Shown here: positions 1 through 64,000 of the stretch, in pieces
How positions within the stretch are numbered: the stretch's first letter is position 1
How the letters are laid out: every line of letters starts with the position of its first letter
Assembly (NCBI GenBank): GCA_028289585.1
Contig: JANQPI010000035.1
Span: 280,717-344,716, forward strand
Direction: 5' to 3'
DNA from: Candidatus Zixiibacteriota bacterium
GTDB taxonomy: Bacteria; Zixibacteria; MSB-5A5; GN15; FEB-12
Length of the DNA: 64,000 nucleotides
Notes under the pieces: generated by a model
Databases searched by the model: none
Seen by the model: only the letters and a program-made list of their open reading frames with translations
What the model was told of the DNA's origin: nothing
Translations under genes and position numbers: made by a program

Positions 1-2
1 TC

Positions 3-1697
3 GCCGCCACACTACCGGCCAATGATCTTGTCGAATTGCGATCGCCCGAGCCGGATGAAATCCAGGCGATCGGGTTTGAGCTAACCCGCGGCGGCATGAT
101 GACCGTCGACGCGGTCGGCATGCTCTCCGAACATGATGACGACGAGCTGACAGCCTATGCGTGGATTATTGATGCTGAAACACGCGAGCCGGTCTGGGTC
201 ATGGACGAACGCAACACCGACCGGATGCGTCGCGGGATGCGTCGTGAGACGACCGACATCGAACTCGAAGCGGGGCGCTATGAAGTTTATCTCTTCGGCG
301 GAACCCGCTGGGGCGGTAATGTCATCATCAACTGGTCGGACAAGGATGGGGACGGTTGGTTCGACGATCTCTTTGGCGGCTGGAGCGATGACGATCTGCG
401 GCGTTTGCGTGACTGTGAAGTTGTGCTTTCGAGTGCCGAGATCTCTCCCAGCGCAGTAGAGACGTTTGATGTTACTGGAGAGTTTGGTGATCCCTTATTC
501 CGTGCCGCGCGTGTCGGTGACGACGAGCGCATCGAATGGGCGTTTACCCTCGATAAACCGATGTCGGTTCGTATCTATGCGCTGCTCGAGCACCCCCGCG
601 GCTACCGTACGCCGGTCGATGGAGGTTGGCTGGTTAACTCTCAGACCCGTGAGCGAGTCTGGGAGCTCGACCGCTGGGATTCAGATCGCGCCGGTGGCGA
701 CCGTAAGAACCGCGTTTACAACGATGAGCTCCCGCTCGAAGCCGGTACGTATGTGCTGCACTATGTCACCGATGATTCCCATTCCTGGGAAGAGTTCAAC
801 GCCCGGCCTCCGTACGACCCAATGAACTGGGGCGTGACTGTCTTCCCAGGCGAGAATTTCGATCGCGCCGCATTTTCCGAGTCGGAGATCCCCAGCAGCG
901 CCCGGCCGCTTGTCGATCTGACCCGGGCACGAAATGACGAGTTCACCGAACAGGCGTTTCGAGTCGACCGCGATATGGATTTCCACGTTGTCGCGATTGG
1001 CGAGTATGCCACCGGTTCTCGTGAATTCGCCGACTACGGCTTCATTGAAAATGCGGCAACTGGACGCATCGTGTGGGAGATGACCTTCCGTAACACAGAG
1101 CATGCCGGCGGTGCCGAGAAGAATCGTATGTTCGACGGAACGGTCTTTCTTCCCAAGGGAGAATACATCGCATCGTACGTCACCGATGGATCCCACTCCT
1201 ACCGACGCTGGAATTCAGCGGCACCATGGGATCCAGCTGCCTGGGGAATGGCAATCTATGCCCTTAACGACTCCGACGGCGACGCACTGACGATGATTCG
1301 AGCCGACGAGATCACCCGCGATCAAGCGGTGCTTGCTGCCATCACCCGCGTGGGAAACAGCGAACGTCGCCGAGCGATCTTCACGCTGGAGGAAGAGGCC
1401 TCAGTCCGAGTTTATGCCATTGGCGAGGGTACAGGTGGTCGGATGTATGACTACGCCTGGATCGAAGATGATCGGAGTGGTCGGGTCGTCTGGGAAATGA
1501 TGTATGAAGACACTCGTAATGCCGGTGGTGCTCAGAAGAACCGGCTGTCGGATGATATCGTTACGCTTCGCCCGGGAACGTACCGGGTTTACTACGTCAC
1601 CGACGATTCTCACTCGTACAACTCATGGAACAGTACCCGTCCGCGCGACTTCCGCAACTGGGGGATAACGATTTCGCTGCTGGACGGGCAGCCTTAG
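3..1697 (+). CDS. Repeat-rich secreted protein, 5' end outside window
   Basis: The reading frame is open to the left edge, so the N-terminus (probably with a signal peptide) lies upstream; the TTG at 36 is only an internal codon. About 565 residues are visible and fall into four diverged repeats of roughly 110-125 residues. Each repeat has a beta-rich front half, a TxRxVWEM-like strand, an AGGxxKNR-type turn and, in the last three, a YVTDxSHSY or YVTDDSHSW motif followed by PxDxxxWG. The first repeat is the most degenerate. There is no transmembrane segment or enzyme motif. I do not recognise a named family; carbohydrate- or surface-binding beta-sandwich repeats are a guess. It converges on the next gene across a shared terminator. 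Confidence 0.8.
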   Translation, partial: AATLPANDLVELRSPEPDEIQAIGFELTRGGMMTVDAVGMLSEHDDDELTAYAWIIDAETREPVWVMDERNTDRMRRGMRRETTDIELEAGRYEVYLFGGTRWGGNVIINWSDKDGDGWFDDLFGGWSDDDLRRLRDCEVVLSSAEISPSAVETFDVTGEFGDPLFRAARVGDDERIEWAFTLDKPMSVRIYALLEHPRGYRTPVDGGWLVNSQTRERVWELDRWDSDRAGGDRKNRVYNDELPLEAGTYVLHYVTDDSHSWEEFNARPPYDPMNWGVTVFPGENFDRAAFSESEIPSSARPLVDLTRARNDEFTEQAFRVDRDMDFHVVAIGEYATGSREFADYGFIENAATGRIVWEMTFRNTEHAGGAEKNRMFDGTVFLPKGEYIASYVTDGSHSYRRWNSAAPWDPAAWGMAIYALNDSDGDALTMIRADEITRDQAVLAAITRVGNSERRRAIFTLEEEASVRVYAIGEGTGGRMYDYAWIEDDRSGRVVWEMMYEDTRNAGGAQKNRLSDDIVTLRPGTYRVYYVTDDSHSYNSWNSTRPRDFRNWGITISLLDGQP

Positions 1698-1719
1698 TTG
1701 TCGAACAATCGCTGGCATG

Positions 1720-1754
1720 AAAAAACACCCGCCGATTTGGCGGGTGTTTTTTTT
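1720..1754. terminator. Bidirectional rho-independent terminator
   Basis: AAACACCCGCC is followed by a short loop and its exact complement GGCGGGTGTTT, flanked by an A-run on the left and a T-run on the right. It lies between convergent genes and can end transcription from both sides. Confidence 0.9.
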
Positions 1755-1771
1755 GTACGCTTCGGGGTGGG

Positions 1772-2146
1772 TTAGCTTGGTGTCACTGTCTGGTTGTTTC
1801 GATCTGTGACCACTCGATTGAGCTGCCGCCGGGCAATGACGTAGTACACGAGAAAAGCAACGCCAGCCGCGACCAGCATCAGGCCGATCAACGCTTCTTC
1901 CTGGGCCCGCCACCACCAGTCGAAATAGGTTCCGATCAGGGCCGCCAGGCCAACAGCGACAAGAATCATGCCCCACTTCAAATTGGACAAAGTCATCAGT
2001 TCGGTCTGGCCGATAATGACCGACCGAACCTGATCATCGACGACCCCTTTTTCGATCAACTGCCGTCGGGTCCGGTTGTCGCTGACAATCTTCACGATCC
2101 CCACGATTGAGAGGAAGAGGACTATTGGTATCAGGTTTTCCAGCAT
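1772..2146 (-). CDS. Small membrane protein (DUF6249-like)
   Basis: A 124-residue protein with three predicted membrane helices: one at the extreme N-terminus (about residues 3-20) and a hairpin at about 58-75 and 85-103. The loop between carries charged segments (RRQLIEKG). This layout resembles the small DUF6249-type inner-membrane proteins often placed beside ECF sigma factors, but the family name is recalled rather than searched. The start is supported by an AAGGAGG sequence just upstream. It is transcribed divergently from the ECF sigma gene at 2228, so a link to that regulon is possible. Confidence 0.75.
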   Translation of the reverse strand: MLENLIPIVLFLSIVGIVKIVSDNRTRRQLIEKGVVDDQVRSVIIGQTELMTLSNLKWGMILVAVGLAALIGTYFDWWWRAQEEALIGLMLVAAGVAFLVYYVIARRQLNRVVTDRNNQTVTPS

Positions 2147-2227
2147 TATGGGCCTCCTTCATTCGCGTCGTATCAAGCCACTTCTCGTGGCGCATTATCT
2201 GCCCGATTAGACCGGAAGTGCTGGATA

Positions 2228-2863
2228 ATGTTGCAGGACAGTTTGATGCAACTTTTTAAGGGCTTGGTCAGTCTAGTACCTATGGAACGGGCAGAGGGAC
2301 AGAGTGTCGTCAATCGAATCCTCGCCGGCGACACGACTGCGGCTCGCTGGCTGATTAACAGTCATCAATCGCTGGTCAGTCAGATCGTCGCCCGTGTCAT
2401 CCCGAACCCGACCGACCGTGAGGACCTGGCCCAGGACATCTTTCTTAAGGTGTTCGAGAAGCTGGATACGTATGCCGGCAACGCCAAGCTCTCCACATGG
2501 ATCGCTCGGATTGCGTTCAATACCTGTCTGAACTGGAAGGAGAAGAAACGAGCGGTGCTCTATTCCGACATCGCTCCTGATGCATCGCTCACCGTCGACG
2601 ATTGTCCGGCCGACGGCGAAGACCCCGAGGTGGTGGCCGTGCAGCGGCACACAGCATCGACACTCTGTGCTGCGATCGACAATCTGCCGGTTATCTACGG
2701 TCTTATTCTTTCCCTCTATCATCTCCAGGAAATGACATATCGGGAAATCGGTGAGATCCTGCAGATGCCCGATGGCACGGTGAAAAGCTATCTCTTCCGC
2801 GCCCGGAAGCTACTGAAAGCCGATCTGACGCGGCGGTACACGGTGGACGAGCTATGCGCGTAA
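2228..2863 (+). CDS. ECF-type RNA polymerase sigma factor
   Basis: A 211-residue sigma-70 family protein of the extracytoplasmic-function type. Region 2 is visible as DREDLAQDIFLKVFEKL with the following STWIARIAFNTCLNW segment. Region 4 is visible as YREIGEILQMPDGTVKSYLFRARKLL, the helix-turn-helix that reads the -35 element. It redirects RNA polymerase to a stress or envelope regulon. A second in-frame ATG at 2282 could be the true start, because the ribosome site before 2228 is weak. The last codons overlap the anti-sigma gene by 10 bases, which implies translational coupling. Confidence 0.92.
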   Translation: MLQDSLMQLFKGLVSLVPMERAEGQSVVNRILAGDTTAARWLINSHQSLVSQIVARVIPNPTDREDLAQDIFLKVFEKLDTYAGNAKLSTWIARIAFNTCLNWKEKKRAVLYSDIAPDASLTVDDCPADGEDPEVVAVQRHTASTLCAAIDNLPVIYGLILSLYHLQEMTYREIGEILQMPDGTVKSYLFRARKLLKADLTRRYTVDELCA

Positions 2864-3405
2864 CCCATCTCACCGACGAGCAGGTAACATTGCTCGCCCG
2901 TGGCCGACGCGACGAGCTAGGGGCGTCTGTTTGTGAACACGCCCAGTCATGTCCGTCGTGTCAGGCCCGAGTCGCTGCCGAACGAGAGTGGGACGTTGCG
3001 ATCGGGGATGCGTTGTCGCCGGACGGCGAAGCGAGCCGCCGGTTCGCGGACCGGATCCTCAAACAGCAACCGGTGCGACGGCTGATCCGTCGCCGCTGGA
3101 CCGAGCGTCTGACGCCGTTGCTCTCCTGGGGGGCAGCAATCGTGACCTTAGGCGGTATCACCGTTGTGCCCGGCAATCCGCTCGACTACGTCGGGGCGTT
3201 GTTGGTGCAGGTGACGACTCTCGTCGCGGTCATGGAAATGGGCATCCCCTACCTGCTGCCCGAAATCCTCCAGGTACTTCAGGCAACATCGGTGCCAGTG
3301 AGCGTCGTTGTCGCTGTCGCGGTTAGTCTCTTCTTCGTAGTCGAGCGCTGGGCGCTAGCTCCCGAGTATCGTCGTCTCCTCTCCGTCCCCGCTCCTCTCC
3401 GCTGA
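2854..3405 (+). CDS. Membrane anti-sigma factor with zinc motif
   Basis: This 183-residue protein starts inside the end of the ECF sigma gene. Its N-terminal 60 residues contain a histidine followed by CPSC in the HxxxCxxC spacing of zinc-binding anti-sigma domains. Hydrophobic segments follow at roughly 88-105, 108-128 and 145-165, which would anchor it in the inner membrane. The expected role is to hold the partner sigma factor inactive until an envelope or redox signal is sensed. Co-expression with sigma is implied by the overlap. The assignment rests on motif and position, not on overall similarity. Confidence 0.85.
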   Translation: MRVTHLTDEQVTLLARGRRDELGASVCEHAQSCPSCQARVAAEREWDVAIGDALSPDGEASRRFADRILKQQPVRRLIRRRWTERLTPLLSWGAAIVTLGGITVVPGNPLDYVGALLVQVTTLVAVMEMGIPYLLPEILQVLQATSVPVSVVVAVAVSLFFVVERWALAPEYRRLLSVPAPLR

Positions 3406-3475
3406 CATCCAGACACCCAAGCTACTGTTGATTTCGCGCATCCGGCTTAAACCGGGTAGTGGCGAATGCTTTAGG

Positions 3476-4894
3476 CTACGGGCATGTCGGTAGCGGTGTG
3501 AACGTGATGAAGAGGTTGTCGATCAGGCGCGAGAGATCGGGAAGCCCGATATCACCATCCTCGTTCAAATCCGCTTCATCCGGGCACACGAGGGGAAGAA
3601 ACGAGATGAAGAGATGATCGATCAGAACGCTGATATCCGGTAGACCTACGGCATCGTCAGGTGAGCCATCGATGTTACCTCGGTCATTCACACAGCACGG
3701 TCCACACGCCACCGGTGGGACACCATCCGGTACGAGCTTCAAGACTTGTCCATTACTGATGCCCGAGCCGAGGAGCACGATGTAGAGTTCGCCCTCAAGA
3801 TCTTCGCCAAATGATGCGAGCTGAAAACCGGGCAGGTTCAAGTCATTGGAGATGTCGACCGAGTCGAGGATTGCGCCAGTGTTGTCAAGGCGCAGGGCAA
3901 AAACCTCACCGGTGCAGTAATCACCATACAGATAGTAACCGTTCCAGCCAGGTACGGCACAACCACGGTAGACGTAACCGCCAGTTATCGAACACTTCCC
4001 GAAATTGTGGAAGTACTGGGTGATGGGATCGACAGTAAGGTTATTGGGATCGCAATTGTTGCTGGGATTGAAACAGGAGAATCCCTCCTTCAGTCGCCAG
4101 CCGTAGTTACTGCCTCCCGGTGAGCCGGCTGCTTCGAAGCTGACTTCTTCTCGAATCGCCTGGCCAACGTCGCCGATGATTTGGTGGCCCAGGAGACGGT
4201 CGAATGACCATCGCCACGGATTGCGCCAGCCGTAGGACCAGATTTCATCGCGGCCGGCTGTTCCGACAAACGGATTAGTTGCCGGGATGGTGTATCCGGA
4301 TGCGACCGCAACGTCGAGTCGGAGCATTTTGCCAACCAGCGAATCGAGATTCTGGGCCCGATTCCCGGGATCGCCACTCCCCCCTCCGTCACCGACGCCG
4401 ATGTAGAGGTAACCGTCAAGCGGCGAGAAGGCCATCATCCCGCCGTTATGGTTGTCAGCAAACTGCGGGATTTCCAGAAGTTGTTCTTCGGCCGTGTCAG
4501 CAACGTTGGGATTGGTGCTGACCTCAAAGCGCGAGATCTGTGTGTTCTCGCTGTTATTGATGTAGTTGACGTAGAAGCGTCCGGTCGACTGGTAGTCGGG
4601 AGGAAAGGCCAGGCCGAGAAGCCCCTTCTCGGAGAAACCATCATCGACTTTGGCCTCAATGTTGAGAAATGGCGTTCCCAGCAGTGTTCCATTCTCGATG
4701 ATTCTGATTACTCCCGGCTTCTCAAGAACAAAGAGTCGGTTGCTGTCGCCGGGCGCGAATGTCACGAAGATCGGTTCGCGCAAGCCGCTGGCGATCGGGT
4801 CGGTTGTCCACGAGGTGGTGGGCTGGGCCAATACCGGTCCCGTGAGGAGCAGGGTCAGAGCCAAGAGGCCGAGGGGTCGAGCAGACTTCGACAT
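3476..4894 (-). CDS. Secreted PQQ-type sugar dehydrogenase with dockerin-like tail
   Basis: A 472-residue protein with a signal peptide (MSKSARPLGLLALTLLLTGPVLAQ) and a six-bladed propeller of the glucose/sorbosone dehydrogenase (GSDH, YliI-like) family: GLREPIFVTFAPG, a GLLGLAFPPDY stretch, DNHNGG, GVGDGGGSGDPGNRAQ, and WSYGWRNPWRWSFD. These proteins oxidise aldose sugars in the periplasm with PQQ. The last 75 or so residues form a separate cysteine-containing module with two LPDISVLIDHLFISF / LPDLSRLIDNLFITF repeats and calcium-loop-like NEDGDIG, resembling type I dockerin. The start at 4894 was chosen over a longer open frame because a GGAGG site and signal peptide begin there. Confidence 0.88.
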   Translation of the reverse strand: MSKSARPLGLLALTLLLTGPVLAQPTTSWTTDPIASGLREPIFVTFAPGDSNRLFVLEKPGVIRIIENGTLLGTPFLNIEAKVDDGFSEKGLLGLAFPPDYQSTGRFYVNYINNSENTQISRFEVSTNPNVADTAEEQLLEIPQFADNHNGGMMAFSPLDGYLYIGVGDGGGSGDPGNRAQNLDSLVGKMLRLDVAVASGYTIPATNPFVGTAGRDEIWSYGWRNPWRWSFDRLLGHQIIGDVGQAIREEVSFEAAGSPGGSNYGWRLKEGFSCFNPSNNCDPNNLTVDPITQYFHNFGKCSITGGYVYRGCAVPGWNGYYLYGDYCTGEVFALRLDNTGAILDSVDISNDLNLPGFQLASFGEDLEGELYIVLLGSGISNGQVLKLVPDGVPPVACGPCCVNDRGNIDGSPDDAVGLPDISVLIDHLFISFLPLVCPDEADLNEDGDIGLPDLSRLIDNLFITFTPLPTCP

Positions 4895-5196
4895 CGAACG
4901 TATCCTCCAGAGTCGATGGGGGCAAATGCGGGGCGCGGACGATAGCCACGCCATGCGGGTACCCGGGGAATATAGGGATAAACGTGATCTGTCCCAGAAC
5001 TTTCCCGCCGCAGATTTTGCTGCGTTGACTTGCTCCACGATACTATACTTGGAGCATGGTACCGTCACCGAGCATAGATCCAGGCCCACCGTTCTGGTAC
5101 ACCGCGCTCGCCGCCTCCGGATTGCAGGACGAGTAACGACCTCGGCACGACCGAGATTGATAGCGTTACTGTCCGAATCGCAACCCGGAGGACCCT
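4895..5196. other. Divergent intergenic region with one possible small ORF
   Basis: About 300 bases between the divergent sugar dehydrogenase and hutH genes. A TATACT at 5044-5049 could be a plus-strand -10 element, although the nearby TTGACT (5025-5030) is only 13 bases away, too close for a normal -35. Six bases after TATACT, an ATG at 5056 opens a 26-codon frame ending at 5136. No other gene-like signal is seen. Confidence 0.5.
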
Positions 5197-6708
5197 GTGA
5201 ATCACCAAGATACCCTGTCCGTAACTGGAACATCGCTCACGATTGCTGACGTTGGTCACGTTGCTCGCCATGGTCGTCCGGCTACCCTCGCGGAGTCGGC
5301 CCGAGCAGCGGTCCAGGCCAATCGTAATGTCCTTGAGGAGATGATCGCTGCCGGTGAAACGCTCTACGGCGTTACCACCGGCGTCGGCGAGTTTGCCCGG
5401 ATTCCCATCCGAGCCGAGGAATCGGCCGAGCTACAACGGCGAGTGATTCGGTCTCATGCGGCGGCGGTCGGCGAGCCGCTGGCCGAAGAAGTGGTCCGCG
5501 GGACCCTCCTTCTTCGTGTCAACTCTCTTGCTCGCGGGTACTCCGGGATTCGTCTCGAACTGCTCGATCAGTTGTTGGCGATGCTCAATCACGGTGTGCA
5601 TCCGATTATTCCCAGCCAGGGGTCGCTCGGCTGCTCCGGCGACCTGGCGCCGCTGGCCCACCTGGCGCTCGTTGTCATTGGTGAGGGAGAGGCTGTTGTC
5701 GGCGGCGATCGTCTGCCGGGGAACGAGGCACTCGCTCGCGTCGGTTGCGAACCACTCACATTGAGCTACAAGGAGGCGCTGGGTCTCATCAACGGTACCC
5801 AGGTCATCACCTGTTACGGTTCCCTGGCCCTGCTCGATCTCCAGAACGCTATCGACCATGCCGTGTTAGCGGCCGCCATGACGTTTGATGCTATTGGTAC
5901 GAACAGCACATGTTTCGACAATCGAGCCCATACGATCCGGGGTCACGCCGGTCAGATCGAGGTAGCGACCCAGTTGCGTGCCCTGCTGACGGGCAGTCAA
6001 ATGATCCCCAACAATCAACGCCGGGTTCAGGATGCCTATGCGTTACGCTGTACGCCTCAGATTCTGGGTCCGTCACGTGATGCCTGGAATCATGCGCGCG
6101 ACGTTCACGAGACTGAAATCAACGCTGTTTCCGACAATCCTCTCTTTTTCACTGACGAGCGGTTGTACATTCCGGCCGGTAACTTCCATGGTCAGCCGAT
6201 CGCGATGGCGCAGGACTACCTCGCACTTGCGGCGGCCGAAGTTGGGTCGTTGGCTGAACGGCAGACCAACCGACTTCTCAATCCCCAGCTTTCCGGCCTT
6301 CCCGATTTCTTAGTGACCCAACCCGGACTGAACTCGGGTCTGATGATTGCCCAGTACACGCAGGCTGCCTTGACTGCCGATAACCGGGTGTTGGCACATC
6401 CGGCAGTTACCGACAACGTACCCGTCTCGGCGGATCAGGAGGACCACGTTTGCATGGGGGATACGGCTGCCCGCAAGCTTCGCACGATCGTCGCGAATGT
6501 CGAACAGGTGTTGGCGATACAGCTCGTTTGTGCGGCACAAGCGATGGAGTTGCGGCGACCGTTGCGGGGTGGGGAAGGAACCGAGCGAGCGCTGACAATC
6601 ATTCGACAGCATATCTCGCCCCTCACCGAAGATCGTGTCCTGGCTGCCGACTTTGCTACCGCCCTCACCGTGCTCCGGTCAGGTGTGCTAATTGAGTATT
6701 CGGGATAA
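5197..6708 (+). CDS. hutH: Histidine ammonia-lyase
   Basis: A 503-residue enzyme that converts L-histidine to urocanate and ammonia, the first step of histidine breakdown. The TLYGVTTGVGEF segment supplies the catalytic tyrosine, RSHAAAVGEPL the family histidine, QDAYALRCTPQILGP the Gln/Tyr/Arg set and ADQEDHVCMGD the conserved glutamate. The electrophilic MIO cofactor should arise from residues 146-148, which are Cys-Ser-Gly here instead of the usual Ala-Ser-Gly. The GTG start has GGAGG five bases upstream. No hutU, hutI or hutG lies nearby, so a tyrosine ammonia-lyase or aminomutase is a less likely alternative. Confidence 0.9.
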   Translation: MNHQDTLSVTGTSLTIADVGHVARHGRPATLAESARAAVQANRNVLEEMIAAGETLYGVTTGVGEFARIPIRAEESAELQRRVIRSHAAAVGEPLAEEVVRGTLLLRVNSLARGYSGIRLELLDQLLAMLNHGVHPIIPSQGSLGCSGDLAPLAHLALVVIGEGEAVVGGDRLPGNEALARVGCEPLTLSYKEALGLINGTQVITCYGSLALLDLQNAIDHAVLAAAMTFDAIGTNSTCFDNRAHTIRGHAGQIEVATQLRALLTGSQMIPNNQRRVQDAYALRCTPQILGPSRDAWNHARDVHETEINAVSDNPLFFTDERLYIPAGNFHGQPIAMAQDYLALAAAEVGSLAERQTNRLLNPQLSGLPDFLVTQPGLNSGLMIAQYTQAALTADNRVLAHPAVTDNVPVSADQEDHVCMGDTAARKLRTIVANVEQVLAIQLVCAAQAMELRRPLRGGEGTERALTIIRQHISPLTEDRVLAADFATALTVLRSGVLIEYSG

Positions 6709-6733
6709 CAAAGATACGAATGAGGAGAACGGG

Positions 6734-7072
6734 ATGCCGTCAGTATTCACCCGCATTATCAACCGGGAGTTGCCGTCCAAGATCTTCCTGGAGACCGATG
6801 ACGTCATCGTCATCAAGCCGTTGGACCCCGAGGATCTTGTCCATCTCCTCATCATCCCAAAGGCCGATACGCCGAATGTCTATCTGACACCGGATGCGAC
6901 GGTGGTCCAGCTCGTCCAGACAGCTCGCGAGGTGGCTGATCGACTGGGCATTCCGGACCACTTCCGGTTGAAATTCAACAATGGCTACGGTCAGGAAATC
7001 GACCACGTCCATCTTCACTTTCTGTCCAATCGGGGCGCCGATCGGCTTGTCTTTGAAGAAGTTGGTTCCTGA
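6734..7072 (+). CDS. HIT family nucleotide-binding protein
   Basis: A 112-residue histidine-triad protein (HinT/PKCI-like), which hydrolyses nucleoside phosphoramidates or related adenylates. The signature HVHLHFL gives the three histidines, preceded by the family's N-x-G-x-x-Q element as NNGYGQEIDH. The start at 6734 is preferred to the longer frame from 6692 because GAGGAGAAC precedes it and MPSVFTRIINRELP aligns with the usual N-terminus. It follows hutH by 25 bases. Proteins of this group commonly sit next to rpsU and yqeY, as here. Confidence 0.93.
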   Translation: MPSVFTRIINRELPSKIFLETDDVIVIKPLDPEDLVHLLIIPKADTPNVYLTPDATVVQLVQTAREVADRLGIPDHFRLKFNNGYGQEIDHVHLHFLSNRGADRLVFEEVGS

Positions 7073-7196
7073 TTGACAGGTGTGGACGGCTAGCGTATTT
7101 TAATTGTCTGCCGATATGATCAGGGCAGGGCGGGTCGATCCATACGGGCCGACGCTGCAGACAACCACAATCACATTCTTGGAGGTGTCAGGCACA

Positions 7197-7400
7197 TTGA
7201 CTGGAGTTAAGGTACGCGACGACGAATCGTTCGAGAAAGCGCTGCGGCGCTTCAACAAGTTCTGCGAGAAGACCGGCATTCTGAGTGACTACAAGCGCAA
7301 TCAGCATTACGAAAAGCCGTCTGAAATCCGCAAACGCAAAGCGGCCGCAGCCCGCCGCAAAGCTCGTCGCGCTCGCCTCCTTGAAGAACGACGGGGATGA
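7197..7400 (+). CDS. rpsU: 30S ribosomal protein bS21
   Basis: A 67-residue, very basic small-subunit protein. [20 protein letters not shown] and [12 protein letters not shown] are classic bS21 sequence, and the C-terminus is the usual alanine/arginine helix. The start is taken as TTG at 7197 ([12 protein letters not shown]), matching the family N-terminus, with GGAGG at 7181-7185. An in-frame GTG at 7185 overlaps that site and an upstream extension to 7104 looks non-coding. bS21 aids mRNA recruitment to the 30S subunit. Its stop overlaps the yqeY start in an ATGA junction. Confidence 0.95.
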
Positions 7401-7840
7401 GCCTCGCCGAGACGCTTGACGCCGACATTAAGGCCGCGATGAAGGCGGGGGAAAAAGACCGCCTGACGGTTCTCCGCGGCCTCAAATCCGACATCAAATA
7501 CGCCGCCATCGGTGGCACCGAACTGACCGACGAAGCTGTCATCGGGGTGCTTACATCTGCCGCCAAGAAGCGACGGGACGCCATTGAGCAGTATCGAGCT
7601 GGCGGGCGTGACGATCTCGTCGCGAAAGAGTCAGCTGAGCTTGAGATTATTCAGGCGTATCTTCCCCAGCAGCTGACGGACGAAGAATTGACCTCGATAA
7701 TCGCCGAGACCGTCGCCGCTGTGGGAGCGTCGACACCCGCCGACATGGGCAAGGTGATGGGGCAACTGATGCCTAAGGTCAAGGGGAAGGCCGATGGTAA
7801 ACGGGTCAATGAGCTCGTCAAAGCCGCCCTCGCTGGCTGA
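7397..7840 (+). CDS. yqeY: GatB/YqeY domain protein
   Basis: A 147-residue stand-alone YqeY protein related to the C-terminal tRNA-binding domain of GatB amidotransferase. The N-terminal half has [21 protein letters not shown] and [20 protein letters not shown]. The C-terminal half has [16 protein letters not shown] and [22 protein letters not shown], all hallmark stretches. The biochemical role of free YqeY is not established; tRNA binding is inferred from GatB. It overlaps rpsU by four bases, a common bacterial pairing. Confidence 0.95.
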
Positions 7841-7918
7841 TTTTTATCTTTTCCACATCCTGCTTCAATACTAGGCTCAAACGAATCTGACCGTAGTTGT
7901 CAACGCAAAGGAGAGCGT

Positions 7919-8557
7919 ATGAACTGGGTTGACGCGGTCCTGCTCGTTTTGCTGGCCACGATGGCGGTAATCGGGTTTAAGAAAGGACTAATTCGCGAGT
8001 TGTCGGCCACGCTGACGATCGTGGTGGCGGGTATCACCTCGGTTGTCTATCTCGACACTGTTGCGGTATGGATTTTTGAGCAAACCGGCGGCTCCCCGCT
8101 GGTAGCAGCGTTCCTTGCTTTTGGTCTGCTCTTGGGAGGAGCCTACGCGCTGTTCAAGCTCCTTGGTCTGGTCTTCTACCGAATCGCGGACCTCAAATCC
8201 ACCGGGAAGCAGGACAACCTCGGCGGTGCGATTATCGGTGTTGTGCGCGGCTGGGTGGTTGTCGGATGTCTTTTGTTTGTGATGTTCCTACTCCCCCTCC
8301 CCGAGCGCGTCTATACAGCGTTCGAGGGATCGCTCCTCGGACCAACGTTCGCGAAGACCGTCCCGATGTTGTATGAGACGACGTCCCGGATCCATCGCGC
8401 CAATCCAAGCTTTATGGCCAAAGTCGAACACACATTGCTGACTGCGCCCGGTGGGAACGGATCGGGGCGTGGAGCCGTGTCTGATGAGCGAGCCGAGGTC
8501 TATCGGGTTATCTATCAGATCGATCGCTTCTTCAACACAAAGTCAAATCGATCGTAG
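7919..8557 (+). CDS. CvpA family membrane protein
   Basis: A 212-residue inner-membrane protein of the CvpA/colicin V production family. It has four membrane helices in the first 130 residues, an FKKGLIRELSATL turn after helix 1 and GGAIIGVVRGWVVVGCLL in helix 4, both typical of the family. A cytoplasmic tail of about 70 residues follows. AAGGAGAG precedes the ATG. CvpA next to mutS2 is a frequent arrangement. The family is linked to envelope stress and colicin V production; the molecular activity is unknown. Confidence 0.9.
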   Translation: MNWVDAVLLVLLATMAVIGFKKGLIRELSATLTIVVAGITSVVYLDTVAVWIFEQTGGSPLVAAFLAFGLLLGGAYALFKLLGLVFYRIADLKSTGKQDNLGGAIIGVVRGWVVVGCLLFVMFLLPLPERVYTAFEGSLLGPTFAKTVPMLYETTSRIHRANPSFMAKVEHTLLTAPGGNGSGRGAVSDERAEVYRVIYQIDRFFNTKSNRS

Positions 8558-8581
8558 ACTGATTCCTGACGGGATTTACAG

Positions 8582-8607
8582 CCGCCGGTCGTCAGATCGG
8601 CGGTTTT
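8582..8607 (+). terminator. Rho-independent terminator after cvpA-like gene
   Basis: CCGCCG (8582-8587) pairs with CGGCGG (8598-8603) across a 10-base loop and is followed directly by TTTT. The T-run is short, so read-through is possible. The loop overlaps the candidate -35 of the next promoter. Confidence 0.6.
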
Positions 8608-8617
8608 CTGTTATACT
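8589..8617 (+). promoter_or_regulatory. Candidate mutS2 promoter, leaderless start
   Basis: TATACT at 8612-8617 is a good -10 element and ends six bases before the mutS2 ATG at 8624. TCGTCA (8589-8594) stands 17 bases upstream as a weak -35. The predicted transcript start falls on or next to the ATG, and no ribosome-binding sequence exists in the gap. Confidence 0.45.
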
Positions 8618-8623
8618 GACCCG

Positions 8624-11014
8624 ATGATCTCCGACCACACTCTCGAAACGCTCGAGTATCCCAAGCTCATCGACCTGATCGCAGGGCGGTGTTTAACGCC
8701 ATACGGGCGCGAGTTGGTGTCTGCCTTTTCGCCGGGATCGGATATTGAGGCGATCCGGCAACGGCATCGCGAGAGCCGCGAAATGCTTTCGCTTGTTGCG
8801 GTGGGTGCCCCGTTGCCCCTGAGTCGGGTTGATGACGTTCGCGAGCTGATCGATGACGCGGGGGTCCAAGGGGTACGCTTGGGCACGACCGATTTTGTCC
8901 GTCTTCGCGATCACCTCCAGGTCTTCGCCGATGTTGCCGCCTACGATCGAGCCGGTCGGGAGAATATCCCGAACCTCGGACGGTACTTCGATGAGATCCG
9001 TACCATGGCCGACCTCCGCCGGGCGATTGATACGGCGATCGACGACCGTGGTGAAATCCGTGACAGTGCCTCTTCCGAACTCCGACGGATTCGACGCGAA
9101 CTCTACGATGGCCGTCGACGACTCGTCAGTAAACTGGAACGCATGCTGGCCGGCAGCAAGTCGGGGGGAGGACAGCTTGACGATGTGGTTACCCAACGAA
9201 ACGGGCGCTATGTCATTCCCATTTTGGCGAACGCCTATCGGTCCGAATCGGGGATTCTGCATGACCGTTCGCAGACCGGGGCAACGCTCTTTGTCGAGCC
9301 GGTCGAGCCGGTCGAGGCGATCGATGGAAACAACCGACTTCAGATGTTGGCCCGGCAAGAAGAAGAGGAGATCTTTCGTATTCTTCAGAGCCTGACGACT
9401 GCAGTCGGTGATCGCCGAGAGGAGTTTGCCGCGAACCTTGCCCACCTGGCTGTTCTCGACTCACATCACGCGGTCGCTCAGTGTTTCGACCGATGGTCAG
9501 TCGCGGTGCCACGGATGTCGGAGGAACCGGGGGTACGTCTGCAGCAGGCTCGGCATCCGTTGCTCGTTCACCAGATGGGTGGCATTGAAAACGTTGTTCC
9601 TCTTGATATTGCGCTCCATGCCGATCAGTGCGCGATTGTCATCACCGGCCCGAACACCGGGGGAAAGACGATCGCTCTCAAAACGGTGGGTCTGTTGGTG
9701 CTCATGGCGCAATCCGGCCTCCCCGTGCCCGCTGCGGAACAGTCTGAAATAGGGATTTACGAGTCCGTTTTTGCCGACATTGGTGATGAGCAGTCACTGG
9801 AACTCTCCCTTTCAACATTCTCGGCCCACCTGCGTAATGTGGTACAGGCGACCGAGCATGCAACCGACCGATCGCTGGTACTGCTCGATGAGATTGGTGC
9901 GGGCACTGACCCGATGGAGGGAGCGGGGCTCGCTGAGTCACTCGTGCGCTACTTCGTCGAACGGGGAGCAAACCTGATCGTCACGACTCACTACTCGCAA
10001 CTCAAGACACTCGCTCTTGATCTGCCGGGTGTCGTGAACGCGTCACTGGCATTCGACAAGGAGACGCTCGCGCCAACCTATTTCTTCCAACTTGGCGTTC
10101 CGGGGTCTTCGTATGCGGTTGACGTTGCTCGGCGTCTTGGTATGCCGCGATCAGTTTGCGACGCCGCGAGTGCACTCATCGGTACGGGCGAACGGGATGT
10201 CGCGAATCTGATCGACGCCCTGCAAACTGACCTGGCCGCTATACGAACGGACCAGGAGAAACTACGCGAGCGACTCGCGAAAGCCGAACAGCTGGAGCGG
10301 TACTACAAACTCCAGACGGAAAAGCTCGATAAAGAGGTCGACGCGGCTCGTAAAGAGGCTCTGGCCGAAACCGAAGAACTCCTCGATTCAGCGCGACGCG
10401 AAACCGAGCGACTCGTCGCCGAGATTCGAAAGTCACAGGCGTCCCCAGATTCGGTACGCGAGTTACATCGAACGGTCAAAGCAACTAAGGACAAAGTCGA
10501 GAAGCAGCGTCAGAAGAATACCCCGTCGAAACCAGAACCCGCCGTTGATCGCAATCGGTTCCGCCCCGGCGACGCCGTGCGCATCGTTGATTGGGATAAG
10601 ACTGGTGAGTTGCTTGAGCTAGTCGGGCATGATCGTGCCCGGATCACGGTTGGTGCGGTCACGACCGTCGTTTCGTTGCGGCAGTTGGAGAAAGTCGTGA
10701 CCGCCAAAGAGGTCAAACGTCACCCGGTGCAACATGTGCGGCGGGGGAGCCAGCCAATGGAACCCGAATTCTCCCCCGAGATTCATCTTCGGGGCCAGAC
10801 CGTAGAGGAGGCGATCGCCTCGCTCGAGAAACATATCGACCGCGCCCTTGTTGCTCGATTCCCACAGATCTATGTCGTACATGGCAAGGGGACCGGTACA
10901 TTGCGCCGCGTGCTTACAGAGTGGCTTAAGAAACGGAGTGAGATCGAGTCGGTGCGCCTGGCCGATTGGAACGAGGGTGGACTCGGCGTGACGGTTGCGA
11001 AACTCAAAATATGA
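8624..11014 (+). CDS. mutS2: Endonuclease MutS2
   Basis: A 796-residue DNA-structure-dependent ATPase/nuclease of the MutS2 family, acting in recombination control and, in some species, collided-ribosome rescue. The MutS core carries Walker A GPNTGGKT and Walker B LVLLDEIGAGTDP. A coiled-coil region rich in E, K and R (about residues 520-640) follows. The C-terminus is a Smr nuclease domain with IHLRGQTVEEA, VVHGKGTGTLR and the final GGLGVTVAKL. MutS mismatch-recognition domain I is absent, as expected. No Shine-Dalgarno is visible, in keeping with a leaderless start. Its stop overlaps dnaG in ATGA. Confidence 0.97.
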   Translation: MISDHTLETLEYPKLIDLIAGRCLTPYGRELVSAFSPGSDIEAIRQRHRESREMLSLVAVGAPLPLSRVDDVRELIDDAGVQGVRLGTTDFVRLRDHLQVFADVAAYDRAGRENIPNLGRYFDEIRTMADLRRAIDTAIDDRGEIRDSASSELRRIRRELYDGRRRLVSKLERMLAGSKSGGGQLDDVVTQRNGRYVIPILANAYRSESGILHDRSQTGATLFVEPVEPVEAIDGNNRLQMLARQEEEEIFRILQSLTTAVGDRREEFAANLAHLAVLDSHHAVAQCFDRWSVAVPRMSEEPGVRLQQARHPLLVHQMGGIENVVPLDIALHADQCAIVITGPNTGGKTIALKTVGLLVLMAQSGLPVPAAEQSEIGIYESVFADIGDEQSLELSLSTFSAHLRNVVQATEHATDRSLVLLDEIGAGTDPMEGAGLAESLVRYFVERGANLIVTTHYSQLKTLALDLPGVVNASLAFDKETLAPTYFFQLGVPGSSYAVDVARRLGMPRSVCDAASALIGTGERDVANLIDALQTDLAAIRTDQEKLRERLAKAEQLERYYKLQTEKLDKEVDAARKEALAETEELLDSARRETERLVAEIRKSQASPDSVRELHRTVKATKDKVEKQRQKNTPSKPEPAVDRNRFRPGDAVRIVDWDKTGELLELVGHDRARITVGAVTTVVSLRQLEKVVTAKEVKRHPVQHVRRGSQPMEPEFSPEIHLRGQTVEEAIASLEKHIDRALVARFPQIYVVHGKGTGTLRRVLTEWLKKRSEIESVRLADWNEGGLGVTVAKLKI

Positions 11015-12753
11015 TTCCCCAGGAGACGATCGATCAGGTTCGCGAAGCGACTGACATTGTTGACCTGATCGGTCAGTATCTAACACTCAAGAAGCGGGGG
11101 CGAAACTTCATCGCTCTCTGTCCATTCCATACTGAAAAGACCCCCTCATTCAATATCAACCCGGATCGACAGATCTATCATTGTTTCGGATGCGGCAAGG
11201 GTGGGAACGCGATCACGTTCCTAATGGAACACGAGGCGATGGGATTTGTCGACGCGGTTACCTTTCTGGCTCGCCGCGCCAATATCACGATCCGCGAGGA
11301 TGCGCGCGACTCCGGTCGACGTCAACGCCTGGACAAACTCAACTTCGCCCACGAGGTTGCCGCTGCGTATTACGAAGACCTCCTTCGCAACTCTCGATAT
11401 GACCGTGTGAGAGGCGCCTACCTCCGGGACAAACGTGGCATCAATGATGAGACAGTAGCAACGTTTCGTCTGGGGCTAGCAGGAGAGGACTGGGATGGCT
11501 TGATTCGCCATGCAGCCCAGAAAGATCTGACGGTTGATGACCTCAGTGACGCCGGTCTGGTCCTCAAATCGGATAAGACTGGCAAGCCGTTCGATCGATT
11601 CCGAAAACGACTCATGATTCCGATTCAGAACCTGTCAGGGAAGATCATCGCGTTCGGTGGACGGACGCTCGCCAAAGGGGATCCGGTGAAGTACATGAAC
11701 TCGCCGGAAACCGCTCTTTACAACAAGTCCGCGGTACTGTACGGTCTTTTCACCGCTCGCGAAGCGATTCGCGAGTCCGAGTCGGCTATCGTTGTCGAGG
11801 GCTACTTCGATGTCCTCTCGCTCTGGCAGGTCGGTATCCGGAACGTTGTGGCATCGTCAGGAACAGCGTTCACCCCGCAACAGGCGCGACTTCTGGCTCG
11901 CTTCGCCAAGCTAGTCTACCTCTTCTTCGATGCTGATTCAGCGGGACAGGCGGCTGCCCTACGCTCGATCGATGTGCTTTTCGACGCCGGTCTGGACGTA
12001 CGGATCGTTCGCGCTACGGCTGGCGAGGATCCTGATTCCCTCGCGCGTAGCGGAGGCGCGGCCGCAATCGAGGCGGTCCTCGGCGAGTCGGTTGACTATC
12101 TCGCGTATCGTCTCTCGTTGTCATCCGCAGAATCGTTGATCGAGAAGGAACGGCTGATCAAGGAGATCGCCGACCTCGCTAATCGGATTTCCGACCCTAC
12201 CCGTCGCGCCCTGCTCATTCAGGAGGCCGCCAACCGTCTGGCGATAACGCCGGATATCCTCACCCAACAACGGTCGATGAGATCTTCGGGTACACCCTCA
12301 ACCGCAGCGGGTGAGGGGCCCGTCCTTGGACGGAATGAGAGTGAGTTTGAAATTGCGTTCGTTTCGCTGATGTTCAACCATCCTGCTGAGTTGCCGACTA
12401 TCCTGGAGAGAGTGGCTCCCGAAGATTTTGCCACGCCTCACTTAGGACGGCTATGGGCAGCGATGGAAGTACACTATCAACAGCATGGATCGCTCCAAGT
12501 TGATCGACTTCTGGATACGTTTGCTGATCCGGAGATGCGAGCGTTGGTAACGCAACTTGCTGCGCAGGACTGGGACCCCGCCGTGGTGGAAAGCGAATCG
12601 ATGTCACTCTGGGCTGCCTTCCAGGAGCGAGTGCGGCGCCGGGTTCGAGAACCGCTGCGACGGGAACTGGCGGAAGCCGAAGCGCGGGGGGATCATCAGC
12701 GGGCCGAGGAACTGCTCGCACGCTTGAAGTCGTATGGACTGATCGATGCTTGA
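11011..12753 (+). CDS. dnaG: DNA primase
   Basis: A 580-residue replicative primase. The N-terminal zinc ribbon is CHC2 type, with C37, H40, C58 and C61 in ALCPFH and HCFGCGKGGN. The catalytic core follows with RFRKRLMIPI and the TOPRIM motifs VVEGYFDVLSLW and FDADSAGQAA. The last 150 residues match the DnaB-helicase-binding region. The ATG at 11011 overlaps the mutS2 stop by four bases and gives the normal N-terminus MIPQETIDQVREATDIVDLI; a longer upstream frame is spurious. Confidence 0.97.
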   Translation: MIPQETIDQVREATDIVDLIGQYLTLKKRGRNFIALCPFHTEKTPSFNINPDRQIYHCFGCGKGGNAITFLMEHEAMGFVDAVTFLARRANITIREDARDSGRRQRLDKLNFAHEVAAAYYEDLLRNSRYDRVRGAYLRDKRGINDETVATFRLGLAGEDWDGLIRHAAQKDLTVDDLSDAGLVLKSDKTGKPFDRFRKRLMIPIQNLSGKIIAFGGRTLAKGDPVKYMNSPETALYNKSAVLYGLFTAREAIRESESAIVVEGYFDVLSLWQVGIRNVVASSGTAFTPQQARLLARFAKLVYLFFDADSAGQAAALRSIDVLFDAGLDVRIVRATAGEDPDSLARSGGAAAIEAVLGESVDYLAYRLSLSSAESLIEKERLIKEIADLANRISDPTRRALLIQEAANRLAITPDILTQQRSMRSSGTPSTAAGEGPVLGRNESEFEIAFVSLMFNHPAELPTILERVAPEDFATPHLGRLWAAMEVHYQQHGSLQVDRLLDTFADPEMRALVTQLAAQDWDPAVVESESMSLWAAFQERVRRRVREPLRRELAEAEARGDHQRAEELLARLKSYGLIDA

Positions 12754-14404
12754 ACGGCTTGATATCGAGAACATTGCTCTGGTTGATCGTGTCAGTCTCA
12801 CGTTTGATACCGGATTATCTGTACTCACGGGTGAAACCGGTGCTGGGAAGTCGGTAATTGTCAATGCCTTATCGTTGGTGCTCGGTCAGCGTGCCGATCG
12901 CGATGCAATTCGTCATGGCTGCGACACTGCGACCGTGACAGCGACGTTCGATGTTTCGGGAATGTCGAATGTCTATCGACAGGAGTTTGCTGACTTCATC
13001 GCCGATGATACGCTGACCATTCGCCGCGAGATTTTGCGCGATGGGCAGTCGAAGGCCCGCGTCAATGGCATGGCAACGCCGCTCGGCGGACTGCGTGAAA
13101 TCACAATGCCAATTGCGGAGATCCTCGGTCAACACGCCAACCAGGCTCTTCTTGATGACGGTAACCACCTCGGTTTTCTCGATCATTTCGCTGATGTAGA
13201 AGAACTGCGCGAGAACGTTGCCAACGCCTTTGGTGAATATGATCGCCTGAAGTCGGAACTGGCTGATGTGATACGTCGCCGCGATTCTCTCAAGAACGAA
13301 CGGGAGTTGTTGCTCTTCCAGCGGAATGAGATCGAAAACGCTCACATCTCCGTGGGTGAAGAAGCGCAGCTGGAAGCCGAACGCAAACGTCTCGACGCTG
13401 CCCGCGAGTTGATGCAGTCCGCGCAACTCGTACTCAACGTTTTGGACGGTGAGGAATCGTCGTTACTCCGTCAGGCGCAGTTTGCGCGCCGGGAACTGGA
13501 ACGGATGGCCGAATCAGATTCGCATCTGGCCAAGCTTGCTCAGCAACTAGCCGAAACGCAGTTCATCATTGAGGACACCAAGACCGATCTGTCTCGATAC
13601 GGTGATGCCTTGGAAGACAATCCGCAGCGCCTCGAAGAGATAAATCAGCGACTGGACGAACTCTACAAGCTCAAGGCAAAGTATGGCGGCTCGGAGGAGG
13701 CGATTCTGACGACCCTTGTCGAGATCGATGAGCAACTCGGCAAATCCCCCGATTCGGCTAAGCTCATTGACTACCTGGAGAAGGAAGTCGGTCGGGCTGA
13801 GAAGCTTTACACTGAGAAGGCACGACAACTTTCCGAGATTCGACGGAAAGCCGCCGATTATCTTGAGCGCCTCGTTGTCAAAGAACTTGCCGCGCTCGCG
13901 ATTGAGCAGGCCCAGTTCGTATGTGCGTTCGACGAAATTAGAGATTCCAACGGCATTGATCTGGGCGACCGCACGATTCGTCCGCAACCACACGGGTTTG
14001 AAACGGTCCGATTCGAGTTTTCAGCCAACTACGGTGAGCCGGCAAAACCACTCGCGAAGACGGCGTCGGGGGGAGAGATCTCCCGGGTTCTGCTTGCGAT
14101 CAAAGCCGCCGAGAAGCGCAATGCCTCACAGAGCCTTGGCCTGCTCGTGTTCGATGAGGTTGACACCGGCATTGGTGGACGGACAGCGGCCGAGGTAGGT
14201 CAGCGCTTGAAGAAGCTCGCCGAGGGACATCAAGTCCTCGTTATCACACACCTGCATCAGATCGCCCGGTTGGCCGATCACCATTACGTTGCCGAGAAGT
14301 CACGCTCGGCCGACGACCGTTCGGTTATTGCGGTTCGGCGTCTCACGTCTCGTCAGGTAGCATCGGAGCTCGACCGTATGCTGGCGCTGCCGTCCCACCG
14401 GTAA
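12746..14404 (+). CDS. recN: DNA repair protein RecN
   Basis: A 552-residue SMC-like ATPase for double-strand-break repair. The N-terminal head has Walker A GETGAGKS at residues 29-36. A long antiparallel coiled coil (about 160-360) has charged heptads. The C-terminal head has ASGGEISRVLLAIK (ABC signature) and LLVFDEVDTGIGG (Walker B). It overlaps dnaG by eight bases. The frame ends six bases before the convergent DUF1028 gene, so both transcripts must run into each other. Confidence 0.97.
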   Translation: MLERLDIENIALVDRVSLTFDTGLSVLTGETGAGKSVIVNALSLVLGQRADRDAIRHGCDTATVTATFDVSGMSNVYRQEFADFIADDTLTIRREILRDGQSKARVNGMATPLGGLREITMPIAEILGQHANQALLDDGNHLGFLDHFADVEELRENVANAFGEYDRLKSELADVIRRRDSLKNERELLLFQRNEIENAHISVGEEAQLEAERKRLDAARELMQSAQLVLNVLDGEESSLLRQAQFARRELERMAESDSHLAKLAQQLAETQFIIEDTKTDLSRYGDALEDNPQRLEEINQRLDELYKLKAKYGGSEEAILTTLVEIDEQLGKSPDSAKLIDYLEKEVGRAEKLYTEKARQLSEIRRKAADYLERLVVKELAALAIEQAQFVCAFDEIRDSNGIDLGDRTIRPQPHGFETVRFEFSANYGEPAKPLAKTASGGEISRVLLAIKAAEKRNASQSLGLLVFDEVDTGIGGRTAAEVGQRLKKLAEGHQVLVITHLHQIARLADHHYVAEKSRSADDRSVIAVRRLTSRQVASELDRMLALPSHR

Positions 14405-14410
14405 TCACGC

Positions 14411-15403
14411 TCACTGTGCCAGGATTTCGGTGATTAGCGCGCTGTCGTCCGGCAGCAATCCCGATTCTACCAGTCGCGGCACGACATCTTTCCACTCCGG
14501 CCACATTTCAAACGCCCGCTTGAAAATCGGCAGGTAGTCCGACGACTCTCCGGCTCCGGTCCGAACGATATCCGATGCCCACCAAAAGATGAGCTCATGC
14601 TGGTCAGGATTCAGGCGAATCGCCTCTTCGAAGAGTGCGTTCGCCTCGGCAAGCTTCTTTTCCTGCAGAAGCAAATAGCCATCAAACGTCAACTGGTACG
14701 AACGCGACACATCGAGTAAGCGCCGCAGCTCGGGGAGTGGTTCGGCGGAATCGTCGACACGAACATCGTGGATGCGATCTTCCCAGGTGCGGCCCGTAGC
14801 CTCGGCGCGCGTGACAAAGAGTGCCGCCGACTGCTTGCCGCGGATATCACCACCCGCTTCCTCGGCCGCTTCCAGAGCCGACATCATGCGCTGCGCCAGG
14901 TCGCCGTCGGTGTTAGCGAAACGCGTCAGCATCGCCTCTGGCACACCCGGGAGACGCATCAAGTTCGCCTGGCACGAAACGACAATGCCGTCGACCGTAT
15001 CCACGATATGCCCAGCTGCCGCGATGCACTTTTCGCCGGTATGGGCGGCGACGCCTGCGGTGGCATCGATCATCGCTACCTGACGAACCGCTGAGTTGTT
15101 GTCAGAGGCGATGAGTCCCGCGAGTGTCTGCTCGGCTGTCCGCCCGGCAGCCATCATCTCAAGGCCGACCTGACCATAGGTGAAGTCGGCCAGCGACTGA
15201 GAAGCTACGACCCCGACCCGCGGCTTGGCCCAGATGACGTCGTAGACCCGAAACCAATGAGATTGGACAGCGGCGCCGAACTGCTGGCTCACCGTGTCGT
15301 AGCAGATGATCGAATAGGTATGGGCACGAGGGTCACCGGGCGTGGTCGACAGCTCTCCGGCGGTCAAGCAGGCAGCAAGGGTGCAGAGGGCGGCGCTGAT
15401 CAT
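14411..15403 (-). CDS. DUF1028 family secreted protein
   Basis: A 330-residue protein beginning with a short signal-like segment (MISAALCTLAACLTAG). Residues 25-230 are the DUF1028 domain: HTYSIICYDTVSQQFGAAVQS, VGVVASQSLADFTYGQ and an AGHIVDTVDGIVVSCQANLM stretch. DUF1028 has an Ntn-hydrolase-like fold and unproven activity. The remaining 100 residues look like a TPR-type helical tail (LAEANALFEEAIRLNPDQ). GGGAG lies upstream of the ATG. It is divergent from the ECF sigma gene at 15513, with about 110 bases between them. Confidence 0.88.
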   Translation of the reverse strand: MISAALCTLAACLTAGELSTTPGDPRAHTYSIICYDTVSQQFGAAVQSHWFRVYDVIWAKPRVGVVASQSLADFTYGQVGLEMMAAGRTAEQTLAGLIASDNNSAVRQVAMIDATAGVAAHTGEKCIAAAGHIVDTVDGIVVSCQANLMRLPGVPEAMLTRFANTDGDLAQRMMSALEAAEEAGGDIRGKQSAALFVTRAEATGRTWEDRIHDVRVDDSAEPLPELRRLLDVSRSYQLTFDGYLLLQEKKLAEANALFEEAIRLNPDQHELIFWWASDIVRTGAGESSDYLPIFKRAFEMWPEWKDVVPRLVESGLLPDDSALITEILAQ

Positions 15404-15512
15404 AGGTCACTCCCAAACTCTAGTTGTTTGCCTGCCAACACGTTAGTTAGCTGGCGCACGGATGTCGAGAAATTCATTGAATCGAATCGAATAACCAGTC
15501 ACCTATCCGCGT

Positions 15513-16094
15513 ATGACGACAAATGACCAACCAAACGCAACGACGATGACCGATGCCATGCTCATGACCCGGACCGGCAGTGGCGACACCAAAGCCTTCG
15601 AGACGCTCGTTGAGCGTCATAAGAAGACGGCGTATCGGATTGCGCTGGGGTTGGTCGGTAATCGGGACGAAGCGATGGATATCTCGCAGGAGGCGTTTCT
15701 GCGCGTTCATCGAGCGGCGCGGTCATTCGATGATTCTCAGGCCTTCTTCCCGTGGTTTTACACGATCATCGCCAACCTCTGTCGGTCGGCGTTGCGCAAG
15801 CGCTCAGTGCGTAATCGTCGTGAGACCGACTACGATTCCGCGGCCTACATGGTGACGTCGGGGGACAACCCCGAGGCGACGACACTGGCCGGTGAGCGGA
15901 CCGCAGCGTTGCTCGCGGCGATTGAACAACTGTCGTTTAATGACCGTCAGATTATCATGCTGCAGCATTTTGACAATCGCAGCTACGACGATATCGCGGA
16001 GATTCTTGACATCCCGAAAGGGACAGTCATGTCTCGCCTCTATTATGCCCGTAAACGCCTCGCCGAACTCATGAGGCCGTATTATGCCCATTGA
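15513..16094 (+). CDS. ECF-type RNA polymerase sigma factor
   Basis: A 193-residue sigma factor distinct from the one at 2228. Region 2: AFETLVERHKKTAYRIALGL, RDEAMDISQEAFLRVHRAA and FFPWFYTIIANLCRS. Region 4: LSFNDRQIIMLQHFDNRSYD and DIPKGTVMSRLYYARKRLAEL. No clear ribosome-binding site precedes 15513, and in-frame ATGs at 15546 and beyond are alternatives. It overlaps the following anti-sigma-like gene by 11 bases, which implies co-translation. Confidence 0.93.
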   Translation: MTTNDQPNATTMTDAMLMTRTGSGDTKAFETLVERHKKTAYRIALGLVGNRDEAMDISQEAFLRVHRAARSFDDSQAFFPWFYTIIANLCRSALRKRSVRNRRETDYDSAAYMVTSGDNPEATTLAGERTAALLAAIEQLSFNDRQIIMLQHFDNRSYDDIAEILDIPKGTVMSRLYYARKRLAELMRPYYAH

Positions 16095-16533
16095 CGAACG
16101 CTACCGCGAACTTCTCGCCGGCTATGTGGACGATGAACTGACTCCCGATCAGCGGGAAGAGTTCGAGCGAGAATTACAGCGAAATCCGGAGCTGCAATCC
16201 GAACTCGACGAATTCAGCAAACTACGAGAGGTAACCGACCAGGTGACATACGCAGATATTCCCGATCATGTCTGGGCCGGCTACTGGAGTTCGATCTACC
16301 GCCGGCTTGAGCGCTCCTCCGGCTGGCTGTTGCTCTCCGCCGGGTTGATTATTCTCCTCGGCTTCGGCTTGTACACGATCTTCTCCGAGCTCTTTACCGA
16401 CCCAACCGTCCCTGTTTGGCTCAAGATCGGTGTCGGCGCGGTTTTCCTTGGCTCGGTCATTCTACTTGTCTCATATGCCCGCGAACGGTTGTTTGCCTGG
16501 CGGCGTGACCGCTATCGCGAGGTGATTCGATGA
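16084..16533 (+). CDS. Putative membrane anti-sigma factor
   Basis: A 149-residue protein starting inside the ECF sigma gene. Its N-terminal 60 residues are helical and acidic, with LLAGYVDDELTPDQREEFERE, the pattern seen in anti-sigma and zf-HC2-like domains. No cysteine or zinc motif is present. Two membrane helices follow (about 78-100 and 115-135), then a short basic tail. Role as sigma inhibitor is inferred from position and layout. Its stop overlaps the YbjQ-family gene by four bases. Confidence 0.8.
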   Translation: MPIDERYRELLAGYVDDELTPDQREEFERELQRNPELQSELDEFSKLREVTDQVTYADIPDHVWAGYWSSIYRRLERSSGWLLLSAGLIILLGFGLYTIFSELFTDPTVPVWLKIGVGAVFLGSVILLVSYARERLFAWRRDRYREVIR

Positions 16534-16868
16534 GTGCTCCCTACAAGATACTGCTTTCCACGGCCGAGAACGTGCCCGGGTGTGAGGTGATCGAAGTTCT
16601 CGGTCTGGTGAAGGGGAACACGATTCGTTCCCGGCATATCGGTCAGGATATTGCCGCCGGCTTTCGCAACGTGGTCGGTGGAGAGGTCAGTAACTACACC
16701 AAAATGCTCGCCGAAGCGAGGGAGCAGGCGATTGACCGGATGATCGACGAGGCGACTGAGCTTGGTGCCGACGCGATCATCATGATCCGTTTTGCCTCCG
16801 CCGAGGTCATGAAAAGCGCCGCCGAATTGCTCGTCTACGGAACCGCTGTCCGCCTTCGTAAGCCGTAG
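16530..16868 (+). CDS. YbjQ/UPF0145 family protein
   Basis: A 112-residue protein of the YbjQ (DUF74, heavy-metal-binding-domain annotated) family. Diagnostic parts are VLGLVKGNTIRSRHIGQDI, GGEVSNYTKMLAEAREQAI, ATELGADAIIMIRF and the closing LVYGTAVRL. These small proteins assemble as pentamers; their function is unproven. It is the third gene of the sigma/anti-sigma operon, joined by an ATGA overlap, which suggests membership in the regulon or in membrane-stress sensing. A terminator follows. Confidence 0.93.
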   Translation: MSAPYKILLSTAENVPGCEVIEVLGLVKGNTIRSRHIGQDIAAGFRNVVGGEVSNYTKMLAEAREQAIDRMIDEATELGADAIIMIRFASAEVMKSAAELLVYGTAVRLRKP

Positions 16869-16913
16869 CCACGGCTTGCCAAACGACTGCAATCCCCCTA
16901 GATTCTCGCCTTG

Positions 16914-16947
16914 CCGGACCGCGCTCGGTCGCGTCCGGTAACTTTTT
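16914..16947 (+). terminator. Rho-independent terminator of sigma/ybjQ operon
   Basis: CCGGAC (16914-16919) pairs with GTCCGG (16933-16938), with GCG/CGC extending the inner stem around a six-base loop. A TTTTT run follows at 16943-16947 after a short gap. Confidence 0.75.
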
Positions 16948-16975
16948 GGCAGAAGATTGATTAGGAGGATCGCCC

Positions 16976-17722
16976 GTGTCCGGTCATTCAAAATGGGCAA
17001 CGATTAAGCGAAAGAAGGGGAAGCTCGACGCCGAGCGCGGCAAAGTCTTCACCCGACTCATCAAAGAAATCACAATCGCGGCGCGCGACGGGGGGGATCC
17101 CGACGGCAACCCGCGTTTGCGGACCGCGATCGCGGCCGCCAAAGCGGCGAATATGCCCCAGGACAATATTAAGCGAGCGGTGCTCAAGGGCTCGGGTCAG
17201 CTGCCGGGTGTGGTGTACGAATCGCTCACCTATGAGGGCTACGGTCCCGCTGGTGTTGCGGTCTACATGGAAGTGATGACTGACAACCGTAATCGCACCG
17301 TCGGTGAGGTCCGTCACATTCTCTCCAAGTACGGTGGTTCGCTCGGCACGAATGGTTCGGTCGCCTGGATGTTCGAGAAGAAAGGGATCATCAATATTGA
17401 AACGTCGGTTGCCGACGAGGATACGGTCGCTGAGGTCGCCATCGAGCACGGGGCCGAGGATGTGAAGACCGAGGGGGAGATGCACGAGATCGTCTGTGGC
17501 CCCGATGACTTCGAGGCGGTGCGTCAGGCGTTCGAGGAGAAAAGCATCGAGATGGCCTCCGCGGAGATAACGATGATTGCACAGAACTCGGTGACGTTGG
17601 AGACCGAGAAAGAGGCTACTGCCTTGATGAAGATCGTCGATCTGCTGGAAGAGAACGACGACGTACAGAAGGTTTATACGAACTTCGATCTCTCCGATGA
17701 AGTCATGGCCGCCATGGCATAG
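16976..17722 (+). CDS. yebC: YebC/PmpR family transcriptional regulator
   Basis: A 248-residue YebC protein. The N-terminus SGHSKWATIKRKKG, NPRLRTAIAAAKAANMPQDN, YEGYGPAGVAVYMEVMTDN and NGSVAWMFEKKG are near-invariant family stretches. Some members regulate genes including ruv; others help translation of proline-rich stretches. TAGGAGG lies upstream of the GTG start. yebC usually precedes ruvC directly, whereas here 1.8 kb of unrelated sequence separates them. Confidence 0.97.
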   Translation: MSGHSKWATIKRKKGKLDAERGKVFTRLIKEITIAARDGGDPDGNPRLRTAIAAAKAANMPQDNIKRAVLKGSGQLPGVVYESLTYEGYGPAGVAVYMEVMTDNRNRTVGEVRHILSKYGGSLGTNGSVAWMFEKKGIINIETSVADEDTVAEVAIEHGAEDVKTEGEMHEIVCGPDDFEAVRQAFEEKSIEMASAEITMIAQNSVTLETEKEATALMKIVDLLEENDDVQKVYTNFDLSDEVMAAMA

Positions 17723-17772
17723 TCGGATTCCAGTCGATTAGCTGAACGAAACGACTTGCTGGGGAGTATCAC

Positions 17773-18171
17773 ATGCAAGATCCAGACGAACTTAAACGCA
17801 AACTTGAGTCGATGGAGAAGAGTTCAGCAGAAGTATCTCATTCTCGGAGCGAACCCGTTGCAAGTACCAAGCTCGAACAATCGTCAACGAGTTCAGCAGA
17901 CAGGGGCGGCTCAAGAGTCTTAACCAATATTCTGCTTTCAGCAATTCTATTGACCCAAGGGCTGATCTTCTGGAAACTCTCGTTTCTCTTTCCTACGTAC
18001 GGAGATATTCGAGCGACGCGCGACATCGCTGATCACGACGTTCGAAGATCAGAGATTCTTGATCTAAGAGAGAGGTCTCTGCTAGTTTGGGTCGTCGATG
18101 GTAGTATTGACGTGGACAATGAAATCGACGCGAGAATCACCAATGAGCCTCTTGAGGTTGATGTTCAGTAA
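17773..18171 (+). CDS. Hypothetical single-pass membrane protein
   Basis: A 132-residue protein of unknown family. The first 45 residues are hydrophilic and Ser/Glu-rich. One membrane helix lies at about 50-70 (TNILLSAILLTQGLIFWKLS). The last 60 residues are charged, ending in LEVDVQ. GGGGAG precedes the ATG. The gene looks AT-richer than its neighbours and lies between yebC and the repeat cluster, so it may be a later arrival. No function can be assigned. Confidence 0.6.
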   Translation: MQDPDELKRKLESMEKSSAEVSHSRSEPVASTKLEQSSTSSADRGGSRVLTNILLSAILLTQGLIFWKLSFLFPTYGDIRATRDIADHDVRRSEILDLRERSLLVWVVDGSIDVDNEIDARITNEPLEVDVQ

Positions 18172-18211
18172 GCCTGATCAACACATCTTTTGGATTGTGT
18201 GCTTCGTGGGC

Positions 18212-18230
18212 GGCAGGCCCCCGGCCTGCC
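18212..18230. repeat. Perfect hairpin GGCAGGCC-CCC-GGCCTGCC
   Basis: An eight-base perfect stem with a three-base loop just after the orphan gene. No T-run follows. It sits at the left edge of the repeat cluster and is probably part of that composite element. Confidence 0.7.
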
Positions 18231-18246
18231 CCAAAGCCACAGGCAC

Positions 18247-18328
18247 CGTCATCCCGGCGAAAGCCGGGATCCAGTCTCTTGTCATATGAAGACACAAGAC
18301 CTGGATTCCGACTTTCGTCGGAATGACT
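18247..18328. repeat. REP-like composite repeat, copy 1
   Basis: Three hairpins in a row. The first is CGTC followed by ATCCCGGC-GAAA-GCCGGGAT and CCAGTCTC. The middle one pairs TCTTGT (18277-18282) with ACAAGA (18294-18299). The third is the inverse unit, ATTCCGAC-TTTC-GTCGGAAT then GAC. The core resembles the ATTCCC-N8-GGGAAT type of repeat (dRS3-like) seen in several bacteria. It ends 13 bases before the HAD gene start. Confidence 0.85.
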
Positions 18329-18341
18329 CGCTATCGTCGAG

Positions 18342-19163
18342 ATGACTCGTAGACGAGGGTCGGCGGCAGCCGAGGGCGACTGCCGCCCACGACTCCATGC
18401 CCTCCTCCTCGACCTCGACGGGACGCTCTATATTGGCAACTCGCTGATCCCCGGGGCGACTGACGCTATCGAGCAGCTGCGCAAGGCCAACATCCCGCTT
18501 CGCTTCACAACCAACACGACAACAAAGTCGAACGCGAGCCTGATCGCCAAACTACGAAACCTCGGCATCGACGCCGTTGACAGTGAACTCTTTGGCGCGG
18601 TGAGTGCGACAGTCGCGCACCTGCGATCACTCGATTCCCCGCCGGTGCGGTTGCTCCTTTCCGACGACCCCAAAGCTGACTTCACCGAATTCACGATTGA
18701 TGACAGTAACCCCGGTGCGATTGTCGTCGGTGACATGGCGAAAGCGTGGGACCAACCGCTCATGCAGAGCTGCTTCGAGCAGATGCAGAACGGTGCGCAC
18801 CTGATCGCGATGCACAAGGGTAAATACTGGCAGACCGAATCGGGATTGCGGGTTGATATTGGCGCATTCATCTCCGGACTTGAGTTCGTGACCGGGGTCG
18901 AGGCGACGGTGATCGGGAAACCCTCGAAGTCATTCTTCGACCTGGCGGTGGCGTCGCTTGGTATTCCATCAACGGAGGTCATGATGGTCGGCGACGACAT
19001 CGAATCTGACATCGGCGGTGCCCAACAAGCCGGGCTGACGGGTGTGCTGGTGCGGACCGGGAAGTACCGACCGGAGACCGAGCGCGACTCAGACGTCCTT
19101 CCTGACCACGTGATTGATTCGATTGCCGATCTGCCGAGTCTTTTCGAGCAGGGACTCGTGTAA
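18342..19163 (+). CDS. HAD-IIA family phosphatase (LHPP-like)
   Basis: A 273-residue haloacid-dehalogenase superfamily hydrolase of subfamily IIA. Motif I is LLLDLDGTLY with the nucleophilic aspartate. Motif II is RFTTNTTTKS, motif III is VIGKPSKSFF and motif IV is MVGDDIESDIGGAQ. It most resembles the NagD/LHPP group of small-molecule phosphatases; the substrate is unknown. Between ATG 18342 and motif I no other start exists, so about 16 N-terminal residues (TRRRGSAAAEGDCRPR) come from sequence next to the repeat. No ribosome-binding site is evident. It is bracketed by REP-like repeats on both sides. Confidence 0.88.
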   Translation: MTRRRGSAAAEGDCRPRLHALLLDLDGTLYIGNSLIPGATDAIEQLRKANIPLRFTTNTTTKSNASLIAKLRNLGIDAVDSELFGAVSATVAHLRSLDSPPVRLLLSDDPKADFTEFTIDDSNPGAIVVGDMAKAWDQPLMQSCFEQMQNGAHLIAMHKGKYWQTESGLRVDIGAFISGLEFVTGVEATVIGKPSKSFFDLAVASLGIPSTEVMMVGDDIESDIGGAQQAGLTGVLVRTGKYRPETERDSDVLPDHVIDSIADLPSLFEQGLV

Positions 19164-19208
19164 GCGCTCAACGGGCAGGTGAGGACACCTGCCGCGCACA
19201 AGGTACCT

Positions 19209-19280
19209 CGTCATCCCCGCGTCGGCGGGGATCCAGTCTCCCGTTCGAGGAACGGGATTCCGACTTTTGTCGAAATGACG
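19209..19280. repeat. REP-like composite repeat, copy 2
   Basis: Same architecture as copy 1: CGTC-ATCCCCGC-GTCG-GCGGGGAT-CCAGTCTC, a middle stem CCCGTTC/GAACGGG (19240-19246 with 19250-19256), and an inverse unit ATTCCGAC-TTTT-GTCGAAAT (one mismatch). The middle stem has a different sequence from copy 1 but remains paired. It follows the HAD gene by 45 bases. Confidence 0.85.
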
Positions 19281-19335
19281 TGCGTCCGAGTTGACTCGGC
19301 AGTCGAGGGCGACAGCAGGGCGCTGCGCAAAGTGG

Positions 19336-19355
19336 ATTCCCGCCTACGCGGGAAT
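19336..19355. repeat. REP-like single unit
   Basis: ATTCCCGC-CTAC-GCGGGAAT, a perfect eight-base stem, with TGG before and GACG after. It fits the ATTCCC-N8-GGGAAT pattern exactly and is in inverse orientation to the CGTCATCCC units. Confidence 0.85.
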
Positions 19356-19361
19356 GACGAG

Positions 19362-19397
19362 ATTGAGACTCGCTCTCACATTGAGACTCGCTCCCAC
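19362..19397. repeat. 18-bp tandem duplication
   Basis: ATTGAGACTCGCTCTCAC is followed immediately by ATTGAGACTCGCTCCCAC, two copies with one difference, within the repeat cluster upstream of ruvC. Confidence 0.8.
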
Positions 19398-19416
19398 CCC
19401 ACCCTAAAGGGTGGGG
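19397..19416. repeat. Hairpin CCCCACCC-TAAA-GGGTGGGG
   Basis: A perfect eight-base inverted repeat with a four-base loop, without a T-run. It lies between two REP-like units and belongs to the same cluster. Confidence 0.8.
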
Positions 19417-19430
19417 CACCCACGCGAGTC

Positions 19431-19462
19431 CGTCATCCCCGCGCAGGCGGGGATCCAGTCTC
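19431..19462. repeat. REP-like single unit, forward orientation
   Basis: Third direct copy of the CGTC-ATCCCCGC...GCGGGGAT-CCAGTCTC unit, with loop GCAG. It ends 59 bases before ruvC. The whole gap 19164-19521 holds only such repeats and no gene. Confidence 0.85.
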
Positions 19463-19521
19463 AAAATGCGTTGCGGCACCTTTCTAGTTGAGCCGCAACC
19501 TACCCGGGCCGATCTTCTGCC

Positions 19522-20010
19522 ATGCTTATCCTCGGACTTGACCCCGGACTCCAGTGCACCGGCTACGGGCTGATCGACGCTTCTGTCGAGCCAACTCGTA
19601 TCATCGAGGCGGGCGTTATCCGTTCCGATAGCAACGCCCCGATGGCGGCGCGTCTGTGTGAGCTGGCCGACGGACTCCGAGGTCTGCTGGCCCAGCACGA
19701 GGCTCAGGCTGTTGCTGTCGAGGAGCTCTACGCCCATTACGACCATCCGCGGACGGCGATCATTATGGGGCACGCCCGTGGGGTTTTATTGATGGCCGCC
19801 GGGAATGCAAAGGTGCCGGTGCATACCTATGCCGCAACACGGATCAAGAAGTCGCTGACCGGAAATGGTCGCGCGACCAAAGCGCAGATGCAACGCACCA
19901 TAGCTTCACGACTCGGCTTACCGACAGTACCGGAGCCGGCCGACGTCGCTGATGCACTCGCCATCGCGCTCTGTCACGCCGAAACAGCGGCACGGGGAGT
20001 CACCGTATGA
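19522..20010 (+). CDS. ruvC: Crossover junction endodeoxyribonuclease RuvC
   Basis: A 162-residue Holliday-junction resolvase. The acidic active site is visible as D7 in LGLDPGLQCTGYG, the glutamate in AVEELYAHYD, and the aspartates of ADVADALAIALCH near the C-terminus. It cuts four-way junctions together with RuvAB. Unusually for a first gene, its upstream region is the REP-like cluster. It overlaps ruvA by four bases (ATGA). Confidence 0.97.
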   Translation: MLILGLDPGLQCTGYGLIDASVEPTRIIEAGVIRSDSNAPMAARLCELADGLRGLLAQHEAQAVAVEELYAHYDHPRTAIIMGHARGVLLMAAGNAKVPVHTYAATRIKKSLTGNGRATKAQMQRTIASRLGLPTVPEPADVADALAIALCHAETAARGVTV

Positions 20011-20666
20011 TCTCTCGGCTCACCGGTCATCTTGAGGCATTAGAAGAGGACGTCGCGCTCGTTTCGGTCGGTGGTCTCGTTTACGAGGTGCTGTTACCGT
20101 CGGGGACTGCCCAGCGGTTAAGTGACACCGGTGCGGTGGGAGAGTCGATAACGTTTCAGACGATCTATTACATCGAAGCGGGGGATAGGAAGTCGGCCCA
20201 CTATCCTAAGCTGGTTGGGTTCACGACGGCTGTTGATCGGGAATTCTTCGCGCATCTGATCAACGTTTCGGGGATGGGGATTCGCAAGGCTCTCCGCGCC
20301 CTTGTGCTGCCGATTCGCGAAGTTGCGACAGCGATCGAAACCGAGGATTCATCTACCTTATCCAAGCTCCCCGGGGTAGGGGGGCGTTTGGCCGGGAAAA
20401 TGATTGCCGAGTTGCAGGGGAAAGTGACCAAGTTCGCGTTGTCGAAATCCGACGAGCCGCTGTCGATCAAGCGGAAGCCGGTCAAGCCGGTAGCCGCGAT
20501 CGCCGACGATGCGATTGACGTCCTCACCCAGCTGCAGTACCGTCGAGACGAAGCTGAGGAGATGGTTGCGCGCGTCCTGGCCGACAATCCCGACCTGACC
20601 AAAGTCGAGGATATCATCCAGACAATCTTCCGGTCTGCCGGCGCGCCCAAGACCTTAACATCATGA
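20007..20666 (+). CDS. ruvA: Holliday junction branch migration protein RuvA
   Basis: A 219-residue junction-binding subunit. It starts MISRLTGHLE, the usual OB-fold opening. The helix-hairpin-helix motifs are NVSGMGIRKALRAL and LSKLPGVGGRLAGKMIAELQGK. The C-terminal domain that contacts RuvB is ALTQLQY-like (VLTQLQYRRDEAEEMV). Translationally coupled to both ruvC and ruvB by four-base overlaps. Confidence 0.97.
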   Translation: MISRLTGHLEALEEDVALVSVGGLVYEVLLPSGTAQRLSDTGAVGESITFQTIYYIEAGDRKSAHYPKLVGFTTAVDREFFAHLINVSGMGIRKALRALVLPIREVATAIETEDSSTLSKLPGVGGRLAGKMIAELQGKVTKFALSKSDEPLSIKRKPVKPVAAIADDAIDVLTQLQYRRDEAEEMVARVLADNPDLTKVEDIIQTIFRSAGAPKTLTS

Positions 20667-21691
20667 CCCGCGAACGCATTATCGGCCCCGATCCGATCAC
20701 TCCCGAGGAAGACCTCGTCCAGTTCTCCCTTCGTCCGGACAGGCTTTTGGACTATGTGGGGCAGAGTGATCTAAAGGCGAAACTTGAAGTGTTACTTCAG
20801 GCCGCTCGAGGGCGTGGGGAGCCGTGTGAGCATATTCTCCTCTACGGTCCGCCCGGCCTCGGCAAAACGACGCTGGCACATATCATCGCCAACGAGATGG
20901 AGGCGCGGATCGTGACGACCTCCGGGCCCTCGCTCCAACGAGCCGGTGATCTGATGGGGATTCTGACCAATCTCAACGACGGCGACATCCTGTTCATCGA
21001 TGAGATTCACCGGCTGTCGTCGGTAATCGAAGAATTCATCTATCCGGCGATGGAGGACTTCAAGGTCGATTTCGTCGTCGACAAGGGAGCGTTCGCCAAG
21101 GTCATCAACATGCCGCTCAAGCGGTTCACGTTGGTCGGAGCGACGACCAGAGCGGGGATGCTCTCCGCACCACTGCGCGATCGCTTTGGGCTCTACTATC
21201 ATCTTGATTTCTATCCGGTTGCGGACCTGGCCGAGATCGTCCGGCGGTCGGCCGGACTGCTGGAGATCGGGGTTGAGCTTGAGGCGGCCACGATGATTGC
21301 CGAGCGTTCACGCGGGACCCCCCGGATTGCCAACCGCCTCCTGCGACGGGTCCGTGACTATGCTTCGGTTAAGGGAGACGGTAGCGTCACGCCGACCATT
21401 ACGTCGACCGCTCTGGAAGCGGAGGGAGTTGACTCGGCGGGGCTCGATGAGCTTGATCGCAAGCTGTTACGTATTATTATCGAGTTCTATAAGGGTGGCC
21501 CGGTGGGTGTTGAAGCACTCGGGGCGACTCTGAATGAGGAGGTCGACACCTTGGTCGACATGGTGGAACCGTATCTCCTCAAGACCGGTTTTCTGCAGCG
21601 GACGCGGCGGGGCCGTGTCGCCTCGGATAAGGCTGCACGGCATCTCGATCTCGCGCTGCCGCAGTCAGATCAGCAACAGTCACTGCTTTAG
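20663..21691 (+). CDS. ruvB: Holliday junction helicase RuvB
   Basis: A 342-residue AAA+ motor of branch migration. Walker A is GPPGLGKT at residues 62-69 and Walker B is ILFIDEIHRL. Sensor-type LVGATTRAGMLSAPLRDRFG and the arginine-bearing GTPRIANRLLRRVRDYA follow. The C-terminal winged helix ends in FLQRTRRGRVASDKAARHL. It is the last gene of the coupled ruvCAB unit. Confidence 0.98.
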   Translation: MTRERIIGPDPITPEEDLVQFSLRPDRLLDYVGQSDLKAKLEVLLQAARGRGEPCEHILLYGPPGLGKTTLAHIIANEMEARIVTTSGPSLQRAGDLMGILTNLNDGDILFIDEIHRLSSVIEEFIYPAMEDFKVDFVVDKGAFAKVINMPLKRFTLVGATTRAGMLSAPLRDRFGLYYHLDFYPVADLAEIVRRSAGLLEIGVELEAATMIAERSRGTPRIANRLLRRVRDYASVKGDGSVTPTITSTALEAEGVDSAGLDELDRKLLRIIIEFYKGGPVGVEALGATLNEEVDTLVDMVEPYLLKTGFLQRTRRGRVASDKAARHLDLALPQSDQQQSLL

Positions 21692-21712
21692 GAAGCAAGG
21701 AGTCGACAGCGA

Positions 21713-22081
21713 ATGTCGCATTACAAAGAACTGAAGAAGCTCAATATCATCGAGCACGAAAACGTCGCCACCGCCGTTGCCACGGCGCTCAACAACCCGA
21801 TTCTCTTCGGTTACGACCCGACCCCGGAGCAGCTAGAGGCGGTTGCGATGGCGGCCGAGAAAACCGCCAACCTCGACCGGGCCGGCTCATGGCGCGCTGC
21901 CGAGGCGTACGAAAAGTGGCATCGTCACGCGCCGCACCAATCCAAGATCCTCGTCGAGCCGGAGAAGGAAGTCACGGAACTCTGGCAGAAGACCGGTCTG
22001 ACCGGTATTCAGGCTCAGATCATCGAGCGCGCGGTGTCGAAGGTCGTCCATCAGGGTCACCACTTCCCACCCCACGAGTAG
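21713..22081 (+). CDS. Hypothetical soluble protein
   Basis: A 122-residue protein with no signal peptide or membrane segment and no family I recognise. The sequence looks largely helical: AVATALNNPILFGYDPTPEQL, then AAEAYEKWHRHAP, and an ending with repeated histidines (HQGHHFPPHE). AAGGAG stands about ten bases before the ATG. It is 21 bases after ruvB and may share its transcript. A short hairpin (GGCAC-GAA-GTGCC) covers its stop region. Confidence 0.7.
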   Translation: MSHYKELKKLNIIEHENVATAVATALNNPILFGYDPTPEQLEAVAMAAEKTANLDRAGSWRAAEAYEKWHRHAPHQSKILVEPEKEVTELWQKTGLTGIQAQIIERAVSKVVHQGHHFPPHE

Positions 22082-22167
22082 GCACGAAGTGCCCTTGTCG
22101 ATGACGCAATACGCGTTTCGCGTTAATCTACTCGCGTCGATCGCAAGCTGAGGAAGCGAGCAATTTC

Positions 22168-22362
22168 GTGTGGCGCTGGGTTACGCATACCGACGGTAAC
22201 AACCGCTTTGACAAGTGTTCGGGCTGCCATTTCCTGACCGCTGCTGACCAGTTACAGGCCTACGACGGTCGTTGTCGTGACTGTTTCGATAAGGACCGGT
22301 CGCGGCCATGGCGTCATGTCGAGACGGGGCACGGGGATCGCCGATTCGCTACGCCGGAATGA
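22168..22362 (+). CDS. Small zinc-ribbon-like protein
   Basis: A 64-residue protein beginning at GTG with AGGAAG upstream. Two CxxC pairs, KCSGC and RCRDC, lie 20 residues apart and would bind one zinc. The C-terminus is basic. Its stop overlaps the ATG of the formyltransferase-like gene (ATGA), which supports it as a real coupled gene despite its size. No precise family is recognised. It could be an accessory subunit or RNA/DNA-binding partner of the next protein. Confidence 0.6.
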   Translation: MWRWVTHTDGNNRFDKCSGCHFLTAADQLQAYDGRCRDCFDKDRSRPWRHVETGHGDRRFATPE

Positions 22363-22946
22363 AGATTCTCTGGCTGGGGTACGAAGACTCTCCACTCATC
22401 GATTTTCTGCACGACGATGGTCACGACGTCACCGCAACCTCTGAGAAAGTAACAGCCGCCTCGGTCGAGGATGAGTCGTTCGACTGGCTGATCTCCTACG
22501 GTTACCGACACATCCTCCGCTCGAAACTGCTTTCCCTCTTCGGTCCTCGGGCGATCAACCTGCACATCTCCTACCTGCCGTACAATCGCGGTGCCGATCC
22601 GAATCTGTGGAGCTGGGTCGATGACACACCGAAAGGCGTGACGATTCATCAGCTCGACGCCGGAATTGACACCGGTCCGATCTATGCGCAGCGCAAAGTC
22701 GATCTCCCCGAGACGGCAACATTGGCTAGTTCCTACGAGGCCTTACAGGATGCAATTCAGGTGCTCTTTCGTGACATTTGGCCGGATCTCTGTCAGGGGG
22801 AAATGAAGCCGATGACGCAACCGGCGGCCGGTACGTCGCATTTGGCCCGAGATAAAGAACCGCTCGTGCCGTTGCTCACCGACGGATGGCAGACGCCGGT
22901 GTCGGTACTGATCGAACACGGGCGTACCCAACGCGCACGCGGCTAA
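22359..22946 (+). CDS. Formyltransferase-fold protein
   Basis: A 195-residue single-domain member of the formyltransferase superfamily (Fmt/PurN/sugar N-formyltransferases). The active-site block is intact: INLHISYLPYNRGADPNLW gives the Asn and His, and LDAGIDTGPIYAQ gives the Asp. The C-terminal OB domain of methionyl-tRNA formyltransferase is absent. The start at 22359 (MKILWLGYEDSPLIDFL) is chosen because it begins the Rossmann strand and overlaps the zinc-ribbon gene; the longer frame from 22308 is not supported. Substrate unknown; a sugar or nucleotide-linked amine is possible. Confidence 0.82.
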   Translation: MKILWLGYEDSPLIDFLHDDGHDVTATSEKVTAASVEDESFDWLISYGYRHILRSKLLSLFGPRAINLHISYLPYNRGADPNLWSWVDDTPKGVTIHQLDAGIDTGPIYAQRKVDLPETATLASSYEALQDAIQVLFRDIWPDLCQGEMKPMTQPAAGTSHLARDKEPLVPLLTDGWQTPVSVLIEHGRTQRARG

Positions 22947-22965
22947 CAATCACTCGCAGACTGCT

Positions 22966-23997
22966 GTGGATATCTCCCTCTTTGACTATGACCTGCCCGA
23001 TCACCTGATCGCCCAGGAGCCATCAGCCGATCGATCAGATTCCCGCTTGATGGTTATCGATCGTAAGAACGAAACCATCGCCCATCGACAGTTCACCGAC
23101 ATCGGTGACTTTTTGCAGTCCGGTGACCTGTTGGTCGTGAACAACACACGCGTCTTCAAGGCTCGTCTCTTTGGGCAGCGGGCCAGCGGGGGACGTGTGG
23201 AGGTCTTTCTCCTCCGTCGTCAGAACGCCGAATCGTGGCGTGCCCTCATCCGTCCGGCCCGTCGCATCCACGATGGTGAAGAGCTTCAACTCGTGTCGGG
23301 AGAACGGCTGACGGTCCACACATCGCTCGGTGATGGTGCGTTTGTCATCTCCTGCCCGGACGCAACAATCGAAGACCTTGCTGAACAACACGGGCATGTT
23401 CCACTTCCGCAGTACATCGATCGTCCGGATTCGGAACGAGACGTCGAGCGGTATCAGACGATTTTTGCCCGCCCCGAGAAGTCGGGTGCCGTCGCCGCCC
23501 CAACGGCTGGCTTTCACTTCACGCGTGATCTCACCGAAGAGCTCCGGAAGCGAGGCATCAGCATTGCCGAAGTGACGCTCCACGTCGGCCCGGGAACCTG
23601 GAAGCCAATTACGGCAACGAACGTAGCGGACCACACGGTCGATCCGGAATATGCCGAGCTATCGGCAGCTACTGCTGCACGGATTCGCGAAGCCCGACAG
23701 GGTGGAGGACGAATTGTCGCTGTCGGAACGACCTCGGTCCGAACCCTTGAGGCGGCGGCGGTTGGTCGTGACGATTCACCCCTACCATTTACCGGTGATG
23801 TGGACCTGTACATTCAGCCGGGTCACATGTGGCGGTGGGTCGATGCCCTGGTGACGAACTTTCACCTCCCTCGCTCGTCGCTCCTTGTCCTCGTTTCCTC
23901 ATTCGCCTCCCGTGAATTGATCCTTCGTGCCTACACCGAGGCGGTAGCAGAGGGATATCGATTCTACTCTTACGGCGACGCGTCGTTGATCATCTAG
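22966..23997 (+). CDS. queA: S-adenosylmethionine:tRNA ribosyltransferase-isomerase
   Basis: A 343-residue enzyme that transfers the ribosyl part of SAM to 7-aminomethyl-deazaguanine in tRNA, making epoxyqueuosine. Diagnostic stretches are FDYDLPDHLIAQEPSADRSD, LLVVNNTRVFKARLFG, VPLPQYI, AAPTAGFHFT, HVGPGTWKPI and TNFHLPRSSLLVLVSSFA. The length is normal. The GTG start lacks a strong ribosome-binding site. queA close to ruvB is a widespread arrangement. Confidence 0.97.
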   Translation: MDISLFDYDLPDHLIAQEPSADRSDSRLMVIDRKNETIAHRQFTDIGDFLQSGDLLVVNNTRVFKARLFGQRASGGRVEVFLLRRQNAESWRALIRPARRIHDGEELQLVSGERLTVHTSLGDGAFVISCPDATIEDLAEQHGHVPLPQYIDRPDSERDVERYQTIFARPEKSGAVAAPTAGFHFTRDLTEELRKRGISIAEVTLHVGPGTWKPITATNVADHTVDPEYAELSAATAARIREARQGGGRIVAVGTTSVRTLEAAAVGRDDSPLPFTGDVDLYIQPGHMWRWVDALVTNFHLPRSSLLVLVSSFASRELILRAYTEAVAEGYRFYSYGDASLII

Positions 23998-24004
23998 TAA
24001 ACGC

Positions 24005-24033
24005 TTGCTCCCTGGGTAGGGCCGGTCTACCCT
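24005..24033 (+). promoter_or_regulatory. Possible internal promoter for ispD
   Basis: TTGCTC (24005-24010), 17 bases, then TACCCT (24028-24033), ending seven bases before the ispD ATG. No Shine-Dalgarno is present in the gap, so a leaderless transcript is conceivable. The -10 match is poor. GGGTAG/CTACCC can also form a six-base hairpin here. Confidence 0.25.
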
Positions 24034-24040
24034 GACCGCC

Positions 24041-24754
24041 ATGCAGGCGCACGCAATCATTGTTGCAGCCGGTCGTGCCGAACGATTTGGCGGTGACATG
24101 CCAAAACAATTTGTGATGATGAACGACCGGCCGATGCTGGCGTGGACAATCGATCGCTTCATCCGGGCAGCGTCAATCGGCGAAATCACCCTTGTTGTCC
24201 CGGAAGACTTTCGACGCTGGGTCGCGGATGAGATCGTTTCGCGTTATGCGATCGATTCAGTGGTCGCGATCGTTGCCGGTGGCCGCACGCGACAGGAATC
24301 GGTGCTCAATGGCTTAGAGCAGTTACCGACGTCGACCGACCTTGTTGCGATCCACGATGGCGCCCGACCATTGGTTGCGCCGAACGACATCGATCGCGTT
24401 GTAGAGGTCGCGTTGCGTCATCGTGCAGCAATCCTGTCAGCGCCGGTAACCGAAACGATCAAGCGAGTCGCCGACGGGCGGATCGTTGAGACAATCGATC
24501 GGTCGACCCTCGCTGCGGCACAGACTCCTCAAGCGTTTGAGTACGAGCTGATTCTTGAGGCACATCGAGGCGCTCCTCTGGACGCGCCGGCCACCGACGA
24601 TGCGCTACTGGTCGAGGCTCGGGGCGTTGATGTTTACGCGGTGATGGCAACGTCACCAAACCCAAAAGTGACGACTGCGAGTGATCTTTCGTTCGTCGCG
24701 ACCGCCCTGAAGGAGAGTGCGGATGTCCCGCCTGCGAATCGGCCACGGGTTTGA
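24041..24754 (+). CDS. ispD: 2-C-methyl-D-erythritol 4-phosphate cytidylyltransferase
   Basis: A 237-residue enzyme of the non-mevalonate isoprenoid pathway that joins CTP to MEP. It has AIIVAAGRAERFGGDMPKQF (nucleotide loop), VAGGRTRQESVLNGL, AIHDGARPLV and LAAAQTPQAFEYELI, and a C-terminal TTASDLSFV matching the usual ending. The frame overlaps ispF by 32 bases, so the two are coupled. No ribosome site precedes the ATG. Confidence 0.96.
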   Translation: MQAHAIIVAAGRAERFGGDMPKQFVMMNDRPMLAWTIDRFIRAASIGEITLVVPEDFRRWVADEIVSRYAIDSVVAIVAGGRTRQESVLNGLEQLPTSTDLVAIHDGARPLVAPNDIDRVVEVALRHRAAILSAPVTETIKRVADGRIVETIDRSTLAAAQTPQAFEYELILEAHRGAPLDAPATDDALLVEARGVDVYAVMATSPNPKVTTASDLSFVATALKESADVPPANRPRV

Positions 24755-25202
24755 TGTTCACGCCTTTGCATCAGATCGCCGACTGGTGATCGGTGGTGTT
24801 GTCATTCCTCATGATCAGGGACTCAGCGGACATTCTGATGCCGACGTCCTTGTGCACGCGATTGCCGACGCACTGTTAGGTGCGATCGGACTACCCGATA
24901 TCGGCCAGCAGTTTCCACCAACGGATCCCCAATACAAAGACATCGATTCGATGATCCTGCTTCGCCGCGTTGGTGGATTGGTAGCATCTTCACAGTATGA
25001 GATCGTCAATGTCGATGCGGTGATCATGGCTCAGGCGCCGCCGATGAATCCGCATATTCCGGATATGAAGAAGATTATTGCGGCATCACTTTCGTGTGAT
25101 GCTGATCAGATCAGCATCAAGGCAACGACGACTGAACGTCTTGGCTTTGTCGGCCGTGCCGAGGGAATAGCCGCCTCGGCAGTCTGCCTGGTAGACTGGT
25201 AA
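24723..25202 (+). CDS. ispF: 2-C-methyl-D-erythritol 2,4-cyclodiphosphate synthase
   Basis: A 159-residue MEP-pathway enzyme that cyclises CDP-ME 2-phosphate. The zinc ligands are in RIGHGFDVHAF (Asp and His) and GLSGHSDADVLVHAIADALLGAIG. DIGQQFPPTD and the final KATTTERLGFVGRAEGIAASAV complete the family pattern. ATG 24723 is preferred over GTG 24717 because AGGAG stands seven bases upstream. The next step enzyme ispE is not nearby. Confidence 0.96.
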   Translation: MSRLRIGHGFDVHAFASDRRLVIGGVVIPHDQGLSGHSDADVLVHAIADALLGAIGLPDIGQQFPPTDPQYKDIDSMILLRRVGGLVASSQYEIVNVDAVIMAQAPPMNPHIPDMKKIIAASLSCDADQISIKATTTERLGFVGRAEGIAASAVCLVDW

Positions 25203-25828
25203 TGGGGGAACTCCCCGGAACGCTGTCCGAGTATGTCGACATGCTCTTTAGCTGGGGTGCGTTCTGGGTATACGCAGCGATCTTCGCGGCCTGTTTCATA
25301 GAGAATATCGTCCCGCCGTTTCCCGGAGATACGTTCATCCTGGCGGGAGGCGCCTTGGTCGGGCTCGGTCGTCTGGACCCCTGGCTGACCGGAGCGATCG
25401 TTGTCGTTGGGGGGGTGCTGTCGGTGATGATTCTCTATCGCTTCGGGCGGCGGCACGGACGGACGTTCTTCATGGAGAAAGACTATCGTTTTTTTTCCGC
25501 GGATGATATTCGTGAGGTAGAAAAGCTCCTGGCGCGCTGGGGAGGACTGGTCATGATCTCCTCCCGATTCATTGTCGGCGTGCGCTCGGCGATTGCGGTG
25601 ACCGCCGGCATGGCGCGTTATCCGACCGTGTCGATGCTCATCTTTTCGGTGCTTTCTTACATCCTTTTCACGGTGTTGTTGATGTTCACCGCCTACGGTC
25701 TGGTAAGCAACCTTGATCGGCTCGAAGAGTGGGTGGGAACGTATCAGGGAATAGTCTGGATACTGGTGGGGATAGTGATGACAGGCCTGCTCATCGTCCA
25801 AATCATCCGAAAGCGGAGGTTACCATGA
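25202..25828 (+). CDS. DedA family membrane protein
   Basis: A 208-residue DedA/SNARE-associated (PF09335) protein. The early segment FIENIVPPFPGDTFILAGGAL is characteristic, followed by a reentrant/helix region and FGRRHGRTFFMEK. A second motif, SRFIVGVRSAIAVTAGMARY, has the conserved arginines. Such proteins are linked to recycling of undecaprenyl phosphate and other lipids across the membrane. It is joined to ispF through a TAATG junction, which is notable because IspDF supply the isoprenoid precursors of undecaprenyl phosphate. Confidence 0.94.
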   Translation: MGELPGTLSEYVDMLFSWGAFWVYAAIFAACFIENIVPPFPGDTFILAGGALVGLGRLDPWLTGAIVVVGGVLSVMILYRFGRRHGRTFFMEKDYRFFSADDIREVEKLLARWGGLVMISSRFIVGVRSAIAVTAGMARYPTVSMLIFSVLSYILFTVLLMFTAYGLVSNLDRLEEWVGTYQGIVWILVGIVMTGLLIVQIIRKRRLP

Positions 25829-26835
25829 ATATTCTCGTGCTAGCTGGAGGGCGTTCGTCGGAACGCGAAGTGTCGTTTGCCTCGGGGTCCGCGCTTGCCG
25901 CAGCCTGTCAACGCTTGGGGCACACGGTCCGAGCGGTGGATCCGGCGACAGGTTCGCCGCTCATAGACGACTCCGGTGCATTTCTGGAGACCGCCAGCCT
26001 GCCACCCCGACCGGCCGATACCGACCCCGCTTCCGATGCGGAGGCATTGTGCCTGGAACCACTCGCATCGAGCGTTTCATGGGCCGATTTAATCGTCATT
26101 GGTCTTCATGGCCCGGGAGGAGAGGATGGCCAGACGCAGCGGGTACTGGAATCGATCGGTAAGCCGTTTACCGGTTCGTCGTCGGTCGCATCAACCCATG
26201 CGATGGATAAGGCTTTCACCAAGCAGATGATGGCGGACGAGGGCATTCCGACAGCGCGTTGGGTGACGCTCACCGGCGACGAAACCGTCACCTCGACCAC
26301 GATCGAGCGGATTATCACCGAGGTAGGTCTCCCGGCTATTGTGAAGCCCAACACCGGTGGGTCTTCGGTCGCCCTGACGAAGGTTGACGATCGGGATGCG
26401 CTTCCGGATGCGCTTACGAGTGCGGGTCGGGAAGGCGAACGGATTATGGTCGAAGCGTTTGTCGTTGGGCGTGAACTGACCGTCTCCGTACTCGACGGGC
26501 AGCCCCTACCCGTCGTTGAGATTCGCCCCAAACACGGCCTGTACGACTATGCCGCAAAGTATACGTCCGGGCTTTCCGAGTACCTCGTTCCGGCCCCGAT
26601 CTCGACCGAGATTGAGACGCGCTTGCAAAGCTGGTCGGTACAGCTCTACCACGCCTTGTCGTGCTCTGGTCTGGCACGAGTTGACTGGTTACTCGATGCC
26701 GGGAACAATGCTTTTGGACTTGAGTTAAACACACTCCCGGGGATGACCGAGCTGTCGCTCGCGCCGATGGCGGCCAAGGCGGCGGGGATGTCATTCGACG
26801 ATCTTGTACAACGGATAATCACGGCGGCGCGCTGA
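25825..26835 (+). CDS. ddl: D-alanine--D-alanine ligase
   Basis: A 336-residue ATP-grasp enzyme that makes the D-Ala-D-Ala dipeptide for peptidoglycan. It starts MNILVLAGGRSSEREVSFASG. The family motifs ADLIVIGLHGPGGEDGQTQ, KPFTGSSSVASTHAMDKAFT, LPAIVKPNTGGSSVAL, VVEIRPKHGLYDYAAKYT and ELNTLPGMTELSLAP are all present. The ATG at 25825 overlaps the DedA stop (ATGA) and has GGAGG upstream. The longer frame from 25729 is an artefact. Confidence 0.96.
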   Translation: MNILVLAGGRSSEREVSFASGSALAAACQRLGHTVRAVDPATGSPLIDDSGAFLETASLPPRPADTDPASDAEALCLEPLASSVSWADLIVIGLHGPGGEDGQTQRVLESIGKPFTGSSSVASTHAMDKAFTKQMMADEGIPTARWVTLTGDETVTSTTIERIITEVGLPAIVKPNTGGSSVALTKVDDRDALPDALTSAGREGERIMVEAFVVGRELTVSVLDGQPLPVVEIRPKHGLYDYAAKYTSGLSEYLVPAPISTEIETRLQSWSVQLYHALSCSGLARVDWLLDAGNNAFGLELNTLPGMTELSLAPMAAKAAGMSFDDLVQRIITAAR

Positions 26836-27569
26836 TGACGAAACTAAAACCTCGGGCAATCATCTTCGATCTTGGTTCCACACTTATTGACTACGAGCCG
26901 ATGCCCTGGGATGAATGGCGACGGCTATGTGGTGAATCGGCCCGGGGCTGGCTCGTCGACCAGGGGTTCTCGGTTCCGGAGGCTGATGAGTTTCACGATC
27001 AATACGACACGTTCCGTCGGCCGCTCATGGAGCGGGCTCAGCGCGACTATGTCGAATGGTCAGTCGAAGATGCGCTGCCCGCTTTCGTGCGTTCTCTTGA
27101 GATCGACCTCACCAACGACGAGGCCAGGGAACTGTTCGACGCCTACTACGCGCCGGTTGATGACCGTCTTACGATTTTTGACGACACCCTGGCAACACTC
27201 GACGCGTTACGTGATGTCTATCGTCCGATCGGGTTGGTCTCCAATACGATCTTTCCGGAACGAGCCCATCGGCGGGAGCTTGATCGCTTTGACATCGCCC
27301 CTCGACTCGATTTCGCTATCTTCAGCTCCGCGTTTGGCCGCCGCAAACCGCATCCATCGATCTTTCAGGAAGCGTGTGCCCAGGCGGGGGTGGAACCGGG
27401 CGAGGCAGTGTATGTCGGGGATCGCTGGCTGGAGGACATTGAGGGGCCCGCGCAGATCGGCATGTCCGCAATTCTGAAAGTGACTGAGAACCGGGAGTAC
27501 CCTGACGACTTTGGAAACACCCGGACGATCGACCGACTGGAAGAACTGCGCGACCATATCGCCATTTAG
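26835..27569 (+). CDS. HAD-like hydrolase with DxGxT motif
   Basis: A 244-residue HAD superfamily protein of the IA type. Motif I reads IIFDLGSTLIDYE, so the second aspartate of the usual DxDxT is glycine. Motif II is GLVSNTIFPE, motif III includes GRRKPHPSIF and motif IV is AVYVGDRWLEDIEGP. The nucleophile Asp, Lys and terminal acid pair remain, and some characterised phosphatases tolerate this change, so activity is possible. Substrate unknown. It overlaps ddl by one base (TGATG). Confidence 0.88.
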   Translation: MTKLKPRAIIFDLGSTLIDYEPMPWDEWRRLCGESARGWLVDQGFSVPEADEFHDQYDTFRRPLMERAQRDYVEWSVEDALPAFVRSLEIDLTNDEARELFDAYYAPVDDRLTIFDDTLATLDALRDVYRPIGLVSNTIFPERAHRRELDRFDIAPRLDFAIFSSAFGRRKPHPSIFQEACAQAGVEPGEAVYVGDRWLEDIEGPAQIGMSAILKVTENREYPDDFGNTRTIDRLEELRDHIAI

Positions 27570-27645
27570 GTCTAGACGCGGCCGCTCGACCGGTCTATCT
27601 ATACCTCCCAGAACCAGATAGTCTTGAGCGCAGAAGGGGCCACGT

Positions 27646-28716
27646 ATGGATGCCACCGCAAAACAACTGAAGGAATTGACCGAAGCCGACGGCGTACCCG
27701 GCTTTGAGAGTAATGTCCGGGCAATCATGACTCGTGAGTTGAAGAAGTCGTGTGACTCAGTCTCAACGGACCGCCTCGGATCGGTATTCGGAGTCTCCGG
27801 GAAGACAGGACCGCGGGTAATGGTTGACGGTCATATGGACGAGATCGGTTTCCTGGTCAAGAGCATCACCAAGGACGGATTTCTTAAGTTCCTGCAGCTT
27901 GGTGGTTGGTGGGGACATGTTGCCCTGGCCCAGCGATTCAAAGTCCTGACGCAAAACGGTCCGGTAATCGGTGTTGTTGGATCGACGCCCCCTCACATGC
28001 TGGACCCCGACAAGCGGAAGAAGGTGCTCGAGGTCAAAGAGCTCTTTCTCGATATTGGCTCGACTGATGGTTACAATGCGGCTGAGGAGCTGGGCGTCCG
28101 GGTTGGGGATCCGATCGTTCCTGTCTCCGAGTTCACGGTCCTTGGCAATGACAAGCTGTATCTAGCCAAAGCGTTCGACAATCGCATGGCTTGCTCGGTC
28201 GTTCTCGATGTCGCGAAAGCGGCCAAGAAGACGAAGTTTCCCAACCGGCTGATTGCCGCCGCGTCGGTCCAGGAAGAGGTTGGCTTGCGCGGCGCTCAGA
28301 CGCTTGCCTGGACGTCGGAACCGGACGTTTGCATTGCAATCGATACCGGCATTGCTCAGGATATCCCCACGATGGATGGCTCCAGCGCCACGGAAAAGCT
28401 GACCGGTGGGCCATCGATTCTGGTCTACGACGGTTCCCTGATTCCCAACGTCCGGCTTCGCGATTTGGTCATCGAGACTGCGGAAAAGAAAAAGATACCG
28501 TTCCACCTCACCGCCATGGAGCGAGGGGGAGAAGATGGTGGCCGTATCTCGCTGTCACGATCGGGCGTCGCCTCGGTCATGATTGGTCCACCCGTGCGCT
28601 ACATCCATTCGCATAACGGTATCATGCATCGCGACGACTACGATAGTACGGTCAAGCTTGTGACCGAGGTCGTGAAACGGCTTGATGCCAAGACGGTTAA
28701 ATCGCTCTACGCCTAG
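27646..28716 (+). CDS. M42 family metallopeptidase
   Basis: A 356-residue di-metal aminopeptidase of the M42 family (glutamyl aminopeptidase/CelM/TET group). Metal ligands appear in DGHMDEIGFLV, KAFDNRMACSV, SVQEEVGLRGAQ (with the catalytic glutamate), AIDTGIAQD and YIHSHNGIMH. Cytoplasmic; these enzymes form large shells that trim peptides. AAGGGG precedes the ATG. It is eight bases upstream of cysS. Confidence 0.95.
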   Translation: MDATAKQLKELTEADGVPGFESNVRAIMTRELKKSCDSVSTDRLGSVFGVSGKTGPRVMVDGHMDEIGFLVKSITKDGFLKFLQLGGWWGHVALAQRFKVLTQNGPVIGVVGSTPPHMLDPDKRKKVLEVKELFLDIGSTDGYNAAEELGVRVGDPIVPVSEFTVLGNDKLYLAKAFDNRMACSVVLDVAKAAKKTKFPNRLIAAASVQEEVGLRGAQTLAWTSEPDVCIAIDTGIAQDIPTMDGSSATEKLTGGPSILVYDGSLIPNVRLRDLVIETAEKKKIPFHLTAMERGGEDGGRISLSRSGVASVMIGPPVRYIHSHNGIMHRDDYDSTVKLVTEVVKRLDAKTVKSLYA

Positions 28717-28724
28717 AGAGAACG

Positions 28725-30131
28725 ATGGCGCTGGTCTTTCGCAATACACTGACGCGACGTAAGGAAGAGTTCAAACCGATTGCTCCCCCGGAGGTTCGAC
28801 TCTACGCCTGCGGACCAACAGTGTACAACTATGCGCATATCGGCAACTTTCGGACGTTCGTCTTTGGTGATCTTCTCCGGCGCTACCTGACCTACAAAGG
28901 GTATCGCGTCAATCAGGTCATGAATATCACTGATATCGATGACAAGATCATCCGTGATTCGCAAGCCGAGGGAGCACCACTGAACGAATTCACGCGCCGA
29001 TACACGGACGCGTTCTTTGAAGATCTCGCCACTCTTGGCATGGAGCCTGCGGAACGATACCCGCGGGCCACCGATGAGATTGCCACGATGGTTGACATGG
29101 TGAAAACGCTGGTGGCGAGCGGGCATGCGTATGAAGTCGACGGTAACTACTACTATAAGATCAGTTCCTTCCCCGCGTACGGTAAGCTCGCCAATCTCGA
29201 TCTCGAAGGTCTCAAACCGGGTGCTCGGGTGGCTTCAGACGAGTACGAGAAGGAGTCCGTTTCCGACTTTGCGCTCTGGAAGGCGTGGACGGAAGCTGAC
29301 GGTGACATCTTCTGGGAAACTGAGATCGGCAAAGGACGGCCCGGCTGGCATCTTGAGTGTTCAGCCATGTCCGTCAAGTACCTCGGTGCCACGTTCGATA
29401 TTCACATTGGCGGTGTCGATCTTCAGTTTCCGCATCACGAGAATGAGATTGCGCAATCGGAAGCGTGCACCGGCAAGACGTTCGTCAACTACTGGCTCCA
29501 CTCCGAGCACTTGATTGTTGAAGGGAAGAAGATGTCCAAGAGCGCGGGCAATTTTTTCACGCTCCGAGATCTTCTGGAACGAGGCTATACCGGCCATCAG
29601 ATTCGTTACCTGTTGTTAGCAACGCATTATCGTTCGCAATTGAACTTCACGTTTGATGGTCTCGATGCCGCCGCCAAAGCGTTGGCTCGCTACAATGAGT
29701 TTGTCGACAATCTGACTGACTACCCGGGTGGTGAGAGTAACGGTACGGCCGCGGAGGTGATCACCAGTGCTGCCACCGCCTTCGAAACGTCCCTCGATGA
29801 CGACCTCAATATCTCCGGTGGTCTCGCAGCGGTCTTTGACTTCATTCGCGACATCAATCGACTGCGGTCTGAGAATGTATTGTCTGCAGATGAGCGTGAC
29901 CAGGCCCTGCAGTTGATCACGCGCTTTGATACGGTACTGAACTTTCGGGAAGAGCGAGTCGCCGCGGACCTGTCAACAGAGGTTGAGGCGCTGATTGCCG
30001 AGCGTACATCCGCTCGCAAGGCGAAAGATTTCGCACGTGCTGATCAAATTCGTGATCAATTGACGGAGATGGGAATCGTCCTTGAGGATACGCCCCAGGG
30101 CGTCAAATGGAAGCTCCGGTCGTCATCTTGA
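28725..30131 (+). CDS. cysS: Cysteinyl-tRNA synthetase
   Basis: A 468-residue class I aminoacyl-tRNA synthetase. The zinc cysteine is in RLYACGPTVYNYAHIGNFRT (C29), which also holds the HIGH-type signature AHIGN. WHLECSAMS and DIHIGGVDLQFPHHENEIAQ supply further zinc and cysteine contacts. KMSKS is present as GKKMSKSAGNFFTL. The C-terminal helical domain is complete. Its stop codon overlaps the -35 of the tRNA-Thr promoter. Confidence 0.98.
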   Translation: MALVFRNTLTRRKEEFKPIAPPEVRLYACGPTVYNYAHIGNFRTFVFGDLLRRYLTYKGYRVNQVMNITDIDDKIIRDSQAEGAPLNEFTRRYTDAFFEDLATLGMEPAERYPRATDEIATMVDMVKTLVASGHAYEVDGNYYYKISSFPAYGKLANLDLEGLKPGARVASDEYEKESVSDFALWKAWTEADGDIFWETEIGKGRPGWHLECSAMSVKYLGATFDIHIGGVDLQFPHHENEIAQSEACTGKTFVNYWLHSEHLIVEGKKMSKSAGNFFTLRDLLERGYTGHQIRYLLLATHYRSQLNFTFDGLDAAAKALARYNEFVDNLTDYPGGESNGTAAEVITSAATAFETSLDDDLNISGGLAAVFDFIRDINRLRSENVLSADERDQALQLITRFDTVLNFREERVAADLSTEVEALIAERTSARKAKDFARADQIRDQLTEMGIVLEDTPQGVKWKLRSSS

Positions 30132-30156
30132 ACCGATTCGGTTCGAGTGCTATACT
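30128..30156 (+). promoter_or_regulatory. tRNA-Thr promoter
   Basis: TTGAAC (30128-30133), an exact 17-base spacer and TATACT (30151-30156), ten bases before the mature tRNA start. It is the best sigma-70-type promoter in the window and shows that the housekeeping -10 here is TATACT-like. Confidence 0.75.
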
Positions 30157-30166
30157 TGGTTCGATA

Positions 30167-30239
<73 letters not shown>

Positions 30240-30291
30240 CATCTGATATCTCCGAAATCCAAAGACGACTGCCGCGGGCAGCCACCAAACA

Positions 30292-31332
30292 GTGTTTGAA
30301 TCATTTCTTGTAACCGGCGGAGCCGGATTCATCGGGTCGCATCTGGTTCGGCATCTCGCCAGCACGTATCCAGCAGCAAAGATCATCGTGATCGACGCCT
30401 TAACCTATGCGGGGCGTTGGGAAAATCTTGGTGAGTACGCAAACGCGGATAACGTAGTCTGCATACACGGTGACATCCGTGATCTCACCATGCTTGAAAG
30501 GGTACGAGCTGAGCATGAGCCGGACGCGATTGTCCATTTAGCGGCTGAATCGCATGTCGATCGTTCGATTCATCGCCCCGCTGACTTTGTCACAACGAAT
30601 GTTGTAGGAACAACCAACCTCTTGGAATTGGGTCGGCAGCTGGCGGAACATCACACTCGTTTCCGATTTCTCCACGTGTCAACTGACGAAGTTTTTGGTC
30701 CAATCATGACAGGTAACGCCGAGGCGGACACACCGTATCAACCGAGTTCGCCCTATGCTGCCTCAAAGGCTGCCGCCGATCACTTTGTGCGATCGTTTGC
30801 CACCACCTACAACCTTCCCGTGGTCATCACTAACACCTGTAACAATTATGGGCCCAACCAACATCTCGAGAAGCTCATTCCGTTCATGATCTTGCGGGCT
30901 CGGCGCGGTGAAACGCTGCCGATCTATGGTGACGGTGAGCAGGTCCGAGAGTGGCTGCATGTGCGTGATCACGTGCGGGCCATCGATTGCGCGCTTCACC
31001 GCGGTACAATCGGGGCGACTTACCTTGTCGGTTCTGGTGATCGGCTCACGAATAAGCAACTGGTCATTCGAGTTTGTTCGATTCTCGATGAACGGTGCGG
31101 TGGTCATCACGCATCACAGATGCAATTGACAGCCGATCGGCCGGGCCATGATCGGCGCTATGCCTTAGATTCGTCGCGAATCCACCAGGAGCTGGACTGG
31201 CATGCTGAGATCGAACTCGATGCTGGCCTTCGTGAAACGGTGGCCTGGTATCTCGACAATGCGGAGTGGATGGAGGCTGCTCGTACTCCCGATCTCAATG
31301 CCTGGATTGCCACGCAGTACGGCCATGAATAG
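30292..31332 (+). CDS. rfbB: dTDP-glucose 4,6-dehydratase
   Basis: A 346-residue extended short-chain dehydrogenase that makes dTDP-4-keto-6-deoxyglucose. It has FLVTGGAGFIGSHLVRHL for NAD, VHLAAESHVDRSI, VSTDEVFG (the DE catalytic pair), the YAASKAAADH YxxxK motif, TNTCNNYGPNQ and GDGEQVREWLHVRDHV. The GTG at 30292 is the only sensible start, though no clear ribosome site is seen. It opens the surface-polysaccharide locus and overlaps rfbA by eight bases. Confidence 0.96.
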   Translation: MFESFLVTGGAGFIGSHLVRHLASTYPAAKIIVIDALTYAGRWENLGEYANADNVVCIHGDIRDLTMLERVRAEHEPDAIVHLAAESHVDRSIHRPADFVTTNVVGTTNLLELGRQLAEHHTRFRFLHVSTDEVFGPIMTGNAEADTPYQPSSPYAASKAAADHFVRSFATTYNLPVVITNTCNNYGPNQHLEKLIPFMILRARRGETLPIYGDGEQVREWLHVRDHVRAIDCALHRGTIGATYLVGSGDRLTNKQLVIRVCSILDERCGGHHASQMQLTADRPGHDRRYALDSSRIHQELDWHAEIELDAGLRETVAWYLDNAEWMEAARTPDLNAWIATQYGHE

Positions 31333-32203
31333 CAACCAGCGGTGTGGAATCGTACTTGCGGGGGGACGGGGTACCCGCCTGTGGCCCGCGACGAGAGTCG
31401 TCTCTAAACAATTGTTCGCGGTCTATGATAAGCCGTTGATTTATTACCCGCTGGCGACGCTGGCTGAAATTGGCATTCGTGATATCCTTATCATCACAAC
31501 CCGGGAATCCCGGTCGGCCTTCGAACGGGTCCTTGGTGATGGTAGCCAGTTTGGTCTGCGGTTTAGCTTTGCGTCTCAAGCGGAACCGCGAGGCATCGCC
31601 GAGGCCTTACTCATCGGAGCTGACTTCATAGGCACTCGATCGGTCGCTTTGATCCTTGGTGATAACGTTTTCTACGGTGCCAGCGAAACGATCCGAAAGG
31701 CTGTCGCTGACTCAACGCAGGCAACGATCTTCACATACCCGGTGACTGATCCCGAACGGTACGGCGTGATCGTCTTCGACGTATCGGGACAACCGACACA
31801 GATCGTGGAGAAGCCCACCAGCTTCCTTTCATCTCATGCGGTTACCGGCCTCTATGCCTACGACTCGTCGGTCGTTGACATTGCCAATCAGCTGCAACCA
31901 TCCTCACGCGGCGAGTTAGAAATAACGGATGTGAATCGGGCGTATCTGGAACGCGGTGACCTGTCGGTCGTTCGCCTCGGTCGCGGGTCAGCCTGGCTGG
32001 ATACCGGAACCGCCGACAGTCTTTTGGAAGCAGCGAATTTCATTGCCACGATCGAGCGACGGCAGGGGACGAAGATTGCATGCCTTGAGGAGATTGCCTA
32101 CCGCCAGGGGTATGTTACTGTCAGCGAACTCCAGAAACTTGCCGATCAGATGCCCGCAGGCGACTATCGGGCGTACATCGAGTCGGTGATAAACGAGGGG
32201 TAG
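31325..32203 (+). CDS. rfbA: Glucose-1-phosphate thymidylyltransferase
   Basis: A 292-residue nucleotidyltransferase that makes dTDP-glucose. GIVLAGGRGTRLWPAT, QLFAVYDKPLIYYPL, ILGDNVFYG, YGVIVFD, IVEKPTSF, GLYAYDSSVVDIA, RGELEITDVNRAYLERGDL and LDTGTADSLLEAA are all family motifs. The start at 31325 (MNSNQRCGIVLAGG) gives the family length; the longer frame from 31202 overlaps rfbB and is rejected. Product feeds rfbB. Confidence 0.97.
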   Translation: MNSNQRCGIVLAGGRGTRLWPATRVVSKQLFAVYDKPLIYYPLATLAEIGIRDILIITTRESRSAFERVLGDGSQFGLRFSFASQAEPRGIAEALLIGADFIGTRSVALILGDNVFYGASETIRKAVADSTQATIFTYPVTDPERYGVIVFDVSGQPTQIVEKPTSFLSSHAVTGLYAYDSSVVDIANQLQPSSRGELEITDVNRAYLERGDLSVVRLGRGSAWLDTGTADSLLEAANFIATIERRQGTKIACLEEIAYRQGYVTVSELQKLADQMPAGDYRAYIESVINEG

Positions 32204-32209
32204 GTCGAT

Positions 32210-33103
32210 TTGCCTGACAGAATTCTTGTCACCGGGCCTAACGGTTTACTTGGCAGTGCGCTGGTGCCGTATCTGCGCTCCCAGGACGACGATGTCGTCG
32301 CATTACCCCATGAGATTGCTGATATCACCGATGCGGAGCGACTTCGCCGAACGATTGAAGACATCAAGCCTCGTCAGATTATCAATCTGGCGGCCTACAC
32401 GAATGTGAATCGTGCCGAGCGCGAGTTTACTCTGGCTCACCGGGTAAATGCCGAAGGTGCCAGGAACGTAGCTGAGATTGCTCGTCAGCTTAATGCGCGT
32501 CTCATCCATGTCTCTACCAACTTTGTGTTCGCTGGGGACAAAGGTTCACCGTATGTCGAAAGCGATCTGCCGTCACCCGTGAATGTGTATGGCAAATCGA
32601 AACTGGCTGGGGAGCAGGCGGTATATGCTGCTTACCCCTCAAGCTTGATTCTTCGCGTTGGTTGGTTGTTTGGCCCCGGGGGACAGAATTTCGTTGCTAC
32701 TATTCTTGATCGAGGGTTGGCGTATCGCGTCGCCTTGCAACAGCAGGTCGCGCTCCAGCCGATTCGCATCGTGGTTGACCAGCGCGGTGTCCCGACCTCG
32801 ACGCTTGACGTTGCCCAGGCAATAGGTCAGCTTGTTAGTTCGGACATCACCGGTGTGCTTCATCTTGTTCCTCGTGGAGAGGCGGTGGATCGGTTCTCGC
32901 TGGTGACTGAGATTTTTGAGATGGCAGGAATGCAGGTGGCGATTGAGCCGAGTTTCTCCAGCGAGTTCAAGAGTGATGCGCCACGTCCGAAAGCCGCTAT
33001 CTTGGGCAGTGAACGAGACTCAGAACCCAGGATTCCAATCTTGCGCAACTGGCGCGAAGCCTTGCGCGACTATGTCGATAGCGAAATGCAGCGGCGACCA
33101 TGA
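32210..33103 (+). CDS. rfbD: dTDP-4-dehydrorhamnose reductase-like
   Basis: A 297-residue short-chain reductase of the RmlD family. It has ILVTGPNGLLGSALVPYL, NLAAYTNVNRAE, HVSTNFVFAGDKGSPYVESD, the YGKSKLAGEQ YxxxK motif, RVGWLFGPGGQNFV and VVDQRGVPTST. The TTG start has GAGGGG upstream. It would reduce the 4-keto sugar to the final dTDP-6-deoxy-sugar, L-rhamnose if a true epimerase acts first. Joined to the next gene by ATGA. Confidence 0.92.
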   Translation: MPDRILVTGPNGLLGSALVPYLRSQDDDVVALPHEIADITDAERLRRTIEDIKPRQIINLAAYTNVNRAEREFTLAHRVNAEGARNVAEIARQLNARLIHVSTNFVFAGDKGSPYVESDLPSPVNVYGKSKLAGEQAVYAAYPSSLILRVGWLFGPGGQNFVATILDRGLAYRVALQQQVALQPIRIVVDQRGVPTSTLDVAQAIGQLVSSDITGVLHLVPRGEAVDRFSLVTEIFEMAGMQVAIEPSFSSEFKSDAPRPKAAILGSERDSEPRIPILRNWREALRDYVDSEMQRRP

Positions 33104-33588
33104 TTGAGACGGTCATTACCGGCGTTGAGATGCAGACGTTGACTAAGCACCGTGATGACCGCGGTTGGCTCATGGAACTCTGGCGCAACGATGCGTTGAG
33201 TCGTGATGATTGGCCTGCGATGGGTTACCTCTCGTGCACCTTACCAGGAGTTATTCGCGGTCCGCACGAACACCTCAATCAGACCGATCACTTTGTCTTC
33301 CTGGGGCCGGCGCCGGTCGAGGTCTACCTGTGGGAGAATCGAACGAGGCAGCCGAATTACCGTGAGCTCGTTCGGCTTCCGCTCGACCTCACTATCCAGT
33401 CGATCTCACTTTCCGTTCCTCCGGGCGTGGTCCATGCCTATCGGAATATCGGTGACCAGGAGACGTTGATCTTTAACGCGCCGAACCGACTCTATGCCGG
33501 GCGCGGTCGATCGGAGGCTGTCGACGAAATCCGCTGGGAAGGTCTCGCGGAGAGCCCATTTGTCGTGCCGCAGGAGGAAGCATCGTGA
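33100..33588 (+). CDS. RmlC-like sugar epimerase/isomerase (cupin)
   Basis: A 162-residue cupin related to dTDP-4-dehydrorhamnose 3,5-epimerase. RDDRGWLMELWRND and PGVIRGPHEHLNQTDHF correspond to RmlC's DxRG and RGLH elements. VPPGVVHAYRNIGDQETL matches the IPxGxAHG region and is followed by NRLYAGRG. The sequence is shorter and more diverged than typical rfbC, so a 3,5-epimerase, a 3-epimerase or a keto-isomerase are all possible. Position right after rfbD argues for a step on the same dTDP-sugar. Confidence 0.8.
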   Translation: MIETVITGVEMQTLTKHRDDRGWLMELWRNDALSRDDWPAMGYLSCTLPGVIRGPHEHLNQTDHFVFLGPAPVEVYLWENRTRQPNYRELVRLPLDLTIQSISLSVPPGVVHAYRNIGDQETLIFNAPNRLYAGRGRSEAVDEIRWEGLAESPFVVPQEEAS

Positions 33589-34169
33589 ATACTGACCACC
33601 GGCAGCGGATTACTGACCGCATAAACGAGCATGCTGCCTTGGTGAAGCGGCTTGCCGAAGAGTTGACCGATGACATTGCGGCATCCGCTCAACTGCTGCT
33701 GGAGACGCTTCTTACTGGAGGCAAAATTCTACTGTGCGGCAACGGCGGATCGGCGGCCGACGCTCAGCATATCGCTACGGAGTTAACCGGCCGGTTCCAG
33801 GCGGAGCGGCGAGCCCTGGCGGCCATTGCCCTGACCACCGATTCGTCGGCACTGACAGCTATTGGCAATGATTACGGAATGGAGCGTGTCTTTGCTCGTC
33901 AAGTCGAAGCACTGGCGAGACCGGGGGATACGCTTGTCGCTATCTCTACCTCCGGCAACTCTGCCAATGTAGTCCGAGCTGTGGAACAGGCGCATGCACT
34001 CAAGGTTCGGTCTATCGGCCTCCTGGGCCGAGATGGTGGAGCGATTGCTCCTCTCTGCGCACAATCTGTCGTCGTGCCCGATCAGGTCACCGCTCGCATC
34101 CAGGAGATGCATATCCTGATTGGTCATCTCTGGTGTGAGATTGTCGAGCAGGCAATAACCGCCGCTTAG
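33585..34169 (+). CDS. gmhA: Phosphoheptose isomerase-like (SIS domain)
   Basis: A 194-residue SIS-domain protein of the GmhA/DiaA family. The key segments are LLCGNGGSAADAQHIATELTGRF, AITLTTDSSALTAIGNDY, DTLVAISTSGNSANVVRAV and a C-terminal EMHILIGHLWCEIVEQ with the zinc histidine. GmhA converts sedoheptulose 7-phosphate to D-glycero-D-manno-heptose 7-phosphate. No hldE or gmhB is nearby, so a heptose in the polymer is only suggested. GTG start overlapping the preceding stop (GTGA). Confidence 0.88.
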   Translation: MNTDHRQRITDRINEHAALVKRLAEELTDDIAASAQLLLETLLTGGKILLCGNGGSAADAQHIATELTGRFQAERRALAAIALTTDSSALTAIGNDYGMERVFARQVEALARPGDTLVAISTSGNSANVVRAVEQAHALKVRSIGLLGRDGGAIAPLCAQSVVVPDQVTARIQEMHILIGHLWCEIVEQAITAA

Positions 34170-34595
34170 ACCTCGCTCGCTACTTTCCGACTCATCTAGA
34201 ATATCTTTCCGGTTTCTTCAGTCTGGGCGACTGCTCCGTGGTGGTGGGAATGCCTGGATGTTAGCGCATCTTATTGTTCACCAACAGCTTAGGCTGGGGT
34301 GTGCAGATTTGGCACAGGGTTTGACTACCGTAGCCGCGACGGAAGGAAAACCTAGCAATGCATGGATGCACAGCTGTTGACCGCACGGACGCGGTTCACG
34401 CCGGCTACGACATCGCTACCAATCGAGACCTCTCGCACCGCCCGGATGAGCGAATCACGCATATGGGCGGCACTACCTGTTTTCAGCACCTTCTGTCACC
34501 CAACGGCATTTCGGCGGGGGCCGTTCCGGCTCCCGCTGCCGTTTGGGCCAATCCGACACAAGTGAACACGACCCACCACCTTTGGGGAGAACGTT
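34170..34595. other. Intergenic gap inside the polysaccharide locus
   Basis: About 430 bases between the gmhA-like gene and pseB. It holds no recognised RNA, repeat or terminator. One plus-strand frame (34358-34609, 83 codons) has a weak AAGGAA upstream, but its His/Thr-rich product looks random. The pseB ribosome site GGGGAG lies at its right end. It probably carries the promoter for the pse-wzx-wzy block, although no convincing -35/-10 pair was found. Confidence 0.5.
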
Positions 34596-35789
34596 ATGTT
34601 GAAAGATAAGGGCATTCTCGTAACCGGGGGCACCGGATCGTTCGGTAAGCGCTTCGTACAGACGATGTTGGACTCGCATCCGGAGATCGGTCGCATCGTT
34701 ATCTACTCGCGAGACGAACTGAAGCAGTTTCAGATGCGTCAGTCGTATCCCGAACACGAGTATCCGCAGCTGCGATTCTTCATCGGTGACGTTCGCGATG
34801 GTGCCCGTCTGTCACGGGCTATGGAAGGTATTGACATCGTCATTCATGCCGCCGCCTTGAAGCAGGTGCCGGCTTGTGAGTACAATCCGTTTGAGGCGAT
34901 CAAGACGAATATTATGGGTGCTCAAAACGTTATTGAGGCAGCCATCGACAACAACGTTACGCGTGTTGTTGCCTTGTCGACCGACAAAGCCGCTGCACCG
35001 ATAAATCTTTACGGTGCGACCAAGCTCTGCTCCGATAAGCTCTTTGTTGCTGCCAACAACTTCGTTGGCCAGCGTGCGCTACGGTTTTCGGTCGTTCGCT
35101 ATGGCAACGTCATGGGCAGTCGTGGGTCCGTGATCCCGTTTTTCCTCGATAAGCGCCATGAGCATGTCATTCCGATAACCGATACGAGGATGACACGCTT
35201 CAATATCACCCTCGATGAGGGGGTGCAGCTTGTTCAGCGTGCGCTGTTTGATATGTGGGGCGGCGAGATCTTCGTCCCGAAGATCCCGAGCTACCGAATC
35301 ACTGATGTTGCCGAGGCTGTTGCTCCGGGATGCCGATGGGAGATCGTCGGCATTCGACCGGGCGAAAAACTCCATGAGGAAATGATCACGGCGACCGATG
35401 CCATCCGTACTTTTGAGTTTGACGATCACTATGTGATTGCCCCGTCGGTCGATATCTGGGACGCCGACCAATATCTGCGTGAGCGGAACGGACAACGCTG
35501 TGCCGACAACTTCCACTACTCATCGGATACAAACACCGATTGGATGACGGTCGACCAGATTCGACAGGCCGTACGCATCCAACTTGGCATAACGATTGAG
35601 GGAGTCACTCCCACAACAGCTACCGATGAAACAGAGACACGCTCACCGCGTCGCCTTACGATCGAAGCGATCCGCGGCGACCTGACGCGTGTCAACGGCG
35701 AGAAGAATTCGCATCACGATCCTCGAGGTCGCCAGCTCCTGTCCTCGATTAACACACCGGAACGGCAGGTAGTTGGCAACGGAGCCTAG
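34596..35789 (+). CDS. pseB: UDP-GlcNAc 4,6-dehydratase (inverting), PseB-like
   Basis: A 397-residue short-chain dehydrogenase of the FlaA1/PseB family, the first step of pseudaminic acid synthesis. LVTGGTGSFGKRFVQTML binds NADP, YSRDELKQFQM and HAAALKQVPACEYNPFEAIK are diagnostic, STDKAAAPINLYGATKL holds the YxxxK-type motif, and VRYGNVMGSRGSVIPFF follows. The enzyme core ends near residue 330; a further 65 hydrophilic residues are unusual. GGGGAG precedes the ATG. Gene order B-C-F-G-I that follows supports the assignment. Confidence 0.93.
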   Translation: MLKDKGILVTGGTGSFGKRFVQTMLDSHPEIGRIVIYSRDELKQFQMRQSYPEHEYPQLRFFIGDVRDGARLSRAMEGIDIVIHAAALKQVPACEYNPFEAIKTNIMGAQNVIEAAIDNNVTRVVALSTDKAAAPINLYGATKLCSDKLFVAANNFVGQRALRFSVVRYGNVMGSRGSVIPFFLDKRHEHVIPITDTRMTRFNITLDEGVQLVQRALFDMWGGEIFVPKIPSYRITDVAEAVAPGCRWEIVGIRPGEKLHEEMITATDAIRTFEFDDHYVIAPSVDIWDADQYLRERNGQRCADNFHYSSDTNTDWMTVDQIRQAVRIQLGITIEGVTPTTATDETETRSPRRLTIEAIRGDLTRVNGEKNSHHDPRGRQLLSSINTPERQVVGNGA

Positions 35790-35794
35790 GCGTT

Positions 35795-37027
35795 ATGACC
35801 ACGACAACTAGCAAGACCAGCAAGTCATTTCGACCGTACGGTCGTCAGCATGTGACCGCGGAGGATATCGCCGCGGTTACAGCCGTTCTGGAATCTGACT
35901 GGCTTACCCAGGGGCCGGCTGTCGAGCGGTTTGAGACACGTTTGCGGCAGGTAACGGAAGCCAATCATGCGGTCTCATGTGCCAGTGGCACTGCGGCGCT
36001 CCATCTTCTGATGCTGGCGCTCAAGCTCGGTCCGGGTGACCGGATCCTGACAACTGCCAATACCTTTTTGGCGGATGCCAACTGCGCTCACTATGTCGGC
36101 GCGGACGTTGTGTTCGCCGATGTTGACCCAACCACCGGTCTGATGTCTCTCGACGACGTTGAGCACCTGCTCTCGATAGATAATGATCATACGATCAAAG
36201 CGATCATTGCTGTCCAGTTCGCTGGTCAGCCGCTCGATATGGTCCGTCTCCGTCAGATTGCTGACAGCCACGGAGCGATTCTCATTGAAGATGCGTGTCA
36301 TGCCTTGGGTGGGAGCTACCGAGTCGGTACCGAATGGCACCGTTGCGGGAGTTGTAGCCATGCGCACGCCAGCGTCTTTTCGTTCCACCCGGTGAAGCAT
36401 GCCGCTGCGGGGGAGGGCGGAGCGATTACGACCAACGACCACGCGCTGGCTGAACAGCTCGCTGTCCTTCGTAGTCATGGTATCGAACGCACATCGTTTG
36501 TCTTTGATGACCAAGCATTCGACACCAGCGGCCGTCCGAATCCATGGTACTACGAGATGTCGATGCTCGGTTTCAACTACCGACTGAGCGACATCCATGC
36601 CGCCCTGGGTACATCGCAACTGGCTCGACTCGAGTGGTCAGTGACCACCCGAAACAACCTGGCGCAAACGTACGAGCAAGCCATCGCCGCGTTATTGCCG
36701 GACGTGATTCAGCCGCTTCACACCCGTTCGGATGTCATCAATGCTTACCACCTGTTTGTTGTCCGTATCCCCTTTGGCAAGCTGGGTGTTCAGCGGGCAG
36801 AGGTGATGAGAACGCTTCGTGAACGCGGAATCGGTACGCAGGTGCACTACATTCCGATCCCCTGCCAACCGTATTACCGTGAGATGGGGATTCAGCCAGA
36901 TGACTACTCTGGAGCGCTGGATTATTACCACCAGGCCCTCTCGCTACCGATGTATCCAACTCTGCCAGACGATGAGATCGCACGAATCATTGGCGAGCTG
37001 GTATCTGCTCTGAGGATCTCGCGATGA
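35795..37027 (+). CDS. pseC: UDP-4-amino-4,6-dideoxy-GlcNAc-type transaminase, PseC-like
   Basis: A 410-residue PLP-dependent aminotransferase of the DegT/DnrJ/EryC1 family. The PLP lysine is K201 in SFHPVKHAAAGEGGAI. Other markers are FRPYGRQHVTAEDI near the start, SCASGTAALHLLMLALKLGPGD, EDACHALGGSY, GFNYRLSDIHAALG and a C-terminal GIGTQVHYIPIPCQPYYRE. It aminates the 4-keto sugar made by PseB. Overlaps the next gene by four bases. Confidence 0.94.
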   Translation: MTTTTSKTSKSFRPYGRQHVTAEDIAAVTAVLESDWLTQGPAVERFETRLRQVTEANHAVSCASGTAALHLLMLALKLGPGDRILTTANTFLADANCAHYVGADVVFADVDPTTGLMSLDDVEHLLSIDNDHTIKAIIAVQFAGQPLDMVRLRQIADSHGAILIEDACHALGGSYRVGTEWHRCGSCSHAHASVFSFHPVKHAAAGEGGAITTNDHALAEQLAVLRSHGIERTSFVFDDQAFDTSGRPNPWYYEMSMLGFNYRLSDIHAALGTSQLARLEWSVTTRNNLAQTYEQAIAALLPDVIQPLHTRSDVINAYHLFVVRIPFGKLGVQRAEVMRTLRERGIGTQVHYIPIPCQPYYREMGIQPDDYSGALDYYHQALSLPMYPTLPDDEIARIIGELVSALRISR

Positions 37028-37770
37028 TTGTTGCTGTAGTACAAGCCCGTATGAGCTCATCCCGTCTTCCGGGAAAGGTACTCAAGCCGGTTCTCGGTCG
37101 GCCGATGATCCTTCGTCAGTTAGAACGTATTCGGCGATCCGAGCTCGTTGATCGCATTCTGGTTGCAACCAGTGATGAAGCGTCTGATGCCGTATTGGCG
37201 GATACGGTTGTCGATGCCGGGTATCCCTGTTTCCGTGGCTCGCTTGAGAATGTTCTTCAGCGAGTAACGCAGGCAGCCACGATCTACTCGCCACAGCTTG
37301 TCGTCCGATTAACAGCCGATTGTCCACTCACCGATCCATCGGTTATCGACGATGCGATCCGCCTGCAACAGTTTGGTCGCTACGACTACGTCAGCAACAC
37401 GCAAGAACGTACCTATCCTCATGGCCTTGATGTCGAGGTCATGACGATGGCCGCCTTGCAGCGCGCCGACAATGACGCGACCTCGTCGTACGAGCGCGAA
37501 CACGTGACGCCGTATCTCTACCAGCAGGCAAACCGTTTCCTGGTCGGGCAACTGCTCCGTACACCTGCACTCGATCACCTTCGTTGGACGGTCGATCATG
37601 CTGAGGACTTCGCGCTGATCGAATCGATCTACTGGCAACTCTATCCTAAGAACGATTGCTTCGCGACTGCCGATGTGCTGCGTTTGCTGGAGCGTAACCC
37701 ACAGCTTACGACGATCAACGCGCTGCGCAATGAGGCGCTGGAAGTCGAGTCATTCGGAATCATCCGATGA
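37024..37770 (+). CDS. SpsF/PseF-like cytidylyltransferase
   Basis: A 248-residue nucleotidyltransferase of the SpsF type. It starts IVAVVQARMSSSRLPGKVLKP, the variant of the sugar-nucleotide loop typical of SpsF proteins, followed by PMILRQLERI, VATSDEASDAVLADTV, FRGSLENVLQRV and RLTADCPLTDPSVID. In the pse context it most likely activates the nonulosonic acid as a CMP-sugar. It is not the classical NeuA/PseF sequence type, so the substrate is inferred from position. Confidence 0.85.
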   Translation: MIVAVVQARMSSSRLPGKVLKPVLGRPMILRQLERIRRSELVDRILVATSDEASDAVLADTVVDAGYPCFRGSLENVLQRVTQAATIYSPQLVVRLTADCPLTDPSVIDDAIRLQQFGRYDYVSNTQERTYPHGLDVEVMTMAALQRADNDATSSYEREHVTPYLYQQANRFLVGQLLRTPALDHLRWTVDHAEDFALIESIYWQLYPKNDCFATADVLRLLERNPQLTTINALRNEALEVESFGIIR

Positions 37771-38900
37771 GAGTCGCTATTCGAGTCGATGCTTCAGCTC
37801 TCATCGGCTCGGGACATGTCGCACGAATGCTGACATTCGCCCAGGGTCTGCGTGAAGCCGGCGATGACGTATCGTTTCTTGTGCGTGCCCGTCGTGACCG
37901 ACTCGCTCAGAATTTGTTCCATTCCTGGACCGGTGATGTCTGTTGGCTGCCGGTCGTTGAGGACTCTCATTTCACACCGACTTCAGAGTATGAACGATGG
38001 CTCGGAGTTCCCATTTCACAGGATGCCGATGATACGCTGGCTATTCTCCGTGAACTGCCACGACAGGACTGGTTGGTGGTTGATCACTACGGCCTTGATG
38101 CCCAATGGGAGCAGCGGCTGCGTAGTGACGTCGATCGCTTGATGGTTGTTGATGATCTTGCGAACCGACGACACACGTGCGATCTGTTAGTCGATCAAAA
38201 CTACCACGCTGACGGCAAGAGTCGTTACGCAGATCTCGTCGATCCCAAGACACGACAGCTTCTCGGCCCGGAGTGGGCCTTTTTGCGCTCGGAATTCTTT
38301 CCCTCGGTGCTGCCCTCTGTGCGGAGCTCCGGTCTTCGGCGGATACTCATTTTCTTCGGTGGCGTAGACGCAGTCGACATGACAGGCCGTGCTGTCCGAT
38401 CGCTTTTGGAGCTGTCTGACAAGACGTCGCTTGACGTGCGGGTCATTGTCGGCCTCGGCTACGAGCATCGAAAATCACTGGAAGAATCGATCGCGCAGCA
38501 TCCGAGCATACGTCTTGAGGGGCCGACTGACCGAATGGCAGAGCTGATGCTGTGGGCCGATTTGGCCATCGGCAGTGCCGGTACCACGAGCTGGGAACGA
38601 GCCCTCGTTCGACTTCCTAGCATCGTTATTCCCATCGCCAACAATCAGCGAGGGATTGCCGATGGTCTCGCTGCTTCGGGCTCATCAGTTAATCTTGGCT
38701 GGCATGAAGCTGTACGCGACGGAGATATCTGTGACACCGTCGGTGGATTGCTCGCTAACCCCAATCAGTTGCACGACATGAGTGAGGCGACCGATTCCCT
38801 GTTTCCGGCGCGCCCGGAACCGAATGGTCGGCGGCTCCGCAGTATACTCGCCATCGATGGCGAGCTCAGACAAAGGGGGATTGAATATGAGTCGCTTTGA
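37767..38900 (+). CDS. pseG: UDP-sugar hydrolase, PseG-like
   Basis: A 377-residue GT-B-fold hydrolase that removes UDP from the diacetamido-trideoxyaltrose intermediate. Recognisable parts are IRVDASALIGSGHVARMLTFA, the family's opening with its catalytic His, VVDHYGLDAQWEQRLR, LVDQNYH, LLGPEWAFLRSEFF, FFGGVDAVDMTGRAV and an AIGSAGTTSWERALVRLPSIV stretch. There is no fused acetyltransferase domain at either end. It overlaps pseI by 14 bases. Confidence 0.93.
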   Translation: MRVAIRVDASALIGSGHVARMLTFAQGLREAGDDVSFLVRARRDRLAQNLFHSWTGDVCWLPVVEDSHFTPTSEYERWLGVPISQDADDTLAILRELPRQDWLVVDHYGLDAQWEQRLRSDVDRLMVVDDLANRRHTCDLLVDQNYHADGKSRYADLVDPKTRQLLGPEWAFLRSEFFPSVLPSVRSSGLRRILIFFGGVDAVDMTGRAVRSLLELSDKTSLDVRVIVGLGYEHRKSLEESIAQHPSIRLEGPTDRMAELMLWADLAIGSAGTTSWERALVRLPSIVIPIANNQRGIADGLAASGSSVNLGWHEAVRDGDICDTVGGLLANPNQLHDMSEATDSLFPARPEPNGRRLRSILAIDGELRQRGIEYESL

Positions 38901-39939
38901 GATTGCGGGACGTCCGATTGGTCGCAACGTGGCCCCATTTGTCATCGCAGAGATGTCGGGAAATCACAATCAATCCCTCGATCGTGCTCTGGCGATCGTT
39001 GATGCTGCCGCTGCATCGGGGGCGCATGCGCTCAAGATCCAGACGTACACCGCCGATACAATGACGCTCGATATCAGTGATCGAGAATTCGCAATAACTG
39101 ACGAGGCATCTCTTTGGCGAGGAAAGTCGCTCTATCAATTGTACGATGAGGCCCACACACCGTGGGATTGGCATGCTGCGATCTTCGGTCGTGCTCGTCA
39201 GCATGGTATGATACCGTTCAGCACCCCGTTTGACCTCACCGCAGTCGACTTTTTGGAAACTCTCGACGTTGCCTGTTACAAGATTGCCTCGTTTGAAAAC
39301 GGTGATCTTGAACTCATTCGCTACGTTGCGAAGACCGGCAAGCCAATCATCATTTCTACGGGGATGGCCAGCATTGCTGATCTCGACGAGCTCGTTCGAA
39401 CGGCCCGTGAGGCGGGTGCGCGCGATCTCGTGTTGCTCAAGTGCACCAGTAGTTATCCGGCTTCGCCGGTCGACTCGCATCTCCGAACTATTCCGCACCT
39501 GCGCGAAATGTTCGGAACGGAAGTAGGACTGTCGGATCACACGATGGGGGTAGGGGCTCCCTGTGCGGCGGTAACGTTGGGTGCAAGTGTGGTTGAAAAG
39601 CACTTCACGCTGTCGCGTGCCGACGGGGGCGTCGACTCTGCCTTCTCTCTCGAGCCGGATGAAATGAAGCAGCTCGTCATTGAAACCGAACGAGCCTGGC
39701 AGAGTTTGGGAACGGTTGCTTACGGACGTTCAGAAGCGGAACGCGGTTCACTCACGTTCCGTCGCTCTCTTTATATCTGCTCAAACATTCAAGCCGGGGA
39801 GCGTATTACCCGTGAGCACGTCCGAGCGATTCGTCCTGGCTACGGCCTTGAGCCTCGCCATCTCGATGTCATTCTTGGTAAACGGGTTAACCGCGATGTC
39901 CCGCGAGGCACCGCCGTCAGCTGGGACCTGATCGAGTAA
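38887..39939 (+). CDS. pseI: Pseudaminic acid synthase
   Basis: A 350-residue NeuB-family aldolase that condenses the 6-deoxy sugar with phosphoenolpyruvate. The TIM barrel has FVIAEMSGNHNQSLDRAL, ALKIQTYTADTMTLD, FSTPFDLTAVDFLE, YKIASFENGDLELIRY, IISTGMASIADLDEL and GLSDHTMGVGAPCAAVTLGA. A SAF (antifreeze-like) domain forms the last 60 residues (AGERITREHVRAIRPGYGLEP). ATG 38887 has AGGGGG upstream; a longer frame from 38782 is not supported. Confidence 0.95.
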   Translation: MSRFEIAGRPIGRNVAPFVIAEMSGNHNQSLDRALAIVDAAAASGAHALKIQTYTADTMTLDISDREFAITDEASLWRGKSLYQLYDEAHTPWDWHAAIFGRARQHGMIPFSTPFDLTAVDFLETLDVACYKIASFENGDLELIRYVAKTGKPIIISTGMASIADLDELVRTAREAGARDLVLLKCTSSYPASPVDSHLRTIPHLREMFGTEVGLSDHTMGVGAPCAAVTLGASVVEKHFTLSRADGGVDSAFSLEPDEMKQLVIETERAWQSLGTVAYGRSEAERGSLTFRRSLYICSNIQAGERITREHVRAIRPGYGLEPRHLDVILGKRVNRDVPRGTAVSWDLIE

Positions 39940-39955
39940 GGTCGGTTGGTCCGCT

Positions 39956-41245
39956 ATGTCGTCAACATTGCTCCGATTTGTTAAGCGAGTTGCCCGTCCG
40001 CTCATTCCCACGCCAGTGGAGTTTGCGGTTCGCGAACGATTGGCTCAAGAGTATCTGAAGACCGTATCAATCCCGATCGATAGATCGCGACCAACGATTG
40101 TTGCGATCAACCATTTCTGGGACCAGGACCTTGAGGCAATCCGGCGGGCGAATCGCGAATACAATGTCGTCGCGCTTGATGCCACTCGGCTCTTCCGGCA
40201 TGCGGCGGTTATCTATTCCGAGCCGGTACGATTGTTGAAAGATGCCTATGAGTCATCGCCTCGGTCGGTGCGATCGCAATATCGCGAAAGCTGCCACCGA
40301 CTGTGGTCTCAGATTCGTAGTCGATTCGGATGCGATTTGGTCCTTGTGCCGAACGACAACTACTTTTGGATTCGTGAGTTTCTCGATGTCGCTCGCGATG
40401 AGCATGTCCCAATTGTCATGTGGCACAAAGAGGGGACACTATCGCCGTTCGGTTATACCTTTGAAGCACACCGTTCGCGAACGCTGGCACCGTGCCAGGC
40501 TGATTACGTGTTGGTATGGTCGGATCGCCACCGCGAGTTCTGGCGCACGGCCGGTGTTCCCGCCGATCGAATCCGTATCGTGGGGCAGCCCCGCTCAGAT
40601 CTATTGTATGATACTGCGTATCGAGTTGACTGGAGCCGTCTGTTTCCGACTGAGCAACCCCTGGTAACGCTACTCTCGTACTTCGATGATGCCTACATCC
40701 CACCGGAGTTTGTCCAACAGGGGATGTCATGGCGGCAAATGAAAACAGAGTCTCACGATCTCCTGGCACGGGCGGCCGAGCTGTTTCCGGAATGGAATTT
40801 CGTTATCAAAACGCATCCTCAGCAGCGGGATACCGCCAGCCTCGAACGGCGCTACCACGCTTCGAATCTCCGCGTTGTTGGTGGCGCGCAGCTGGGGACT
40901 GCCCTGATTAAAGCATCAAGTTTAGTCATCGCGTTTCAGACAACAGCGCTCATCGAAGCGGTATGCCTCGGCAAACGGGTGATCTACACGAACTGGGATC
41001 CGCACCTTGAGACGCTCCGGGATCACCTTTTGCCCTTCGAACAGGGTTCGGGGTACCGCATCATTGATTCCGCGCAGGAGTATCATACGACGCTTCATCG
41101 CTTCCTCAGTGGCGACCTCAATGCAGTTCCAGCCCCGCCGACCGACGATACAAAACGTCAAGAACTCGTGAGTGCCTACCTGCATCAACCGGACGGTCAG
41201 GTCGCCGCGCGATTCTTCGACATCGTCGATGAGGTGTTGTCGTGA
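39956..41245 (+). CDS. Capsule-type glycosyl/glycerophosphotransferase-like protein
   Basis: A 429-residue soluble protein with a GT-B-like layout. It has VAINHFWDQDLEAIRRAN at the N-side, VPIVMWHKEGTLSPFGYTFE and DYVLVWSDRHREFW in the middle, and FVIKTHPQQRD plus SSLVIAFQTTALIEAVCLGK near the C-end. The latter two resemble the CDP-glycerol transferase and surface-carbohydrate families. Likely adds a residue to the repeat unit; donor unknown. It overlaps wzx by four bases. Confidence 0.72.
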   Translation: MSSTLLRFVKRVARPLIPTPVEFAVRERLAQEYLKTVSIPIDRSRPTIVAINHFWDQDLEAIRRANREYNVVALDATRLFRHAAVIYSEPVRLLKDAYESSPRSVRSQYRESCHRLWSQIRSRFGCDLVLVPNDNYFWIREFLDVARDEHVPIVMWHKEGTLSPFGYTFEAHRSRTLAPCQADYVLVWSDRHREFWRTAGVPADRIRIVGQPRSDLLYDTAYRVDWSRLFPTEQPLVTLLSYFDDAYIPPEFVQQGMSWRQMKTESHDLLARAAELFPEWNFVIKTHPQQRDTASLERRYHASNLRVVGGAQLGTALIKASSLVIAFQTTALIEAVCLGKRVIYTNWDPHLETLRDHLLPFEQGSGYRIIDSAQEYHTTLHRFLSGDLNAVPAPPTDDTKRQELVSAYLHQPDGQVAARFFDIVDEVLS

Positions 41246-42768
41246 AGCGGCTGGTTACCAATACGACGGCATCAGCCGCAGATTTCGCGATCCTGGCGAC
41301 TCTGAATGTGGTGGCAACGCCGCTGTTGCTCGATGCACTCGGAACGGCGGGTTACGGTGTCTTTGTCTTTCTGTCAATCTTCTCGATCTTCGCCGCACTC
41401 GCCGTTTTGGACCTCGGTATGGAAGGTTCGGTGATGACCGAGGTTGCCCGGGCTGAGGGTGAGGGGAGAGTTGGCGATGTACAGCGTATCACCGCCGCGG
41501 CGATAGTTGTCTATGCCTGTCTGGGGATCGTTGTTGGCGGTGTCTTGCTCTTTCTGGGTAACCTCATCGTATCGCATATCGATCTCCCGGCCGCGCTGAA
41601 CGCTGGTGACAGTCTTATACGGGCGATTCACCTCGTGGCGTTAAACGTTACGCTGCAGTTTCTCTGTTTGCCGTTTATGGCGGTGACCAAAGGGCTCGGT
41701 CGTTTCGTGATCGCCAAGGGTATCAACGCGACGGGAAACGTAATTCAGTACGCGGTCGTGCTGATATCAGCTCTGATTTGGCATCGAGTCGACATTGCGT
41801 TCGCGGTCATAGCGGTTACCACGTTTCTCCGGCTTGTTGGTTATGTGACGGCTTTTCGTGTTCGCTTCGCCGACTACTGGCCTCTGAGCTGGCGACTTGA
41901 CCGGACAACTTTGAAGATACTTCTCTCGTATAGTTCGCTTCTGTTTGTCAGCCGGATCATCGGTTTGATTTTTCGCTACCTCGACAAAGTGTTGATCTAC
42001 CTGCTTCTGCCGATTACGCGCCTGGCCGCATTCGAGGTCGTTCTACGACCGGCGCTGCTCGTGCGCGCGGTTATCAGTGTGCTTGTTTCGGCCCTCATTC
42101 CGGAAGCGGCGCGACTAAAGGCGGCAGGCGAACGCGGAGAACTCCGTCTGATCTATCTGCGCCTGATTCGAATCGCGTTTCTGCTGACGATGCCAGTAGT
42201 GGTGGGACTCGCCGTGCACCATCAAGCGATCATCATTGCTTGGGTGGGTGATCGATTTATCGATGATACCTGGCTACTTGTCCCGTTGGTCATTGCTGCG
42301 GCACTGAACCCTTTCGGTGCGGTCGGATCAACTATGGCGGTTGGGTTGCATCTTGTTCGTCAGACGATCTGGATCTCGATTGCTGGAACAGTTGTCAATC
42401 TTGCGGTGTCTTTAGCTCTCGTGCAGGCATACGGCCTGGCTGGTCTGATTGTCGGAACACTCGTGGCCGAGCTGGTAATGGTCGTTCCGTATACACGCTT
42501 TTTCCAGCGTTACCTGTCGATCTCCGGTCGAGAGTTAACTCTCCTGGTGGGGAGAGTGGTCGTTGCAGGAGTGGTCGGAGTTGGATTACACCTCGGACCG
42601 TTGTATCTCCTTCAAGACTGGCTATTGTTGGCGGGAGGGGTGACGGCAGCAAGTTTGCACCTCGCCATCTGTTACTACCTCTTGATCGCGCCGGCTGATC
42701 GCTACCTGGTGTCGAAGAAAGTACGGCATGTCATTGCACCGATGCGGACACCGGAGGCTGCCGCATGA
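41242..42768 (+). CDS. wzx: Polysaccharide flippase (Wzx-type)
   Basis: A 508-residue membrane protein of the MOP/PST superfamily with about 12-14 helices. The N-terminus has NTTASAADFAILATLNVVAT and LLDALGTAGYGVFVFLSIFS, and the middle has SYSSLLFVSRIIGLIFRYLDKVL, typical of O-antigen and teichuronic-acid exporters. It would flip the lipid-linked repeat unit across the inner membrane. GTG start in a GTGA overlap with the upstream gene. Confidence 0.88.
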   Translation: MKRLVTNTTASAADFAILATLNVVATPLLLDALGTAGYGVFVFLSIFSIFAALAVLDLGMEGSVMTEVARAEGEGRVGDVQRITAAAIVVYACLGIVVGGVLLFLGNLIVSHIDLPAALNAGDSLIRAIHLVALNVTLQFLCLPFMAVTKGLGRFVIAKGINATGNVIQYAVVLISALIWHRVDIAFAVIAVTTFLRLVGYVTAFRVRFADYWPLSWRLDRTTLKILLSYSSLLFVSRIIGLIFRYLDKVLIYLLLPITRLAAFEVVLRPALLVRAVISVLVSALIPEAARLKAAGERGELRLIYLRLIRIAFLLTMPVVVGLAVHHQAIIIAWVGDRFIDDTWLLVPLVIAAALNPFGAVGSTMAVGLHLVRQTIWISIAGTVVNLAVSLALVQAYGLAGLIVGTLVAELVMVVPYTRFFQRYLSISGRELTLLVGRVVVAGVVGVGLHLGPLYLLQDWLLLAGGVTAASLHLAICYYLLIAPADRYLVSKKVRHVIAPMRTPEAAA

Positions 42769-44159
42769 GCCGTGTTTGCTTTATCTCGAATTTTGATCTC
42801 ACGATCCTGCAGCACGAACTCGCTAAACGGCTTGAAGTCAACGGGCACGACATCGTCTGGATGACAACCAATCCGAAGTGGACACGGTGGCTGACAGAGA
42901 ACGGTGTCGATCGCGATGCCATCTGCGAACTTGTCTATCCTGAAAAGCCGCATCTCACCGATGATGAACGCACACAACTCAATGCCGAGATCGCGGCGAT
43001 GGAACGTCGTGTCGGTCATCAGGTGAGCCTTGCGTTAATGGCCGACAAGTTTGTACGCAGTAAGCGATGGGCACACCTCGACGACTTCACGATTTCCTCA
43101 TACCGCGACATGCGCAACTGGCTGGAGAGTCGCCAAGTTGATGTTGTGGTCGGAGAGCCGTCGAATCTCCACGAGCTGATCGCCTCGATGATCTGTCGAG
43201 ACCGTGGATTGCGGTTCCTCGGTGCGGAAACGATGCGCATACCATCCGATCGTATGTTGTTTCGCACAAGTTTCACTCAGGCTGATGTGTATCGACCTAC
43301 TCGTTCCTGCGAATCAGGGCCGGCGGGTGACGAACTGCTCCAGCAATGGCGTGATGATCCACCCCGCCCCCGGTACTTTGCGATTAACAACCGCAAGTCG
43401 ATCGCTGGGCCGGCGAAGATCGCGTCGACTCTCAAAAACCGATGGGCCGATAAGCCGTGGCAGCCCAAACATCATCTGACGCATTGGGACTTCGGCAACC
43501 GCCTGGCCGTGACCGGTCGCCAGATTATCAATCGGGCGCTGCTATCGAATCGCCGTTACCCGGAGTTGAATCAACTTAGCGGTCGGCTTGCATACTACGG
43601 TCTCCATGTTCAGCCGGAAGCCTCGATTGACGTCGGAGGACCTTATGTTTCGGATCAGCCGAAACTGATTGCTGATATTCGGCGATCCCTGCCGTGGGAC
43701 ATGACTCTTGTCGTTAAAGAGCATCCTAATGCTTTGGGCACAAAGTCGCTGCCAACCTATCGAGCGATTGAATCTTTGCCTCGTGTTGTCATGATTCATC
43801 CACAGACTGAAACAAAGCAGATCCTGAAACGAGTCGATCTCGTCTTCACCGTAACCGGCACTCTTGCGTATGAAGCCGGTCTGCGCGGGGTGCCTGCGAT
43901 TACGTTCGCTCCGATGTTTTTTGGCGATCTTTCGACTGTGCACTCGGTCGACAACGTGTGTGACCTCCCCAGAGAGATTCATCGCGCGATGTCACTCAAA
44001 CAGTCACCGGAGCATGATGCTAACGTCCTCGAGCAGTTGTGGCAGTGGTCGCGTCCGGGGTACTGGACTGATCCGATCACTGATCCGTCGGTACTTCACC
44101 CTGAGAATCTGGATCTGTTAGTAGAGGCTTTTGCCGAGGCGATCGATGATCCTGCTTAA
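42765..44159 (+). CDS. Capsule polysaccharide biosynthesis protein (KpsS-like)
   Basis: A 464-residue protein with features of the capsule synthesis (KpsS/LipB) family. The C-terminal half has YYGLHVQPEASIDVGGPYVS, DMTLVVKEHPNALG, RVDLVFTVTGTLAYEAGLRG and VPAITFAPMFF, the usual donor-binding half. The N-terminal half is less conserved (VCFISNFDLTILQHELAKRL). In canonical systems such proteins add Kdo to a lipid anchor; with CMP-nonulosonate made next door, a sialyl-type transfer is conceivable. Confidence 0.78.
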   Translation: MSRVCFISNFDLTILQHELAKRLEVNGHDIVWMTTNPKWTRWLTENGVDRDAICELVYPEKPHLTDDERTQLNAEIAAMERRVGHQVSLALMADKFVRSKRWAHLDDFTISSYRDMRNWLESRQVDVVVGEPSNLHELIASMICRDRGLRFLGAETMRIPSDRMLFRTSFTQADVYRPTRSCESGPAGDELLQQWRDDPPRPRYFAINNRKSIAGPAKIASTLKNRWADKPWQPKHHLTHWDFGNRLAVTGRQIINRALLSNRRYPELNQLSGRLAYYGLHVQPEASIDVGGPYVSDQPKLIADIRRSLPWDMTLVVKEHPNALGTKSLPTYRAIESLPRVVMIHPQTETKQILKRVDLVFTVTGTLAYEAGLRGVPAITFAPMFFGDLSTVHSVDNVCDLPREIHRAMSLKQSPEHDANVLEQLWQWSRPGYWTDPITDPSVLHPENLDLLVEAFAEAIDDPA

Positions 44160-45483
44160 TCTGATAGCCGTTGTTGCCTTTGTGGTGGCGGTCGTTGTCG
44201 TCTGGCGACGGCTCCGCTTTGGGCGGACAGTGTTTACATGGCTTTCTGCAATGCAGGGGTGGTCGCTCGTATCCTGTTTCTATAACGATCTCAGCGTGGC
44301 CAATCTCGAACTGTTCCGCTGGACGGAAACGACGGCTGCAACGTCGCTTTTGGCACTCGCCTACATTGGGTTAACTCTCGGTGTCGGCCTAGTGGCACAT
44401 CGCTTCGAGCATCTGCGATTCCGTCCGGTCGCTTACGACTGGGGGATCGGCGAGCTTGGCAAACAACTCTTTCGGTTCATGATTTGGGGCGTCTCCGCGA
44501 CTATTCTGGCCGTTCTCGGGTTCGACTTTCTGCTCAATGGGGTACCGATCATGACGATGATCGATCGTGCCGCATACTGGGAGCAGGCCGGACCGATTGC
44601 CAGTATTCTGCCCAAGTACGGCTACTTGCTCTATTTCGCGTTGGGTTTGGTCCGACCGCGTGTTCGGAGATTGACCGTCGAAGACGGGCTAATGCTCGCA
44701 CTCGTGCTTTGCCTACTGGCGATTGGCAACAAGTTCTCCGCCTTTGTCATTGTCGCGGTTGGATACGGGACTCCGGTACTGGCGGCTTTACCTGTCCGTA
44801 AAGTCGTTTGGACCCGTCAATGGTTGCGGTATGCCATGATTGCCTTCGGTTTGTCACTACCCATTGGACTCGCGGTGGTACATTACTCCACCAAGCTCAA
44901 CGATTCGGGGCTTGTTATGGCCCTGGTCAAGCAGCGTGTCTTCGCGTTTCAGGGTCATGTCTGGTGGGGAACGTATTATGCGACTACCCACGAAGGTCGC
45001 TCGGATCCGCGCCAGCTGGAGCGAGAGGTCCGCGGAGTGCTGGACCCAGGCTCCGTTCCGATCGTCGAGCGGGGACTCCGGCGTCTAATGGTTGAGCTGA
45101 TCGGACCCGAACGTGCCTACACCGCAATGGCCCACGGGTATCTCTATACAATGGGTTATCCGGCGATTCTTTTGTTAATGATTCCGCATTGGCTCATACC
45201 GCTCATTCAGTTCCTGTGTGGAATACTGTTCGCACTTTCTCTCTGGTGGCTGCACTCGCATATCGTCGCGGGACATTACTTCCGAGCGATACTCGTGTTT
45301 ACTCTCGTCTGGCCACTGGGTGTGACACTGCTGACGGGGAATTTTGCACATCTTCTGTCAATCGGTCTCGCCGCTCGGCTGGCGGTCGTTGTCCTGCTCG
45401 ACTGTGGTTTGTTGGCCACCGGAAAAGGTCGTTCGCTGTCGGCTGACATCGCAGTGCAATCGTCGACAGGAGGACGACTGTGA
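44146..45483 (+). CDS. wzy: O-antigen/oligosaccharide polymerase (Wzy-type)
   Basis: A 445-residue integral membrane protein with about 10-12 helices and little sequence conservation, as expected of Wzy. A large soluble loop lies at about 280-340 (FAFQGHVWWGTYYATTHEG ... VDPGSVPIVERGL-like region). Position between the flippase and transferases supports the assignment. ATG 44146 is chosen over TTG 44131 and overlaps the upstream gene by 14 bases. The next gene overlaps it by four. Confidence 0.75.
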   Translation: MILLNLIAVVAFVVAVVVVWRRLRFGRTVFTWLSAMQGWSLVSCFYNDLSVANLELFRWTETTAATSLLALAYIGLTLGVGLVAHRFEHLRFRPVAYDWGIGELGKQLFRFMIWGVSATILAVLGFDFLLNGVPIMTMIDRAAYWEQAGPIASILPKYGYLLYFALGLVRPRVRRLTVEDGLMLALVLCLLAIGNKFSAFVIVAVGYGTPVLAALPVRKVVWTRQWLRYAMIAFGLSLPIGLAVVHYSTKLNDSGLVMALVKQRVFAFQGHVWWGTYYATTHEGRSDPRQLEREVRGVLDPGSVPIVERGLRRLMVELIGPERAYTAMAHGYLYTMGYPAILLLMIPHWLIPLIQFLCGILFALSLWWLHSHIVAGHYFRAILVFTLVWPLGVTLLTGNFAHLLSIGLAARLAVVVLLDCGLLATGKGRSLSADIAVQSSTGGRL

Positions 45484-46646
45484 GTGGGGTGGTGATCAAT
45501 GGACGATTCTTAACACGACCAGTCACTGGTGTGGAACGGTACGCTGGTGAGATTACCCGGCAGCTTGTTTCGATGCGAGATGACCTCACTGTCCTTCACC
45601 CGAACCGGCCGCTTCACGAATTCAACAGTTGTCGCGTTCCGATGCGACGTGTTGGTGGTGGCTCGGGCCACAGCTGGGAGCAGATCGCACTGCCGCTGCA
45701 TCTTCGCCGATCACAACGCCCGACGTTGTTGTCGCTTGCAAACGTCGGACCAATGCGGTATCGGCGTCAGTTGGTCGTCATTCATGACTGTTCGCCACTT
45801 CGACATCCGCACTGGTTCACGCGGCAGTTTGTTACCGCTTACCGTGCGATTTGGCCGCAGCTAACAAAGCACGCAGCACAGATTGTAACAGTCAGTGAGT
45901 TTTCCCGTCAGGAGATCGTAGAGCTGCTTGGTGTTCCTGCGGATCGCATTGCCGTTGCAGGGGGGGCAGTCGCGCCCGATTTGCTCGACTCAACAGACGC
46001 GGACATTCCGCGCCAGGATTTCGTTTTAGCCGTCTCGTCTCGTCAGACCGGAAAAAACTTCGAGCGGTTACTTGTCGCCCTGACGCGCCCGGAACTGGAA
46101 AACATTCCCTTGGTGATCGTGGGGAAGAAGCCCGGACAGTTCGCTGATCCTCGACTGGAGGAGCGCATTGCTCGCCGCCGTCACACCCGACTCGCCGGTT
46201 ATGTCTCGGACGAGGAGCTTCGCCAACTCTATCGCACGGCCCGCCTGTTTGTCTTTCCATCGCTGTATGAGGGTTTTGGGTTGCCGCCGCTGGAAGCGAT
46301 GGCCTGTGGTTGCCCGGTAGTTGCCGCTCGTGCGGCATCTATTCCGGAAGTCTGTGGCGCTGCTGCCGAATACGTTGATCCGACCGACATCGACTCAATC
46401 GCCGACGGTGTTTCGCGAGTGTATAGCGATTCAGCACGCCGTGAAGCGTTGATTCGCACTGGATACGAAGTGGCTCGCCGCCATTCCTGGTCCCGCAGTG
46501 CCTCTGTCATCTCAGCGTGTTGTGATGCGATCCATGAGGGACGGGAACTCCTGTTCCGTGAAAGCGGAAACAATATCCTGAGTCGTGATGGTCTCGCGCA
46601 GAACTCTGAAGTGCGTGGCGTAAGTGACCACATTGCAAGGTATTAG
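45480..46646 (+). CDS. GT4 family glycosyltransferase
   Basis: A 388-residue retaining GT-B glycosyltransferase of the mannosyltransferase type. The N-half has RFLTRPVTGVERYAGEI and VVIHDCSPLRHPHWF. The donor site is in VFPSLYEGFGLPPLEAMACG, with the EX7E-like spacing, and PVVAARAASIPEVCGAAA follows. A 40-residue hydrophilic tail is present. GTG start overlapping the wzy stop (GTGA). Confidence 0.9.
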   Translation: MSGVVINGRFLTRPVTGVERYAGEITRQLVSMRDDLTVLHPNRPLHEFNSCRVPMRRVGGGSGHSWEQIALPLHLRRSQRPTLLSLANVGPMRYRRQLVVIHDCSPLRHPHWFTRQFVTAYRAIWPQLTKHAAQIVTVSEFSRQEIVELLGVPADRIAVAGGAVAPDLLDSTDADIPRQDFVLAVSSRQTGKNFERLLVALTRPELENIPLVIVGKKPGQFADPRLEERIARRRHTRLAGYVSDEELRQLYRTARLFVFPSLYEGFGLPPLEAMACGCPVVAARAASIPEVCGAAAEYVDPTDIDSIADGVSRVYSDSARREALIRTGYEVARRHSWSRSASVISACCDAIHEGRELLFRESGNNILSRDGLAQNSEVRGVSDHIARY

Positions 46647-46672
46647 GCGTTCACGTCTGAGGCTCGTTTGGC

Positions 46673-47803
46673 ATGGTAGTTGATAGCTCAAAGGATGGTA
46701 TGGAAGCCCAGTCTACATCGATTCGCTCATTCGTGAGCCCGTGGCGGTTGGCTCGCATTCTGTTTGCCCGCCGGTGGTGGCTCGTTTCCGCCGTTGTTGT
46801 GACGGCGGTGCTCGGTGCGACATACCTGTTGCTCCAACCCAACGTGTACACCTCCCGTGCGGTTATTCTGCCGAGCGGCGAATCGGCCGGTATCGGCTCA
46901 CTTAAGGATCTGGTGGGGTTGACCGGTATCTCAATGGTCGAAGAGAATTCCTCGGCGCTCTATCCGGTCATTCTCAACTCGGCCCATTTGCGGGATGCGA
47001 TGCTGGCCGACACGTTTTCGTTCACGCATGGTGGCGAAGAGAGGTCATTAACAATAGCCGATTATCTCAAGACTGAGGATCGGGATCGCCTGCACCGCAA
47101 CCTTGGTAGCGTCCTGCGGGTTTCAACGTCGGCTCGAACCGGAGAGATCGTCATTACTGCGGAGACGCGGTATCCGCGTTTGTCGCAGATGCTCCTTGAG
47201 CGCCAGCTTGAGCTGCTGGAAGAGTACAATCAGCAGCGTCGTCAGAGCTCGGCTCGAAACAATCGAGACTATCTCGCCGATCAGGCAACTGAGGCGTCAC
47301 ATACGTTGGCTTTGATCGAAGACTCGTTGCTCGTCTTCCAACAGGCGAATCGCGATTGGACGAGCTCGGGCGATCCTGAAGCGATGCTGACGATCGGTCG
47401 GTTGCAGCGCGAAATAGAGATACAATCAACTGGTCTGGCTTACCTGAGGCAGCAGCTGGAGATCGCACGCTTTGAGACAACGAAGGATATTCCGGTTGTC
47501 CGTATTCTCGATGCACCACATCTCCCCAGCGAGAAATCGGGTCCGCAACGGACCATGACCCTCGCGCTCATTCTGCTTGTTGTTGGCGCTGCCACCGTCG
47601 TGACAATTCTTCTGATTGATGTTGCCCGGCCACTGGTGCTGTCGACGAATGATGCCGACAGCCGAGCGCTTAACAACGAGGTTGTGGCAGCTTTCCCTCG
47701 CACTGTGAAACTCGTTAATCGTCTGACCCAGCGTACGAAGATGACAGACACGTTCGGTCAAACCGATCGTAAGACGAAGACGTACGAATCGACTGATGCT
47801 TGA
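46673..47803 (+). CDS. wzz: Chain-length determinant protein (Wzz-type)
   Basis: A 376-residue inner-membrane protein with helix 1 at about 38-55, a large periplasmic coiled-coil domain (50-290), and helix 2 at about 290-315. The proline-rich stretch before it, ILDAPHLPSEKSGPQR, is the Wzz signature. No tyrosine-kinase domain is fused, so this is a classical Wzz rather than a Wzc. ATG 46700, with AAGGA just upstream, is an alternative start. It sets polymer length for the Wzx/Wzy pathway. Confidence 0.9.
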   Translation: MVVDSSKDGMEAQSTSIRSFVSPWRLARILFARRWWLVSAVVVTAVLGATYLLLQPNVYTSRAVILPSGESAGIGSLKDLVGLTGISMVEENSSALYPVILNSAHLRDAMLADTFSFTHGGEERSLTIADYLKTEDRDRLHRNLGSVLRVSTSARTGEIVITAETRYPRLSQMLLERQLELLEEYNQQRRQSSARNNRDYLADQATEASHTLALIEDSLLVFQQANRDWTSSGDPEAMLTIGRLQREIEIQSTGLAYLRQQLEIARFETTKDIPVVRILDAPHLPSEKSGPQRTMTLALILLVVGAATVVTILLIDVARPLVLSTNDADSRALNNEVVAAFPRTVKLVNRLTQRTKMTDTFGQTDRKTKTYESTDA

Positions 47804-49013
47804 GTCTCCAACATCACTGACAAATCAGCGCGTTGCCCTCGTGCACGATTGGTACGTAACCCGGGGAGGAGCCGAACGGGTGGCGGAGGAGATTTTCGCC
47901 GTTGTCCCGCACGCTGACCTCTTTGCGCTGGTCGATTTCTATCCGGATGAGCACCGCCATCGGTTTGCCAACAAACCAGTCACGACATCGTTTCTTCAGT
48001 CACTACCTGGTGCACGCCGCCACTACCGGTCGTTTCTACCATTGATGCCGTATGCGATCGAACAGTTTGATCTGTCGTCCTACGATGTCGTGATCAGTTC
48101 ATCCCATGCTGTGGCTCACGGTGTGCTGACTAACTGCGAACAACTGCACCTCTCGTACATCAACAACACCATGGTCTATGCGTGGGATCTTTATCACCAC
48201 TATCTCCGCTCAGGGGGGCTGACTCGGGGAGTGAAGGGGTTGATCGCGCGTGCCGCGCTGCATTATATCCGCCTGTGGGATCAGGGGACAGGATCACGGG
48301 TCAACACCTTCATCGCAAATTCCGGTCATATGGCAGATCGACTCCAACGACTCTATGGCTGCAATGCCGACGTGATCTATCCACCGGTGGAAACCGATCG
48401 CTTTGCTCCCGTTGATGAGCGTGAAGATTACTACGTTGCGGTTGCTCGTCTGGTCCCCTTCAAACGAATCGACATCATGGTTGATGCCTTCAGAAATCTG
48501 CCGGACCGTCGCTTGGTGATTCTTGGCGATGGTCCCGAACTCGAGCCGCTGCGCCGTCGGGCATCCGACAACATCGAGTTTCGGGGCTTCTGTGATCCGT
48601 CTACGGTTGCCCGGGTGGTTGCTCGAGCGCGGGCTTTTCTGTTCACCTCGGTTGAGCCGTTCGGCATCGCAGTCATCGAAGCTGCCGCCTGCGGCGTACC
48701 GGTGATTGCGTTGGGGCGCGGAGCGGCGCGCGAAATCGTCATCGACGGTGTCACGGGCTGTCTGTTTGAGCACCAGGATGCAGAGTCGCTGCGCGATGCT
48801 ATTCTCAGCTTCGAATCCTCGTTCGAAGCCTCGTCATCAAGTATGATTCAACACGCTCGACAGTTCTCTTCGGAGCGTTTTCGGAGTCAGTTGGCGCGCT
48901 ATCTGGACAGCGCCTGGGAGGCATTTACGGACTCTCAAGCTTCTGTTCGGGCTGTTTCATTGCATGCTGAGACCGTCCCGAATCGCCTTGGAATAATCGA
49001 ACTATCTCGTTGA
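47796..49013 (+). CDS. GT4 family glycosyltransferase (WbaZ-like)
   Basis: A 405-residue GT-B glycosyltransferase. It begins RVALVHDWYVTRGGAERVAEEI, then DVVISSSHAVAHGVLTN and HLSYINNTMVYAWDLYHHYL, a pattern of the mannosyltransferase WbaZ group. The donor half has YYVAVARLVPFKRIDIMVDA and TSVEPFGIAVIEAAACGVPV. It overlaps wzz by eight bases and is the last gene of the locus, followed by tRNA-Tyr. Confidence 0.92.
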   Translation: MLESPTSLTNQRVALVHDWYVTRGGAERVAEEIFAVVPHADLFALVDFYPDEHRHRFANKPVTTSFLQSLPGARRHYRSFLPLMPYAIEQFDLSSYDVVISSSHAVAHGVLTNCEQLHLSYINNTMVYAWDLYHHYLRSGGLTRGVKGLIARAALHYIRLWDQGTGSRVNTFIANSGHMADRLQRLYGCNADVIYPPVETDRFAPVDEREDYYVAVARLVPFKRIDIMVDAFRNLPDRRLVILGDGPELEPLRRRASDNIEFRGFCDPSTVARVVARARAFLFTSVEPFGIAVIEAAACGVPVIALGRGAAREIVIDGVTGCLFEHQDAESLRDAILSFESSFEASSSSMIQHARQFSSERFRSQLARYLDSAWEAFTDSQASVRAVSLHAETVPNRLGIIELSR

Positions 49014-49055
49014 CTAACGGTAAGATAACCTCCCTGCGGCCGGTTTGGAATTCGG

Positions 49056-49083
49056 TTGCTTTTTGTCTGTCTGCCTCTATATT
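49056..49083 (+). promoter_or_regulatory. tRNA-Tyr promoter
   Basis: TTGCTT (49056-49061), a 16-base spacer and TATATT (49078-49083), about 55 bases upstream of the mature tRNA. It is a good sigma-70-type match and the only candidate in the gap. Confidence 0.6.
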
Positions 49084-49138
49084 CCCGCGTTAAATCGTGA
49101 CCCGTTAGCGGGTTGCGGTTCGGATGTCGGAATTGATT

Positions 49139-49223
49139 GGCGGGATTCCAGAGCGGTCAAATGGGACGGACTGTAAATCCGTTGGCTATGCCTTCGAAGG
49201 TTCGAATCCTTCTCCCGCCACCA
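49139..49223 (+). tRNA. tRNA-Tyr (GTA)
   Basis: A class II tRNA of 85 bases with encoded CCA. Acceptor GGCGGGA pairs with TCCCGCC, the anticodon stem ACGGA/TCCGT holds CTGTAAA (anticodon GTA), the variable arm is long (TGGCTATGCCTTCG), and the T-arm holds TTCGAAT. Confidence 0.96.
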
Positions 49224-49391
49224 GTTTCTTTGTCGTGCAGGCCCTCGACCACCATGTGTGCATGGCGGTGACGGCCTGTTTCGCTTTGACTTAACGATCC
49301 GTGTTCTGGTGACGGCGAACACGGGGCGGCACAGGTAACGAATAGCGTCACGTGGCCGTCCCGTTACGGGACGAAACAGACGGAGGAGATA

Positions 49392-51419
49392 GTGTTTGGG
49401 ATAGAGAGTACCGGAATGCTGGCGGCGATCGTGGGAGCGGTGGGGCTAATCTTTGCCCTCGCGCTCTTCTTCTGGATCAGCGGTCGGCCAGCCGGAAATG
49501 ATACGATGAAGGAGATCGCCGATACGATCCATCTCGGCGCGATGGTCTTTCTACGACGGGAGTACACTATTCTCGCCGTGTTTGTATTGATCGTCTTCGG
49601 GCTCCTGGCTTGGCGTATCGGCCTGGAGAGTGGCTTTGCATTCCTCGGAGGAGCGGCCTGTTCGATGCTTGCCGGTTTCCTGGGAATGAACGCGGCGACC
49701 AAGGCGAACGTACGCACGACGGCCGCGGCCAAGGATCATGGTCAGGCCTCCGCACTTTCCGTTGCCTTCTCCGGCGGAGCGGTCATGGGGATGTCGGTCG
49801 CGGCACTCGGTTTGATCGGTGTCGGTATCGCCTACCACTTCCTCGCCGACAACCCTGTCCACTCCTCAATGATCAACGGCTTTGCGATGGGGGCTTCCTC
49901 GATCGCGCTCTTTGCCCGTGTTGGTGGTGGTATCTACACGAAAGCCGCCGATGTTGGTGCCGACCTGGTCGGAAAGGTCGAGGCGGGGATACCGGAAGAT
50001 GATCCGCGCAACCCCGCCGTTATTGCGGACAATGTTGGTGACAACGTCGGTGACACTGCCGGTATGGGAGCTGACCTCTTTGAGTCATATGTCGGCTCGG
50101 TCATTGCCACGATCGCAATTGGTGCAACCGCTCTGACGATCCCAGATGCTATGCGTGGCAATTACATGCAGTTGCCATTGATGATTGTCGCTTTTGGCGC
50201 CCTCGCCTCAATGCTCGGCATTCTTTCGGTGCACGTGCTTAAGGGAATGAACCCCGCCACGACGCTCCGCCTGGTTACCTATGTTGGTGCGGCGGTCATG
50301 TTGGTAGCGGCATGGTTTATCGTCGGTGCGCTCGAACTGCCGCAGGCCATTTTCTGGGCAATCTTTGCCGGTAATGTCGCCGGTATCTTGTTGGGATTAT
50401 TGACTGAATACTACACCGCTGCCAAGCCGATTCGGAATATCGCGAAAGCATCCGAGACCGGTTCTGCGACCAATATCATTAGCGGTATGGCCGTTGGTAT
50501 GGAATCGGTCCTGCTGCCGATCATTGTCATCTGTGGCGCGATCGCGGTTGGCTTCAGCCTTGCCGGTCTCTATGGCATCGGTATCGCTGGTGTCGGCATG
50601 CTCGCTACCATCGGTGTGACGATGGCCGTTGATGCGTACGGACCGATTGCCGATAACGCCGGTGGTATCTCGGAAATGTCAGGTCTGGGCCCTGAGGTCC
50701 GGAAGATCACCGATACGCTCGATGCGCTCGGTAACACGACCGCAGCCATCGGTAAAGGCTTTGCGATCGGCTCGGCCGCTCTCACCGCTCTGGCACTCTT
50801 TTCTGCATATGCGACATCAGTCGGTCTTGAAACGATCAACGTCTTGAGCCCACATGTCGTCATCGGGTTCTTCATCGGCGGAGTGTTACCGTATTTCGTT
50901 GCCGCGTTGACGATGACCGCCGTTGGAAAAGCAGCCGGAAAGATGGTCGACGAGGTACGTCGCCAGTTCCGTGAGATTAAGGGGCTGATGGAGGGTACGG
51001 CAAAGCCGGATACCGGTCGCTGTGTCGACATCGCTACCACCGGAGCCCTGCAGCAGATGGTTGCGCCGGGTCTGGTCGCGGTGCTCGCGCCGATCGCTGT
51101 CGGCTATCTCCTTGGTTTTGTTTTCCCGGGCGAAGCGAAAGCTTCGGCCGAGGGTCTTGGTGGTATGCTTGCGGGTGCGACGATGTCGGGCGTGATGGTT
51201 GCGCTCATGATGTCGAACGCCGGTGGTGCCTGGGATAATGCCAAGAAGTACATCGAGGGTGGTGCGCATGGTGGCAAGGGCTCCGACGCCCACAAAGCGG
51301 CGGTCGTTGGGGACACTGTCGGTGATCCGTTCAAGGATACGTCTGGCCCGTCGATGAACATTCTTGTCAAGTTGATGGCAATCGTCTCCCTGGTTGTGGG
51401 AGCGGCGCTGTTTGGCTAA
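49392..51419 (+). CDS. hppA: K+-dependent membrane-bound pyrophosphatase
   Basis: A 675-residue, 16-helix ion pump driven by pyrophosphate hydrolysis. The substrate site is [20 protein letters not shown] and [20 protein letters not shown]; a second block is [16 protein letters not shown] and the last is [15 protein letters not shown]. Alanine 451 in GNTTAA, where K+-independent pumps have lysine, places it in the K+-dependent class. The glutamate in [11 protein letters not shown] (E231) is the gate residue of Na+-pumping or Na+/H+ members, so sodium transport is likely but not certain. GTG start with GGAGGAG upstream. Confidence 0.95.
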
Positions 51420-51442
51420 TCGCTCGCTATTCTGATTTGTCA

Positions 51443-51472
51443 GTCCGGCCGCACTGCGGCCGGGCTTTTTTT
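51443..51472 (+). terminator. Strong rho-independent terminator after hppA
   Basis: CCGGCCGC (51445-51452), loop ACT, GCGGCCGG (51456-51463), extended by AGT/GCT and followed by a seven-T run. Confidence 0.95.
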
Positions 51473-51515
51473 GTGTGTCGTTCGAACGATACTGGGTGGG
51501 AGCCGTAGTCTAACC

Positions 51516-52895
51516 GTGACCAACTCCTCGCAAACATCGACATCCCGAACGGATCTTACCGAAGGACCGATCATGCGTGCCATTCTGCGCGCGGGTCTAC
51601 CATCAACGGTTGGGTTTGTGGCTCAGGACATCTATGCGATAACCGACATGTTCTGGGTGTCGCGTTTGCCGGAGGGGGAGTCTGCGGTTGCGGCCATCAC
51701 GTTCTTCAATCAACTGATGATCTTTTTCTTCTCGCTCAACGGCTTGATTGGCCCCGGTTCGGTGGCAATCATCTCTCGACGGTACGGCGAGAAGGCGTAC
51801 GACCGAGCCGAGAAAGCGATCAAGGAGACGTTACTCCTTAAGCTCGGATCAGGTCTGCTGTTTACGGTTCTTGGCAGTATCTTCCTGTCTCGTGCCATGA
51901 CTCTCTTTGGGGCCGAAGCGGATGTCGTGTCGTTAGCGACGTCGTATGGTACGATCGTCGTTGCGGCGTTGCCGATCATGTTCGCGACATTTTCGATCTT
52001 CACCGCTCTACGCTCGATTGCCAATCCGAATCTGGCGATGGCGATCATGCTCGGCTCAAATGTGCTCAATATCATTCTCGATCCAATCCTCATGTTCGGT
52101 TGGTTCGGATTACCGGCGCTTGGCATCGTCGGTGCGGCGTGGGCATCGGCTATCAGCTATACGATCGGATTCACCGTTGGAATGTTCATTCTGTGTTCGC
52201 CATTGGCCAACGTTCGCGTGCGGCTTTGGCGTGGTCTCCCGCTAACGTGGTCATCAATGTGGGCGTTGATTCGGATCGGCATCCCCCCGTGGATAGGTGA
52301 GTCACTCTGGTCGCTCACACGGCTAGTGATCGTCCCGATGGTTGCCACGTACGGTACGGTTGTGGTGGCGGCCTATGGTGTCGGGCTCCAGGCGCTGACG
52401 ATCGGTATTGGCATTACGATCGGTCTTGGACTAGGGATATCATCACTGATTGGCAATACAGTTGGTGCCCGTAAAGCTCGACGTGCCAAGCAGACCGCTG
52501 ATCTGTCGCTTATCACCGCCGTAGGGCTGTTGACGGTGGTTGGTGGATTGATTGCCATCTTTGCGAGGAGTCTGGTTGATATCTTCCTCGATGATCCGGA
52601 GGCCCTGGCGGCTGGTGCGGAGTTGCTTCGTATTCTGGCGATCGCTATGCCAGCCGTCGGGCTGCTCTACATGAACCATGCTATTCATATGGGCGTTGGC
52701 CATAACATTCCGGTCATGATCGTCTCCATTCTTCTCGGCTGGTTCTTACAGGCAGCACCGATAGTGATCGTGGTCACCGTTATCGGCGCACCAGTGACCG
52801 CCGTCTGGTGGATTCTCGCGATCTCGCTCTGGATCGCGGCGATCGGTTTCTTCGTGTACTACCGTGGCAATCGCTGGTTACGCAAGCGCGTCTAA
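51516..52895 (+). CDS. MATE family multidrug exporter
   Basis: A 459-residue, 12-helix MATE transporter. The N-terminal pattern DLTEGPIMRAILRAGLPSTV, then AITDMFWVSRLPEGESAVAA and FALRSIANPNLAMAIMLG-like segments, and the second-half SLWSLTRLVIVPMVATYGTVVVAAYGVG repeat are typical. The family exports cationic drugs or metabolites against Na+ or H+. The longer open frame begins in the hppA terminator and is rejected. GTG 51516 yields a normal N-terminus, but its ribosome site is weak, so the start is uncertain. Confidence 0.9.
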   Translation: MTNSSQTSTSRTDLTEGPIMRAILRAGLPSTVGFVAQDIYAITDMFWVSRLPEGESAVAAITFFNQLMIFFFSLNGLIGPGSVAIISRRYGEKAYDRAEKAIKETLLLKLGSGLLFTVLGSIFLSRAMTLFGAEADVVSLATSYGTIVVAALPIMFATFSIFTALRSIANPNLAMAIMLGSNVLNIILDPILMFGWFGLPALGIVGAAWASAISYTIGFTVGMFILCSPLANVRVRLWRGLPLTWSSMWALIRIGIPPWIGESLWSLTRLVIVPMVATYGTVVVAAYGVGLQALTIGIGITIGLGLGISSLIGNTVGARKARRAKQTADLSLITAVGLLTVVGGLIAIFARSLVDIFLDDPEALAAGAELLRILAIAMPAVGLLYMNHAIHMGVGHNIPVMIVSILLGWFLQAAPIVIVVTVIGAPVTAVWWILAISLWIAAIGFFVYYRGNRWLRKRV

Positions 52896-53152
52896 CCGCT
52901 AGCCAGCCCCTCGCATTAGAAGTGGAGAGCAGTGAACTCGTTGACGGCTGAGTTGCAGGCCGAGCGATACTCACGGCGAACCGATTGCATCTGTCTTACA
53001 CCACTCTATCCGCTGTTCATGCGGGCAGTGTGCGTTCGAGGTTGACTCAACCGATTACGTTGACGGCTAAAATGGTGGCATGCGAACGCCGAATAATTGA
53101 TCCTCGATGCCGTACTCGTTACCGTCCATCAGACTTGAGGCAAGGAGCGATA

Positions 53153-53908
53153 ATGATCCGTGAGGCAGTAACAAAATACCATCCAGAACGATGGAAGCGG
53201 CTGCGCTGGCATGGGGGCGATGTCTCCCGACTGGAAGGTGTCTCTGACGCCGTTTTCGCATTCGCGATAACGCTGCTTGTGGTCTCACTCGAAGTGCCGA
53301 AAACGTATACCGAATTGATGGATGCGATGTCGGGCTTCTTCGCGTTCGGCATCTGTTTCGTGATTCTCGCCGCCGTCTGGTACAACCATTATCTGTTCTT
53401 TCGTCGCTTTGGTATCGAAGACCGCTACGTTCTATTCCTCAATGCGGTCCTGCTCTTTGTTATCCTCTTCTACATCTACCCGCTGAAATTCTTGTTCACC
53501 TATCTCATCGATCGGCTGGTCGATCCCGAAGCTGCCCAACTGGCGATGGCCGGTATTACCGATACGTCGTCTCTGATGTACATCTACTCGGGCGGCTACC
53601 TAGCGATTTTTACAATCCTCTGGCTGATGTTTTACTACGCGTGGTGCAAGCGCGACGAACTCGGATTATCGGGGCATGAGTTGGTTTGGACGAGGGTGGC
53701 ACTCGATGCAAAGGCGATTTATGCGTTCGTCGGTGTGCTCTCGATCAGTATTGCGGCAGTTGGTGGACCGGAAGCTGCCCCCTATGCGGGGCTGGTTTAT
53801 ATTCTGATCGGTCCCCTGCAGGCACTGTACGGATTCATCGGCGGGAACTATTGGTCGAAGAAGTTCGTGACACAACCTACGGCGGAAGATGACGGCACGG
53901 ACGCGTGA
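53153..53908 (+). CDS. TMEM175-like (DUF1211) potassium channel protein
   Basis: A 251-residue membrane protein with six helices. The first helix reads RLEGVSDAVFAFAITLLVVSLEVP, matching the TMEM175 signature except that the FSD motif is VSD. AAVWYNHYLFFRRFG and FLNAVLLFVILFYIYPLKF follow. Bacterial members conduct K+ as tetramers. AAGGAG precedes ATG 53153; the longer frame from 52985 is untranslated leader. The 257 bases between the MATE gene and here hold no other gene. Confidence 0.88.
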   Translation: MIREAVTKYHPERWKRLRWHGGDVSRLEGVSDAVFAFAITLLVVSLEVPKTYTELMDAMSGFFAFGICFVILAAVWYNHYLFFRRFGIEDRYVLFLNAVLLFVILFYIYPLKFLFTYLIDRLVDPEAAQLAMAGITDTSSLMYIYSGGYLAIFTILWLMFYYAWCKRDELGLSGHELVWTRVALDAKAIYAFVGVLSISIAAVGGPEAAPYAGLVYILIGPLQALYGFIGGNYWSKKFVTQPTAEDDGTDA

Positions 53909-53932
53909 TGTTCGAGTACGTGGAGTCTACTG

Positions 53933-55855
53933 CTATTCTTGAGCGGTTTCGCTTGGCTCGATGACGCGAACGTGGCCAACCGAGTAATAGCCATCACCCA
54001 TGCGGGGGAGAATTTCTATAGCGTCGAATCCATCTCGCTGGGCTGTCTCAGGAACGGGGATCGTATCGTAGCGAATACCGCGGCAGTTCTGACGGCAGGT
54101 CCCGATACGGGACTCCTCTCGCAGGATGCCATCGCCATAGAACCGCACCCAGTACTGATCGTTATGGTCACTTGAAATCTCAAGCTTCGCACCGAACAAC
54201 ATCGTATCCGACCGGAGAATGAGGCCGTTGGGTGGAATGGAGCGACCATCGATGTTCCAGACACCATGCAGCTTTGCCGGAGTCGAGAGCGAATCCCACG
54301 GAAGTTCGAGAGGCGGCCGGTTGAGATATGCAGTCATAAGTGTGTCGAGCTGGCCACTGTGCCAGAGCCAGATGCTCTGCCATCGTTCGCGGGAAAAGAT
54401 CGGACCGCGAGTGATGTTCCACAGGTGATCGATGTAGAGATGCAGATTCGAGTCGGCAATCTCGTTGATTCCGCTCTGGATCGTCTCCCGATACCCTTCC
54501 GGTATCGATCGCTGGAAGTGGCCAATGCGCCACGCCATGTGGGGAAGGACCGGCATGCGAGCCAGGAGTGGTTCGCTTAATCCCAGTCGATCAACGACAT
54601 GCACGCGTGGCCCGCCGCCCATGCCGATGAATCCGATGACGGAGGTTTCGATGTACTGATCCTCGTCTTGCTCCCGACGGCCCGATTCCCACCACGGGTG
54701 GTCAGGATGACGTGTGTCGCGCGTGGCGACCAGAAGTCCCGTTTTCTCAAAGTAGAAGGCACGTTCGTCAACCATCCCCTTGCTGTTGATGCCGTGCCGA
54801 TCAATCTCTTTGATAGTCATGTATGATGGTTTGGCCCCGAGGAAAGATATCGCCACACAAGCTGCGGCTGCTATCCCCACATGTGACCGGGTCCACGTCC
54901 CGCCGATCGACACGAGTAAGATGACGCTGGCGAGGACAGGCACCGACAAAAACCGACCATACATGAAATCCCCTCCCACCGAGACGACGTAAACGAGATA
55001 GAGGATAATCCCGGTAGCCCAGGCTCGCCGGTAGTGTCCTCGAAAGAGAAAGGCGCTGGCAATACCGCTCGCAATCAGGAGGACCGTCGCCGGATCAAAG
55101 CCGATATGGTCAATCATGTAGGTGAGTCCCTGACGAACGAGATCTGTGCGATTCACACCTGTCCAGGTTTTCGCGTAGTAGGTGTTGGGGAAGAAGAACC
55201 CGTAGTAAACTGTCGCGAAGATGAACCAGAAGATCAGCGGGCTGAACCCAAGTGCGTAGTCACGGATTGTCCGCCACGACCGCTGCTGCAGAAAGATGAC
55301 AATTAGCAATGGTATCCCAATGAGCAGCAGATCAAGTCGGTTAAGTCCCAACAAGGCAACCAGCAAGGCGACACGGAATGGCGATGCAATACTGTCACGC
55401 GCGGAGAAGACCGTAGCGCCAAGGAGCGCGACCAGTACGAAACTGAGCGGATTCTCCAGGCCGGAACTCGAGTAATCAATAAACGCTTTGGAGCAGAGCA
55501 GCAGAACAAGGGCCGTGATGGCTGCGAGGTAACCAGTAGCAAGTCGCCTAATAGCAATCCACACCGATGCGATCGTTGCCGCCATCGAGACGAACATCGC
55601 CGTGAAATGGAGTTCCTGTGTGATGATACGGAAAAGCATTATCACGAACAGCCAGAGTGGGTGGGTAAAGACCTGAACGCGTTCGACAACGTTCCACCGC
55701 AGGCCGTGTCCGCTGAGGAAGTTTTCGATGACACGATACGAGATGTAGGCGTCATCACTCATCCAGGCCGTTCGGAAGAGAACGGCAATTCCCAGCCCGC
55801 CGAGAATCCAGAGAATCAATCGTTCCGGCGGCCATCCTGCGCGCTGCTCTGCCAT
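53933..55855 (-). CDS. GT-C-like membrane glycosyltransferase
   Basis: A 640-residue protein with about 10-11 helices in the first 360 residues and a soluble C-terminal part. The first periplasmic loop has TAWMSDDAYISYRVIENFLSG, a DD motif followed by GHGLRWNVVERVQVFTHPLW. This matches polyprenyl-phosphate-sugar-dependent GT-C enzymes such as the AftB-like group. It would move a sugar onto a lipid or protein outside the inner membrane. The acceptor is unknown. It lies 90 bases downstream of the next gene and shares its direction. Confidence 0.72.
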   Translation of the reverse strand: MAEQRAGWPPERLILWILGGLGIAVLFRTAWMSDDAYISYRVIENFLSGHGLRWNVVERVQVFTHPLWLFVIMLFRIITQELHFTAMFVSMAATIASVWIAIRRLATGYLAAITALVLLLCSKAFIDYSSSGLENPLSFVLVALLGATVFSARDSIASPFRVALLVALLGLNRLDLLLIGIPLLIVIFLQQRSWRTIRDYALGFSPLIFWFIFATVYYGFFFPNTYYAKTWTGVNRTDLVRQGLTYMIDHIGFDPATVLLIASGIASAFLFRGHYRRAWATGIILYLVYVVSVGGDFMYGRFLSVPVLASVILLVSIGGTWTRSHVGIAAAACVAISFLGAKPSYMTIKEIDRHGINSKGMVDERAFYFEKTGLLVATRDTRHPDHPWWESGRREQDEDQYIETSVIGFIGMGGGPRVHVVDRLGLSEPLLARMPVLPHMAWRIGHFQRSIPEGYRETIQSGINEIADSNLHLYIDHLWNITRGPIFSRERWQSIWLWHSGQLDTLMTAYLNRPPLELPWDSLSTPAKLHGVWNIDGRSIPPNGLILRSDTMLFGAKLEISSDHNDQYWVRFYGDGILREESRIGTCRQNCRGIRYDTIPVPETAQRDGFDAIEILPRMGDGYYSVGHVRVIEPSETAQE

Positions 55856-55945
55856 GCGATGAGAGTAAACAGAAATCTGTCAGCTAGCCAGTCGCAAAAT
55901 GACAGATGTGTGTTAGTCGACACGAAGAATTAGGATAATAATTGG

Positions 55946-57226
55946 CTAGTTTCGCTTCGGCCACCTGCTCATACGAGCCAGCATCACTGCATACGCGACT
56001 ATCCAAAATGGCATTGCGGCGATAATGATGCGATCTCCCTGCCAGTACGTCAGCGGTGCAGGCAGAATGAGCAGAGCCGCTGCACCACAGAGCGCCAGGA
56101 CCCGCCAGTGAGGTAATCGGCGACGGACCAGCATGAACACTAAGGCTCCGAGTATCAGCACATGAGTGACGGCGAACGCGATATTCATCCACCGCGAAAA
56201 GTATTCGATCTGCCATTGCCACCACCGCTGACCCTGCATGACTTCGAGTCGAGGGGTGCGGGTGAATGACGTGTTCGCTGTGAGGTGGTCATTGAGCAGT
56301 AAGTCACCGTACACGCGAATCGTTGTCGGAAGGTGGCTCACAAGGTAGCCAAGCTGCTGGCTCAGGTGCGGGTGCTCCTGTCGAACCAAAACGGCGAGCG
56401 AATCGGAGTGCCAGACCGGTTCACCCAGCTCGGCGTGACCCCAGACCAAGGGGAAAAAACGGCCATCGATGTTGTAACGTCCCGTCGATGCCAACCCCGG
56501 TTGGCCTAAGAGGCTGTACGAGAGGAGAAGTTGAATCGCTATGGGGACGAAACTAGGTGCAACCCAGGCGAGTCGTGACCAGTCACGGTGGATCACTACC
56601 CAGACGAGTGCTGCCAGGACCGCCGTAATCCACAGCGGGACAAAGATCCCCCGAGTTGTGGCCAGCACGCCGAGGCTGAGAAGGACAAAGCCTATGCGAC
56701 GATACGAGAGTGTTTCGCTAGCGGAGAACGCAAGAATCACCAGACTCGCGAGTGCCAAGGCGAGACTCTCGCTCAGCCCACGCCATGCCAGGAGGGTGAA
56801 TGATGGTGTCAATGCGACAAACACGGTGCCCAACCAGGCGAACAACCAACTGCTCGTGAGTCGGCGAATGGCAAGATGAAGAGCGACTAGAGTGATGACG
56901 TTCAGCAACAGTTGAATGACGATCAGTCCCCAGATCCCCGCAATCCGATCGACTGTGCCGATGAATAGCGGATAGACCCACGGCCGCATGGCGATCAGTT
57001 CATCGACTGGACGCTGGTCCGCTACCCCGGCGTAGAATTCACCAAGGATACGAAACGACGAAGCATCAATAGTATCAAACGTGAGGTCAGCGTCGCCAAA
57101 CCGCTCCAAATGACCCATCAGGTGAGCCGCCGTCAGAGCGAGTGACAGATAGCCAACCGCGATGGCAATGATTGAGCCTCGGTAACGCCTCAGCATGGGG
57201 GAAAGAGAAACGGATTCCGACGTCAC
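55946..57226 (-). CDS. Polytopic membrane protein, possible GT-C glycosyltransferase
   Basis: A 426-residue protein with about 9-10 helices. The first loop has GDADLTFDTIDASSFRILGEF and RPWVYPLFIGTVDRIAG, and WRGLSESLALALASLVILAF follows, a layout seen in GT-C/PMT-like proteins of the mannosyltransferase superfamily. The DD/DE catalytic pair is not obvious, so activity is less certain than for its neighbour. Divergent from the TonB receptor with little room between them. Confidence 0.6.
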   Translation of the reverse strand: MTSESVSLSPMLRRYRGSIIAIAVGYLSLALTAAHLMGHLERFGDADLTFDTIDASSFRILGEFYAGVADQRPVDELIAMRPWVYPLFIGTVDRIAGIWGLIVIQLLLNVITLVALHLAIRRLTSSWLFAWLGTVFVALTPSFTLLAWRGLSESLALALASLVILAFSASETLSYRRIGFVLLSLGVLATTRGIFVPLWITAVLAALVWVVIHRDWSRLAWVAPSFVPIAIQLLLSYSLLGQPGLASTGRYNIDGRFFPLVWGHAELGEPVWHSDSLAVLVRQEHPHLSQQLGYLVSHLPTTIRVYGDLLLNDHLTANTSFTRTPRLEVMQGQRWWQWQIEYFSRWMNIAFAVTHVLILGALVFMLVRRRLPHWRVLALCGAAALLILPAPLTYWQGDRIIIAAMPFWIVAYAVMLARMSRWPKRN

Positions 57227-57289
57227 TCAGCAAGACAATTTGTTGTGGTTAGTTGGAACAACCAGGCCGTACCGGCCGTTGCCGCAGCC

Positions 57290-59581
57290 ATGAGAAACGC
57301 GTTTCGATCTCTTGCCGCTTTCAAAATCGTTTTGCTGACAGCCACGCTATCCGGTTATGCCGCAACCGGGCAGTTAGCCGGTACTGTGATCGATGCCAAT
57401 ACCGGCGCCACTGTTCCTTTTTCGACCGTACAGATTGTCGGAACCACGCTGGGAACAGTTGCCGATTCGGCCGGTTCATTTACTGTCACGGTCGATGCCG
57501 GTACAATCTCGATCCTGGCTACCGCCCTCGGCTATCAGCCCCGCGTTGTTTCGGATATTGTGATTTCTCCCGTTCGCCCTGCCGTTGTTCGGATCGTTCT
57601 GATTCCCGATGCCGCAGTGATCGCTGAACGAATCACTGTCCGACCAGATTTCTTCGATCGTGCGACCGACGCACCTCTGTCGACAACGTCCCAGTCCGCA
57701 GAGGAGATCCGTCGGCTACCCGGCGGCTTCGAGGATGTGGTTCGGGCGATCTCGATCGTCCCGGGCGTCGCTCAGACGACGCAGGGGCGAAACGACCTGA
57801 TCGTACGGGGCGGCGCACCATCGGAGAACCTCTATCTGATCGACAATATCGAAGTGAACAATATCAACCACTTTGGAACCCAGGGCTCAGCCGGCGGCCC
57901 GATTTCGTTCATCAATCTCGATTTTGTCGACAACACGACCTTCTCCGCGGGAGGATTCGGTGCCCGCTACGGTGACCGTCTGTCATCGACGCTGGCGATC
58001 AATCTGCGCGACGGCCGCCGCGATCGGTTTGGTGGACGGGCAACAATTTCTGCAACGCGATTTGGCATCGATGCTGAGGGACCTCTCGGTGAGCGTGGTT
58101 CGTTTGTCGTTTCTGCGCGACGCTCGTATCTCGATTTGATTTTCCGGGCTAATGGCTTTGAGTTCGTTCCGGAGTTTTGGGATTTTCTCGCCCGCGCTGA
58201 ATTGGAGCCAACGCCTCGTGACAAGTTCTCGCTGCTGGCAATCGGTGCGATCAATAACGTCCGGCTCTTTAATGATGAAGCGGACGACCGGTTCGACAAT
58301 TCGCGTCGACTCGACAACGATCAAAACCAGGCGGTAACTGGAGTTTCCTGGCGACGGCTACTCGGCTCAGGATTCATTACCACGACATTATCTCAAACCT
58401 TCGTCGATTACGAGTTTACCCAGCGCGATTCGTTGTTAACTCCGTTTTTTGTTACCGAATCAACGGAGCTGGATATTGCACTTCGTGTCGATGGTCAGTT
58501 TCAGGTCAGTCCGGAGACAGAGCTCTGGTTTGGTGTACAGGGCAAGATCCAACGCGCTGATGGTGATCTTCTGCTGCGGGACTTTGCCGATCCCTACAGC
58601 GACTTTACCGACACGTTTAATATCGAGCAGCCATTCGACACGACCGGAACCAAGCTCGCTGTCTATACCCAGCTTTCACAGCGACTTGGCTCTCTGACGC
58701 TGACAGCGGGAGTACGAGGTGACTACTTTTCACTGATCGATGCTGAGCCGGAGGTCGCGCCGCGGCTGTCAGCCTCGTGGGAGGTTGCCTCGCCAATTCG
58801 TTTGAGCGTATCAGCCGGGCGGTATTATCAGGCGCCATCGATCATTTGGATTGCGGCCAACGAGTTCAACCGAGGACTCCGCCAGATGGGGACTGATCAG
58901 GTCGTGGCCGGGATTGAGATCCGTTTGCGCGACGATACGAAGTTCCGTGTGGAAGGATATTATAAAGACTACTTTGACTACGCGACCTCGATTGAACGAC
59001 CGTATCTGGTCATGGCGAATAGCGGCGGTGATTTCGGCGGCTCCGAGGAGGGCTTTGCGTCATTCGGCCTCGACTCCCTTGTTTCGGCCGGGGAGGGGCG
59101 CGCTTACGGCGTCGAGTTCTTCCTCCAAAAGAAGCTGTCGGAGATACCCTGTTACGGGCAGATGTCGCTTACGATCGGCCAGGTCGAGTACGCAGGGATC
59201 GATGGTATCTATCGCGATGGTTCGTTTGATCAGCGGGTGATCTTCAATATTGGCGGGGGCTATATCTTCAACGAACGGTGGGAAGTGTCGACCAAGTTTC
59301 AGATCTCCACTGGGCGTCCGTACACGCCGTTTGAAGCCGATGGCTCGCGGTCGATCGAGCGTTACAATTCGGTCCGCCTGGGGCCGTCACACGCTCTCGA
59401 TCTCCGGGTTGACCGGCGCTGGTTCTTCGGTGGTTGGGTGCTGACGACCTATCTCGACCTGCAGAATGTCTATGCGCGCTCGCAGCCGGAGATCCCATTC
59501 TACAACGTTCGCACCGGACAGGCAGAGACCGAGGACGGGCTCGGCCTGTTACCCTCGATCGGCATCACCGCCGAATTCTAG
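57290..59581 (+). CDS. TonB-dependent receptor
   Basis: An outer-membrane receptor of 763 residues from ATG 57290 (or 778 from GTG 57245; neither start has a clear ribosome site). A signal peptide is followed by a carboxypeptidase-regulatory-like domain ([33 protein letters not shown]). The plug has [43 protein letters not shown] and [19 protein letters not shown]. The 22-strand barrel ends ...SIGITAEF. Substrate unknown; oligosaccharide or siderophore uptake is typical. ExbBD/TonB are not nearby. Confidence 0.93.
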
Positions 59582-59647
59582 GGCCAGCCGGCCTCGCGAC
59601 ACGATCTTGCTCCGAGAGGAGGGATGGTGTAGTGTGGGGGCTGAGCT

Positions 59648-59730
59648 GCCCGGATGGTGGAATGGTAGACACCGGGGACTTAAAATCCCCTGGCCGCGAG
59701 GCCGTGCCGGTTCGAGTCCGGCTCCGGGTA
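59648..59730 (+). tRNA. tRNA-Leu (TAA)
   Basis: A class II tRNA of 83 bases. Acceptor GCCCGGA pairs with TCCGGGT (first pair G-U), the anticodon stem GGGGA/TCCCC holds CTTAAAA (anticodon TAA), the variable arm is TGGCCGCGAGGCCGT, and the T-arm holds TTCGAGT. CCA is not encoded. TTGCTC (59607-59612) and TAGTGT (59630-59635) 17 bases apart might be its promoter, but the -10 match is poor. Confidence 0.95.
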
Positions 59731-59906
59731 CGTTGTTCCAGCCTTAAAGGGCCCAGTTCCCGCACCAGGCTCTCCATCGTCCACAACGCAACCCGAAACA
59801 GCCGTAACAAAAAACTCACGAAACTGATGAATGGATGCTCCGTAACGAATGGTTTCTTGAACGGGGAGGCAGTTATCTGTTACCAGTTGCGGGAGGTTGC
59901 TCACCA

Positions 59907-61241
59907 ATGAAGAATCGATACGCTGGTCCGGTCAGGGCCCTGCTCATCGCTTTCGCGTTGCTCGCTGGAAGTAGCGATTTGGAAGCCTCGGCGCCGCCCC
60001 TGTTTTTGTCGGCGGTTGACTACGCTACCGTTGACGAGCCGGTTTCGGTAGCGATCGGTGACTTCAACGGTGATGCTCAGGTTGATCTCGCTGTCGCCAA
60101 CGAAAACTCAGGAGCGATATCAGTCCTTCTCGGAACTGGAGAAGGCCGTTTTTCTCAATCTATCGAGTATCCTGTTGGTACCCGTCCATGGGCGGTCTCG
60201 GCAGCCTTACTGAACGCAGATAGCGTGCTTGATTTGGTCGCCACGAACGGACTGTTTGGTCATATCTCAGTGCTCCTTGGTAATGGCGACGGCACGTTCT
60301 CCGATGCGGTAGATTACCCCACCGGGTCCGAACCGCGTCTGGTGGCGGTCGCTGACTTCAATCAGGATTCTGCGCTAGACGTTGCGACTGCAAACTTCTT
60401 CGACGACAGCGTATCGGTTCTTTTGGGGGTGGGAGACGGAACCTTTGGATCGGCGGTGAACTGGGGGGTAGGAAACAGTCCGTGGGCGATCGCGGCGGAG
60501 GATCTCGATCGCGACTCAATTGTCGATCTGATCACCACCGATTACAGCGGCAACACAATCTCAATCCTATCCGGATTAGGTGACGGAACGTTTTCGGCTG
60601 CCCGAACCCTTCCTGTTGGCAACGAACCGATATCGTTGGTTCTCGAAGATGTCAACGGGGATGACTTGACCGACATTGTCGTCGCTAACTTCCGCGGAAA
60701 TGATCTAACACTGTTCATTGCTGATGCAGGTGGTGTCTTCGATTCGACAGTTTCGATTCCTGTCGGATCGACACCTACCTCGGTCTCTTCGGGACTGCTT
60801 AACGATGATGCATTTCCCGATTTGGTGGTTACCCGGCGTAATGATGATGACATACTGATACTGCTGGGGGATGGTGGTGGTGAGTTCGACATCGTTGACT
60901 CTATTCCCGTCGGTGATCGGCCCTGGTCAGCATCGATCGGTGACTTGGATAACGACGAGGTAAGCGATATTGTTATCGCCAATGCTGCAAGCGATAGCGT
61001 TTCGGTTTTGATCAATCAGTCGCAGTGCTGTTCCGGTGACGTTGGAGATGTCGATTGTTCTGGCGACGTAGGATTGGCGGATCTATCGCGGCTCATCGAT
61101 CATCTCTTCATAACATTTGCGGAACTGTGCTGTTTTACTGAGGCAGATATTATCGTAGATGCGGATGTCGGTCTTTCAGACCTGAGTCGTCTCATCGACG
61201 CTCTTTTCATCTCGTTTATCCCCTTAGCGCCGTGTCCGTAA
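59907..61241 (+). CDS. Secreted FG-GAP/VCBS-type repeat protein with dockerin-like tail
   Basis: A 444-residue protein with a signal peptide (ALLIAFALLAGSSDLEA). Residues 45-360 contain about seven FG-GAP/VCBS-type repeats of 45 residues, each with IGDFNGDAQVDLAVAN-like calcium loops and ISVLLGNGDGTF strands, predicted to form a beta-propeller. The last 75 residues repeat the module seen in the sugar dehydrogenase at 3476: CSGDVGLADLSRLIDHLFITF and VGLSDLSRLIDALFISF. ATG 59907 with GGGAGG upstream is preferred to the longer frame from 59835. It is convergent with the RR-HD-GYP gene. Confidence 0.88.
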   Translation: MKNRYAGPVRALLIAFALLAGSSDLEASAPPLFLSAVDYATVDEPVSVAIGDFNGDAQVDLAVANENSGAISVLLGTGEGRFSQSIEYPVGTRPWAVSAALLNADSVLDLVATNGLFGHISVLLGNGDGTFSDAVDYPTGSEPRLVAVADFNQDSALDVATANFFDDSVSVLLGVGDGTFGSAVNWGVGNSPWAIAAEDLDRDSIVDLITTDYSGNTISILSGLGDGTFSAARTLPVGNEPISLVLEDVNGDDLTDIVVANFRGNDLTLFIADAGGVFDSTVSIPVGSTPTSVSSGLLNDDAFPDLVVTRRNDDDILILLGDGGGEFDIVDSIPVGDRPWSASIGDLDNDEVSDIVIANAASDSVSVLINQSQCCSGDVGDVDCSGDVGLADLSRLIDHLFITFAELCCFTEADIIVDADVGLSDLSRLIDALFISFIPLAPCP

Positions 61242-61291
61242 CGCACAGATAACGAGGGATGCAAGGCTCGTTCCGCGTATTGCCCTCTCAC

Positions 61292-62644
61292 TCAGAACGT
61301 TACTGACTGCCGTGGTGGCGTTTGACTTTTCTGTGCCGCTGCGACGAGCACGGACTCTGTTACCCAATCTACCTTGGCCACCGATCGAATCCGAGCGATG
61401 CTCCGCGCCGTCAGCTCTGTATCGGCAGCGGCGAGCAGAGTTCCGGTTGATGTGTAGAGTGATTCTGCGAGAACCATCTTTGGAGCAAGGTCCTGGATCC
61501 GAATCGATTCAACGGCGCGATTGAGGAGCTTCGGACGCAGCTCCGCGGCCGCCCGTTCGGCGGCGGTCGCAACATTGCCCGGGAAGAGCTTGCCAGACCC
61601 GTCTTTCAAGGCGCTCTCTACCAATTGAAGCGCTAGAGAAGGGTTGCCTCGGTGTTTCTCAAGCTGCGAAGCGATCATGTCAGCGGCTAGAATTATAGAC
61701 GCCTCAAGAGGAATAGAGGAACCATGCTTGCGGTCCGGGAACCCCTTGCCGTCGAGTCGCTCGTGGTGTGAACGAACAATATCGGCCAGGTCCCTTAGCT
61801 CCGGAGACTTGTGTAGTGATTCCCATCCCAGAGTGGGATGCTGTTCGTATATCGCTCGTTCATTATCGCTGAATTCTGAGGTATTTTTCTCGAACAGGTA
61901 AGAGGGTAAGCCGATTTTGCCAATGTCGTGGAACCGAGCCGCGGCTTCGATCAGAAGCAGCCGTTCGGAAGAGAACTGGAGCTTTTCAGCGATATCGGAT
62001 GAGATTTCCTGGACTCGCTTGGCATGGGCCGCCCACAGGGGTTGTGCTATCTCAAGCAGTCCGAAGAAGACATCGCAAATGCCGAAGATAGTGCTGAAGC
62101 TGTCAGATCTCATCGATTGAGCGGTATACAAGGCATCATGAAGTTGATTGGTCCGGTCCTCGACTGTACGTCGGAGCTCTTTTGAATGGTCCTCGAGTGA
62201 TTGGACTTGCCGCTCATGCTCAATGAGTTCAGATTGAAGATTTTTTTTCTGTTGGTGTTTTCGTATCGCACCTTCAATCGTCTCCGCCAGTTCTTGATCA
62301 TCCCATGGTTTCTGGAGAAACTTGAAGATTCCGCCGTCGTTGATGGCAACCTCAACGTCTTCTGTACTTGCTTGGCCCGTTAACATGATGCTCACCATGT
62401 TCGGACGCTTATCCCGGAGTTTGGCCAACAGGTGAGCGCCTGACATCTCGGGCATCTTGTGGTCGCACACAACTACTGCGATTTCTCGCTCCGCGATAAT
62501 CTTAACAGCTTCCGAGGGACGCGTGGCGAAAAGGCAATCCCAATCGTCTCGTTTCCTGAATAGCCGACGAAGTGAACGAATGACATTTTCCTCATCATCA
62601 ATGAAGAGAACGGAAATCTTATCGACAATTGGCTCTTCCATCAT
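61292..62644 (-). CDS. Response regulator with HD-GYP domain
   Basis: A 450-residue protein. A receiver domain (SVLFIDDEENVIRSL; phospho-acceptor D61 in VVVCDHKMPEMSG; the lysine in LQKPWDDQ) is joined by a coiled coil (about 125-190) to an HD-GYP phosphodiesterase domain. That domain has RFHDIGKIGLPSYL and SHHERLDGKGFPD, i.e. GFP rather than GYP. It should degrade cyclic di-GMP when phosphorylated. It starts at ATG 62644, directly after the TAG of the HDOD gene. A C-terminal tail of about 100 residues resembles a small beta domain. Confidence 0.9.
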   Translation of the reverse strand: MMEEPIVDKISVLFIDDEENVIRSLRRLFRKRDDWDCLFATRPSEAVKIIAEREIAVVVCDHKMPEMSGAHLLAKLRDKRPNMVSIMLTGQASTEDVEVAINDGGIFKFLQKPWDDQELAETIEGAIRKHQQKKNLQSELIEHERQVQSLEDHSKELRRTVEDRTNQLHDALYTAQSMRSDSFSTIFGICDVFFGLLEIAQPLWAAHAKRVQEISSDIAEKLQFSSERLLLIEAAARFHDIGKIGLPSYLFEKNTSEFSDNERAIYEQHPTLGWESLHKSPELRDLADIVRSHHERLDGKGFPDRKHGSSIPLEASIILAADMIASQLEKHRGNPSLALQLVESALKDGSGKLFPGNVATAAERAAAELRPKLLNRAVESIRIQDLAPKMVLAESLYTSTGTLLAAADTELTARSIARIRSVAKVDWVTESVLVAAAQKSQTPPRQSVTF

Positions 62645-63484
62645 CTATTCCTCTATGCCCAGAATACTTACCTGAGTAGCAACGTCACCGGGGAGTGAGG
62701 TAACAATGCGTTCTAGCTCAGGCGAACTCTCGATGTTGCATGAGGTACCGGTGTTGGCAATCGGAAATGCAAAGCCCGCACGTTCTGCAAGATCATGGGC
62801 GATTGCGAGCCCACGACGGTGAGGCAGGCTGGCATCGTCAGTCGATGCTGGTGAACCGAGCATCTCGATTCCCAAAACGATGTCTGCCGGGAAGTTCCAA
62901 CTGTGGCAGAGCTGAACGGCAATCTTCCAGGCCGGTCCGCCAAGGAACTGAATCTCGGCTGACTCGTAGGATAAGCCTGAGTTCAAGCAGGCATGCTCAA
63001 GTGAGCGCCATGATTCGGGGAGGGAGAACGCCTGAATGAGCTTCCCGATGTCATGGACCATCCCGATGAGAAACGCTTGATCGCGTAACTGTCGCTGCTT
63101 TGCTCCAAAGAGTTTGTAGCAGGCGATAGCCGTGGCGTAAGAATGCTGCCAGTATTTTAGCCAGTCAAACGAGTGCTGAGGTGGCCGAATATGACGCAGA
63201 CCATCGGTTAGTGAGACTGCGATCGTCATTGTCTTGACTGTATTCAGCCCCAGAATCATGACTCCTTCGTGAACCGTTCGAACTCGACTTTGAACGGCAT
63301 AGAATGGAGAATTGGCCATCTTGATTATCTTGATCGATAAGGACGGATCAGAGGATACGAGTTCCGCAATCTCCTCAAGGGATACCCGATCATCGTCGAG
63401 TACCCGAAGAAGTTTTGCTGTAACCGCCGGGAACGGTGGTAAGCTGGCTAGTCCATGTGGGACTTCACTCTGGGCACTAGGCAT
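62645..63484 (-). CDS. HDOD domain protein
   Basis: A 279-residue HDOD protein. LPPFPAVTAKLLRVLDD, DPSLSIKIIKMANSPFYA and LGLNTVKTMTIAVSL are hallmarks, and FLIGMVHDIGKLIQ keeps an HD-like pair. HDOD proteins act as scaffolds in two-component and c-di-GMP signalling. ATG 63484 is chosen because AGGAGG precedes it and it overlaps the upstream receiver gene by eight bases. It sits directly before the RR-HD-GYP gene. Confidence 0.92.
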   Translation of the reverse strand: MPSAQSEVPHGLASLPPFPAVTAKLLRVLDDDRVSLEEIAELVSSDPSLSIKIIKMANSPFYAVQSRVRTVHEGVMILGLNTVKTMTIAVSLTDGLRHIRPPQHSFDWLKYWQHSYATAIACYKLFGAKQRQLRDQAFLIGMVHDIGKLIQAFSLPESWRSLEHACLNSGLSYESAEIQFLGGPAWKIAVQLCHSWNFPADIVLGIEMLGSPASTDDASLPHRRGLAIAHDLAERAGFAFPIANTGTSCNIESSPELERIVTSLPGDVATQVSILGIEE

Positions 63485-64000
63485 GGTCAACCTCCTGAAC
63501 ACGGCGAGATGCCTCTGATTCCTCGTTTAAATTTGCCGTCCTATGGCGAAGGAGTGAATCAGGGCACAAGAGAGCGATTTCCGAGAGAATGGAGCGAAGT
63601 CGTTCGTTTTCTTTGGTCAACTCAAAAAGACGATCAACCAGTTTTGCCTGAGCCAACGCCAGGGTTACGGCCAACCGCATTTCCTGATCGTCCCATGGCT
63701 TGACGATAAATTTGAAGATTTCGTTTTCATTGATGGCAGATAACACCAACTGTAAATCAGAGTGACCCGACATCATGACCCGAACGACGGCTGGGCGATG
63801 CTCCTGGATGTACCGAAGCAATTCGAGTCCGTTCTCTTCAGGCATCAAATAATCAGTGACGACGACACGAATTGACTGATCATACAGGAGTTTCTTGGCT
63901 TCTTTGACGCTTCCCGCAAAGTAGCTTCGGAAGTTTGCCCGATGAAACAATCTCTGAAGGGCGGCTCGGATCGGACCTTCGTCGTCGACAAAAAGCACGC
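63477..64000 (-). CDS. Response regulator receiver protein, 5' end outside window
   Basis: At least 173 residues of a receiver domain that runs off the right edge; the GTG at 63998 is an internal valine in LFVDDEGPIRAAL. The phospho-acceptor is in RVVVTDYLMPEENGLELL and the conserved lysine in FIVKPWDDQE. After the receiver a coiled coil and hydrophilic tail follow; no output domain is visible. It closely resembles the receiver of the RR-HD-GYP protein, so the two likely arose by duplication. First visible gene of the HDOD/HD-GYP operon. Confidence 0.85.
   Translation of the reverse strand, partial: VLFVDDEGPIRAALQRLFHRANFRSYFAGSVKEAKKLLYDQSIRVVVTDYLMPEENGLELLRYIQEHRPAVVRVMMSGHSDLQLVLSAINENEIFKFIVKPWDDQEMRLAVTLALAQAKLVDRLFELTKENERLRSILSEIALLCPDSLLRHRTANLNEESEASRRVQEVDHA

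Follow-up and report, generated by a model that had tools for sequence, protein, structure and literature searches.

Two related tails in one contig

The window (the whole 64,000-nucleotide stretch analyzed here) contains two genes, on opposite strands, that end in a similar tail. The first is a 585-amino-acid open reading frame (ORF) with a glucose/sorbosone dehydrogenase (GSDH) domain (116.9 bits); its stop codon is at 3476-3478, and the likely true start of the protein is at position 4894. The second encodes a protein with FG-GAP repeats. The features are as follows.

3479..3697, minus strand: dockerin-like tail, copy 1 (73 aa), C terminus of the sugar dehydrogenase (similarity, alignment A1, AlphaFold model, PDB fold matches)
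3599..3676, minus strand: copy 1, F-hand half 1, calcium loop NIDGSPDDAVGLPD (with a 2-residue insertion) and helix ISVLIDHLFISF (sequence, alignment A1, model helix 19-31)
3500..3571, minus strand: copy 1, F-hand half 2, calcium loop DLNEDGDIGLPD and helix LSRLIDNLFITF (sequence, alignment A1, model helix 52-64)
3848..4780, minus strand: glucose/sorbosone dehydrogenase domain (PF07995) of the copy 1 carrier (E = 1.6e-33)
4826..4894, minus strand: probable signal peptide MSKSARPLGLLALTLLLTGPVLA of the copy 1 carrier (heuristic and sequence)
61026..61238, plus strand: dockerin-like tail, copy 2 (71 aa), C terminus of the FG-GAP protein (similarity, alignment A1)
61047..61118, plus strand: copy 2, F-hand half 1 (DVDCSGDVGLADLSRLIDHLFITF) (sequence, alignment A1)
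61146..61217, plus strand: copy 2, F-hand half 2 (DIIVDADVGLSDLSRLIDALFISF) (sequence, alignment A1)
59907..61025, plus strand: signal peptide (MKNRYAGPVRALLIAFALLAGSSDLEA) and FG-GAP repeat body of the copy 2 carrier (sequence, Pfam, signal-peptide heuristic)

Copy 1 reads CCVNDRGNIDGSPDDAVGLPDISVLIDHLFISFLPLVCPDEADLNEDGDIGLPDLSRLIDNLFITFTPLPTCP. A preliminary description of this DNA had placed it at 3476-3710; the location is real, though the tail proper spans 3479-3697 and position 3710 lies four residues into the linker. It had also called the arrangement in the two genes identical. Both do share a tandem F-hand module of 71 to 73 residues, but the sequences are only similar: 62% identity, with E = 1.9e-19 when the genome is searched with copy 1, a value that excludes chance resemblance on two otherwise unrelated proteins. 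Copy 1 has the 2-residue insertion in its first loop, and copy 2 has an extra cysteine pair that is absent from copy 1. A TonB-dependent receptor gene (57245-59581) directly precedes the copy 2 gene on the same strand (57245-61241 together).

Fold and sequence place the tail among type I dockerins

The AlphaFold model of the tail (23 window and relative tails; pLDDT 92.4) has helices at residues 19-31 and 52-64, and its best 35 fold matches in the PDB are all dockerins or cohesin-dockerin complexes, with TM scores of up to 0.84. Across an alignment of 33 copies, position 1 of loop 1 is D/N and position 3 is N/D in every copy, both loops have D at position 12 without exception, and position 5 is mostly D. 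The tails thus have the tandem F-hand calcium loops of dockerins, with D or N at positions 1, 3, 5, and 12, together with two antiparallel F-hand helices in the model and its PDB matches. Given these fold matches and conserved loop positions, the tail is, by sequence and predicted structure, a dockerin type I module and no new fold; it would be expected to bind calcium.

Profile searches agree to varying degrees. Pfam Dockerin_1 matched 24 of the 33 tails (best 1.6e-7, several past the cut-off), and copy 1 itself scored 13.5 bits, under the cut-off of 22.9. Sequence matches to the dockerins of CelS and Endoglucanase SS were weak, and none of the curated NCBIfam models fits the tail, the best being CellobisidaseCelK at 1e-3. 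The tail had initially been described as unlike classical dockerin because each half ends in an LFIxF run and a cysteine pattern. This distinction does not survive, since profile and fold both indicate dockerin type I: LFIxF is the end of a normal F-hand helix, and is this lineage's variant of, for instance, the YMFTGGP or YLFRGGP of its relatives.

Two other classes were considered and rejected. A T9SS C-terminal sorting domain is a poor fit, as neither window protein matches TIGR04183 or PF18962 and the fold is helical. The tail also lacks the terminal hydrophobic helix and basic tail of a sortase-anchored protein, ending a few residues past its last cysteine.

Cysteines in the tail occur largely in pairs. 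Within the host genome (alignment A1), columns 12 and 39 both hold cysteine in 20 copies and neither does in 13, with no copy holding one alone. The corresponding counts are 29 both, 4 neither, and 0 single for columns 2 and 40, and 30 both, 2 neither, and 1 single for columns 1 and 80. Among 95 tails of other genomes, the 12/39 pair covaried again (22 both, 65 neither, 8 single; P = 1.6e-14, a value inflated, like the other covariation P values, by kinship among the rows); covariation of the 2/40 and 1/80 pairs was not reproduced in the same 95 tails. From this covariation we infer up to three disulfides in the tail, one of which would clasp the two ends of the module together. The strong stabilization suggested by the covarying pairs would also suit a tail that is a mere calcium- and disulfide-stabilized cap, partnerless, that protects the C terminus or mediates self-association. 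We regard this as very unlikely, because it leaves unexplained why helix residues are conserved in both halves on proteins that are otherwise unrelated, and, as described below, why the tail is swapped for a T9SS sorting tail and why dockerins and cohesins are lost jointly.

Dockerin tails are abundant across the phylum

As a query, copy 1 gave 49 matches at E <= 0.1 in the host genome (3.15 Mb, 55 contigs), and a 33-row profile (A1) found 46 copies. The tail was also found in 124 of 132 genomes of Candidatus Zixibacteria, mostly in dozens of copies each. It is therefore far from confined to the two window genes; such confinement is what the preliminary description had said would refute its reading. 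Note that the A1 profile under-counts dockerins in families f15 and f16, which use the variant ...YLVSYLKGIGPPP, and PF00404 counts were therefore added. A divergent dockerin, GDANxxGxVxGxDVTYLVSYLKGxGPPP, was likewise missed by the tail profile in genomes G112, G115, and G117 (L254, L256, L259, L263, L265).

The module is C-terminal in nearly all carriers. One internal copy lies about 235 residues into its ORF, upstream of a lactonase-like propeller (L047:1124-3013), and two apparent tail remnants occur at G000:C21:461223-461351 (L067) and G000:C20:382902-382970 (L069), one with an internal TAG stop and one in a 43-codon frame. A simple heuristic detected a signal peptide in 36 of the 41 ORFs read; of the other five, one is truncated by a contig end. 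The carriers are otherwise unrelated: they include S8, M6, M1, and M43 peptidases; FG-GAP, LVIVD, PKD, and beta-helix proteins; an alpha/beta hydrolase with CBM96; a lactonase-like propeller; and sortilin/BNR proteins. No glycoside hydrolase family appeared in Pfam scans of 36 tail-bearing proteins, which gave peptidases, propellers, and FG-GAP instead.

Cohesins accompany dockerins and carry T9SS tails

A cohesin-like partner, whose co-occurrence had been proposed as a check, is indeed present: cohesin domains (PF00963) were found in 122 of 129 genomes of the phylum. The host genome has eight cohesin matches in eight different proteins, only two of which pass the Pfam cut-off, and beta-sandwiches that resemble cohesins can mislead such a search. 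There are 5 to 8 cohesins against approximately 49 dockerins. All eight of these proteins end in a T9SS sorting tail, as do 10 of 10 sampled from other genomes, and SprA, the T9SS translocon, is present in 28 of 28 genomes. The preliminary description had also named, as a refutation, full alignment with standard dockerin I together with ordinary cohesins. This is largely what we found, except that the cohesins are T9SS-tailed and are not those of a cellulosome.

Three T9SS-tailed cohesin proteins of the host genome (L145:10181-12796, L147:4548-7133, and L149:3171-12278) also have a conserved internal dockerin-like module (RGDINLNGLAYEIADAVMFTRYF...SDVNNDGNPLTVADL) approximately 205 residues upstream of the C terminus, and similar internal modules occur in other families (L325, L332, L334, L335). 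It is possible that such proteins are self-linking surface adaptors.

The dockerins might instead build a classical cellulosome-like complex on multi-cohesin scaffoldins that degrades polymers. The carriers do include peptidases and the CBM96 hydrolase, and complexes of this kind have been proposed before, in Ca. Stygibacter (PMC8542988) and as the 'planctosome' (PMC6461901). However, many carriers are not enzymes (FG-GAP proteins, LVIVD propellers), and among the 36 scanned tail-bearing proteins no dockerin sits on a glycoside hydrolase. The eight host-genome matches, each in its own protein, include no multi-cohesin protein and hence no scaffoldin combining several cohesins with carbohydrate-binding domains. 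A cellulosome-like complex is accordingly improbable here.

Numbers of dockerins and cohesins rise and fall together. Dockerins per Mb correlated with cohesins (rho = 0.66 over 28 genomes; 0.60 over 17 family means) and inversely with T9SS tails, counted as first-look candidates because scored matches ran to at most 140 (rho = -0.69 over 28 genomes; -0.51, P = 0.04, over 17 family means). With a possible kinship among families f6, f15, f16, and f17, these cross-genome correlations represent few independent events. Five genomes of families f6 and f17 (G007, G119-G122) have 0 to 1 dockerins and 0, 0, 0, 0, and 2 cohesins, together with 124 to about 300 T9SS tails each (132 to 306 when counted as candidates), 3 to 5 times the usual density per Mb. 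They have lost dockerins and cohesins or never had them. Since these genomes have many T9SS tails and nearly no cohesins, cohesin matches are no mere by-product of T9SS tails; by these counts, they track dockerins and not T9SS tails (rho = -0.51). In three genomes (G025, G104, G105), tails are present and no cohesin was detected.

Orthologous enzymes exchange dockerin and T9SS tails

Orthologues of the GSDH carrier (49 to 52% identity) end in a dockerin in eight genomes, including the host genome, and in a T9SS tail in G121 and G122, two genomes without dockerins. A larger sample comes from M6 peptidases: among 54 complete proteins, 34 end in a T9SS tail, 20 in a dockerin (7 of which were missed by the regex classifier and assigned by eye from their tails), and none in neither. 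On the M6 tree, tail type changes at least 8 times, compared with 12 to 19 changes when labels are shuffled. Tails are thus inherited and yet switch repeatedly, with one switch falling within close paralogues of a single genome (L287 and L289 of G044).

Such exchange on orthologous enzymes points to a role in sorting or anchoring. The proposal of a lineage-specific tag for sorting or anchoring therefore stands in part: many secreted proteins carry the tail at their C terminus, where it trades places with another such tag, but it is a dockerin and no new fold.

The main rival to docking casts the tail as an export or sorting signal in its own right, read by the T9SS or another secretion machine as the equivalent of a T9SS C-terminal domain without any cohesin. 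Its C-terminal position, the swapping of both tails on the same enzymes, and their inverse counts across genomes (rho = -0.69) would all fit, as would the three tail-bearing genomes without a detected cohesin; tail-bearing proteins otherwise have no known route across the outer membrane. A pure sorting signal does not account for a complete dockerin fold whose two halves both keep the calcium-loop positions, for at least one internal copy (L047), or for the disappearance of cohesins along with dockerins in f17 and f6 despite abundant T9SS tails. We consider this reading unlikely, if the strongest of the alternatives. In its fuller form, the tail would be the helical, calcium-dependent counterpart of a T9SS tail and would guide a large share of the phylum's exoproteome across the outer membrane and onto the surface; this seems to us distinctly unlikely.

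Proposed docking to T9SS-anchored cohesins as a route to the cell surface

We propose that dockerin-tailed exoproteins are probably displayed by docking to cohesin proteins that are themselves anchored via the T9SS. The tail would be a disulfide-stabilized dockerin type I module serving as a surface-display tag. A signal peptide would take the tail-bearing protein across the inner membrane, after which it would cross the outer membrane. The T9SS would place cohesin proteins on the cell surface as sockets, and dockerin-tailed proteins would dock to them as plugs. The sequences themselves show the dockerin fold, its C-terminal placement, its number and spread, the accompanying cohesins with their T9SS tails, and the tail exchange; calcium binding, disulfides, cohesin binding, surface location, and the outer-membrane export route of the dockerin-tailed proteins are the putative parts of this scheme. 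Against it speak the scores below the Pfam cut-off of most host-genome cohesin matches, the small number of cohesins relative to dockerins, and the three tail-bearing genomes in which no cohesin was detected. There would then be two ways to the surface, via a protein's own T9SS tail or via a dockerin that makes use of a cohesin anchored by the T9SS, and this would account for the substitution of one tail for the other among orthologous enzymes.

If docking operates in this way, most of a Gram-negative candidate phylum shows much of its exoproteome in two steps, with few sockets and dozens of plugs. Cohesin-dockerin coupling would shift from a speciality of cellulose degradation to general T9SS-linked surface display, and the many dockerins without cellulosomes in these genomes would be explained. 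Tail exchange between orthologues is, furthermore, a simple evolutionary test of the function of a C-terminal tag.

Comparison with known systems

The tail resembles dockerin type I (PF00404), as in CelS and other clostridial cellulosome dockerins, in its tandem F-hand loops and helices, its length (~70 aa), its C-terminal position on secreted proteins, and its predicted fold. It differs in that both halves have LP at loop positions 10-11 and an LIDxLFIxF helix, in its covarying cysteine pairs, of which there are up to three, and in its carriers, which are mostly not cellulases. The Pfam profile finds 25 copies here against 49 by homology, missing about half. The T9SS type A sorting domain (TIGR04183, PF18962) is likewise C-terminal, occurs on the same enzyme families, and is apparently interchangeable with the dockerin tail. 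It is a beta-sandwich of a separate sequence family, whereas the tail here is helical and dockerin-like.

In the literature that we searched, no paper links Zixibacteria to dockerins or to type IX secretion, and neither the phylum-wide scale nor the tail exchange was found there. The closest precedent is Ca. Stygibacter (Cloacimonadota), for which a cohesin-dockerin complex was proposed with dockerin-tailed secreted enzymes and a scaffoldin that has a T9SS-type C-terminal domain (PMC8542988). That system has a few enzymes and one large scaffoldin, whereas almost all genomes of the phylum studied here encode dozens of carriers, with one detected cohesin per cohesin protein and with evidence of tail exchange. 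Genome-based predictions of non-cellulolytic cohesin-dockerin pairs, on peptidases and on surface proteins, have also been made for the peptidase 'planctosome' of Nemodlikiaceae (Planctomycetes; PMC6461901) and for ANME archaea (PMC9012536), but the anchors there are lamin-tail or S-layer domains, with no T9SS link. The type of coupling is thus already known; in Zixibacteria, it is probably genome-wide and interchangeable with another surface tag.

Follow-up and report, generated by a model that had tools for sequence, protein, structure and literature searches.

Head-to-head CGTC-1 REP dimers with covarying outer hairpins in a Candidatus Zixiibacteriota genome

Two elements, at 18247-18328 and 19209-19280 of a 64,000-nucleotide stretch of Candidatus Zixiibacteriota DNA (the window, at its full length), raise the question of which part of a folded repeat is kept when its letters change. 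The first-pass annotation described them as two copies of a three-hairpin element whose middle stems, TCTTGT/ACAAGA in one and CCCGTTC/GAACGGG in the other, differ in sequence and yet remain paired, and it proposed that selection acts on the folded form, as structured RNA or as a cruciform target. Both copies were confirmed at these positions, and both middle stems are present. The genome in question comprises 3,152,376 bases in 55 contigs and is 99.6% complete. The repeat-bearing region (18171-19520) is enclosed by plus-strand open reading frames (ORFs), one ending at 18171, one between the two elements (18342-19163, +; given for context only), which we take from its DLDGT motif to be a HAD-like phosphatase, and one beginning at 19522 (+), presumably ruvC. 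When named genomes were scanned with the ORF between the elements, six relatives at 41-54% identity came up, five of them Actinomycetota by name.

Each of the two elements turned out to be a single 25-nt unit present twice in inverted orientation, with the general form GTC-ATYCCNNC-loop of 4-GNNGGRAT-CC and an anatomy of tag, 8-bp stem, 4-nt loop, and CCA tail. In dimer 1 (copy 1, 18247-18328, +), a left REP at 18248-18272 (+; stem ATCCCGGC) and a right REP at 18303-18327 (-; stem ATTCCGAC, read on its own strand) stand head to head across a 30-nt spacer (18273-18302), which holds the stem TCTTGT/ACAAGA, absent from most other copies. In dimer 2 (copy 2, 19209-19280, +), the left REP at 19210-19234 (+; stem ATCCCCGC) and the right REP at 19255-19279 (-; one mismatch to the search pattern) are separated by 20 nt. 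Two single CGTC REP units nearby, at 19334-19358 (-) and 19432-19456 (+), had been overlooked in the first reading. The CCA tail follows nearly all the units listed, the exception being the second unit of dimer 2; the 4-nt loop length was set by the search pattern and is backed by the covariation measured against slid partners (see below).

We then determined how far the unit is spread. Within the window, a search allowing up to 3 mismatches gave 18 matches against 8.2 in shuffles, and all five exact ones fell in the region 18171-19520. In the whole genome, the pattern GTCATYCCN10GGRATCC was matched 51 times with at most one mismatch, on both strands, including 38 exact matches and six in the window, while a reversed control pattern gave none; a few of the one-mismatch matches look spurious and were retained in the counts. 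The units are dispersed and also occur in clusters and as inverted pairs. Among 31 genomes (the present one, 18 from the same family, and 12 others from the same order), 24 contained exact units, namely, this genome and 23 of the 30 relatives. Of 80 genomes of the order, 7 contain head-to-head dimers in which both units are exact and the spacer keeps within the limits set by the pattern.

In each window element, two CGTC-1 REPs, which form a known family, stand head to head. In the sections of Di Nocera, De Gregorio and Rocco (2013; PMC3733652) used here, CGTC-1 REPs have a CGTC or TGTC tag, an 8-bp stem starting with AT, a 4-nt loop, and a CCA tail, and occur mostly as head-to-head dimers; the tag, often TGTC or CCTC, lies unpaired ahead of the stem, the family is equated with Neisseria dRS3 and Rickettsia conorii RPE-6, and no transposase was found for it. 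The units described here agree in tag, AT-start stem, loop, tail, dispersed head-to-head dimers, and the absence of an adjacent transposase, as tested for RAYTs. Among the seven dimers of this genome, the left tags are CGTC (four) and TGTC (three), and the right tags are CGTC (four), TGTC (one), AGTC (one, in copy 1), and GGTC (one, at locus L017, minus strand). The first two stem pairs are A-U (columns 4-23) and U-A (columns 5-22), each in 80 of 82 units, in columns that are mostly fixed by the pattern.

Two features set the present units apart from the CGTC-1 set as portrayed in those sections (PMC3733652). The 22 pairs of neighboring units within 160 nt of each other in this genome comprise 7 head-to-head, 8 tail-to-tail, and 7 same-direction pairs, the last two kinds being common here and rare and negligible there. 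All 18 dimers found here (7 at the loci retrieved from this genome and 11 in six other genomes of the order) are heterodimers, whereas homodimers predominate there; the present data add a lineage in which every CGTC-1 dimer found so far has unlike arms. The stems of the two arms differ in 18 of 18 dimers, with 14 to 22 of the 25 letters alike between arms. Two units drawn at random from this genome have the same stem with a probability of 0.25, so that the 7 of 7 unlike dimers in this genome are not significant (P of 0.13), and the 18 of 18 reach about 0.005 only on the assumption that 0.25 applies to the other genomes as well. In this genome, every head-to-head pair (7) and every tail-to-tail pair (8) joins a unit starting with GTCATC or GTCACC to one starting with GTCATT, while all 7 same-direction pairs, three of which make up one tandem array, are of one type. 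For the 15 unlike neighbors, random pairing gives a P of about 6e-6, which is overstated, as clusters arise by local copying. The rule of unlike types is not a general one, as 3 of 11 dimers elsewhere consist of two T-type units, their stems still being unlike. The simplest reason for the unlike arms would be avoidance of a long perfect palindrome, as suggested for heterodimers in the cited sections (PMC3733652).

We asked next whether the pairing of the outer hairpins is kept when their sequence changes. The set analyzed comprised 82 distinct units, 31 from this genome and 51 from the relatives listed, collected with a pattern that specified the class of the bases in the outer stem and left three inner pairs free. 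The 8-bp stem was paired in 96.2% of cells compared with 84.6% after shuffling, changes on both sides were seen in 78 cells compared with 19.7, and the covariation score was 0.343 compared with 0.122; none of 500 shuffles was as high on any of the three measures. The relatedness of units within one genome inflates such shuffle tests. Sliding the partner by 1 to 3 columns lowered the pairing to 16 to 54%. Two further measures, the number of stem pairs with any both-side change (4) and the number of further pair types (13), did not rise above the shuffles, 150 of 500 being as high in either case. Full Watson-Crick pairing over 8 bp was found in 56 of the 82 units, which represent 12 stem types, and the three inner pairs left free by the pattern were paired in 38, 38, and 37 of the 38 exact genome matches. 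Selection on the outer hairpins is accordingly well supported, bearing in mind that the units of any one genome are related to each other.

The middle stem behaved differently. The longest stem within the spacer exceeded chance (P < 0.05, shuffles of each spacer) in 3 of the 18 head-to-head dimers and the spacer energy in 2, neither figure being corrected for the 18 tests. Two of these three dimers are the window copies, and it was therefore exceptions that the first-pass annotation had seen. In an alignment of the seven dimers of this genome, whose spacers align weakly and give seven rows, the central helix of copy 1 was paired in 59.3% of cells, while the outer helices were paired in 100% and 96.4%. 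The nearest relative of copy 1 (C23:423829, 84% identical) has no predicted spacer structure and a longest spacer stem of 3 pairs. The spacers at loci L016 and L017 can be aligned with each other, and complementary ends are present in that of L016 and absent from that of L017. Covariation of the central stem as a general feature was consequently rejected on two counts, the spacer stems of 15 of 18 dimers that do not exceed chance, so that other copies for the most part lack a paired center, and the low pairing in the alignment. What stands of the earlier description is that the repeat looks selected for a folded form, in its outer parts, which are 8-bp hairpins with 4-nt loops and covary; a selected middle stem does not stand. 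In the fuller set of copies, the covariation signal moves from the center to the outer hairpins, which corrects an attractive but selective reading. An occasional central stem was already known, since spacers with complementary ends or small stem-loops are reported for several families in the sections cited above (PMC3733652).

Taking the outer and central parts together, we consider it probable that the elements are CGTC-1 REP dimers with selected outer hairpins and a spacer stem that is not conserved, existing as non-autonomous inverted pairs of hairpins. The functional form would be a small hairpin of a single strand that becomes exposed when the DNA is unpaired, for instance as it replicates; the tag and hairpin would most likely be recognized by an HUH-type (Y1) enzyme, as for RAYT REPs, and the spreading unit would consist of two such hairpins in opposite orientation. 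With unlike arms, the pair would not amount to a long perfect palindrome, which the cell would delete. Mobility is here something we infer, because no same-genus genome that might reveal an empty site is among the relatives searched (31 searched; 80 of the order). The enzyme step is put forward by analogy, because none of the RAYTs examined has a CGTC REP close by (see below). The long form of a dimer may also matter, because a single long hairpin is the best fold of copy 1 under both RNA parameters (-48.4 kcal/mol, compared with -30.6 for three hairpins) and DNA parameters, the latter placing a 6-bp central stem at its top. For copy 2, unlike copy 1, three hairpins are the best RNA fold.

The alternative that fares best, though we regard it as unlikely, is that the dimers work at the RNA level, as transcribed hairpins at the ends of genes (mRNA stabilizers, attenuators, or weak terminators), which would be why their stems covary. 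Both dimers lie between ORFs of the same direction and fold strongly on the plus strand (z-scores of -7.6 and -3.3), and RNA roles have been proposed for many REPs in the sections consulted of PMC3733652. On the other hand, no site resembling an intrinsic terminator was found at the dimers; two such sites were detected (1.7 expected), both inside the ORF 18342-19163. No Rfam family reached its gathering score in this stretch; a search by sub-threshold E-value gave six matches, all far below their gathering scores, the best being to a microRNA family (E of 0.0016; 30.7 bits compared with a gathering score of 150). The occurrence of units on both strands argues against this alternative as well, and the scarcity of G-U pairs (13 of 656 stem cells in the 82 units) leans slightly to DNA without being decisive.

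A RAYT-type transposase, which the first-pass annotation had suggested looking for, was sought, and three were found in the genome: A (C23:422582), B (C16:218529), and C (C16:447324), all exceeding the cut-off of NF047646, the profile of REP-associated tyrosine transposases. RAYTs A and B each lie between inverted hairpins, while RAYT C has one hairpin copy immediately downstream of its 3' end and a second within the reading frame itself. Hairpin families B and C, which belong to two of the three genes, each combine a GTGG tag with a stem of 8 bp (one pair being G-T in C) and a loop of 4 nt. In six genomes, an inverted repeat of at least 15 nt spanned the gene in 17 of 22 RAYTs, compared with 2 of 300 shuffled flank pairs. 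REPINs, described by Bertels and Rainey in 2011, reportedly accompany a RAYT with matching REPs beside it. The CGTC dimers are like them in being an inverted pair of short hairpins that would spread as a unit, in a genome that has RAYT genes, and unlike them in that the CGTC units flank no RAYT of their own, those of this genome carrying families A, B, and C. We likewise rejected CGTC REPs as RAYT-flanking REPs within 500 bp, as 0 of the 63 RAYTs examined (out of 124 matches, picked mainly by assembly quality) had a CGTC REP within that distance, in agreement with section 16 of PMC3733652, where CGTC REPs are without an adjacent transposase. The GT[AG]G-tagged REPs of TnpAREP REPtrons, as they appear in the parts of PMC6006769 and PMC8266576 drawn on here, resemble the GTGG-tagged families B and C found near the dimers; in tag and stem they differ from the CGTC units, which form a separate family in the same intergenic mosaics.

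At larger distances from the RAYTs, 10 CGTC matches were counted in 177 kb at 0.5 to 2 kb and 8 in 638 kb at 2 to 8 kb. Merged to loci, these are 6 and 6, about 3.6 times denser in the nearer interval (P of 0.03; 0.07 without the weakest locus, which has 2 mismatches, and 0.08 over 0 to 2 kb), an interval picked after the table had been seen, so that no excess is claimed. Among the six nearer loci is a dimer of the present genome, situated 1 kb from its RAYT A.

The hairpins of the resident RAYTs are interleaved with the CGTC REPs in the window. A GTGG-tagged hairpin resembling families B and C (18206-18230, +) precedes dimer 1, and a family C REP (18365-18390, -), identical over its 26 letters to the copy beside RAYT C16:447324, lies 37 bp past its second unit. 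A family B REP (19174-19199, -), which differs by one mismatch from that beside RAYT C16:218529, precedes the first unit of dimer 2 by 10 bp; a degenerate family C REP (19298-19323, -; 6 mismatches) follows this dimer, and a family A REP like that beside RAYT C23:422582 is located at 19399-19420 (-). Genome-wide, families B and C gave 28 matches at up to 3 mismatches and family A gave 6 at up to 2 (one of them doubtful), the controls giving 0 in both cases. After removal of the 6 at RAYT genes, 22 dispersed B and C REPs were left, of which 18 (10 of 12 merged loci) lie within 400 bp of a CGTC match, stretches that amount to 0.7% of the genome. Of the 21 CGTC clusters, in turn, 10 are accompanied by a B or C copy at 400 bp or less, and 11 are not. 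The order of a CGTC unit followed after 16 to 23 nt by an inverted B unit recurs at L008, L014, and L016; a single fixed CGTC-plus-B composite was rejected, as spacers and orientations differ.

Outside this genome the association was less marked. Four other relatives showed no clear excess (4 of 40 CGTC loci, covering 43.5 kb, compared with 9 sites in 176 kb of background; P of 0.25), and in another genus RAYT-cognate REPs were present in 3 of 6 dimer loci compared with 3 of 29 background stretches (Fisher P of 0.049), which is suggestive. The other five dimer loci from outside this genome yielded a weak match at L079 and none at the remaining four. No report of CGTC REPs interleaved with RAYT REPs was found in the portions covered of the non-Neisseria literature on REPs and RAYTs; in section 7 of PMC3733652, Neisseria CGTC-1 clusters are interleaved with other repeat families.

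Since the joints are of several kinds, we take them to reflect insertions that recurred at the same tolerant sites, with the intergenic regions as mosaics, and keep co-mobility as a minority reading. That the CGTC REPs travel with the resident RAYTs or are moved in trans by them, through joint mosaics with GTGG-tagged RAYT REPs, strikes us as quite unlikely. The proximity of the dispersed B and C REPs, the recurring order at three loci, the other genus, and the post hoc distance interval would all fit it, whereas the empty 500-bp flanks of the 63 RAYTs, the lack of one fixed unit, and the four relatives speak against it, and these observations are also explained if both kinds of repeat prefer the same tolerant intergenic sites. 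A version in which RAYTs move the CGTC REPs in trans within shared mosaics, the RAYT REP serving as a handle and the CGTC dimer as a passenger or second substrate, is a shade more doubtful. The interleaving makes the question of what moves the CGTC REPs testable with three defined enzymes and their substrates.

Several further arrangements were observed in these mosaics. At L016 (2703-3023; C21:475402-475722), a 98- to 99-bp unit consisting of a CGTC REP and a family B REP is tandemly repeated, giving four CGTC and three B copies. L008 contains two blocks, 259-426 and 1353-1520 (C21:110458-111719), 1,094 bp apart and with the same order of elements, namely, a family A-like REP, partial CGTC repeats, a CGTC REP, and a family B REP; directly next to the first block, 20 residues remain of a gene start like that of RAYT A (80% identical). 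At about 2772-2823 of L018 (C23), a family B-like REP carries a loop insert of the form CCTGTCCTGAGCCTGTCGAAGGG, and the B-plus-insert starts again at about 2963.

Around the RAYT genes, the internal REP copy of RAYT C lies at L020 3559-3586 (C16:447559), at the residues around ARQSPPAAGW, and the other copy is located just past the stop codon. A second RAYT B-like gene start (L019 2403-2530; C16:217402), 21 residues long and 71% identical, sits beside a degenerate family B REP and is a RAYT relic about 1 kb from the intact RAYT B gene. An inverted pair of family C REPs 605 bp apart (C16:512637 and C16:513242), has no CGTC match within 29 kb and no Y1_Tnp match at its position, and may mark a RAYT locus that has since been lost.

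Returning to the preferred reading of selected outer hairpins, it could be objected that their covariation reflects the copying and conversion of a few ready-made stem types rather than selection on each hairpin. The units of a genome do fall into few types (5 fully paired ones here), and related sequences inflate shuffle tests; however, the 12 fully paired stem types come from 15 listed genomes, each of another genus, and all four bases, with their partners, occur at the sixth stem position (column 9), so that the types must have arisen by paired change somewhere, and we judge this objection improbable. Least of all do we credit selection on all three hairpins as one element, be it a structured RNA or a cruciform target, with its center kept by compensatory change, a very improbable reading to which the unlike central stems of 6 to 7 pairs in both window copies, the complementary spacer ends at L016, and the central stem retained in the DNA fold of copy 1 lend color, and against which stand the 3 of 18 spacer stems, the partly paired copy-1 helix, the 3-pair stem of its 84% identical relative, the discordant L016 and L017 spacers, and the differing best RNA folds of the two copies.

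Two minor features of the window concern the repeats near dimer 2. A 102-codon ORF at 19179-19487 (+) consists mostly of translated repeats (HPRVGGDPV, DSRLRGNDE) and is a probable source of spurious gene calls. Between the two single CGTC REPs, at 19362-19397, an 18-nt repeat (ATTGAGACTCGCTCYCAC) is present in two head-to-tail copies.
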